Source: a virus. Taken from it: a stretch of DNA of 29,697 nt. How positions within the stretch are numbered: position 1 is the first letter of the stretch; each line of letters starts with the position of its first letter. The notes under the pieces are model-generated. The model saw only the letters and a list, made by a program, of their open reading frames with translations, searched no databases and was not told the DNA's origin. The DNA is taken from the IMG/VR virus record IMGVR_UViG_3300047564_000876, positions 1-29,697 of that record; one strand, given 5' to 3'. Of this stretch, positions 1 to 29,697 are shown one piece after another. A program made the position numbers and the translations under genes.

Positions 1-73
1 GCGTACAATGTAAGCAAATCAGGCTATTTGTTATCATGCGCAAGAGAGAGAGCCAGTAGAGAGAGAAACCAAG

Positions 74-553
74 ATGGCAGGGAATCGGAATAGTGGTGGC
101 AGGAACAAGAAACCTGTTGAAGCCAAAGCGCGTTTGGGTCAGGCAAGTGTGACTGAACTTGCTGTTGTGAAACAGACTGCTGCAGTGATTGCGCAGGGAA
201 CACCAAAACCAATCAGACCGTTGGTGAAGGGTGGTGCTGGTGAACAGTTGTGGGAACAGTTGTGGTCATCTTCTGCTGTGTGGGTTCGACCTGATACTGA
301 TGTTGAACTTGTGCAGATGCTGTGTGAGATGACTGAAGAATATGTTGCGTTGCGTTCACAGGTGATTGTTGATGGCGACTATCACGACAGAGCAGCGTTG
401 CGCAATTTGGAGAAGCAACGCTTCTCACTGATTTGTGCGTTGGGGTTGACACCTGTTGACCGTTCACGATTGGGTTTGCAAGCAGTCAAAACTGAAAGCC
501 AGATGGAATTGTTCAGAAAGTCTGTTGCTAAGAAGCGTGCGAATGAAGCCTAA
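74..553 (+). CDS. terS: terminase small subunit (P27-like)
   Basis: This 159-aa protein probably recognises phage DNA and recruits the large terminase for packaging. The basic Gly/Asn/Lys-rich N-terminus (about residues 1-20), the helical middle and the C-terminal LGLTPVDRSRLGL motif (about residues 123-135) match the P27 family of small terminases. The length is normal for the family. The start at 74 is preceded by a purine-rich GAGAGAAACCAAG stretch that acts as the ribosome site. The stop overlaps the large terminase start by 11 nt, which indicates coupled translation. It is the first gene of the head operon. The family call is by motif only. Confidence 0.85.
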   Translation: MAGNRNSGGRNKKPVEAKARLGQASVTELAVVKQTAAVIAQGTPKPIRPLVKGGAGEQLWEQLWSSSAVWVRPDTDVELVQMLCEMTEEYVALRSQVIVDGDYHDRAALRNLEKQRFSLICALGLTPVDRSRLGLQAVKTESQMELFRKSVAKKRANEA

Positions 554-2012
554 GAAAGCGTGGTCACCTGCGTTCTACACACCAGCCATCAGCAAGGTTT
601 CTGATGGTGATGATGTCATCATGTTTGCTGAACATTTCTTGCGTTTGACTAAGGGTGTGAAAGCGCATGAGCCTTTGATATTTACTGATTGGCAACAGTG
701 GCTTCTGCGTTCTTTACTTGAACGCAATGACGCTGGAAGGTTGCGCTACAAGCGTGCGTTGATTGGTTTGCCTAGGAAGCAGGGTAAGTCTTTGATGGGG
801 TCTGCGCTTGCGTTGTATGGGTTGTTTGCTGGTGAAGCAGGTGCAGAAGTTTATTCTGCTGCTGGTGACAGACAGCAGGCACGCATTGTGTTTGAAGAAG
901 CAAAGACACAGATTCAGCAATCACCATCACTGTTGGCTGAATGCAAGATTTATCGTGACGCTATTGAAGTGCCAGCAACTAATGCTGTCTATCGTGTGCT
1001 GTCATCTGATGGAAAACTGGCGCAAGGTTTGAACCCTTCATTGGTTATCTTTGATGAACTTCATGTGCAACGCAATGATGATTTGTATGACGCATTGACT
1101 ATGGGTTCTGGTGCGCGTCTTGACCCATTAGTGGTTGCTATCACTACTGCTGGTTTCGACTTGGAATCTTTGTGTGGCAGGTTGTATCTGTATTCAAAGC
1201 AGGTTGCAGCAGGTGAAGTGGTTGACCCATATTGGGGTGCGTGGTGGTGGGAAGCCGACACTGATTGTGACATCACTGATGAAAAGCAATGGAACAAAGC
1301 CAACCCAAACATGGTGCTTGGTTTGATTGACAAAGAAGATATGCGTGTGTCTGTTCAGCAATCCAGTGAAGCAGCAACACGCAGATTCCGTCTCAATCAG
1401 TGGACACGCTCACAAGAATCTTGGTTGCCTGTTGGCGCGTGGGAGAACTGCAACAATCCATCAGGTGCAATCATCAACTCATATGACCCTGCATGGGTTG
1501 GTATTGACATGGCTTTGAAGCATGACAGCATTGGCATTGTTGTTGCGCAGCCACATGATGATGGAAAGATTGCTGTGCAAGCAAAGATATTTCACCCTGA
1601 TATTGACGGTATTGATATTCAAGCGATTGAACAGCACCTGCGTTATCTGCACAATGAATACAACATTCAAGAGTTTGCGTATGACCCTGCATTCTTTCAG
1701 CGTTCTGCTGAAGCACTTTATGATGATGGACTTCCAATGGTTGAGTTTCCACAGTCAAGCCAGCGCATGATTCCTGCGTGTGGCACAACCTATGAACTGA
1801 TTGTCGGCAGAAAGATTTGCCATGATGGTTCACCCATGTTCACTGACCAAGTGTTGTCTGCTGCGCAACGCATGACTGAACAGGGTTGGCGATTGTCCAA
1901 AGGTAAGTCACGCAGAAAGATTGACGCTTGTATTGCAATGTGCATGGCTGTTGATAGGGCAACTAGGCGTGGCACTAGCACACCACAACCTATGATTGCA
2001 TCTGTATGGTGA
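543..2012 (+). CDS. terL: terminase large subunit
   Basis: This 489-aa protein is the ATP-driven packaging motor and nuclease. The ATPase domain shows a Walker A LPRKQGKS (about residues 76-83, Lys82) and a Walker B LVIFDELH (Asp171, Glu172), followed by a coupling motif around ITTAGFD. The C-terminal RNase H-like nuclease has candidate metal-binding acidic residues Asp322 (GIDMALKHD), Asp381 (EFAYDPAFF) and Asp461 (KIDACIAM). The frame is open upstream to 456, but the ATG at 543 overlapping the small terminase stop gives the usual N-terminus and length. It belongs to the Terminase_1/HK97-type group. Confidence 0.95.
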   Translation: MKPKKAWSPAFYTPAISKVSDGDDVIMFAEHFLRLTKGVKAHEPLIFTDWQQWLLRSLLERNDAGRLRYKRALIGLPRKQGKSLMGSALALYGLFAGEAGAEVYSAAGDRQQARIVFEEAKTQIQQSPSLLAECKIYRDAIEVPATNAVYRVLSSDGKLAQGLNPSLVIFDELHVQRNDDLYDALTMGSGARLDPLVVAITTAGFDLESLCGRLYLYSKQVAAGEVVDPYWGAWWWEADTDCDITDEKQWNKANPNMVLGLIDKEDMRVSVQQSSEAATRRFRLNQWTRSQESWLPVGAWENCNNPSGAIINSYDPAWVGIDMALKHDSIGIVVAQPHDDGKIAVQAKIFHPDIDGIDIQAIEQHLRYLHNEYNIQEFAYDPAFFQRSAEALYDDGLPMVEFPQSSQRMIPACGTTYELIVGRKICHDGSPMFTDQVLSAAQRMTEQGWRLSKGKSRRKIDACIAMCMAVDRATRRGTSTPQPMIASVW

Positions 2013-2016
2013 TGCC

Positions 2017-2145
2017 ATGAGACTGATTATCGCTGAAGCCATTGGTGTTGTTATTGCTTGCGCAGGTGTTTTTATGATTCATGTTCCTAGTGGATTGATT
2101 GTCACAGGTGCAGCCATTGTTGCCATGATTGAAGCGAACGCATGA
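2017..2145 (+). CDS. small hydrophobic membrane peptide
   Basis: This 42-aa open frame starts MRLIIAEAIGVV and is almost entirely hydrophobic, with enough length for one or two membrane-spanning segments (about residues 3-20 and 24-38). It sits 4 nt after the large terminase stop and ends in an ATGA overlap with the portal start at 2142, so it is tightly coupled to both. Small hydrophobic proteins at this position occur in actinophages, but I know of no assigned function. Acting as a membrane-associated packaging or early lysis factor would be guesswork. Confidence 0.65.
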   Translation: MRLIIAEAIGVVIACAGVFMIHVPSGLIVTGAAIVAMIEANA

Positions 2146-3353
2146 GCCTGTTCAGAAAGCAGGAAGTGCGACAACTTCCACCAACGATTGACCCAACAGG
2201 CTTGACTGCTAGACCAGCGTTTGCTTCTTCTGCTGGTGAAATCGTTGACCAGAACAGCGCGTTCACATCAACAGTTGTGATTGGCTGTGTCACTTTGCTT
2301 GCTGATTCTGTAGCAATGATGCCACTTGACCTATACAGGGAAGTTGGGTCACGCTATGAGAAACTGCCAAAGCCACTGGTGTTGCGCAAACCAAACGCTG
2401 AACAAACAATGTTTGAGTTTGTGCATCAGTTCATAGCCACGCTTGCCATTCATGGCACTTGCTTTGTGTATGCACCAAGAGAAGGTGGGCAGTTGATTGA
2501 ACTGCGCAACATTCACCCTGACAGGGTTTCAATCCAAATCGACATGGATACCAACAGCAACACCTATGGTGAGCGCATCTACAAGATTGATGGCAGCACT
2601 GAAGTGTTCACATCAGAAGTATTGAAGCAGGTTGATTGGTTGCGTTTCCCAAATCAGGTGCGTGGCATTTCACCCATTGATTCTTTGCGTCAGTCAATCG
2701 GCACAAACATTGCCATTGACCGATTCCTTGCACAGTTCTATGGTGATGGTGCAACACCATCATCAGTGCTAGAAACAGACACAAATCTTTCACCTGAATC
2801 AGCAGAAGTGTTGCGTCAAACATGGGTTGACACTCTCTACAAAAACAGGAAGCCAGCAGTGTTGACAGGTGGCTTGAAGTGGCGCAGTGTCACAGTGTCA
2901 GCATCAGACATGGACACCATCAACTATCGAGAAGCAATCGTGCGTGATATCTCACGCGCATACAGAATCCCATTGCACATGATAAATGGGACAGGTGGCG
3001 ACAACCAGACATATCAGAATGTTGAATCAGCAGGTATCAACTTCCTGCGACACACACTTCTTCCTTGGTGCAGAAGGCTTGAAGATTTGATTTCAGAACT
3101 TCTGCCTAGACCACAGCGCGTCAGGTTTGATGTCAATGAGTTTGCACGCGCAGACCAGTTGACCAGAGTACGCGCACAACAAACAATGATTATGTCAGGA
3201 ACTTTGACACCTAATGAAGCACGCCAAATTGAAGGGCGTGAACCATATGAAGGTGGTGACCAGTTCATTCTTGGTATTGCTGGCGCACCTGTCGCTGGTG
3301 TTGAAGGTGGAGACTTGCCGACATTAGGCACTGATTCAGTGGTTGAACAATGA
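2142..3353 (+). CDS. portal protein (HK97 family)
   Basis: This 403-aa protein forms the dodecameric ring at the capsid vertex through which DNA passes. The sequence has typical HK97-family portal features: an N-terminal segment with VVIGCVTLLADSVAMMPLDLY (about residues 45-65), the wing region LRNIHPDRVSI, the clip/stem region ending IAIDRFLAQFYGDGATPSSVL, and the C-terminal SRAYRIPLHMINGTGGDNQTYQN and GTLTPNEARQIEG motifs. The length is usual. It starts by ATGA overlap with the membrane peptide and ends by ATGA overlap with the next gene. Confidence 0.93.
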   Translation: MSLFRKQEVRQLPPTIDPTGLTARPAFASSAGEIVDQNSAFTSTVVIGCVTLLADSVAMMPLDLYREVGSRYEKLPKPLVLRKPNAEQTMFEFVHQFIATLAIHGTCFVYAPREGGQLIELRNIHPDRVSIQIDMDTNSNTYGERIYKIDGSTEVFTSEVLKQVDWLRFPNQVRGISPIDSLRQSIGTNIAIDRFLAQFYGDGATPSSVLETDTNLSPESAEVLRQTWVDTLYKNRKPAVLTGGLKWRSVTVSASDMDTINYREAIVRDISRAYRIPLHMINGTGGDNQTYQNVESAGINFLRHTLLPWCRRLEDLISELLPRPQRVRFDVNEFARADQLTRVRAQQTMIMSGTLTPNEARQIEGREPYEGGDQFILGIAGAPVAGVEGGDLPTLGTDSVVEQ

Positions 3354-3664
3354 CAGTTTTTGTATCTCAAGACGCAGTTGATATTGGTTTGAAGTGGTAT
3401 CCAAATGACCCTGTGAATCTTCAGTTCAGGGTGGCTGATGTTGATTGGTCTGGTTCATACACTGCGACAGTGCGTGAGAACAGCACAACAACTTCTGCTG
3501 TTGTTTGCACACTGACTGTGACTGCTGTTTATGATGTCGTGAATCTCTACACAACATTTACTTTCACAACCAGCACGCAAGTACCAAGTGGTTCATACTG
3601 GTGGTCATGCAAGCAGGTTGGTGGTGTGACACGCTTTTCAGGTCAGGTGCTTGTTGATGTCTGA
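3350..3664 (+). CDS. small beta-rich virion protein, possible fibre attachment/decoration
   Basis: This 104-aa protein is unrecognised at family level. It is rich in alternating Thr/Val/Ser and aromatic residues (LQFRVADVDWSGSYTATVRE, then SYWWSCKQVGG). This suggests a single immunoglobulin-like beta-sandwich such as the N-terminal domain of siphovirus baseplate fibres or LtfC-type tail proteins. It overlaps the portal gene by 4 nt and the collagen-like fibre gene by 8 nt, so a structural role anchoring that fibre is the natural inference. Portal genes are normally followed directly by the protease, so this gene begins an insert in the head module. Confidence 0.7.
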   Translation: MTVFVSQDAVDIGLKWYPNDPVNLQFRVADVDWSGSYTATVRENSTTTSAVVCTLTVTAVYDVVNLYTTFTFTTSTQVPSGSYWWSCKQVGGVTRFSGQVLVDV

Positions 3665-5801
3665 CATCATCATTGAGAATCTACAACCACCTGTTGTCAT
3701 CGATGTGAACAACACTGTTGTTGTTGTTGAAGCGTCAGGTGCAAATGGTCTTGCAGCATCAGTCACTGTTGGCGCAACAACCACAGGTGCTGCTGGTAGT
3801 TCAGCGTCTGTCACCAATAGTGGCAACGCAACCAACGCAATTCTGAACTTTACGATTCCACAGGGTGTGCAGGGCATTCAAGGAACACAAGGTGCGCAAG
3901 GTATTCAGGGCATTCAAGGTGTCAAGGGTGACACTGGCGCACAAGGAATCCAAGGTGTCAAAGGTGATACAGGCGATACTGGCGCAACTGGTGCGCAAGG
4001 TATTCAAGGTGTCAAAGGTGATACAGGTGAACAGGGCATTCAGGGCATTCAAGGCTTGAAGGGTGACAAGGGTGATACGGGCGACACTGGTGCGCAAGGT
4101 ATCCAAGGCTTGAAGGGTGACACTGGCGCAACAGGTGCGACTGGCGCGCAGGGCATTCAGGGTATTCAGGGTGTCAAAGGTGATACAGGTGACACTGGTG
4201 CGCAAGGTATTCAGGGTATTCAGGGTATTCAGGGTGAAAAAGGCGACAAGGGTGACACAGGAAACAATGGTGCTGATGGTGACAGATATAGAACAACATC
4301 AACAACATCACTGACAATTGCAAACACAGGACAAATCACGCTCTATACAACTGACCTGAACCTTGACTATTCGATTGGTCAAACAGTCATCATTGCGTAT
4401 AACGCACTAAATCATATGCATGGTGTTGTTGATTCATTCACTTCTTCAACAGGTGAAATGATTGTCACTCTTTCTGATTCTGAAGGTTCAGGTACTTATT
4501 CTTCTTGGTCTGTCAACTTGTCTGGTGCTGTTGGTATCCAAGGTGAACAGGGTATTCAAGGTATTCAAGGTATTCAGGGAATACAGGGTGAACAAGGTAT
4601 TCAGGGCATTCAAGGTGTCAAGGGTGACACTGGCGATACAGGTGCGCAAGGTATTCAAGGTATTCAAGGTATTCAAGGTTTGAAAGGTGATACTGGCGAT
4701 ACTGGCGCAACTGGTGCGCAAGGTATTCAAGGTATCCAAGGTGTCAAGGGTGATACTGGTGATGCTGGCACTGCAGCAACAATTGCTGTTGGTACAACGA
4801 CAACAGGCAACGCAGGCACAAGCGCATCAGTCAGCAACAGTGGTTCTTCATCTGCAGCAGTTTTTGATTTCACCATTCCCAAAGGTGACAAGGGTGATAC
4901 TGGCAACACAGGTGCAACAGGAAGTGCAGCCACTATCGCAGTGGGTAGCACGACAACAGGCAGTGCAGGGTCTAGTGCATCAGTGACCAACAGTGGTTCT
5001 TCTTCTGCAGCCATTCTTGATTTTGTAATTCCACAAGGTGCAACAGGTTCAAACGGAACTGCAGCAACGATTGCAGTTGGTACTACAACTACTGGTGCTG
5101 CTGGTAGCAGTGCGACTGTGACTAACAGTGGTTCTTCTTCTGCAGCAGTTTTTGATTTCACGATTCCACAGGGCATTGCTGGTACTAACGGAACTAATGG
5201 TTCTGATGGTGCTGCAGCAACAGTCGCTGTTGGTACTACAACTACTGGTGCTGCAGGTACTTCAGCCAGTGTCACAAACAGTGGAACATCATCTGCTGCA
5301 GTATTCAATTTCACTATTCCAAAGGGTGATACTGGTGCTGCTGGTGGTGGTGGTGCAGTTGCTTATCTCACTGCGCGCTATTCCAATGCAACGACCAGCC
5401 CAACACAGGTCATCAGTTACACAGCGTTAGCCAACACTGCCATTGTTGGTAAGGCTTACCGTATCAAAATGCGTGGTTACCGTCTAGGGACTCACAACTC
5501 AGGCGCAATTATCCGTGTCAATGTTGATGGCGTGACTACTGTGACAATCAACCAAACAGCGTCATCAATTCAACAGGGTTTCAGTTTTGAGGCTGACGTT
5601 ACGATTTACACGACAGGTTCGTCAGGTACAGCATGGTCACAGGGAACGTGGATTTACGGCAACGCTGTTTTGTCGTCTCCAAATACTGGAACAACAGCAA
5701 TTAACACCACGACTAACTCACTCATCGAATTGACTATGGCATCAGGCAACACTGCCAATACTTACTATGTCACTAACGCAATTATCGAGATGCTGAACTA
5801 A
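3657..5801 (+). CDS. collagen-like fibre protein with jelly-roll-type head
   Basis: This 714-aa protein probably forms a trimeric fibre. There are two Gly-X-Y tracts (about residues 70-210 and 293-372, mostly GIQ, GVK, GDT and GAQ triplets). They are separated by a globular insert (about 210-293). Five copies of a beta module of about 37 residues built on VGTTTTGAAGSSASVTNSG and ending in FTIPQG occur, one before the first tract and four after the second. A C-terminal domain of about 150 residues (562-714) looks like a receptor-binding jelly roll. The ATG at 3657 is preferred over the TTG at 3651. Its position among head genes suggests a head fibre, although a tail fibre is possible. Confidence 0.88.
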   Translation: MSDIIIENLQPPVVIDVNNTVVVVEASGANGLAASVTVGATTTGAAGSSASVTNSGNATNAILNFTIPQGVQGIQGTQGAQGIQGIQGVKGDTGAQGIQGVKGDTGDTGATGAQGIQGVKGDTGEQGIQGIQGLKGDKGDTGDTGAQGIQGLKGDTGATGATGAQGIQGIQGVKGDTGDTGAQGIQGIQGIQGEKGDKGDTGNNGADGDRYRTTSTTSLTIANTGQITLYTTDLNLDYSIGQTVIIAYNALNHMHGVVDSFTSSTGEMIVTLSDSEGSGTYSSWSVNLSGAVGIQGEQGIQGIQGIQGIQGEQGIQGIQGVKGDTGDTGAQGIQGIQGIQGLKGDTGDTGATGAQGIQGIQGVKGDTGDAGTAATIAVGTTTTGNAGTSASVSNSGSSSAAVFDFTIPKGDKGDTGNTGATGSAATIAVGSTTTGSAGSSASVTNSGSSSAAILDFVIPQGATGSNGTAATIAVGTTTTGAAGSSATVTNSGSSSAAVFDFTIPQGIAGTNGTNGSDGAAATVAVGTTTTGAAGTSASVTNSGTSSAAVFNFTIPKGDTGAAGGGGAVAYLTARYSNATTSPTQVISYTALANTAIVGKAYRIKMRGYRLGTHNSGAIIRVNVDGVTTVTINQTASSIQQGFSFEADVTIYTTGSSGTAWSQGTWIYGNAVLSSPNTGTTAINTTTNSLIELTMASGNTANTYYVTNAIIEMLN
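3865..4770 (+). repeat. nested 9-nt repeats encoding Gly-X-Y triplets
   Basis: Two tandem arrays (about 3865-4270 and 4534-4770) are built from 9-nt units such as GGTATTCAA, GGCATTCAG and GGTGACACT, with higher-order blocks encoding GIQGVKGDTG. The blocks differ by synonymous changes but many neighbouring copies are identical. Unequal recombination or slippage could change fibre length in 9-nt steps without breaking the frame. Confidence 0.9.
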
Positions 5802-5819
5802 TCATGAAAGAAGCGTAGA

Positions 5820-6083
5820 ATGAAAGCATACAAAGTTGTTGTGACAGATACAGTCACACAATTAGTGCCAGTCGACAACATCAATAGACCTGTGTATGTG
5901 CAGATTGAAGGAAACAACACTGTCTATATTGGCGCATCAAATGTGACAGCAGACCAAGGTTTCCCGATACAAAAACACAGCGCACCAATTCAAGGTGGGC
6001 TTGGCGTAGGTGATGGTCTTTGGGGAATCTGCGCAACAGGTGTGACAGAGACAATCAGAATCATCACCATAGATAGTGACTAG
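5820..6083 (+). CDS. small hypothetical virion protein
   Basis: This 87-aa protein is unrecognised. Alternating beta-strand-like segments (KVVVTDTVTQLVPV, RPVYVQIEGNNTVYIGASNV, ETIRIITID) and a glycine-rich loop (QGGLGVGDGLWG) resemble small phage beta-sandwich proteins found beside capsid genes. It could be a decoration or fibre-associated protein, which is inference from position. The start at 5820 follows an AAAGAAG ribosome site at about 5808-5814. It lies 18 nt after the fibre gene and 8 nt before the protease. Confidence 0.7.
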   Translation: MKAYKVVVTDTVTQLVPVDNINRPVYVQIEGNNTVYIGASNVTADQGFPIQKHSAPIQGGLGVGDGLWGICATGVTETIRIITIDSD

Positions 6084-6091
6084 GAATTGAT

Positions 6092-7474
6092 ATGCCCTAC
6101 TACATAAGTGACCAAATGACCGATTGTTCAGGGTGGGCAACCATCAAGGCTGTCACCCCTGACAGCACACCAGAAACCATTGGTTGTCATCAAACCAAGC
6201 AAGACGCTATTGACCAGATGGTTGCTGTTTCACTATCTGAAGAAATTGAACCAATGGGTGATTGGGCAACACGCGCCATTCTCACAAATGTTGAACTGAT
6301 AACTGATGATGATTTGAATGAACAGTATGAAATGAATCAGAGCAAATCATCAAAAGAACTTGAAGCGTTGAAGCGCACCTATGAAGCATTCAAAAACTTT
6401 CTTGATGAAATCAGTGAAAAGATTGCTGAACTAGAAGTTGCACTTATGGGTGAAACAGAAATTGAAGATGAAGATGAACTTGAAGTCGAAATGGATTCAA
6501 GAGAACAACGCGCCATTGATTTATCAGCACCACAGTTCATGCAGGACAATGCACAGCGTGGTCTTGACTATCACGCTGAAGGTTTGTCAGGTGATGGGCT
6601 AGAACCACAAACAGTTGAAGATGCACGCAAGATGGCTTCAGGTGAAGTGACCCCTGATAAGTGGCGCAAGATTGCACCGTGGATAGCACGACACATGGTT
6701 GACTTAGAAGCAGCAGATGGTGAAATCACAGCAGGTGTTGTCGCTCATCTTCTGTGGGGTAGTGGTTCTACAAAGGAAGAAGCGCAAAGAACTATGGACT
6801 ATGCACAAGGAATCATTGACAAACTTGATGCTGAACTTGAAGAAGAACGCAGCGCACCTGCACAGCGTGAACACAGATGGGTCATTAGTTCCACTAATGA
6901 ACAGCGCAAGCAGATTGCATACACAAACCTAGAACTGCGTGCGCTTGATGATTCTGAAGATGGCTGGACTGTGCGTGGCTATGCAGCAGTATTCGATTCA
7001 CCATCAGAACCCCTACCTTGGACTGAATATGTCAAGCGTGGCGCATTCACCAAAACCATCAAAGATGGTGCTGATGTCCGTTTGCTGATTGACCACACAG
7101 GTGTGCCACTAGCACGCACCAAATCAGGAACATTGACCCTGCGTGAAGATGACAAGGGATTGTTCATGGAAGCCACGCTAGACCCCAACAACCCTGACGC
7201 AGTGAAGATGCGTAGTGCGTTGATGCGTGGTGATGTTTCCCAAATGTCTTTTGCTTTTGAAACAATCAAGGATTCTTGGAACAACGACAGAAGCGTGCGT
7301 GAACTCAAAGAAGTGAGGCTGCATGATGTCAGCATTGTTACCTACCCTGCGTATGAAGAAACCAGCGCAGAAATACGCAACACACAATCAACTGATACAA
7401 CAGTTGCTACCGTTGCACCAACAGCACTTCGCAAAGCACAAGTTGCAATTGCGATTGCAAGAGCCGTCAACTAG
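6092..7474 (+). CDS. prohead (capsid maturation) protease with long N-terminal extension
   Basis: This 460-aa protein cleaves scaffold and capsid precursors during head maturation. The C-terminal part (about residues 285-445) is an HK97-type prohead protease. It has a catalytic His in LLIDHTG (His335), a catalytic Ser in QMSFAF (Ser386), and the downstream VSIVTYPAY motif. The first 275 or so residues are an acidic, partly coiled-coil extension (LKRTYEAFKNFLDEISEKIAELE), which may serve as a scaffold or targeting domain. Family proteases are usually around 200 aa, so the extension is notable but is also seen in some actinophages. The gene precedes the major capsid gene as expected. Confidence 0.9.
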   Translation: MPYYISDQMTDCSGWATIKAVTPDSTPETIGCHQTKQDAIDQMVAVSLSEEIEPMGDWATRAILTNVELITDDDLNEQYEMNQSKSSKELEALKRTYEAFKNFLDEISEKIAELEVALMGETEIEDEDELEVEMDSREQRAIDLSAPQFMQDNAQRGLDYHAEGLSGDGLEPQTVEDARKMASGEVTPDKWRKIAPWIARHMVDLEAADGEITAGVVAHLLWGSGSTKEEAQRTMDYAQGIIDKLDAELEEERSAPAQREHRWVISSTNEQRKQIAYTNLELRALDDSEDGWTVRGYAAVFDSPSEPLPWTEYVKRGAFTKTIKDGADVRLLIDHTGVPLARTKSGTLTLREDDKGLFMEATLDPNNPDAVKMRSALMRGDVSQMSFAFETIKDSWNNDRSVRELKEVRLHDVSIVTYPAYEETSAEIRNTQSTDTTVATVAPTALRKAQVAIAIARAVN

Positions 7475-7530
7475 CCACACGCCAGCGCGACACTCACCAC
7501 AACACAAACCCATCAAGAGAAGGAAAGCCA

Positions 7531-8835
7531 ATGGCACTTTCAGAAAAGTTGATTGAAAAGCGTGACGCACACTTGGCTTCTGCACAACAGATTGTTGACG
7601 CAGCAGAAGCAGAAGCGCGTGACCTGACTCAAGAAGAAAATGACAGCATTGCTGTTTCTTTGCGTTCAGCAAAAGACCTTGACGCTCAAATTGAGCAGCA
7701 CAAGGAACTTGAAGAGCGCAATGCAAAAGCAGCAGAAATGCGCGCACAGTCTGGTATCACAGCACCTGCTGTTGTGAAGTCAGAGCCACGCACATACACC
7801 AAAGAGAATCGCAGTGTGTCGTTCTTGGCTGACGCATTTGCTGCACAGTTCAATGGTGACTATGTAGCCAAAGAGCGTCTTGCACGCCACATGAATGAAG
7901 AAAAGGTTGAGCGTCGTGATGTCACTTCAGCAAACTTTGCTGGCTTGATTGTTCCACAGTATTTGACTGAACTTGCTGCACCACTTGCACGCGCAGGTCG
8001 ACCTGTTGCAGACATTGCACGCAAGCACGCACTGCCTGCTGCTGGTTTGACAATCAGCATCAGCAAGGTGACCACAGGTTCAAGCACTGCTGTTCAGACA
8101 GAAGGTTCTGCTGTTTCTGAAACCAACATTGACGACACCAAGTTAGACATCAGCGTTGTCACCGTTGCAGGTCAGCAGACAGTTTCACGCCAAGCATTAG
8201 AGCGTGGCACAGGTGTTGACGCACTTGTGATGAATGACTTGATTCGTTCATACCACACAACGCTTGACGCACAAGTTGTTGCTGAAATCAACACTTCTGC
8301 TGGTCAGTCTGTTACTGCAACAGATGCTTCACCAACAGTTCCAGAACTGTATCCAAAGTTGCTTGATGCGATTCAGAAGATTCAGACCACCTACTACGCA
8401 AACCCCAATGTGATTGTGATGCACCCACGCCGATTGGCTTGGATTCTCGCAGCACTTGACAACAGCAACCGACCATTGGCAGTGCCTGTTCCACAGTCAC
8501 CAATGAACGCACTTGCAGTTGGTGATGGTGGCGTTGTTCGCTACGCAAACAGTGGATACGCAATCGCAGGATTGCCTGTCGTAACTGACGCAAATGTGAC
8601 CACTGCTGCTGGTGCAGGAACAAATGAAGATGTCATCTACATTGGTGACACCAATGAATTGCACTTGTGGGAAGATGGAGATGGTGCGCCAATGTACCTG
8701 CGCTTCGACCAACCAAAGGCTGCTGAACTTGATGTTCTCGCAGTTGTTTATGGTTACAGCGCATACACAGCAGCGCGCTACCAAAACGCATGGGCAAAGG
8801 TAACAGGCACTGCGCTTGTGACCCCAACCTTCTAA
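7531..8835 (+). CDS. major capsid protein (HK97 fold)
   Basis: This 434-aa protein forms the icosahedral shell. The first 100 or so residues are a charged coiled coil (KLIEKRDAHLASAQQIVDAA and following), which fits the delta/scaffolding domain removed by the protease. The mature part contains typical HK97-family motifs, including VPQYLTELAAPLARAGRPVAD, TVAGQQTVSRQALERGTG, VIVMHPRRLAWILAALDN and the C-terminal QPKAAELDVLAVVYGYSAYTAAR run. The start at 7531 follows a strong GAGAAGGAAAG ribosome site. A stem-loop follows the gene. Confidence 0.95.
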   Translation: MALSEKLIEKRDAHLASAQQIVDAAEAEARDLTQEENDSIAVSLRSAKDLDAQIEQHKELEERNAKAAEMRAQSGITAPAVVKSEPRTYTKENRSVSFLADAFAAQFNGDYVAKERLARHMNEEKVERRDVTSANFAGLIVPQYLTELAAPLARAGRPVADIARKHALPAAGLTISISKVTTGSSTAVQTEGSAVSETNIDDTKLDISVVTVAGQQTVSRQALERGTGVDALVMNDLIRSYHTTLDAQVVAEINTSAGQSVTATDASPTVPELYPKLLDAIQKIQTTYYANPNVIVMHPRRLAWILAALDNSNRPLAVPVPQSPMNALAVGDGGVVRYANSGYAIAGLPVVTDANVTTAAGAGTNEDVIYIGDTNELHLWEDGDGAPMYLRFDQPKAAELDVLAVVYGYSAYTAARYQNAWAKVTGTALVTPTF

Positions 8836-8861
8836 TCACTGAAGGTTCATCAATAGTTTGT

Positions 8862-8901
8862 TGGTGCTGGCTGTTTGTAGGGACACAGCCAGCCAGCACC
8901 A
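8862..8901 (+). terminator. stem-loop after the major capsid gene
   Basis: A perfect 12-bp inverted repeat, TGGTGCTGGCTG (8862-8873) and its complement (8890-8901), encloses a 16-nt loop 26 nt after the capsid stop. An alternative 9-bp pairing (8866-8874 with 8885-8893) is also possible. No T-run follows, so it may be a partial terminator or an mRNA-stabilising hairpin that raises capsid expression over downstream genes. Confidence 0.5.
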
Positions 8902-8919
8902 CACAACTTGAAAGCACAC

Positions 8920-9123
8920 ATGGACACAAAACTTATTGAAGCACTGCTGATTGAGCGTGAAGGCTATGTGCGTAGGAATCTTCCTGCACGCATCAAAGCA
9001 GTTGATGAAGCACTGCGCAACGCTGGTTACACAAAGACCAGCGCACCTGTTGAGACTGCAACTGCTGAACCTGTCGCAGAACGCGCATCAAAGCCTGCTG
9101 CAAGAAAGCGCATGACTGACTAG
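8920..9123 (+). CDS. small conserved head-tail region protein
   Basis: This 67-aa protein starts MDTKLIEALLIEREGYVRRN. It has an N-terminal amphipathic helix followed by a low-complexity Ala/Pro/Lys tail ending in KPAARKRMTD. Similar short proteins with an EREGYVRRGL-like motif lie between capsid and connector genes in many actinophages, and their role is not known to me. I chose the ATG at 8920 over an in-frame TTG at 8908, which lies close to the stem-loop. It is separated from the connector gene by 2 nt. Confidence 0.75.
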   Translation: MDTKLIEALLIEREGYVRRNLPARIKAVDEALRNAGYTKTSAPVETATAEPVAERASKPAARKRMTD

Positions 9124-9125
9124 CA

Positions 9126-9728
9126 ATGGCAATCACAAATGGATATTGCACACTGGCACAGGTCAAGTCTGCATTGCGTCTGAATGACAGCAATGATGAC
9201 ACGCTGATTGAATCAGCAATTCAGTCTGCGTCACGCAGAATTGATGGGTACTGCAATCGCTGGTTCTACAAGACCAGTCAGACACCTGTTCAGGTTTATC
9301 CTGCAAGCATCTATGAATGTGGCGTGTTGAACGACATTGCCAACAGCAGTGTCACAGTCAAGATTGACAGTGTTGGTGATGGCTCATATGCGACCACATG
9401 GACACAGGGACAGCAGTATCAACTTGAACCTTTGAACACAGCCATCACAGGAAAGCCATACAGACGCATTGTGGCTATCAATGGCTATTCATTCCCTATC
9501 GCAGTTGACAAGCCACTGGTGCAGGTCACAGCGCAGTGGGGCTGGAACGCTGTTCCTGCTGATGTTGAGCAGGCTTGCATTCTTCTTTCTATGCGTCAGT
9601 TCGCACGATTGAACGCAGCACTTGGTGTTGTCGGCTTTGCTGACATGGCTATTCAGGTGCGTGCTGTTGACCCTGATGTGCGTGACTTGTTGCAACAGTT
9701 TGTTCTTCCTACTGCTGGTGCAATCTGA
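9126..9728 (+). CDS. head-tail connector / adaptor protein (gp6-like)
   Basis: This 200-aa protein probably binds the portal and forms the adaptor ring at the head-tail joint. The N-terminal CTLAQVKSALRLNDSNDDTLIESAIQSASRRIDGYCNRWF pattern (split here: YCTLAQVKSALRLND and ASRRIDGYCNRWF, about residues 7-47) is characteristic of the family. The C-terminal VPADVEQACILLSMRQFARL also fits. Its start follows the small upstream gene by 2 nt and its TGA overlaps the next ATG at 9728. Confidence 0.85.
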   Translation: MAITNGYCTLAQVKSALRLNDSNDDTLIESAIQSASRRIDGYCNRWFYKTSQTPVQVYPASIYECGVLNDIANSSVTVKIDSVGDGSYATTWTQGQQYQLEPLNTAITGKPYRRIVAINGYSFPIAVDKPLVQVTAQWGWNAVPADVEQACILLSMRQFARLNAALGVVGFADMAIQVRAVDPDVRDLLQQFVLPTAGAI

Positions 9729-10138
9729 TGTCATCAGTATCTGACATTGCTTCTGGCTTGCAGGCAAGGCTTGCCACCATCACAGGTGTGCGTGCGTATT
9801 CTTATCAACCTGAACAGTTGAATCCACCAATGGCATACCCTGTGTTGAACACTGTTTCATATCATCAGACAATGGGTATGGGTAATGCTGTCACACAGTT
9901 TGATTGGACTGTGTATGTCATTGTTGGCAGATGGGTTGACAGGGTTGCTATGACAAACCTTGATGGCTACCTATCACCAACAGGTTCAACATCTATTCGC
10001 GCAGCACTTGAAGGTGACTTGACCCTTGATGGGGCTTGTCAAAATCTTGTTGTTGCATCTTCTGCAAACATCAACGCACTAGAACAAGATGATGCAGAAT
10101 ACTTGCAGGTGTCTTTCTCAGTGACTATCTACGCATAA
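9728..10138 (+). CDS. tail terminator / head-tail joining protein
   Basis: This 136-aa protein probably caps the tail tube or joins it to the head connector. It has the layout of siphovirus tail terminator proteins: an N-terminal helix (SDIASGLQARLATITGVRAY), a beta strand region with QFDWTVYVIVGRWVDR, the short helix LDGYLSPTGSTSIRAALE, and a C-terminal YLQVSFSVTIYA strand. Gene order (connector, this gene, tail tube) supports the call. It overlaps the connector gene by one base. The precise step, stopper or terminator, cannot be decided from sequence alone. Confidence 0.7.
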   Translation: MSSVSDIASGLQARLATITGVRAYSYQPEQLNPPMAYPVLNTVSYHQTMGMGNAVTQFDWTVYVIVGRWVDRVAMTNLDGYLSPTGSTSIRAALEGDLTLDGACQNLVVASSANINALEQDDAEYLQVSFSVTIYA

Positions 10139-10148
10139 AGGAAAATCA

Positions 10149-10316
10149 ATGTTATCATTCAAAGTAATCAGCGACAATTGCACACTTGCACCACAAGGTT
10201 CAACTGTTACTGAAGCAGAACTTGATGGTCTAAACTTGCAAGCGTTGCTTGAAGGTGGACATCTTGAACCTGTTTCTTCAAAGCCACAAAAACAATCAAC
10301 AACGGAAGGTGAATAG
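10149..10316 (+). CDS. small conserved protein upstream of tail tube
   Basis: This 55-aa frame starts MLSFKVISDNCTLAPQGSTV and contains an LDGLNLQALLEGGHLEPV motif, then a polar tail. Small proteins of this pattern sit before tail tube genes in several actinophages, with unknown function. It has a good ribosome site (GGAAAA, 10140-10145) and ends 2 nt before the tail tube start. Its small size and coupling suggest a structural or assembly role, which is inference. Confidence 0.7.
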   Translation: MLSFKVISDNCTLAPQGSTVTEAELDGLNLQALLEGGHLEPVSSKPQKQSTTEGE

Positions 10317-10318
10317 TC

Positions 10319-10723
10319 ATGGCTGTTCTTGCCCTAACTGATGCAAGCATCACAATCAACAGCGTTGCACTTAGCAGCAAAGCAAACAGTGTCACTGTCA
10401 ACTATGAGATTGACGCTGTTGAAGCAACTGCGTTTGGCACAAACCACATCTTCACTGGTGGTCTGCAAAACAACTCAGTTGAAATTGCGTTGATGCAAGA
10501 CTTTGCTGCTTCACAAACAGAAGCAACTATCTACCCACTTGTAGGAACAACAACCACACTTGTTATCAAACCAACATCAGGTGTTGTTGGGGCGACAAAC
10601 CCTTCATACACAATCACAGGTGCGTTTCTTGCAAGCCATACCCCTGTGGCTGGTGGTGTTGGTGAATTGGCTATGACCACTTTGACATTCCAAGGTGGAA
10701 CTATTGTCAAGGCTGTTGCATAG
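10319..10723 (+). CDS. major tail tube protein, copy 1
   Basis: This 134-aa beta-rich protein probably builds the tail tube. The order NSVTVNYEIDAVEATAFG, GGLQNNSVEIALMQDFA, and the C-terminal LASHTPVAGGVGEL and LTFQGGT segments match small siphovirus tail tube proteins. It lacks a clear ribosome site and starts 2 nt after the preceding TAG, so translation is probably coupled. The next gene is a paralogue about 64 percent identical by my hand alignment. The two could be mixed subunits of one tube, or one could be a specialised variant. Confidence 0.8.
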   Translation: MAVLALTDASITINSVALSSKANSVTVNYEIDAVEATAFGTNHIFTGGLQNNSVEIALMQDFAASQTEATIYPLVGTTTTLVIKPTSGVVGATNPSYTITGAFLASHTPVAGGVGELAMTTLTFQGGTIVKAVA

Positions 10724-10725
10724 TC

Positions 10726-11157
10726 ATGGCTGTTCTTGCTCTCACTGATGCAGTCATCACCATTGCTGGTACTGCTGTCACCCCACGCTCAAACAGTGTG
10801 ACCCTGAATTATGAAGTTGACTCAATTGAAGTGACAGTTTTTGGTGATGTCGGCAGAAAGTTTGCTGGTTCATTGCAAAATAACTCAATCGAGATTTCAT
10901 TGATGCAAGACTTTGCAACAGTTCTTCCAGCAGGCTCACCAACAACAAGTGTTGATGCGTTGATTTATCCATTGGTAGGAACAACTACCACTGTGACAGT
11001 CAAACCAACATCTGCTGCGACATCAACCACAAACCCCATCTACACGCTGACAGGCACATTCCTAGCCAGCCACACACCTATTGCTGGTGGCGTAGGTGAA
11101 CTTGTGGTCACAACCTTGTCGTTCCAAGGTGGGACACTTACCAAAGCAACAACATAA
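10726..11157 (+). CDS. major tail tube protein, copy 2 (paralogue)
   Basis: This 143-aa protein has the same fold as the upstream gene. It shares the exact N-terminus MAVLALTDA, the SLQNNSIEISLMQDFA core and the C-terminal FLASHTPIAGGVGEL. The main difference is an insertion of about eight residues around TVLPAGSP. The junction sequence TAGTCATGGCTGTTCTTGC is repeated from the previous gene, which points to tandem duplication. Both copies retain all core segments, so both are likely functional. Confidence 0.8.
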   Translation: MAVLALTDAVITIAGTAVTPRSNSVTLNYEVDSIEVTVFGDVGRKFAGSLQNNSIEISLMQDFATVLPAGSPTTSVDALIYPLVGTTTTVTVKPTSAATSTTNPIYTLTGTFLASHTPIAGGVGELVVTTLSFQGGTLTKATT

Positions 11158-11178
11158 TCAAGTTAGGACAGCAACAAA

Positions 11179-11472
11179 ATGAAAATGGAAATGCGCGTCA
11201 TCTTCAATGATGGCAACACAAAAGACTGCACAGCAATCTTTGCTGACTTTGTAGCGTTTGAACGCACATGGAATCGCAGTGTCACCAAGTTTGAAACAGA
11301 ACTGCGTTTGACCGACATTGCATGGTTGGCATGGAAAACCCAAATCAGAATGAAGAACACACAAGAACAGTTTGATATCTGGCTTGAATCAGTTGAAACA
11401 ATTGATGTGATTGCTGAAGAAGTACCTGACGCACCTGAAGAAGTGAAGCAGGAAACAGTCCCTTTGGACTAG
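11179..11472 (+). CDS. tail assembly chaperone G
   Basis: This 97-aa protein is the short product of a G/G-T pair that chaperones the tape measure during tail assembly. It lies after the tail tube and before the tape measure genes, which is the standard position. The core FADFVAFERTWNRSVTKFETELRLTDIAWLAWK (in parts: ADFVAFERTWNRS and LRLTDIAWLAWK) matches the tail chaperone fold, and the C-terminus is acidic (EEVPDAPEEVKQETVPLD). The stop lies 4 nt after a -1 slippery heptamer. The start is preceded by a modest AGGACAG site. Confidence 0.82.
   Translation: MKMEMRVIFNDGNTKDCTAIFADFVAFERTWNRSVTKFETELRLTDIAWLAWKTQIRMKNTQEQFDIWLESVETIDVIAEEVPDAPEEVKQETVPLD
11460..11466 (+). other. programmed -1 ribosomal frameshift site (slippery heptamer)
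   Basis: The heptamer C CCT TTG, read in the frame of the upstream gene, fits the X XXY YYZ rule with X=C, Y=T and Z=G. Slipping back one base at CCT TTG gives CCC TTT and continues at GGA (11466), opening a 57-codon frame. The zero-frame stop TAG follows at 11470-11472. Such sites are a conserved feature of siphovirus tail chaperone genes. Confidence 0.8.
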
Positions 11473-11639
11473 ACAGCACATATGGCAAGTTCATCACTGT
11501 TTGTGTTGAAGCAGGGATTCCACCATCTGTGTTGATTGAAGAAGATGTGCGTGACATTCTTTCAATGTGGGAATATATAAACAGCAGGCACAAGGCTGCT
11601 GAACGCATTGGTCAAGGAATGAACACAGGCAGATTGTAA
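11466..11639 (+). CDS. tail assembly chaperone T region (made only as G-T fusion)
   Basis: This -1 frame adds 57 residues after residue 96 of the G protein, giving a fusion of about 153 aa. The extension reads GLDSTYGKFITVCVEAGIPP and continues through VLIEEDVRDILSMWEYINSR to a TAA at 11637-11639. Its composition (AGIPP, helical DVRDIL, basic C-terminus) resembles the T part of other phage chaperones. The frame has no usable start of its own: the ATG at 11482 is in another frame and stops after 17 codons. The fusion therefore depends on the CCCTTTG site. Confidence 0.8.
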   Translation, partial: GLDSTYGKFITVCVEAGIPPSVLIEEDVRDILSMWEYINSRHKAAERIGQGMNTGRL

Positions 11640-11648
11640 GGTAGTGCA

Positions 11649-12293
11649 ATGGCGCAGTTGAATCAGACAATGGTGCATGGAATCAAACCTGTGCTGGAAG
11701 TTCTGCGCACATTAGAGCGCGACACATACAAGCAAATTGTTGATGATTTGAAAGACAACACCAATGACCTGCGTGTTGCTGTCATGAATGATTTTCCTGA
11801 TAAACCTTGGAATAGTTCAACAGGCAAAATCAACTGGACTAAGTACGGAAGAACACAGCGTGGTCGCAAACCAAAAGATTCTGCTGGTGCTTCTTTCCCA
11901 CGCTGGCAGGCAAGCAAAGTCAAGCGTGGTGTCAGCATCAAGGTTGGTGGGCGCAAGGTAAGACGCACCAATTCATATCCGATTCTGCGCATTGTGCAAT
12001 CTGATGGTGCAGGTCAAATCTATGACCTAGCAAAAAACCAGCAAGGTTCAGGTTTTGTCGGCAAGCAGTTTGTGCAGAATCTCAACGCATCAGGCAAGCC
12101 TTCAAGAGTGATGTGGAAATCTGCTGCAAAGAACTATCCACTGGTAGAACATAAAGTGATGCGCATCATCAATGATGTTGAAAAGCGTTTCACTGCACAG
12201 ATTTCAAGACAAACTGAACTGCGTACAGCGCAATCAATTAGAGCAAGCAAGCAGGCACGCACTGCACTTGGGCGATTTGGAAAGATGTTGTAG
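11649..12293 (+). CDS. basic tail-module protein of unknown function
   Basis: This 214-aa protein is unrecognised. It is very basic (RGRKPKD, SKVKRGVSIKVGGRKVRR) and has an N-terminal helix with VLEVLRTLERDTYKQIVDDL. The SYPILRIVQSDGAGQIYDLA core and overall plan loosely recall HK97 gp10-like tail-completion proteins, but the position between the chaperones and the tape measure is unusual for that family. It has an AAGG ribosome site at 11638-11641 and ends 2 nt before the tape measure start. A structural or assembly role is inferred from context. Confidence 0.65.
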   Translation: MAQLNQTMVHGIKPVLEVLRTLERDTYKQIVDDLKDNTNDLRVAVMNDFPDKPWNSSTGKINWTKYGRTQRGRKPKDSAGASFPRWQASKVKRGVSIKVGGRKVRRTNSYPILRIVQSDGAGQIYDLAKNQQGSGFVGKQFVQNLNASGKPSRVMWKSAAKNYPLVEHKVMRIINDVEKRFTAQISRQTELRTAQSIRASKQARTALGRFGKML

Positions 12294-12295
12294 TC

Positions 12296-14884
12296 ATGGC
12301 TGTTGTAGTCCCCATTATCAGCACCTTTGATGCAAAGGGTGTCACGCGCGCAATCAAGGATTTTCAAAAACTTGATGGTGCTGGCGAGAAGAGCGCATCA
12401 GTATTACTGAACACAAACAAAGCAGTGAACACGCTTGGAAAGAACTTTGCAAAGTTTGGTGGTATTGCTGCAGGTGTTGCTGGCGTGGTTGGTGGTTCTC
12501 TTGTCAAGGCTGCATATGAATCACAGAAGGTGATGCGTCAGACACAAGCAATTGTGACTGCGACTGGTGGTGCTGCAGGTTTGACAGCAAAGCAGGTCAG
12601 TGATTTGGCTGAATCAATGTCTGTGAAAACAGGTCTTGATGATGAAGCAATCCAGACCAGCATGAATATGTTGCTGACTTTCAAACAAGTCAGGAATGAA
12701 GTTGGTGCAGGCAACGACATTTTCAATCGTGCTTCTATGGCAATGCTTGATTTGGGCAATGTGTTTGGTTCGACTGATGCTGCAGCAAAGATGTTGGGCA
12801 AAGCGTTGTCTGACCCAATCAAGGGTGTGTCTGCGTTGGCGCGTGCAGGTGTGAACTTTAGTGCGTCACAGCGTGAACAAATCAAGACCCTTGTTCAATC
12901 AGGCAAAGTTCTTGAAGCACAGAAGTTGATTCTGAAAGAAGTTGAATCACAGGTTGGTGGTACTGCTGCAGCAGGTGCAACAGGGTTTGACCGTATGCGT
13001 GTTGCGTTGGGTAACGCTGCTGAAGATTTGGGTGGCGTACTGATTCCATATGTTGAACGCTTTTCAAACTTTGTGATTCATCGTGTTGTTCCTGTTCTCG
13101 AACAGTTCTCAGTGATGCTTGGTGAGCGTGGTTTGGGTGGCGCATTCAGTTATCTGGTTGGGTCAATTGTGCGTGGTGTCTGGAATATGGGCAATCTAGG
13201 AAAGACAATCACAATCATCATTGGTTTGTTTGCTGCTTTGAAGGTTGCAGTGATGACATTCACTGCTGTTCAAACAGCGTTGACTATTGCAGCGCAGGTG
13301 ACAACAGGTGCTTTGAATGCACAGATTGTTGCGTTGAACGCAACCAAGGTTGCCATGCTTGCAGCAGGTGGTGTCACAGCGTTGCTGACTGTTGCTGCAT
13401 CTTTGTATGCAATATATGCAACTAACAAATCAAAAGCAGTGACAAGCACACGCAACTTTTCAGAAGCATTGTTTGAAGAAGGTGAAGCACAGAAGCAAGC
13501 AGTGGTTGAACTTGTCAAATCACAAAAGGCTTTTGAGTATCTAGGCAAGATTTTGAATATGTCTGGTCAGGGGCTTGGTGCTTTTGAACAATATTTGAAT
13601 GATGGTTCTGGTGCGCTGGCACAGTTGAAAGACAGAATTGATGCTGCTGTCAAAGCCAATCGTGACATGATTATCTTCAATCAGAAGGGTCAAGGGTTCA
13701 CGATTCCTGCCAAAGATGTCAAGGTGTATCAAAAAGCACTTGAAGATTTGATGTCAAAGCAGAAAGAATACAAAGACATTCAAAAGACTTTGAAGGGTCT
13801 TGGTATTGATGTTGACCCTAAGCCACTGAACACTTTGGGCAATACTGTGTTGACTGCTGCTGAAAAGTTCAAACGATTCAGTGACGCAGCCAAAACATTA
13901 TCTAGTGACCAGAAGAATCTGCGTGAAGCGTTGAAGAACACAACATCAGCGCAGAAGTCTTTACAGTCTGCGACTGACAATGTTGCTGTTGCACAAGCCA
14001 AACTGAATCAGATTGCAAAGGGTTATGGGCTTGGTTCGACTGAAGCCAACACAGCGCAAGGTGAATTGAACAAAGCAAATAGAGAAGCAACGCAGGCTGG
14101 TTATGACCTGACAAAAGCCAATTATGCAGTGAGTGACGCACAGGAAGAATTGCGCAAAGCGCGTGCGCGTAATAATCCACGCCAGATTGAAGAAGCAGAA
14201 ATTGCTTTGGGTGAAGCATTGCTTGCACAAATTGATGCACAGCAGAATGTCAAGACAACAACTGATGCTGTGACTGAAGCACAAACCAAACTGAATGAAA
14301 CAATCAATGGTGCTTCTATCCAGTCTGATACTTACAAGACTGCATTGACTGAACTTGAATCTGCACAGCAGGCACAACTTGAAGCCATTGACAAAGTGCG
14401 TGAAGCCAAAGAGCGTGAACTAGAAACCACACGCAATCTTGCAAAGGCTGAAATCATTTTGCGTAAAGCCAAAGGTGGCTTGACCAAATCACAGATGGCT
14501 GCAGCCAACAAACTGTTGAAGCAGTTGAACACACCTGTCACTGTTACTGTGCCGACACCATCACCTACTGCTGGTGTGACATCACCAACTTCTGTGTCTG
14601 TTTCATCTTCACCAATGTCAAACTTCGATTGGTCAGGTATCAATGTTGGTGGTCTAGCAACACTGGCTGAAGGTGGGCTGGTAACAAAACCAACCTTTGC
14701 GTTGATTGGTGAAGGTGGCGAATCTGAAGCAGTGATTCCATTGTCAAAGATGGGCAACATGAGTGGTGACACAATAATCAATATGACTGTCACCAGCGCA
14801 GACCCCAACGCAGTTGTTGAAGCATTGCGTATATACATGAGACGCAATGGAAGCGTACCTATCAAGGTAAGTAATCTCTACTAA
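12296..14884 (+). CDS. tape measure protein
   Basis: This 862-aa protein sets tail length and probably helps DNA cross the host membrane. Evidence includes a TMP-type N-terminal half with a Gly/Ala-rich segment (GGIAAGVAGVVGGSLVKAAYES, in parts), conserved tape-measure motifs (SMSVKTGLDDEAI, ALSDPIKGVSALARAGVNFS, MRVALGNAAEDLGGVLIPYV), hydrophobic segments about residues 300-375, and a long coiled coil (about 520-740). The C-terminal ALIGEGGESEAVIPLSKMG is also typical. At roughly 1.5 angstrom per residue the tail would be about 130 nm, which is an estimate. It starts with no clear ribosome site 2 nt after the previous gene. Confidence 0.92.
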   Translation: MAVVVPIISTFDAKGVTRAIKDFQKLDGAGEKSASVLLNTNKAVNTLGKNFAKFGGIAAGVAGVVGGSLVKAAYESQKVMRQTQAIVTATGGAAGLTAKQVSDLAESMSVKTGLDDEAIQTSMNMLLTFKQVRNEVGAGNDIFNRASMAMLDLGNVFGSTDAAAKMLGKALSDPIKGVSALARAGVNFSASQREQIKTLVQSGKVLEAQKLILKEVESQVGGTAAAGATGFDRMRVALGNAAEDLGGVLIPYVERFSNFVIHRVVPVLEQFSVMLGERGLGGAFSYLVGSIVRGVWNMGNLGKTITIIIGLFAALKVAVMTFTAVQTALTIAAQVTTGALNAQIVALNATKVAMLAAGGVTALLTVAASLYAIYATNKSKAVTSTRNFSEALFEEGEAQKQAVVELVKSQKAFEYLGKILNMSGQGLGAFEQYLNDGSGALAQLKDRIDAAVKANRDMIIFNQKGQGFTIPAKDVKVYQKALEDLMSKQKEYKDIQKTLKGLGIDVDPKPLNTLGNTVLTAAEKFKRFSDAAKTLSSDQKNLREALKNTTSAQKSLQSATDNVAVAQAKLNQIAKGYGLGSTEANTAQGELNKANREATQAGYDLTKANYAVSDAQEELRKARARNNPRQIEEAEIALGEALLAQIDAQQNVKTTTDAVTEAQTKLNETINGASIQSDTYKTALTELESAQQAQLEAIDKVREAKERELETTRNLAKAEIILRKAKGGLTKSQMAAANKLLKQLNTPVTVTVPTPSPTAGVTSPTSVSVSSSPMSNFDWSGINVGGLATLAEGGLVTKPTFALIGEGGESEAVIPLSKMGNMSGDTIINMTVTSADPNAVVEALRIYMRRNGSVPIKVSNLY

Positions 14885-16023
14885 TGGCAACACAGCAATA
14901 CACAGCGCAGTATTCAGTAGGTGGTTCTGTTTGGACTTCTTTATCTAACCTGCAATCAGTGACTATCAACATTGGTAATCAAGAGCAGTTGCAACAAATC
15001 AAAGCATCAACAGCGCAACTAAGGTTCAGATACCCAACTGGTTACGCATCACCTATCACACAGTTAGTGCCATCAACATTTGTGCGCATTGTGAACACAA
15101 CACCTAGCAGTGGCAACTACACAATTTATTGTGGGCGAATCGCAAATGTATCTGCTGAATATGGCATTCCATATTCAGGTGGTGTTGGTGTATCTGATTA
15201 TCTCGACATAGACCTAGAAGGCACATTCGCTGAAATGGGGCGATTGCAGGCAAATGGATATGTCATGAGTGCTGGCACGATAGCAAACCAGTTGACTGCT
15301 TCAACAGCATATGGTGCGCTTGCATCATGGGATAGCACCACTACACAAAACATTGCTGGCACAACAATTGATGGAACATGGGGTGATTGGGTTTCACAAT
15401 TAGCATTGACTACCAATGCGCGTTTGGTTGATGGCAGTGAACCAAACATGGTCAATGGTGTCTATACATTGCGTTCACCATTTGCAGACAAAATCGCTAC
15501 AGTCAATTTTTCTGATACAACAAACAACGCAACTAATCAGGTTTATAGCGACATCACTTTTGAAAGCCTTGCAGACAACTACTACACACAGGTGATTGTT
15601 ACCCCTGAATCATATGCTGAACAAGTTGTGCCAGCAGGGTCAACAACAGGTAGGTCATACCAAGTCAACACACTGAACGCTAGTGAAGCAGACGCATTGG
15701 ATTTTGCAAATTATTTGTTGTCGAATTACAACACACAACAGTTGACTATTTCATCTATTACTTGCATGGGTGAAGCACAGAACAGTTTTCAACTAGACAA
15801 GATTGCAGCAAACAATTTCTACAACTTGGTTGGCTACTACATAAATGTTGTTTTTCGGGGGACTACATATCCATGTGTAGTTGAAGGGGTAACAATGTCA
15901 GCAACACCATCAAGTTCACGATTCACTTACTATCTATCAGGTGGTTCATTGAATAACTTTTTGCGTTTGGATAACGCAACCTATGGAACATTAGACAACA
16001 ATAGATTGGGTTTTGGGTATTGA
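14884..16023 (+). CDS. minor tail protein, hub-like
   Basis: This 379-aa protein follows the tape measure, where siphoviruses encode the distal tail or hub proteins. It has a beta-rich N-terminal part (YSVGGSVWTSLSNLQSVTIN; later VRIVNTTPSSGNYTIYCGRI) and a middle segment DWVSQLALTTNARLVDG. The C-terminal half includes IVTPESYAEQVVPAGS and DALDFANYLLSNY. This layout is like actinophage minor tail proteins related to the tail hub. It overlaps the tape measure stop by one base and ends one base before the next start. I cannot distinguish distal tail protein from hub. Confidence 0.72.
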   Translation: MATQQYTAQYSVGGSVWTSLSNLQSVTINIGNQEQLQQIKASTAQLRFRYPTGYASPITQLVPSTFVRIVNTTPSSGNYTIYCGRIANVSAEYGIPYSGGVGVSDYLDIDLEGTFAEMGRLQANGYVMSAGTIANQLTASTAYGALASWDSTTTQNIAGTTIDGTWGDWVSQLALTTNARLVDGSEPNMVNGVYTLRSPFADKIATVNFSDTTNNATNQVYSDITFESLADNYYTQVIVTPESYAEQVVPAGSTTGRSYQVNTLNASEADALDFANYLLSNYNTQQLTISSITCMGEAQNSFQLDKIAANNFYNLVGYYINVVFRGTTYPCVVEGVTMSATPSSSRFTYYLSGGSLNNFLRLDNATYGTLDNNRLGFGY

Positions 16024-16024
16024 T

Positions 16025-16582
16025 ATGGCAACACCACCAGTATTTACAGCAGGACAGGTACTCACTACAGCACACATGAACGCTGTTGGTTTGTGGCTTG
16101 TCAAGACACAGACAATATCTGTTGCAGCGACAACACAAGATGTAACCAGTTGCTTTACTAGTGATTACTCAAACTACAGAATTGTGTTTGATGGGATTAC
16201 AGCGTCAGCACCAATTGGTTTGCTGCTGCAATTTCTAGTCACCACCACCCCAACCACAGCAAACTATTACGGCAGCGGATTAGAAATCAGCCTTGCAGGA
16301 ACAGTCACAGGTACTTTCTCAAATAACCAGTCATCTTGTGGCACACAGATTGTTGGCAACACAACACCATCAGGTGGAATCATTGAAGTGTTCGCACCAC
16401 AAAAGGCGACCCGTACCAGTTTCACATCGGGCGGTATCGATGTGCGCACGACAGGCTCACCGTATCGTTCATCGGCTGGCTTTCAAGATTCAAACACACA
16501 GTTTGATGGGTTGAGAATCTTGACTGGTGGTGCAACAACAATTACTGGTGGCACAATTCGCGTTTATGGATACCGCAACTGA
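16025..16582 (+). CDS. receptor-binding-type minor tail protein
   Basis: This 185-aa protein begins with FTAGQVLTTAHMNAVGLWLV (residues 7-26), a signature of phage tail and fibre proteins. A jelly-roll-like beta domain follows that ends IRILTGG and TIRVYGYRN, as in other phage receptor-binding heads. The ATG at 16025 is chosen over an in-frame TTG at 16013 inside the preceding gene. The segment 16400-16480 uses more CpG and TCG codons than neighbouring genes, which may mark an exchanged tip domain. The gene overlaps the next start by one base. Confidence 0.75.
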   Translation: MATPPVFTAGQVLTTAHMNAVGLWLVKTQTISVAATTQDVTSCFTSDYSNYRIVFDGITASAPIGLLLQFLVTTTPTTANYYGSGLEISLAGTVTGTFSNNQSSCGTQIVGNTTPSGGIIEVFAPQKATRTSFTSGGIDVRTTGSPYRSSAGFQDSNTQFDGLRILTGGATTITGGTIRVYGYRN

Positions 16583-16776
16583 TGGAAACTGAAATCATTG
16601 TTGCTTTGATTGGTGCATCAGTCACGCTGATTGTCACGCTACTGGAAAGAACACGCAGACAAAACAACAAAGACCACGCAAGCAATTCAAGCAAACTAGA
16701 TGCAATTGCAGACAAGATAGATACCGTTGACAGCAGATTAGGCGCACACTTTGAATGGCACGCACACAAAGATTGA
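16582..16776 (+). CDS. small membrane protein with coiled coil (possible lysis accessory)
   Basis: This 64-aa protein has one N-terminal membrane segment (about residues 4-22, IIVALIGASVTLIVTLLER), a basic stretch (RTRRQNNK), and a short amphipathic helix (LDAIADKIDTVDSRL). The plan resembles small holin-associated or XhlA-like phage membrane proteins. It overlaps the receptor-binding gene by one base and the PA14 gene by 22 nt. It stands at the start of the lysis region, so a role in membrane permeabilisation is plausible but unproven. Confidence 0.65.
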   Translation: METEIIVALIGASVTLIVTLLERTRRQNNKDHASNSSKLDAIADKIDTVDSRLGAHFEWHAHKD

Positions 16777-17882
16777 TACGCCTAGCAACAGGGGTGGCAT
16801 TCATCTTGTTGTTGCTGGCGCATGGGCAAACCAAAGCAAACGCAAACGCAGATGGGGTACAGGTCAGCGTGTGGAACAATCTTGGTTTCAACGATTCACC
16901 ACCACTACCAACCACAGAACCAACAGGTGAACTGATAGACACAGATATCTGGCATGACTTCGACCAGCAACCACTGTTCAACCTGTATGAAGATTTCATA
17001 GTCAGATTCCAAAGCAACATCACAACAGACATTGATGCGCAGGTCAGGTTCTACGCACCAGCAGATGATGGTGTGCAACTGTTCATCAACAATCAGCAGG
17101 TCATCAATGATTGGTTTGACAAGGGTGGTGGTGGTTCTATCTCAGAGCCTGTGCAGTTCACTGCTGGTGTGTCACAACCAATCACGCTGTGGTTCTATGA
17201 GAATGGTGGTGGCGCGTGGGTGCAACTGTATTGGCGCATCAATGATGATGATTGGCAACCTGTGCCTGCGTCAGCGTTTGCTGCCACAACAACAACAACA
17301 ACTATTGAAACGCAGACCACACTGAATCTTCAGACAACGATTCCTGAACCTGTGGTGACAGTTCCTGAGACAACCACAACTGTTGCTGTTCAAACCACAC
17401 TTGCTTCAACTGTTCCTGTCTCAACTGTTCCTGTGCCTGCACCAACCTATGCGCCAACCACAACACAACAGTTGCCAACAACAACACTGCCACTTCCAGA
17501 ACTACCATTGTCTGTCCCTTCTACTACCACCCCAACACTACAACTGATTACAGATGGTGATGTCAACGCTGATGAAGCCACAGTTCTAGCAACAGATGCT
17601 GAAGTGTTGCAGACCGTAACAGTCGAACAAGCACAAGAAATCTTTGATGAACTACCACTAGACACATTGACTGACCAGCAACTTGACGCGCTCATTGATG
17701 CTGTGCAGAACGCACCAACAGAAGTGCGTGAAACCTTTGAAGAAACAATCAACATCTTTGATGGTGCTGTTGATTCATATGTGCCTATCGGCTCAACAGT
17801 TCCTATCAGCACACGCAGACTTGTCATTGCTGCTGGCGCAATGTTGTCTGCTGTTCCTATGACATCAGCAAGACGCAAGTGA
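16755..17882 (+). CDS. secreted PA14-domain protein with Thr/Pro linker
   Basis: This 375-aa protein has a signal peptide (basic MARTQRLIRL, hydrophobic GVAFILLLLAHG). It then has a PA14-like beta domain (about residues 33-175) with RFYAPADDGVQLFINNQQVI and ITLWFYENGGGAWVQLYW, a fold that often binds sugars. A Thr/Pro/Val-rich linker follows (about 176-260), then a helical acidic part (about 265-340), and a hydrophobic C-terminal segment with basic end (RLVIAAGAMLSAVPMTSARRK in outline). This predicts a surface-anchored protein outside the cell membrane. It lies between tail and holin genes. It could be a tail-associated glycan binder or a host surface modifier. Confidence 0.75.
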   Translation: MARTQRLIRLATGVAFILLLLAHGQTKANANADGVQVSVWNNLGFNDSPPLPTTEPTGELIDTDIWHDFDQQPLFNLYEDFIVRFQSNITTDIDAQVRFYAPADDGVQLFINNQQVINDWFDKGGGGSISEPVQFTAGVSQPITLWFYENGGGAWVQLYWRINDDDWQPVPASAFAATTTTTTIETQTTLNLQTTIPEPVVTVPETTTTVAVQTTLASTVPVSTVPVPAPTYAPTTTQQLPTTTLPLPELPLSVPSTTTPTLQLITDGDVNADEATVLATDAEVLQTVTVEQAQEIFDELPLDTLTDQQLDALIDAVQNAPTEVRETFEETINIFDGAVDSYVPIGSTVPISTRRLVIAAGAMLSAVPMTSARRK

Positions 17883-17919
17883 CAAAACATTCACACACTT
17901 TGAGAGAGACTAGAAAAGT

Positions 17920-18087
17920 ATGAAAAAGTTTTGGGGCGAGATGGCAGGTCTGGTATGGACACTGGCAGGTACAGCATTAGTTCTCATTACGCTTTCAGGC
18001 ACAACACGCACAATGGGATTGTGGATTAGCGCAACAGCGTTGGCATTGAATCTCATTGCAATCTTCCAGTCAGGAAATGAAGAATGA
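17920..18087 (+). CDS. small two-segment membrane protein, holin candidate
   Basis: This 55-aa protein (MKKFWGEMAGLVWTL start) has two hydrophobic segments, about residues 8-25 and 32-51, separated by the polar turn SGTTRT, and a short charged tail GNEE. It ends with an ATGA overlap with the next membrane protein, and the endolysin follows that. The charged N-terminus, two membrane spans and neighbourhood fit a holin or antiholin. The ribosome site is weak (GAGAGA about 17902-17907). Which of the two adjacent proteins is the holin cannot be decided by sequence. Confidence 0.7.
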   Translation: MKKFWGEMAGLVWTLAGTALVLITLSGTTRTMGLWISATALALNLIAIFQSGNEE

Positions 18088-18335
18088 AAACAGCAGTCAG
18101 TATCTTGCAACGCATCATCAGCACATTCATTGTGAATGCAATGGCAATCATTGGTGGTGCATCAATTATTGGTGGTATTCCTGTCGCAAAGTCAGCACTG
18201 CTGGCTGGCATCAGCGCAGTGGTCACAGTGATTGAGCGTCTAGCACGCGCATCTGTTGATGGCACATTGACACAGGCTGAAATCAACGCAGCGTTCACAG
18301 GTGTCACCCCTGAAAAGAAAGATGAATCACAGTGA
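18084..18335 (+). CDS. holin-like membrane protein
   Basis: This 83-aa protein has a hydrophobic glycine-rich core (about residues 13-50, FIVNAMAIIGGASIIGGIPV then SALLAGISAVVTVIERLAR) and a polar C-terminal tail (DGTLTQAEINAAFTGVTPEKK). The pattern is typical of actinophage holins, which open the inner membrane for the endolysin. It overlaps the upstream small membrane gene by 4 nt and the endolysin GTG by 4 nt. The three genes are probably translated as one unit. Confidence 0.75.
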   Translation: MKTAVSILQRIISTFIVNAMAIIGGASIIGGIPVAKSALLAGISAVVTVIERLARASVDGTLTQAEINAAFTGVTPEKKDESQ

Positions 18336-18919
18336 AGTATCCATATCAGAAACTTGTATTGCCATCACTGTTGAAGGGTCAGGTGAATGGTCGATTGGAC
18401 AAGTCACTTCTGGCGCGTGTCAACACAGGTGGCAAAATGGTCAAGCCTGCAGCAGTTGCGTTCAATGCTTTGTATGAAGAAGCAAAGAAGAACGGAATCA
18501 CACTGCGCAACATTGGTGACTACCGTTCTTTTGATGGACAGTTGGCAATGTTTCTTGACCGTTATGAAGTTGCAAAACCTAATGACCCACGATTGAACAA
18601 GCCACGCACAGTGACACGCACTTTTGATGGCAAGACTTGGATTCTCAAAAAAGGAAAAGCACCATCTGCTGCACCAGACCCAACAGGGAAGCGTGGTAGC
18701 AATCATGGTTGGGGTCTTGCAATTGACTTGGCTGTTGAAGGTAAAGGTGGACAGATTGTTGCGTTGGCTTCAGCAAAGAAAGCGTTGAAGTTTATGTGTG
18801 AGACTGCACCTAAGTATGGGTTCTTTCTTCAGGGTGATAATCCAAAGTCACCTGAGTTTGAAGCGTGGCATTGGCAGTATTGCGCTGGTGATTCCACGCC
18901 ACCTGCGTTGCAGGGCTGA
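18332..18919 (+). CDS. endolysin, M15/VanY-type D-alanyl-D-alanine peptidase
   Basis: This 195-aa enzyme probably cuts peptidoglycan stem peptides or cross-bridges at lysis. It is a zinc peptidase of the M15 (VanY) group: SNHGWGLAIDL holds His125 and Asp132 as metal ligands, and FEAWHWQY provides the catalytic Glu177 and the third ligand His180. The conserved YRSFDGQL segment is also present. There is no signal peptide, so it needs the holin. The start is GTG at 18332, overlapping the holin stop. A stem-loop covers its stop codon. Confidence 0.92.
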   Translation: MKYPYQKLVLPSLLKGQVNGRLDKSLLARVNTGGKMVKPAAVAFNALYEEAKKNGITLRNIGDYRSFDGQLAMFLDRYEVAKPNDPRLNKPRTVTRTFDGKTWILKKGKAPSAAPDPTGKRGSNHGWGLAIDLAVEGKGGQIVALASAKKALKFMCETAPKYGFFLQGDNPKSPEFEAWHWQYCAGDSTPPALQG

Positions 18920-18959
18920 TAGGTCATGGGTGGGGCTGGTTGCTGTCCATCAGCCCTGC
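18910..18959 (+). terminator. stem-loop at the end of the late operon
   Basis: A perfect 11-bp inverted repeat, GCAGGGCTGAT (18910-18920) and its complement (18949-18959), spans the endolysin stop codon with a 28-nt loop. No T-run follows. A second imperfect hairpin (18971-18979 with 18985-18993, one mismatch) comes next. Together they probably end late transcription before the accessory genes. Confidence 0.5.
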
Positions 18960-19002
18960 CCACCTACCTGAAACCCTTATGGGGTAAGGCTTTGGGTGAT
19001 TG

Positions 19003-19040
19003 TTGCATCTCCCCTGATAAATGGTGCTAATCTCTCAGGT
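19003..19040 (+). promoter_or_regulatory. leaderless promoter with extended -10
   Basis: TTGCAT (19003-19008) is followed 19 nt later by an extended -10, TGC plus TAATCT (19025-19033). The start codon lies 7 nt after the hexamer, so the transcript should begin at or next to the ATG. The 30 nt from 19023 to 19052 are identical to 24078-24107, and TTGCAY and CTGATAA are at the same distances upstream. Confidence 0.7.
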
Positions 19041-19406
19041 ATGGAAATCAACACCTGCTCACACAATCGCAAGCGCAACATGGCTTCATGGTGGTTCTGT
19101 CTTGACTGCAACACCCACATTGCTGATGAACCTGACACCTGTCGCAAGTGCGCAGGCAAAGGAAAGATTGGTATCTACAAGCGCACCTACATTCCTGAAC
19201 TGAAGGGTCACAAAGTTTGCACAGGTTGCAAGGGAACAGGAAAGCAGAAGCCAATCCCATGCACCGATTGTTCAGCACCATCAGTGTTCGCACCATCTTC
19301 TGCAATGGGTGCTGATGGTCAATGGCGCAATTGGAACGACACACCACATTCAGCAACGCCAATCAACCTTTGCCAATGTTGCTATGACAAGAGAGCAGCA
19401 CAGTGA
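19041..19406 (+). CDS. DnaJ-like zinc-finger protein
   Basis: This 121-aa protein carries several CxxC pairs: WFCLDCNTH (Cys22 region), CRKCAGKGKIG and CTGCKGTGKQK, which resemble the CxxCxGxG zinc-binding repeats of DnaJ, plus CTDCS and CQCCYDK. It probably folds around two zinc ions, and its partner or substrate is unknown. The frame is open to 18996, but the leaderless promoter and conserved ATGGAA start place translation at 19041. Its stop overlaps the next ATG. Confidence 0.72.
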   Translation: MEINTCSHNRKRNMASWWFCLDCNTHIADEPDTCRKCAGKGKIGIYKRTYIPELKGHKVCTGCKGTGKQKPIPCTDCSAPSVFAPSSAMGADGQWRNWNDTPHSATPINLCQCCYDKRAAQ

Positions 19407-19600
19407 TGAACACACCATTGACACACCAACTGCAATCAGGAACAGTCATCTATCTTGACCCACAGATGCAACAGCAAACAGTGCAAGGTGATTTCTACAT
19501 TCAACACAACAACATTGTGGTCTGTCGCAAGAAGCGTGGTCGCAATATGTTTGCGCTGTGTCACATTGATTCAGTGCTGGACTTCACACCAGCCGATTAG
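19406..19600 (+). CDS. small hypothetical protein
   Basis: This 64-aa protein is unrecognised. It starts MNTPLTHQLQSGTVIYLDPQ and contains beta-like segments (GDFYIQHNNIVVCRKKRG) ending FALCHIDSVLDFTPAD, so a small SH3-like or beta-barrel fold is possible. The ATG at 19406 overlaps the upstream stop by one base; an in-frame GTG at 19403 is the alternative. It is the last gene before a strong hairpin where two convergent transcripts meet. Confidence 0.65.
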   Translation: MNTPLTHQLQSGTVIYLDPQMQQQTVQGDFYIQHNNIVVCRKKRGRNMFALCHIDSVLDFTPAD

Positions 19601-19606
19601 AAAAAG

Positions 19607-19646
19607 CCCCACAGCAGGCAGGAAACCAAACAAGCCTGCTGTGGGG
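19607..19646. terminator. strong hairpin between convergent genes
   Basis: A perfect 13-bp stem, CCCCACAGCAGGC (19607-19619) and its complement (19634-19646), has a 14-nt loop. On the minus strand it is followed by a T-run (A-run at 19601-19605 on the plus strand), so it should end the leftward operon efficiently. It may also stop rightward transcripts from 19406-19600. The loop contains AGGAAACCAAA, much like the ribosome module used elsewhere in the window. Confidence 0.8.
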
Positions 19647-19652
19647 ACATCT

Positions 19653-19910
19653 TTACAGTGACCACCATTCCCTGCCCCACATGGCAGATGGGTGGCAACC
19701 AAGCCTGATAGCGATTCTGTCAGCGCGTGCATAGTGAATCGTTGAAGTACCTTCAGATGCGCGCCACTTCATAAGTGTTCCTACATTGACACCAAGTAGG
19801 TCTGCAGCATCACGCACAGGTAAGTCATGCACTACACGCAGAAGTGGTGTTGTTGATAGGCGTGCTGTCCGTTCACGCTTCCACACATCTTCAACACCAA
19901 CTTCTGCCAT
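19653..19910 (-). CDS. small helix-turn-helix DNA-binding protein
   Basis: This 85-aa protein has a helix-turn-helix-like core LPVRDAADLLGVNVGTLMKW (about residues 30-49), then RADRIAIRLGCHPSAMWGREWW. The LGxHPxxxWG motif recurs in the last complete gene of the window (29265-29612), so the two share a DNA-binding module. It is the third gene of a leftward operon, 3 nt after the XRE regulator, and ends just before the hairpin. An excisionase-like or Cro-like regulator is a reasonable guess. Confidence 0.75.
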   Translation of the reverse strand: MAEVGVEDVWKRERTARLSTTPLLRVVHDLPVRDAADLLGVNVGTLMKWRASEGTSTIHYARADRIAIRLGCHPSAMWGREWWSL

Positions 19911-19913
19911 GCG

Positions 19914-20171
19914 TCAACTTTCTGTGTGTTGCCAATACGCAATCGGCATGATGATTGAACCTTGCGTTGCACCTGTTGCTTCTTCGATTGCTGCAAGATG
20001 GTTGATTGATGGCAGGGTCTTTCCCTGTTCCCATGAACTGACCAGTGGTTGTGTCACATTGATGCGCTTTGATAGTTCACGCTGGCTGATGCCTGCTGTC
20101 ATGCGTGCAGACAACAACACTGTTGCGCATTGCTTCAACTGTTCTGCTGGTACTTCTTGTTTCTTTGGCAT
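19914..20171 (-). CDS. XRE-family transcriptional regulator
   Basis: This 85-aa protein has a classic Cro/CI-type helix-turn-helix: LLSARMTAGISQRELSKRIN then VTQPLVSSWEQGKTLPSINHLAAIEEATG (in parts, about residues 18-65). The frame is open upstream to 20375, but the ATG at 20171 with an AGGACAGGACAG ribosome site gives the normal domain boundary. It probably controls phage gene expression as a repressor or Cro-like protein. It lies between a secreted lysozyme-like gene and a small DNA-binding gene. No integrase is visible, so a role in lysogeny is unproven. Confidence 0.82.
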   Translation of the reverse strand: MPKKQEVPAEQLKQCATVLLSARMTAGISQRELSKRINVTQPLVSSWEQGKTLPSINHLAAIEEATGATQGSIIMPIAYWQHTES

Positions 20172-20196
20172 GGTTTGCTGTCCTGTCCTAGAAGGG

Positions 20197-20673
20197 TTAC
20201 TTGTTACTGATACTAGCGTTGCTTGTTGCACGCCAGTGAGAACTGCCACCGTTGTTCCAGAGATACGCAGCAACTGCGATATTGCATGAAGGCTTCTGCA
20301 AGATAAGAATGTCTGATGATTTGCAGATTGCTTTGGTGACAGTGCGCCAACTTGAATTGATTTGCAACAACCCAATGTCGTATGACTTCACAGCAGCGCA
20401 TCTGCGATATGTGTGCGCTGGTGAAAGTTTGCAATCCCTGTGCGATTTGTTCTTGTGATAGTTCCAGCCAATCGCGCGTGGCTGACATCTGGATTCACGC
20501 CACATAATCGGGGCTAGAACCCTGACAGGCAGACCAGCCTTGCGCAGTGCGTCATGCCATTCAGGGCATGGCAACCCTTTGATGGGTGCTGCGTCTGCGT
20601 CACGCAGGGAGATAGTGAGAAGTAGAAGTTGAATGATGAATGCGACAATGATGAATCGGATTGTGCGTGTCAT
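20197..20673 (-). CDS. secreted lysozyme-like / SLT transglycosylase protein
   Basis: This 158-aa protein has a signal peptide (MTRTIRFIIVAFIIQLLLLT, cleavage near DADAA about residue 29). It also has a lysozyme-fold domain with catalytic-type Glu60 in IMWRESRC, the YDIGLLQIN motif (Gly101-Asn106) and CNIAVAAYLWNNGG near the end. Six cysteines in the mature part fit an extracellular, disulfide-bonded enzyme. The ATG at 20673 has a GGAAAGG ribosome site; the longer frame to 20865 lacks signal-peptide sense. It is the first gene of the leftward operon with two regulators, separate from the main endolysin. Confidence 0.82.
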   Translation of the reverse strand: MTRTIRFIIVAFIIQLLLLTISLRDADAAPIKGLPCPEWHDALRKAGLPVRVLAPIMWRESRCQPRAIGWNYHKNKSHRDCKLSPAHTYRRCAAVKSYDIGLLQINSSWRTVTKAICKSSDILILQKPSCNIAVAAYLWNNGGSSHWRATSNASISNK

Positions 20674-20973
20674 GGTGTGTACCTTTCCTGCCACGCAGAA
20701 TGGGTGTTTCAGGGTTGCTGGCTGTCTATGTACCCATCTGTGCGTTGCGCGTGTCTGAAGCCCATACAGCGTTGCTGGTGGTGCGCTGGCAGATTGTGTA
20801 TGACCACCTGTGGTGGTTGAGTAGGGGACAGGTTCAGGTTCTACCCTAGACAGACCCTGTGCCATTTCCGTGTCACCTGTCTGAAACCCTTGTGGGGCAG
20901 GGATTTGGCAGGGTCAAAAGAAATATGCCCACAATGCGTGTGATGGGGTATCAGGTGTGCTTATAATGGGTAC
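20674..20973. promoter_or_regulatory. divergent intergenic control region
   Basis: This 300-nt gap lies between the leftward lysozyme operon and the rightward gene at 20974, and I see no convincing gene in it. It contains an operator-like palindrome ACCACC-TGT-GGTGGT (20803-20817), a CTGAAACCCTT element (20881-20891) shared with 18968-18978 and 24023-24033, and the rightward promoter TATAAT (20962-20967). The leftward promoter was not identified with confidence. Confidence 0.55.
20950..20973 (+). promoter_or_regulatory. leaderless promoter with TATAAT
   Basis: A perfect -10 TATAAT (20962-20967) lies 6 nt before the ATG at 20974. The block ATCAGGTGTGCTTATAATG is almost the same as that before 26126, with upstream AATGCG also shared. 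There is no good -35 hexamer at the usual distance. The geometry predicts a transcript starting at the ATG. Confidence 0.72.
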
Positions 20974-21246
20974 ATGGAAGAAATCACCAAGACCAGCAAT
21001 ATCAACTTCTCAGGCTCATATGGCGCATCACCAAGCATCTATGAAGTTGCCTGCATCATCACAGATGACAATGGCAATCAAGTTTCACGCAACAAGATTG
21101 CGCGCATTACAGGCACAAAGAAGTCAGGATTCACAGTCACTGTCAATGGCATGAAGTTGCACTACAAGCAAGCATCATTGGTTGAAGCAATCAACGCAGC
21201 AAAGCGTTTCTTTCTTGACAACTGCATCATTCACGCCAACTACTAA
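20974..21246 (+). CDS. hypothetical protein expressed from a leaderless promoter
   Basis: This 90-aa protein is unrecognised. The sequence has beta-like segments (ITDDNGNQVSRNKIARI, SGFTVTVNGMKLHY) and a C-terminal helix (SLVEAINAAKRFFLDNCII). It stands alone, with its own TATAAT promoter in front and a hairpin terminator behind, so it is an independently expressed accessory gene. It starts ATGGAAGAA like the other leaderless genes here. Function cannot be inferred. Confidence 0.7.
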   Translation: MEEITKTSNINFSGSYGASPSIYEVACIITDDNGNQVSRNKIARITGTKKSGFTVTVNGMKLHYKQASLVEAINAAKRFFLDNCIIHANY

Positions 21247-21263
21247 TCAACAACAACGCATCA

Positions 21264-21290
21264 GCCCCACCCTTAGTGGTGGGGCTTTTG
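21264..21290 (+). terminator. intrinsic terminator
   Basis: A perfect 8-bp stem, GCCCCACC (21264-21271) and GGTGGGGC (21278-21285), has a 6-nt loop and is followed by TTTTGTGTTT. It ends the gene at 20974-21246. The stop codon of the convergent gene lies in its loop. Confidence 0.85.
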
Positions 21291-22055
21291 TGTTTCTGTT
21301 CGACATTCACACCAGCGTGATTTGTGTTGCTGTTCAACATTGTCAAAGTCCACAATGAAACCAGCACCACCACACACCACGCAATCAACATCACCAATCA
21401 CATCTGGCATGGTGCGTTTCACCATTGCAGGCTGATTCACAATCAACTTGTTCAACTGCACATCAAGCATTGTCGAACTAGGCACACTCAACTGCATCAA
21501 CGCTGTTGTGACCTGCTGTTCAGTCCAGCCAGCCTTCAACGCACCATTGATGATTGCCAGCAGTGAATGCCACGCACCCTTGCCTGTTGGGGTCTTTCCA
21601 CCTGTGCGCTGTTTGTATGCGTTCCACCATTCATCAGCAATCGACTGCGCAGCAGTGGGTTCTTGACTTTGTTTCACACTGACTATGGTTTCTATGTCGT
21701 TTTTGTCCCTACCCCTAGTGTCGATTTTGTCGCTAGGTAGGGACAATTCTGACGCTACCTGCGCAACAGTTATCACCTGATAGTGATTGCTGGTCAGGTC
21801 ACCATTTGCACTGACACGCTGACGCTTCTTCACAGCACCAATCTCAATCAGTTCTGCCAATGCTCTATCAATCGACTTCACAGCGCAATTGCATTTCGCT
21901 GCAAGTGTCGCGCGTGATGGGTGACATTCACCTGTTTCTTTGTCTGCGTAGCGTTGCAGTGTTGCATACAGTCGAACAGCAGTTGCTGTTATGTCTGAAT
22001 ACAAGACCCATTCAGGAATGATGCTGAAGTAGTTATCTGCTGTGATGCGTCTCAA
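21273..22055 (-). CDS. replication initiator-like winged-helix protein
   Basis: This 260-aa protein has an N-terminal winged helix of the HTH_36 type (about residues 22-82: AVRLYATLQRYADKETGECH, then SRATLAAKCNCAVKSIDRAL). A linker follows, then a helical domain with GKGAWHSLLAIINGALKAGW, and a C-terminal zinc ribbon (CVVCGG and WCECR, about residues 225-251). Such proteins serve as phage replication initiators or helicase loaders. The start is TTG at 22055, supported by AGGAAG 8 nt upstream on the minus strand. The linker DNA carries iteron-like repeats, as in lambda O. The closest function is inferred. Confidence 0.68.
   Translation of the reverse strand: MRRITADNYFSIIPEWVLYSDITATAVRLYATLQRYADKETGECHPSRATLAAKCNCAVKSIDRALAELIEIGAVKKRQRVSANGDLTSNHYQVITVAQVASELSLPSDKIDTRGRDKNDIETIVSVKQSQEPTAAQSIADEWWNAYKQRTGGKTPTGKGAWHSLLAIINGALKAGWTEQQVTTALMQLSVPSSTMLDVQLNKLIVNQPAMVKRTMPDVIGDVDCVVCGGAGFIVDFDNVEQQHKSRWCECRTETQKPHH
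21695..21744. other. candidate replication origin: iteron pair plus inverted repeat
   Basis: Two 13-mers, TGTCGTTTTTGTC (21695-21707) and TGTCGATTTTGTC (21719-21731), differ by one base and start 24 bp apart. An overlapping 9-bp inverted repeat, GTCCCTACC (21705-21713) and GGTAGGGAC (21736-21744), adds structure. All lie in the linker region of the initiator-like gene, as the lambda origin lies within gene O. Origin activity is inferred. Confidence 0.45.
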
Positions 22056-22246
22056 TTGTTCTTCCTATCGTTGACATCTGTTACAACTGCCAGCGATACA
22101 ATGAACACTGGCTTGACTTCCTGTTCCCCACAAGGATTCACCAAGATAGTGCCTGTGTGCGTTCCCATGTGAGAACCATGCAGGCATTGTCATTTATCAG
22201 CAACAGTTCTCACATTGGTGACGCACCCATCTGACAAACTGCCAGC
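22056..22246. promoter_or_regulatory. divergent control region with operator-like inverted repeat
   Basis: This 191-nt gap separates the leftward initiator gene from the rightward recombination genes. It has TTGACA (22071-22076) with TACAAT (22097-22102), a promoter-like pair with a long 20-nt spacer, directed right. Further on is a perfect 10-bp inverted repeat, ATGTGAGAAC (22167-22176) and GTTCTCACAT (22206-22215), with 29 nt between arms, a likely protein-binding site. I see no convincing gene here. Confidence 0.5.
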
Positions 22247-23167
22247 ATGAAAACAATTCAGAAACCAGAACATGGAAGCCTTGAATGGCTACAAACACGA
22301 CACAAGCATGACGGACAAACAATCGTTGGTGCTTCAGAAGTGTCAGCAATCATGGGTGTGAACCCATACAAAACCATCACAGACCTAGCAATAGAGAAAT
22401 TGCAGCCACCACAGGTGCGTGACAAGAATGACGCAATGAAGCGTGGCATCTTTCTGGAACAAGGGTTGCTTGACTACGCCAGCGCAGAACTTGGTTGCAC
22501 AATAATCACGCCAGCAGAAATGTATTTGAACGGAAGAATCATCAGCACACTTGATGGTGTCACTAATCAGGCATCACGATTGTTTGAAGCCAAAACCACC
22601 ACAGGCTGGATTCAGGGTGACGCACCACTACCTGAATGGTATTGGCAAGCACAAGCACAGATGTTCTGCACAGGCTGCATTACAGTCACATTCATTGTTC
22701 TTGACCGTCAACTGCGCATCACCATGTTTGACATTGAACGCAATGATGATGACATTGCAATCATGGTTCAACAGGTTGAAGCGTTCTGCACAGCGATTGA
22801 CAATGAATCCTTGCCTGATGACAGCCCATTGACAGCAGAACAGGTCACAGCACTGCACCCACAACCAGATGCAGGTGAGATTGAACTAGGCGCAGCAGGG
22901 CTGGAACTATTACAACGCTGGCAATCAGCAAAAGAAATGCTGAAGCATTATGAGAAAGAAGAACAAGACCTGAAAGACGCGCTTGCCAATCTGCTGCGCA
23001 ACCATGACGCAGGCACGATTGATGGTCACAAGGTTGTCACATTCAAATCACAGAACACGACACGCTTTGACAGCAAAGCATTTGGTGAAGCGCACCCTGA
23101 CCTGTTGAAGCAGTATCAGAAAGCGTCATCATTCAGAGTGTTGCGCACAGTAAAGGGTGCAATCTGA
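22247..23167 (+). CDS. YqaJ-like viral recombinase exonuclease
   Basis: This 306-aa protein is a PD-(D/E)XK exonuclease of the lambda-exo/YqaJ type that resects double-strand ends for recombination and replication. Evidence is the GASEVSAIMGVNPYKTITDL motif (residues 28-47), RGIFLEQGLL (Glu71), STLDGV with Asp103, FEAKTT with Glu114 and Lys116, and YWQAQAQMFCTG (Gln134-136). The C-terminal helical part is extra to the minimal domain. It ends one base into the ERF gene start, so the pair is coupled. Confidence 0.92.
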   Translation: MKTIQKPEHGSLEWLQTRHKHDGQTIVGASEVSAIMGVNPYKTITDLAIEKLQPPQVRDKNDAMKRGIFLEQGLLDYASAELGCTIITPAEMYLNGRIISTLDGVTNQASRLFEAKTTTGWIQGDAPLPEWYWQAQAQMFCTGCITVTFIVLDRQLRITMFDIERNDDDIAIMVQQVEAFCTAIDNESLPDDSPLTAEQVTALHPQPDAGEIELGAAGLELLQRWQSAKEMLKHYEKEEQDLKDALANLLRNHDAGTIDGHKVVTFKSQNTTRFDSKAFGEAHPDLLKQYQKASSFRVLRTVKGAI

Positions 23168-23889
23168 TGTCTGAGATATTCAAAGCATTGAATGAAGTGA
23201 TGAAAGAAGTTGGTGCTGTTCGCAAGAATGAACGCAACACACATCAGAACTTCAATTTCAGGGGCATTGATTCAGTCATCAATGCTGTATCACCAGCGTT
23301 CAGGAAGCATGGCATCTTCTGCACACCATCAGTCATCAGTAGTGAATATGAATCTGTGCAGGTTGGGCAGAACAGAACAGTGATGGGTCATGCGCGTGTG
23401 ATGGTGACATACACATTCCACGCAACAGATGGAACATCAGTGGCTGCAACTGTAAGTGCAGAATCAATGGATAGTGGCGATAAAGCAACAGCCAAAGCAA
23501 TGAGTGTTGCCTATCGCACAGCGTTGTTGCAGACATTGTGCCTGCCAACAGATGACGCAGACCCTGATTCAGATACCTATGAACGCTCACCAGTCACTGC
23601 ACAAGAACGCAAAGAAGAAACAGTGCGCACCACACGCGCAGCACAAACAAACAACAACACTAATCAACAACGCAAATCACCATTGCGCAGTGACGCACAA
23701 GCAAACCTGATGCGCTCACTTCTTGAACAATGTGAAGTTGATGAACAACTTGTGATTGATTCATTCAAAGTGCGCATTGATGACGCAACAGTGCCACAAG
23801 CAAAAACAATCATTGATGCGTTGCTGCGTTTGAAGAAGAATGAAATTGAAATTGAAATCAACGCAGATGGCACACCAATCATTCGCTGA
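23167..23889 (+). CDS. erf: ERF-family single-strand annealing protein
   Basis: This 240-aa protein anneals complementary single strands during recombination. The N-terminal domain matches the ERF superfamily: FKALNEVMKEVGAVRKNERN, FNFRGIDSVINAVSPAFRKH, and the KATAKAMSVAYRTALLQTLC segment (about residues 100-125). A polar low-complexity linker (TNNNTNQQRK) separates it from a C-terminal domain of helices. It overlaps the YqaJ stop by one base. Exonuclease plus annealing protein is a Red-like pair. Confidence 0.92.
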   Translation: MSEIFKALNEVMKEVGAVRKNERNTHQNFNFRGIDSVINAVSPAFRKHGIFCTPSVISSEYESVQVGQNRTVMGHARVMVTYTFHATDGTSVAATVSAESMDSGDKATAKAMSVAYRTALLQTLCLPTDDADPDSDTYERSPVTAQERKEETVRTTRAAQTNNNTNQQRKSPLRSDAQANLMRSLLEQCEVDEQLVIDSFKVRIDDATVPQAKTIIDALLRLKKNEIEIEINADGTPIIR

Positions 23890-24055
23890 TGGCGACTTGT
23901 TCAAGGTTGCTAATCAGCGTGGTGTGTTTGTGTTCAGGGGCTGGAATCCTGATGGGTCTGTCAGGTGTTTTGGTGGGACTAGGGGCAGGGAGAGATGGCG
24001 CAGTTTCCCTGTGTCGGCAGGGCTGAAACCCTTACGCCATAAGGGTTCTAGGTAA
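23867..24055 (+). CDS. small conserved actinophage-type protein
   Basis: This 62-aa protein contains DLFKVANQRGVFVFRGWNPD then GSVRCFGGTRGRERWRSFPV. Small beta-rich proteins with an RGxFxFRGxNPDGSVxxxGG and WRSF pattern are common in actinophages, with unknown function. The ATG at 23867 overlaps the ERF end by 23 nt; TTG at 23897 is the alternative. Its 3-prime end forms a hairpin (AACCCTT, 24027-24033, with AAGGGTT, 24041-24047) that may end the operon. Confidence 0.65.
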   Translation: MAHQSFADGDLFKVANQRGVFVFRGWNPDGSVRCFGGTRGRERWRSFPVSAGLKPLRHKGSR

Positions 24056-24057
24056 TG

Positions 24058-24095
24058 TTGCACTACTGCTGATAACAGGTGCTAATCTCTCAGGT
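24058..24095 (+). promoter_or_regulatory. leaderless promoter, second copy of the 19003 module
   Basis: TTGCAC (24058-24063), CTGATAA (24069-24075) and the extended -10 TGC plus TAATCT (24080-24088) are at the same distances as in the module at 19003-19040. The ATG at 24096 lies 7 nt after the hexamer. The 30 nt from 24078 are identical to those from 19023 and include the first four codons. Confidence 0.72.
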
Positions 24096-24467
24096 ATGGA
24101 AATCAACCACAGCCAACTAGCCACCAACGCAATCACTGTTGAATGCGTCAAGACCCAACGCGAAAACCATTTCGCACCAGCAGTTGTAGCCAAATACAAC
24201 CAATCCAATGTTCAGCATGATTGGCACATCAGCATTGTGCGCATCAATGGCGTTGAAGCATCTGAATGGTTCACATCACTTGGATTGCCTGCTGACATTC
24301 TGCGTATCCCTACTTGTCCATTCAAGACCAAGAAAAGCGCAGCAGCAGAAATGGCTGAAGCATTGACAAGAGTTCTTGACATTGCTGCACCAGAGTGGGA
24401 TTGGCAAGATGAAACAGATTGCCCTGAATACTTTGCTGTAATCGCAGCACTAAAGAACAACCAATAA
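24096..24467 (+). CDS. hypothetical protein
   Basis: This 123-aa protein is unrecognised. It contains a beta-like stretch (NAITVECVKTQRENHFAPAV, then HDWHISIVRINGVEASEWF) and a C-terminal helix (AAAEMAEALTRVLDIA) with an acidic end (EWDWQDETDC). It starts MEIN, the same first residues as the zinc-finger gene at 19041, because the duplicated promoter module includes the start codon. After those four residues the two proteins are unrelated. Confidence 0.7.
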   Translation: MEINHSQLATNAITVECVKTQRENHFAPAVVAKYNQSNVQHDWHISIVRINGVEASEWFTSLGLPADILRIPTCPFKTKKSAAAEMAEALTRVLDIAAPEWDWQDETDCPEYFAVIAALKNNQ

Positions 24468-24497
24468 CCAACAACAATCAACAAAGGAAACCAAGCC

Positions 24498-25007
24498 ATG
24501 AAAAAGTCAGAAATTGAAACAATCATCACAGCCACACCAGAAGCAATATTCACAGAGAATGTCAAGTACGCAGTGCGCAACTTCATCATTGTGGGATTTG
24601 AGCAGGTCAAGAAGAACGCATACACAGCACCTGTCACTGTTGCGCTAGTCAAAGATGTCTGGTGTTCAGCATCAACAATGGAACTGCACATCAGTGACAA
24701 TGTGCGCAAGCAGCCACTGCGCAACATCATTGCTACCAATTCATCATCACCACAGGCTTTCAAAGCGTTGCAGATTGCAAAAGCAGAACGCAAAGCAGCA
24801 GCCAGCGAGAAGCGCAAGCAACAACAAGAACTGATGAATGACATCAAGCCTGAACTGAAACAAGCATTGAAGGCTTGTGGCGTGGACAATCTGCAACACA
24901 ACTTTGGGACAATGGACACCACATTCAAGATTGAAGTGAACTTGGACAACGCAGAACAACTGTTGAAGGTTCTGCAAGCATTCGCAGCACAGCAGGTCAC
25001 AGCATGA
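24498..25007 (+). CDS. hypothetical protein with central coiled coil
   Basis: This 169-aa protein is unrecognised. The N-terminal part is mixed alpha/beta (NVKYAVRNFIIVGFEQVKKN, VTVALVKDVWC). A charged coiled-coil stretch (about residues 92-120, IAKAERKAAASEKRKQQQEL) and a C-terminal helix ending LLKVLQAFAAQQ follow. The start has the AAAGGAAACCAA module (24483-24494), shared with two other early genes. It overlaps the next gene by 4 nt. Confidence 0.72.
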   Translation: MKKSEIETIITATPEAIFTENVKYAVRNFIIVGFEQVKKNAYTAPVTVALVKDVWCSASTMELHISDNVRKQPLRNIIATNSSSPQAFKALQIAKAERKAAASEKRKQQQELMNDIKPELKQALKACGVDNLQHNFGTMDTTFKIEVNLDNAEQLLKVLQAFAAQQVTA

Positions 25008-25501
25008 GTGACCAGCCAGACCTGTTCAGCATTACTGATGATGATGCACTGCCATACAACGGAACAGCAGGTCATGTTGACCAGCCAGCCAGCACAGAAC
25101 GCGCACAGACTGAAGCCGATTCAGGAACAGCCAAAGCAAGAGCATCAGCAGTGCTGAAACTTCTGTATGAACACCCAATCGGGCTGACCTATCAGCAGGT
25201 AGGCAAGAATCTGAATCTGCATCATGGACAATCATCAGGTGCGCTTTCAACACTGCACAAAGCAGGTTTGGTGTTCTTGACTTTTGAACGCAGAAACAAA
25301 TGTCAGGTTTATGTTCATGCTGCATATCGTGACCGATACAAACCACATGAACGCATTGACACACCTGCACAAACCAAAGCAGGCAAACGCAAAGATGACA
25401 TGGAACGATTACTGCAAGCAATCATCATTGGTATCGAAATGGGCAGGGTGCGTGACAGCACTGTTGAAGCGATTGTGAAAGAACTACGCAACACTGACTG
25501 A
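25004..25501 (+). CDS. winged-helix DNA-binding protein
   Basis: This 165-aa protein has an N-terminal motif LPYNGTAGHV common in actinobacterial and actinophage regulators. A winged-helix domain follows (about residues 45-110: ASAVLKLLYEHPIGLTYQQV, then LNLHHGQSSGALSTLHKAGL and VYVHAAYRD). The GQxSGALSxLHKAGxV pattern marks the recognition helix and wing. It is likely a transcriptional regulator of the early operon. It overlaps the previous gene by ATGA. Confidence 0.8.
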   Translation: MSDQPDLFSITDDDALPYNGTAGHVDQPASTERAQTEADSGTAKARASAVLKLLYEHPIGLTYQQVGKNLNLHHGQSSGALSTLHKAGLVFLTFERRNKCQVYVHAAYRDRYKPHERIDTPAQTKAGKRKDDMERLLQAIIIGIEMGRVRDSTVEAIVKELRNTD

Positions 25502-25514
25502 TACCATCAGCCAT

Positions 25515-25970
25515 GTGACAGCAGAAGAACAACCAGCCAGAAAAGGTGACTGCCCATGTGGGTGTGGCTTGTTTGGCAACATCACCAATCAGCGTCATGT
25601 GCGTGGTTGTGTATGTAATCGTTGCAGGGGTGCGCGCAATCGGCGCAAGGGTCTTTCAAAGCAGCGCACAGCACGCAAGCAACTTGGTGTTGCACCATCA
25701 CACAAGTTTGGTGATGGCAATGAAGAACGCTGGCAATCAATGTTCGCCAATGAAGTCAAAGCAGGAAAACAGATACAGCCTGCTGTGACAGCGTGGTTGC
25801 GAATTGAACAGCAAGTGCTGTCAAACAATCCCGATTTTGGTGGCAGACACAAACCCACCAGAGCAGTCTTGATGCCTGATGGCTGGTCTGATGGTCTGGT
25901 GATGGTGCGTCTGTCTGTGTGGGCTGAAGTGATTGCGCCAGCCTTGGAAGCCTTCTATGGGGAAGCCTGA
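25515..25970 (+). CDS. zinc-binding protein, possible PD-(D/E)XK resolvase/nuclease
   Basis: This 151-aa protein has an N-terminal cysteine-rich region (CPCGCG, then RGCVCNRCRGARNRRKG) that should bind zinc. It then has a conserved-looking core FGDGNEERW and EVKAGKQ (Glu-Val-Lys). The D/E plus ExK arrangement is like PD-(D/E)XK nucleases such as Holliday junction resolvases. The position after recombination genes supports this, but it is not proven. The C-terminal MPDGWSDGLVMVRLSVW is conserved in related actinophage proteins I recall. The start is GTG at 25515. Confidence 0.62.
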   Translation: MTAEEQPARKGDCPCGCGLFGNITNQRHVRGCVCNRCRGARNRRKGLSKQRTARKQLGVAPSHKFGDGNEERWQSMFANEVKAGKQIQPAVTAWLRIEQQVLSNNPDFGGRHKPTRAVLMPDGWSDGLVMVRLSVWAEVIAPALEAFYGEA

Positions 25971-25982
25971 CAGCCTGTCAGA

Positions 25983-26010
25983 GCGCACAGGAAGCCCTGT
26001 GCGCGTTTCT
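25983..26010 (+). terminator. intrinsic terminator-like hairpin
   Basis: A perfect 9-bp stem, GCGCACAGG (25983-25991) and CCTGTGCGC (25996-26004), has a tight AAGC loop and is followed by GTTTCT. It lies 12 nt after the previous stop and should end that transcript. Three copies of AGGGGCTGG follow (26011, 26021, 26060). Confidence 0.72.
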
Positions 26011-26101
26011 AGGGGCTGGCAGGGGCTGGACTAGCCCAAGCCCTATCAGCAAGCCTTGTAGGGGCTGGAAAAAAATCTGCCCCAAATGCGCATGGTGGGT
26101 C

Positions 26102-26125
26102 ATCAGATGTGCTTATAATGTCTGT
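26102..26125 (+). promoter_or_regulatory. leaderless promoter with TATAAT, second copy
   Basis: A perfect -10 TATAAT (26114-26119) lies 6 nt before the ATG at 26126. ATCAGATGTGCTTATAATG differs by one base from the same block at 20950. No strong -35 hexamer is present at the usual distance. Confidence 0.75.
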
Positions 26126-26407
26126 ATGGAAACCAACAGAAACCAACGCATCTTGACAGAAGCACAAATCAAGGTGCTGCGTGCGCTTTACACTGCTTGC
26201 AACAATCGTCTGCTTGTCAAAATCGACACACGCACAATTGCTGAATACGCAAACACCAACACACTTGCAGCACACAAGGTTCTTGAATCACTTTCAAAGT
26301 TTGGCTATGTGCGTCATCACCTGATTAGCAACGCTTCAACCAGTGGTGGTGCATACAAGTCTGGCTGGTCACTCAGTGGAACAGGAAGAATGAAGGCTGC
26401 ACAATGA
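26126..26407 (+). CDS. winged-helix DNA-binding protein, small
   Basis: This 93-aa protein has a predicted winged helix: LTEAQIKVLRALYTACNNRL, then RTIAEYANTNTLAAHKVLES and LSKFGYVRHHL (about residues 9-70). The spacing fits a MarR/DnaD-like domain with a wing near residues 65-85. It is expressed from a leaderless promoter. It overlaps the next gene by 4 nt, so it leads a three-gene unit to 26768. A regulator is likely, target unknown. Confidence 0.72.
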   Translation: METNRNQRILTEAQIKVLRALYTACNNRLLVKIDTRTIAEYANTNTLAAHKVLESLSKFGYVRHHLISNASTSGGAYKSGWSLSGTGRMKAAQ

Positions 26408-26580
26408 AGAAGAATCAATGCGTTCATTGTGGGCAGATGCTGAAGAAAGCACCAGCAGATGCTGAATACTGCTGGATTGGCAAGACAGATAATCAGGGCT
26501 ACTGCTACGCAGGCGCAACTGAAGTCAATGGTGTGCTGGTCAGCGAACAGGAACACTGCACAGAAAGCGAAATGGGCTGA
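26404..26580 (+). CDS. small zinc-ribbon protein
   Basis: This 58-aa protein begins MKKNQCVHCGQML, with a CxxC pair at residues 6-9, and has four more cysteines (AEYCWIG, QGYCYAG, EEHC-like EQEHC) that could complete a zinc site. It is linked by ATGA to the upstream regulator and by TGATG to the following gene. No enzymatic motif is seen. Function is unknown. Confidence 0.65.
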   Translation: MKKNQCVHCGQMLKKAPADAEYCWIGKTDNQGYCYAGATEVNGVLVSEQEHCTESEMG

Positions 26581-26768
26581 TGCGCAAGCCACACACCCCA
26601 ATCAACCAACTGATTCTTGACACCAAAGACCTGTCACAGTTTCCAATCACGCGCGTGGCGCAGGGCTGGCAGGTCACTGACCTGCGTGATGGGCAGGTGC
26701 GCATCTTCAAGACCAAGCGCGCTGCACAGGTGGCTGTGTGTGCTGTTGTCAGGTGGGCAATGCAATGA
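26580..26768 (+). CDS. small hypothetical protein
   Basis: This 62-aa protein (MRKPHTPINQLILDTKDLSQ start) has a beta-like segment VAQGWQVTDLRDGQVRIF and a C-terminal helix TKRAAQVAVCAVVRWAM. The layout suggests a compact beta-alpha fold. It overlaps the zinc-ribbon gene by one base and is the last of that unit, ending 38 nt before the next leaderless gene. I do not recognise it. Confidence 0.62.
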   Translation: MRKPHTPINQLILDTKDLSQFPITRVAQGWQVTDLRDGQVRIFKTKRAAQVAVCAVVRWAMQ

Positions 26769-26779
26769 CTTCACAAACC

Positions 26780-26806
26780 ATCAGCACCTGTGATACAGTC
26801 GCAGGT
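26780..26806 (+). promoter_or_regulatory. leaderless promoter, TGATACAGT type
   Basis: An extended -10, TGA plus TACAGT (26791-26799), lies 7 nt before the ATG at 26807. The 17-mer ATCAGCACCTGTGATAC (26780-26796) is repeated exactly at 27337-27353 in front of the gene at 27364. Confidence 0.65.
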
Positions 26807-27040
26807 ATGGAAACCACCTACACCCACATCACATCAAAAGTTGAACTTGCCGATTGCCCTGATGACGGTGGCAAGTGGGCTATCTACTGCACACACTTTG
26901 CTGATGGCGAGATTGTCGGCACAGGTGTTGTGCAGGACACCAACAAGAAGCGTCTTGCATCATGGCAGAAGCACAGCATTGATTGGTGCTGTCACTGTCA
27001 AAATGTGCGCGACTATGGCACACCAGAAGAACAGTTCTGA
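26807..27040 (+). CDS. small hypothetical protein (leaderless)
   Basis: This 77-aa protein starts METTYTHITSKVELADCPDD and contains WAIYCTHFADGEIVGTGVV and a C-terminal CCHCQNVRDYG. The cysteine cluster could bind a metal. The frame is open upstream, but the promoter geometry and ATGGAA start place translation at 26807. It is unrecognised and independently expressed. Confidence 0.62.
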   Translation: METTYTHITSKVELADCPDDGGKWAIYCTHFADGEIVGTGVVQDTNKKRLASWQKHSIDWCCHCQNVRDYGTPEEQF

Positions 27041-27073
27041 CACACCCATCAACTAACAAAGGAAACCAAACCA

Positions 27074-27313
27074 ATGAAAACCAACAAGCCAACATCAATC
27101 AACTACAAGACCCAATATCAGATGATGCGTCTTGCTGAAACACTGATGCCAATGATGCCAGAACGCATCATTGACAAGTTCAGCGCAGTGGTGACACCAC
27201 GCATGGAACAAGCAGAAGAATCAGCACACATGATGCACACAGACCGATTTGACATGATTGTTGATTGGGGCTGCACAGCACAACGCATCATCAGCAAGAA
27301 AGTCAGCAAGTGA
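27074..27313 (+). CDS. small hypothetical protein
   Basis: This 79-aa protein is largely helical and methionine-rich (YQMMRLAETLMPMMPERIID, then MEQAEESAHMMHTDRFDMIV) and ends AQRIISKKVSK. It has the AAAGGAAACCAA ribosome module at 27058-27069. It is unrecognised. The stop is 50 nt before the next leaderless start, and the next promoter lies in that gap. Confidence 0.62.
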   Translation: MKTNKPTSINYKTQYQMMRLAETLMPMMPERIIDKFSAVVTPRMEQAEESAHMMHTDRFDMIVDWGCTAQRIISKKVSK

Positions 27314-27336
27314 TGAAGAAGCCATGCGCCAACCAC

Positions 27337-27363
27337 ATCAGCACCTGTGATACGATTCCTGAT
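27337..27363 (+). promoter_or_regulatory. leaderless promoter, TGATACGAT type
   Basis: An extended -10, TGA plus TACGAT (27348-27356), lies 7 nt before the ATG at 27364. It shares the 17-mer ATCAGCACCTGTGATAC (27337-27353) with the promoter at 26780. Confidence 0.65.
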
Positions 27364-27582
27364 ATGGAAACCAACTACATCAAAGTCACAGAGATGACAC
27401 CAGCACTTGCAGACATTGTTGAACTTGTCTGGGAAGGCTGGTGGTCAGATGAAGAACGCATTGACTGGTACGCATTCCTAGACAAAGTTGAATCGTTTGG
27501 TTTTGACTTAGGCAGCGACATGGAAGCACCAATCATCAAAGCAATCAAGAAGCAGGTCAAACACCTGCGCAACAGCAACTGA
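27364..27582 (+). CDS. small acidic hypothetical protein (leaderless)
   Basis: This 72-aa protein starts METNYIKVTEMTPALADIVE and has a tryptophan-rich acidic middle (VWEGWWSDEERIDWYAFLDK), then AIKKQVKHLR. The frame is open to 27265, which would overlap the upstream gene, but the conserved promoter and ATGGAA start argue for 27364. Small acidic proteins in early regions often bind host proteins or mimic DNA, but nothing specific is recognisable. Confidence 0.62.
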   Translation: METNYIKVTEMTPALADIVELVWEGWWSDEERIDWYAFLDKVESFGFDLGSDMEAPIIKAIKKQVKHLRNSN

Positions 27583-27621
27583 TATCAAATCTCATCAACC
27601 AATAACAGAACAGGACAGAAC

Positions 27622-28113
27622 ATGAGAAACAAAACAGCCAGCCAACTGCGCAAAGAAATCAGCGCACTAGACCTAGCACTGAAAATGCTGCGCGCAGAAA
27701 CAGAAGGTTTGCGCAGGTCAACAGTGACAATGAAGAAAGCCATGAACGCACCACTAGCATTGTGGGAATCACACTGGTTTGATGAACTGCCAAAGGCTGA
27801 ACAAGACAACATCAATCGAACAGCATCAATGATTGCTTCTGCACTCATCAACAAATCAGCACCAGTCATCAATCAAGTCACAAGCACCACACCAACCAAA
27901 GTGACCAGCAAGATTGTCACCACTGGAAAGAAGCAGACACGCACACCAAGCAACGCAATCAAACGCAACAAGCCTTGGACAAAGAAAGATGACGCTGAAC
28001 TGATGCGCATGGTCAAGAACAAGCACAAGTGGTCATACATTGCACTGACCCTTGGAAGAAGCACAGGTGCTTGCCAACAGCGCGTCACAATCATCAAGAA
28101 CAGAAAGAAGTGA
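27622..28113 (+). CDS. Myb/SANT-like DNA-binding protein
   Basis: This 163-aa protein has an N-terminal coiled coil (SQLRKEISALDLALKMLRAE), a Thr/Lys-rich linker (about residues 92-118), and a C-terminal Myb/SANT-like helix triad: KPWTKKDDAELMRMVKNKHK, then WSYIALTLGRSTGACQQRV. Conserved tryptophans are in place (PWTKKDD and WSYIA). This suggests DNA binding, perhaps in early gene control. The start at 27622 has an AGGACAGAAC ribosome site. Confidence 0.72.
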   Translation: MRNKTASQLRKEISALDLALKMLRAETEGLRRSTVTMKKAMNAPLALWESHWFDELPKAEQDNINRTASMIASALINKSAPVINQVTSTTPTKVTSKIVTTGKKQTRTPSNAIKRNKPWTKKDDAELMRMVKNKHKWSYIALTLGRSTGACQQRVTIIKNRKK

Positions 28114-28115
28114 CC

Positions 28116-28307
28116 ATGAGCCTTGACACAGCGTTCTGGTTGTTCTTCATGCTTCCGTTGCTCACCATCATTCTTGGTGGCTTTATATGGGAAGCCTTGA
28201 AACAACACATGATTGAAACAGAACACAATCGACAGCGCGTGCGTGACCTGCACCAACAGAACCATCAACTGCGAGATGAAATCGCACGATTGAAACAACA
28301 ACGCTGA
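28116..28307 (+). CDS. small membrane protein with coiled-coil tail
   Basis: This 63-aa protein has one membrane segment (about residues 6-27, AFWLFFMLPLLTIILGGFIW) and a charged coiled coil behind it (HNRQRVRDLHQQNHQLRDEI). The plan is like small phage inner-membrane proteins that act in membrane or superinfection functions. The start at 28116 has an AGAAAGAAG site and lies just after the Myb-like gene. It overlaps the next gene by one base. Confidence 0.68.
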   Translation: MSLDTAFWLFFMLPLLTIILGGFIWEALKQHMIETEHNRQRVRDLHQQNHQLRDEIARLKQQR

Positions 28308-28597
28308 TGGCAATACACGCACAAGTCACCACCATCAACAATGACTTATGGACTGTGCCAATCACACTCAAAGTCTGTATGGATTGGGAACGCTGGTCAG
28401 GCAAAACACTGTCAGCAATGGCAGACCCAACAGCAGCAGACTTTGCATATCTGTGCTGGCGCGCTTGCCGATACGCAGGTGTCATCAGCAGGCTGACAAC
28501 TTTTGATGCGTTCTCAGGGATTGTCTGTGGGTGGGAAATCACCAACATTCAACCCAACGGTATTGACCAACTAGAAGATTGGCTGAAAGACCAATGA
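28307..28597 (+). CDS. hypothetical protein, weakly tail-chaperone-like
   Basis: This 96-aa protein has the segment VCMDWERWSGKTLSAMADPT then ADFAYLCWRACRYAGVIS. The pattern of Trp-Glu helix followed by a W-xxx-R-xxG helix recalls some phage tail assembly chaperones, but the position in the early region is not typical. The match is weak and the function should be treated as unknown. It overlaps its neighbours by one and four bases, so it is in the same operon. Confidence 0.6.
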   Translation: MAIHAQVTTINNDLWTVPITLKVCMDWERWSGKTLSAMADPTAADFAYLCWRACRYAGVISRLTTFDAFSGIVCGWEITNIQPNGIDQLEDWLKDQ

Positions 28598-28917
28598 ACA
28601 ACAGAACATCAGAACACCTGCTGCGCCAATACGCAGTGACAATGGATATCAGCAAAGAGCAATACCATTCTTTGCGTGATTACATTTGGCGCGAGATATT
28701 AGAACGCCAACTGCGTACAGAAACACAGCAGATAGGCATGGCTATTCAGCGCATTGACTTCAGGAATGAACCAAAACTGATATTTACAGAAGATGATGAA
28801 CCGATAGAGATTATAAAACTTGCTTGTATTGCAACAGGCTTCATGTCTTTTGAATCAGCAGAACAAACATTGCGCAAGATTGAAATTGCTAATGCGCAAT
28901 CAATATGGGAAGAATAA
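28594..28917 (+). CDS. hypothetical protein
   Basis: This 107-aa protein starts MNNRTSEHLLRQYAVTMDIS. It is mostly helical (EQYHSLRDYIWREILERQLR) with an acidic patch (FTEDDEPIEIIKLA) and a C-terminal helix ending AQSIWEE. The ATG at 28594 makes an ATGA overlap with the upstream stop; the frame itself is open back to 28579. It is unrecognised. Confidence 0.62.
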   Translation: MNNRTSEHLLRQYAVTMDISKEQYHSLRDYIWREILERQLRTETQQIGMAIQRIDFRNEPKLIFTEDDEPIEIIKLACIATGFMSFESAEQTLRKIEIANAQSIWEE

Positions 28918-28919
28918 GA

Positions 28920-29189
28920 ATGAATATCACAATCAACCTTGTAGTGCAGGACTACACAAAACCTGCTGGCGCAATCATGGTACGTACCTATGACATACCA
29001 GAGCGCATGACATTAGAAGAAGCAATCAAGATTCAACGATTCATTCAAGGCTTTATTGATGAACGCAATCAAGCAGTGAACGCTGTGACCACGCTTCAAG
29101 AGCGCATACGCAGAGCCAATCAAGCAATGCAACAAGTTCATGATGACCTGAATGGCTATCACGAAGAAGTAGAAGCACAACCAATATGA
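28920..29189 (+). CDS. small hypothetical protein with coiled coil
   Basis: This 89-aa protein starts MNITINLVVQDYTKPAGAIM, with a beta-hairpin-like N-terminal part and a long helix or coiled coil (LEEAIKIQRFIQGFIDERNQ, then LQERIRRANQAMQQVHDDL). The ATG at 28920 is preferred over 28905, inside the upstream gene, because of the GGGAAGA ribosome site. It overlaps the next small gene by ATGA. It is unrecognised. Confidence 0.65.
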   Translation: MNITINLVVQDYTKPAGAIMVRTYDIPERMTLEEAIKIQRFIQGFIDERNQAVNAVTTLQERIRRANQAMQQVHDDLNGYHEEVEAQPI

Positions 29190-29293
29190 CCAGATGCGCA
29201 CACTGCGACCAACTGCTGTGGCAGTGTGTATGCCCCAACCACCCAACACCAAAGGAAACCAACAATGGGACAACCAATCAAACAAATCACTGA
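29186..29293 (+). CDS. tiny zinc-finger-like peptide
   Basis: This 35-aa frame starts MTRCAHCDQLLWQCVCPNHP and has a CxxC pair plus CxC, which could bind one zinc ion. It starts by ATGA overlap with the upstream gene and overlaps the next gene by 29 nt. The coupling and cysteine pattern support it, but its small size and long overlap leave doubt. Confidence 0.5.
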   Translation: MTRCAHCDQLLWQCVCPNHPTPKETNNGTTNQTNH

Positions 29294-29612
29294 ACATGGA
29301 ATCAGTATGTATCGCTATCGACAATGCAGATGCGACATCTGCAAAGAAGCAGCAGCAGACCAACGCAAACGCTTCAGACCCAAAAGCGACAACAAACGCA
29401 TCAGACTTGATGGTGAAGTATTTGTAGCAAGACTCATCAGAGACAATCGGCATGGTGCTATCAACACCAACCTGATTTCAAAGTGGTCACGCTTTGGAAT
29501 AGACATCTACAACGCTGATGAATGGTGTGTGAAGTTGGGTTACCACCCAACAGAGATTTGGGGTCAAGCGTTCTATCAAGACTGCTGTGAAGAAGAATTG
29601 GTTGATGCGTGA
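29265..29612 (+). CDS. DNA-binding protein with short Cys-rich N-terminus
   Basis: This 115-aa protein has an N-terminal HGISMYRYRQCRCDICKEA, like the short HGTxxGYxxGCRCxxC motif of actinophage proteins. A DNA-binding region follows (about residues 55-105: LIRDNRHGAINTNLISKWSR, then YNADEWCVKLGYHPTEIWGQ). The LGYHPTEIWG motif recurs in the HTH gene at 19653-19910. The start at 29265 has the AAAGGAAACCAA module at 29251-29262. It is probably a regulator. Confidence 0.72.
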   Translation: MGQPIKQITEHGISMYRYRQCRCDICKEAAADQRKRFRPKSDNKRIRLDGEVFVARLIRDNRHGAINTNLISKWSRFGIDIYNADEWCVKLGYHPTEIWGQAFYQDCCEEELVDA

Positions 29613-29697
29613 TGGACATTGTGAAGCGATTGCGACAACACGCAACTGAACCTGACAAAGAATGGTTAGATGAATACGCAATTGAAGCAGCCAATGA
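29612..29697 (+). CDS. small phage protein, 3-prime truncated by window edge
   Basis: The visible part (MDIVKRLRQHATEPDKEWLD then EYAIEAANE) matches the start of a small actinophage protein family with a DIVxRLR motif and unknown role. It overlaps the previous gene by one base and runs off the window without a stop. Confidence 0.6.
   Translation, partial: MDIVKRLRQHATEPDKEWLDEYAIEAAN

Follow-up and report, generated by a model that had tools for sequence, protein, structure and literature searches.

Fixed promoter-start blocks with exchangeable small open reading frames point to leaderless expression sites in a group of uncultured phages

Results

Six small genes behind compact promoter-start blocks

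The window, the whole 29,697-nt stretch of viral DNA analysed here, carries six small cargo genes at sites that we label A to F. All lie to the right of the lysis genes, so that the repeated blocks are confined to the non-structural arm, where they precede different gene families. The window also encodes a candidate recombination machinery, an exonuclease and an annealing protein with PHROG matches at E = 3e-64 and 1e-37, respectively. The features are as follows.

18971..18994, + strand: site A terminator-like hairpin, immediately 5′ of the promoter (AACCCTTA-TGGGG-TAAGG)
19028..19040, + strand: site A TG-extended −10 box TAATCT and 7-nt spacer
19041..19406, + strand: site A cargo ORF (MEINTCSHNRK...), zinc-ribbon-like CXXCXGXG
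20883..20906, + strand: site B hairpin-like repeat with a weak stem, 5′ of the promoter
20962..20973, + strand: site B −10 box TATAAT and 6-nt spacer
20974..21246, + strand: site B cargo ORF (MEEITKTSN...)
22247-23167: YqaJ/RecE-like exonuclease, adjoining the Erf-like gene; candidate recombination machinery
23167..23889, + strand: Erf-like single-strand annealing protein; candidate recombination machinery
24027..24047, + strand: site C 8-bp hairpin AACCCTTACGCCATAAGGGTT
24083..24095, + strand: site C −10 box TAATCT and 7-nt spacer
24096..24467, + strand: site C cargo ORF (MEINHSQLA...)
24480..24497, + strand: Shine-Dalgarno (SD) leader AACAAAGGAAACCAAGCC of the gene 3′ of the site C cargo; 3′ exchange boundary
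26114..26125, + strand: site D −10 box TATAAT and 6-nt spacer
26126..26407, + strand: site D cargo ORF (METNRNQRI...), weak winged-helix resemblance below cut-off
26794..26806, + strand: site E −10 box TACAGT and 7-nt spacer
26807..27040, + strand: site E cargo ORF (METTYTHIT...)
27058..27073, + strand: SD leader AAAGGAAACCAAACCA 3′ of the site E cargo
27351..27363, + strand: site F −10 box TACGAT and 7-nt spacer
27364..27582, + strand: site F cargo ORF (METNYIKVT...)

As the initial annotation had proposed, all six genes start with ATGGAA and carry a TANNNT box 6–7 nt 5′ of the ATG. The combination is TAATCT and 7 nt at 19041 and 24096, TATAAT and 6 nt at 20974 and 26126, TACAGT and 7 nt at 26807, and TACGAT and 7 nt at 27364. 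The first T of the box thus falls 12 or 13 nt 5′ of every start codon, the arrangement of TA-led genes. The extension of the box by an abutting TGC or TGA, claimed for four genes, is correct, and in both TATAAT boxes the TG lies one base farther away. The three promoter pairs described earlier also stand, with longest exact shared blocks of 30 nt (19041/24096), 18 nt (26807/27364) and 13 nt (20974/26126, about 19 nt allowing one mismatch); of the lengths first given (30, about 18 and 17 nt), the middle one was slightly generous.

The pattern is enriched in the window. TANNNT-N7-ATGGA occurs five times against 0.47 in shuffles, one of the five being intragenic (at 18534), and TANNNT-N6-ATGGAA occurs twice against 0.19 expected by chance, while the reversed-pattern control gives no match in the window. 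GAA makes up 5.0% of codons in these phages; on the assumption of independence, which does not hold for these starts, six GAA starts in six genes would have a probability of about 1.5e-8. A sigma-70 scan of the window missed the cassette promoters as a class because their −35 elements match poorly, and neither an Rfam scan nor a tRNA scan of the window gave a match. Ahead of many cassettes, AAACCCTT..AAGGNTTT is found at a near-fixed distance. The upstream hairpins lack the T run of a U-tract intrinsic terminator, and several of their stems are weak.

Promoters stay in place and ORFs change

Across the window and its relatives, 43 cassettes lead into 33 unrelated protein families. Of the earlier proposal, that promoter-start cassettes are multiplied by the phage and placed before unrelated genes, the part on the genes is right. 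The promoters, however, mostly remain at about five fixed positions between core genes, and it is the ORFs there that are exchanged. Cassettes are no more alike within one genome (0.563) than at different sites of different genomes (0.548). In the clade of the window and three relatives (G000/001/002/007), promoter identity has a median of 0.82 at the same site with different genes and 0.58 between different sites, and only 1 of 5000 label shuffles matched the observed mean promoter identity. The 30-nt block common to 19041 and 24096 may represent one recent copy between sites.

The exchange can be followed site by site. At site A, the promoter is 83–90% identical to those of G001 and G007, which have different ORFs downstream, and unrelated ORFs replace the cargo in four relatives. 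At site B, the upstream 60 nt are 97% identical to G002, which continues with a different ORF. The site C promoter is common to G002 and G007, again with other ORFs downstream; nine genomes, the window counted, hold nine unrelated cargo families there (the G007 cargo is truncated), and in G009 the promoter runs straight into an SD-led core gene. The site D promoter is 95% identical to that of G001, where another ORF follows. Homologs of the site E cargo in G001 and G004 stand behind other promoters, the G004 homolog starting with MNTHT. At site F, G002 carries the same gene and no exchange was seen among the relatives.

Homology ends at the ATG or within a few codons of it, with joints at the start codon at four sites (A–D). 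It picks up directly 3′ of the stop at two sites, A and C, and three pairs reach 92–98% identity after the cargo stop; sites B and D lack such a clean downstream joint. The AACAAAGGAAACCAAGCC leader is near-identical in G001 and G002, directly 3′ of different cargo stops, and GGAAACCA occurs within 60 nt after 23 of 51 cargo stops, compared with 6 of 386 other genes. Conserved sequence thus flanks the exchanged segment, as the cassette at sites A–D on the 5′ side and as GGAAACCA after stops, though not at both ends everywhere.

Features consistent with leaderless expression

In the window and ten relatives, the pattern is concentrated at gene starts: TG-TANNNT at 6–7 nt precedes 33 of 391 gene-caller starts and 40 of 10378 other ATGs (p = 1.3e-28, a value that is optimistic, as are our other p-values, because the cassettes are mutually related and the set was selected by spacing). 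The 43 cassettes were chosen by their 6–7 nt spacing, with five members removed and four added by eye. The same spacing emerges from independent scans. In a collection-wide scan of viral contigs that allowed 2–14 nt, 11 of 14 matches lie at 6 nt; among bacterial genomes (4–9 nt allowed), the ten matches are scattered with no spacing preference, and the single one at 6 nt sits on an apparently unrelated 5.9-kb contig. A promoter scan that ignored the ATG placed most strong sites 6 nt ahead of an ORF, and all nine new cassettes in out-of-sample contigs have 6 nt.

An SD match of at least 4 nt is found at none of the 43 cassettes, compared with 32% of other starts. The A+C content of codons 2–6 is 0.88 in cassettes and 0.63 elsewhere, with no difference at codons 13–17, and the 5′ end is nearly unstructured (−0.99 versus −4.34 kcal/mol). 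The proposal of leaderless promoters is thus well supported by the spacing of the −10 box, the lack of an SD and the spacing peak in relatives and in the out-of-sample set, and leaderless expression is the best reading of the cassettes. As these phages are uncultured, we infer it from the sequence. The promoter is not obligatorily leaderless, since in some relatives it precedes an SD-led gene (for example at about 23380 in G009).

GAA at codon 2 is not essential. It had been suggested as a downstream signal for leaderless initiation, which in that form is not supported, since relatives that have the same promoter use AAC (11/43), ACA (3) or AAA (1). A sister clade starts ATG-AAC-ACA-AAC behind the same promoter, and some cassettes start ATG-ACA; the general feature is an A/C-rich, unstructured stretch to about +16. 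The third base of codon 3 varies (ACA/ACC/ACG), some cassettes begin with MTST or MKKQ in place of METNT/MNTNT, and homologs of the same protein occur without the METNT/MNTNT start, which, judged by sequence, is a detachable tag.

Cargo and distribution

The cargo has a median length of 81 aa, the shared promoter block preceding small and diverse genes, and comparison of all 43 cargo proteins with Pfam and PHROG revealed almost no function. The site A cargo matches Pfam DnaJ_CXXCXGXG at E = 2e-6, below the Pfam cut-off, and the site B cargo has no confident match in Pfam or PHROG. Many anti-CRISPR proteins are acidic; unusual acidity of the cargo was not supported (median pI 6.8 versus 6.8 for other small genes).

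The phages form an uncultured and probably actinobacterial group. The closest terminase belongs to Pontimonas phage phiPsal1 (38% identity), from which the cassette is absent. A search of bacterial genomes for a prophage or host, with alignment of the exonuclease, found none, and cultured phages have no DNA similar to the site C and site D promoters.

Discussion

Our explanation, which we consider probable as a whole, is that these blocks serve the leaderless expression of ORFs that can be exchanged. Every site would consist of an extended −10 promoter of the sigma-A type, often with a hairpin just upstream. As the ATG lies 6–7 nt after the box, transcription would begin at the start codon and give an mRNA without a leader. 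The first three to five codons (ATG GAA ACC AAC ACC; in the sister clade ATG AAC ACA AAC ACA) would belong to the cassette, not to the gene, and would keep the 5′ end of the mRNA rich in A and C and free of folding, so that ribosomes can load. With promoter and start signal united in one compact block, an ORF would need only to be joined to the ATG, or just past it, to be transcribed and translated immediately. Small ORFs would be swapped behind a block that keeps its position, at about five places between core genes, with joints almost exactly at the start and stop codons. The exchange probably relies on homology in the conserved flanks, which comprise the promoter and ATG upstream of the ORF and in many cases an AAAGGAAACCAA leader downstream, and is perhaps driven by the Erf-like annealase of the phage. 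The promoter–ATG spacing, lack of an SD, low structure, exchange of ORFs at fixed sites and detachable tag are read directly from the sequence. What we deduce from them is where transcription starts, that translation is leaderless, that the exchange is homologous and that the cargo acts as accessory genes in host interaction; a crossover within the boundary is suggested by where homology ends.

More tentatively, these may be dedicated docking sites for gene exchange. The leaderless promoter-start tag on one side and a leader containing GGAAACCAA on the other would then have two roles, directing expression and supplying the homology that the annealase uses for crossover, and each foreign ORF would be captured exactly and be active from the outset. 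The start codons themselves may have arisen from captured SD leaders, since AT-GGAAACCAAC and AAA-GGAAACCAA have a 9-mer in common.

Ordinary phage mosaicism is a possible, if not the favoured, account: leaderless promoters of the actinobacterial type would be present by descent, TANNNT genes of this kind being frequent in Actinobacteria (PMC3160421), and random illegitimate recombination with selection would place joints at gene boundaries. The 5′ joint of every cassette, however, has conserved boundary sequence, as does the region after the stop in about half, and the joint often lies a few codons into the ORF, fusing the shared tag in frame.

A rather unlikely reading takes the block, which runs from about −25 (ATCAG) to +16, as the operator of a phage regulator, for example the XRE repressor encoded at 19914-20171; binding to DNA or RNA would then have conserved the first codons, and leaderless translation would be a side effect. 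Such a site would account for a −35/−10 spacer (ATCA) conserved beyond the needs of an ordinary promoter and for conservation reaching into codons 1–5, and a Cro/CI-type repressor gene does lie between sites A and B. Yet a strict binding site would not usually differ at codon 2 between clades (GAA/AAC) or tolerate the changes seen in the third base of codon 3; the spacer between −10 box and ATG is variable, and no clear palindrome spans the block.

That the mRNAs start farther upstream and have leaders, the box near the ATG being coincidental or a second promoter, is very improbable: alternative in-frame starts do exist within 60 nt upstream of 34 of the 43 cassettes, but the uniform lack of an SD and the sharp 6-nt peak speak against their use, and protein-level similarity between relatives begins at the cassette ATG. 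We give hardly any credence to METNT/MNTNT as an N-terminal peptide selected for targeting, stability or processing: the variation in codon 3 does preserve threonine, but the tag sits on many unrelated families, is missing from homologs of the same protein, alternates between Glu and Asn by clade and gives way to MTST or MKKQ on some cassettes.

Leaderless expression from fixed sites, if correct, offers a concrete account of how phages gain instantly working genes: a leaderless start requires neither leader nor ribosome-binding site, and the joint can therefore sit at the ATG. A fixed leaderless switch with swapped small genes suggests a simple route by which phages try new genes. Such promoter blocks could then guide the search for hypervariable accessory genes in uncultured phages, and many of these genes may target the host. 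The sites also provide natural pairs for testing the role of the first codons in leaderless translation, namely the same gene with and without the tag and the same promoter with GAA, AAC or ACA.

Among known systems, the TA-led leaderless genes of Actinobacteria and Deinococcus-Thermus share a TANNNT about 12 nt upstream and a short or missing leader (PMC3160421, PMC12340547). Those are scattered cellular genes, whereas the phages reuse near-identical promoter-start blocks at fixed sites with exchangeable ORFs. The SAS/ESAS repeats of cluster K mycobacteriophages and the repeats of Microbacterium EC/EF/EG phages likewise precede right-arm non-structural genes of different families in phages of Actinobacteria (PMC3203893, PMC7302621). 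A SAS, however, is an SD-containing 13-mer in the leader, 3–7 nt ahead of the start, while the cassette is a promoter block without an SD that reaches into the coding sequence. Phage morons, in the passages of PMC3029335 that describe them, are also autonomous expression units between core genes, and homologous exchange at short conserved boundary sequences has been proposed there. A moron has a promoter and a terminator of its own and is missing from the corresponding place in a relative. The cassettes have their own promoter, with a hairpin upstream rather than downstream, and, unlike in those passages, the expression signals stay at the site and the ORF alone moves. In E. coli, CA repeats after the start codon, and A/C-rich first codons as found here, are reported to raise translation of leaderless mRNA (Martin-Farmer and Janssen 1999, as cited in PMC9031893); that effect was measured on individual mRNAs, and the phages present a natural, shared and detachable start segment. 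Finally, the early regulatory sequences of SIRV2-type archaeal viruses are similarly a conserved promoter block repeated before small, diverse and mostly unrelated accessory genes (PMC11065993, passages on archaeal viruses). Those passages describe TATA/BRE promoters, unlike the phage cassettes, and mention neither a leaderless start tag nor fixed sites at which ORFs are exchanged exactly; they report early expression and tested anti-defence activity for some genes, whereas the cassettes described here are known from their sequence.

Genome context

The window (29,697 bases, from an IMG/VR virus record) has a siphovirus-like gene order of terminase, portal, capsid, tail, lysis genes and right arm, with structural gene names other than terminase assigned by position and sequence, not all by search. 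The right arm contains two minus-strand HTH genes, a minus-strand replication-type gene, paired exonuclease and Erf annealase genes, and numerous small genes. The adjacent HTH genes (19653–20171, both minus strand) are HTH_23-like and XRE/Cro-type, and no integrase was recognised within the window. By large terminase, the nearest cultured relative is Pontimonas phage phiPsal1 (Microbacteriaceae host, 38% identity), so the host is likely actinobacterial.

The first 12 relatives were found via the exonuclease (61–100% identity) and further ones with an alignment; two additional near-complete relatives were first picked up by a promoter pattern scan, and 10 relative contigs were read whole. One 8.3-kb contig (L046, genome G007, IMGVR_UViG_3300020044_009288) differs from all other relatives in carrying the exonuclease/erf module on the strand opposite the lysin, either an inversion or a misassembly.

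Fixed sites with exchanged cargo

Comparison of these genomes shows, at the level of sequence, a reusable promoter–start block at fixed sites, without Shine-Dalgarno and with open, A/C-rich starts. Across the window and relatives, 43 such cassettes (TANNNT −10 box, 6–7 nt spacer, ATG) precede small cargo ORFs of 33 protein families (BLASTP, first eight residues removed). Placed by neighbouring core genes, the cassettes lie mostly at five sites, with a sixth in addition.

Cassette sites, with cargo start in the window
Site A, 19041: after the lysin
Site B, 20974: between repressor and replication gene
Site C, 24096: after erf
Site D, 26126: after the HNH-like gene
Site E, 26807: around the next small core genes
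Site F (sixth), 27364: present in two genomes

The box, spacing and ATGGAA start described for these six window genes in the initial annotation are present in 6/6, and the pattern exceeds shuffled sequence (5 vs 0.47 and 2 vs 0.19 expected in the window), with 0 matches there for a reversed-pattern control. Long identical blocks had also been claimed for three promoter pairs (30, about 18 and 17 nt); the sharing holds, with exact lengths of 30, 13 and 18 nt. CTCAGGTATGGAAATCAAC is common to window sites A and C (18968–24107), where relatives carry other sequences, which suggests a recent copy from one site to the other in the window's lineage.

Five genomes carry five different families at site A, and nine genomes carry nine at site C, where the G007 member (on L046) is truncated to 44 aa. 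Within the clade G000/G001/G002/G007, median promoter identity is 0.82 at the same site with different genes vs 0.58 between sites; when site labels were shuffled within genomes, 1/5000 shuffles attained the observed mean. At four sites, near-identity ends at the start codon and unrelated sequence lies beyond. Homology returns directly after the stop codon at sites A and C (92–98% identity over 60 nt, three pairs); the downstream joint is less clean at B and D. Conversely, one gene is found behind different promoters in families 0, 1, 3 and 7.

In two relatives (G009, contig L041, about 23380–23445; G008, contig L047, about 157–220) a cassette promoter runs straight to an SD-led core gene without cargo. 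In the leader, ATCAGG-N5/6-CCTGA forms an inverted repeat, a possible operator, close to where transcription is expected to start.

A detachable start tag

The same protein reads M-ETNT-TSRKHNTLLPRT in contig L051 and M-TSRKHNTLLPRT in G001 (79% identical over 131 residues), behind differing promoters. Two copies of one gene in G006 begin MNTNT-IKRMKAGN behind a cassette and M-ITIKRIKAGN within an operon, and a third gene begins METNT-KKTTKRSK behind a cassette and MNTTKQAKRSK, SD-led, in L051. By these alignments the opening codons move together with the promoter; ORFs are shown to be exchanged at the start codon and the tag to be detachable.

GAA had been proposed as a downstream leaderless signal. 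This is contradicted by a sister clade (G004, G005, G006, G008), which has the same promoter and mostly ATG-AAC-ACA-AAC-ACA. Codon 2 across cassettes is GAA in 28, AAC in 11, ACA in 3 and AAA in 1, and the site A promoters of G001 and G007 are 92% identical, one ORF beginning ATGACA and the other ATGGAA. As read from these starts, GAA in the cassette is specific to a lineage, and what the cassettes share generally is A/C richness up to about +16, beyond which conservation drops.

Putative leaderless signature

Four tests without presupposed spacing agree on a putative leaderless signal. In a collection scan from GTGCTTATAAT to ATGGAAAC (2–14 nt permitted), 11/14 matches, some from related or near-identical contigs, have exactly 6 nt; a similar scan of bacterial genomes (4–9 nt permitted) gave 6 nt in only 1/10. 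A −10-region weight matrix ignoring the ATG found 63 sites of at least 12 bits vs 1.7 in shuffles, the strongest almost all 6 nt upstream of an ORF. TG-TANNNT lies at 6–7 nt from 33/391 gene-caller starts vs 40/10,378 other ATGs (p=1.3e-28), and all nine cassettes in out-of-training contigs have 6 nt spacing (4–9 permitted). A TTG-type −35 element accompanies 20/29 non-redundant promoters (12% expected).

Shine-Dalgarno sequences precede 0/43 cassette starts vs 32% of others. A+C in codons 2–6 is 88% vs 63%, codons 13–17 being equal, and the first 40 nt fold at −0.99 vs −4.34 kcal/mol. These properties correspond to what reportedly favours leaderless translation, namely CA repeats behind the start codon and weak structure (PMC9031893). 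Transcription would then begin at the ATG, and translation would be leaderless. Outside the window's group, three apparently unrelated contigs (L021, L022, L027) carry TATAAT-N6-ATGGAAACGAAACC ahead of a 69-aa ORF, possibly another leaderless start with the same second codon.

Second boundary and upstream hairpin

These genomes contain 46 copies of the 9-mer GGAAACCAA, of which 14 form cassette codons 1–4 and 15 lie in Shine-Dalgarno leaders. GGAAACCA follows the stop within 60 nt in 23/51 cargo vs 6/386 other genes; a short direct repeat thus brackets many cargo ORFs. The repeat may serve recombination, for example via the Erf-like annealase encoded at 23167, and such boundary homology would be used for ORF exchange. 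The cargo would be accessory genes acting on the host. In the window, GGAAACCAA lies in SD leaders (AAAGGAAACCAA) at 24486–24494 and 27061–27069, and also forms codons 1–4 of the leaderless-type starts at 26126 and 27364; one use may derive from the other.

About 12/30 non-redundant cassettes have a AAACCCTT...AAGGNTTT hairpin ending 47–51 nt before the ATG, and further ones have it more distantly upstream. Stems of at least 7 bp occur in 20% of cassettes vs 2.5% of random segments. These upstream hairpins might shield the site against transcription arriving from upstream, but they have no U-tract.

Comparison with known systems

In the open-licence literature we found no description of fixed exchange sites that carry a leaderless promoter–start block whose coding tag is detachable. 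Related systems are known. Many genes of Actinobacteria and Deinococcus-Thermus are leaderless, with the −10 box adjacent (PMC3160421, PMC12340547), and the cassettes agree with the actinobacterial signal, TANNNT at 12 nt (PMC3160421). For phage mosaicism, a long-standing proposal invokes short conserved sequences at the boundaries, which are reportedly unidentifiable at most of them (PMC3029335). A conserved early promoter ahead of diverse anti-defence genes is reported for archaeal viruses (PMC11065993), and start-associated repeats precede different gene families in cluster K mycobacteriophages and some Microbacterium phages (PMC3203893, PMC7302621).
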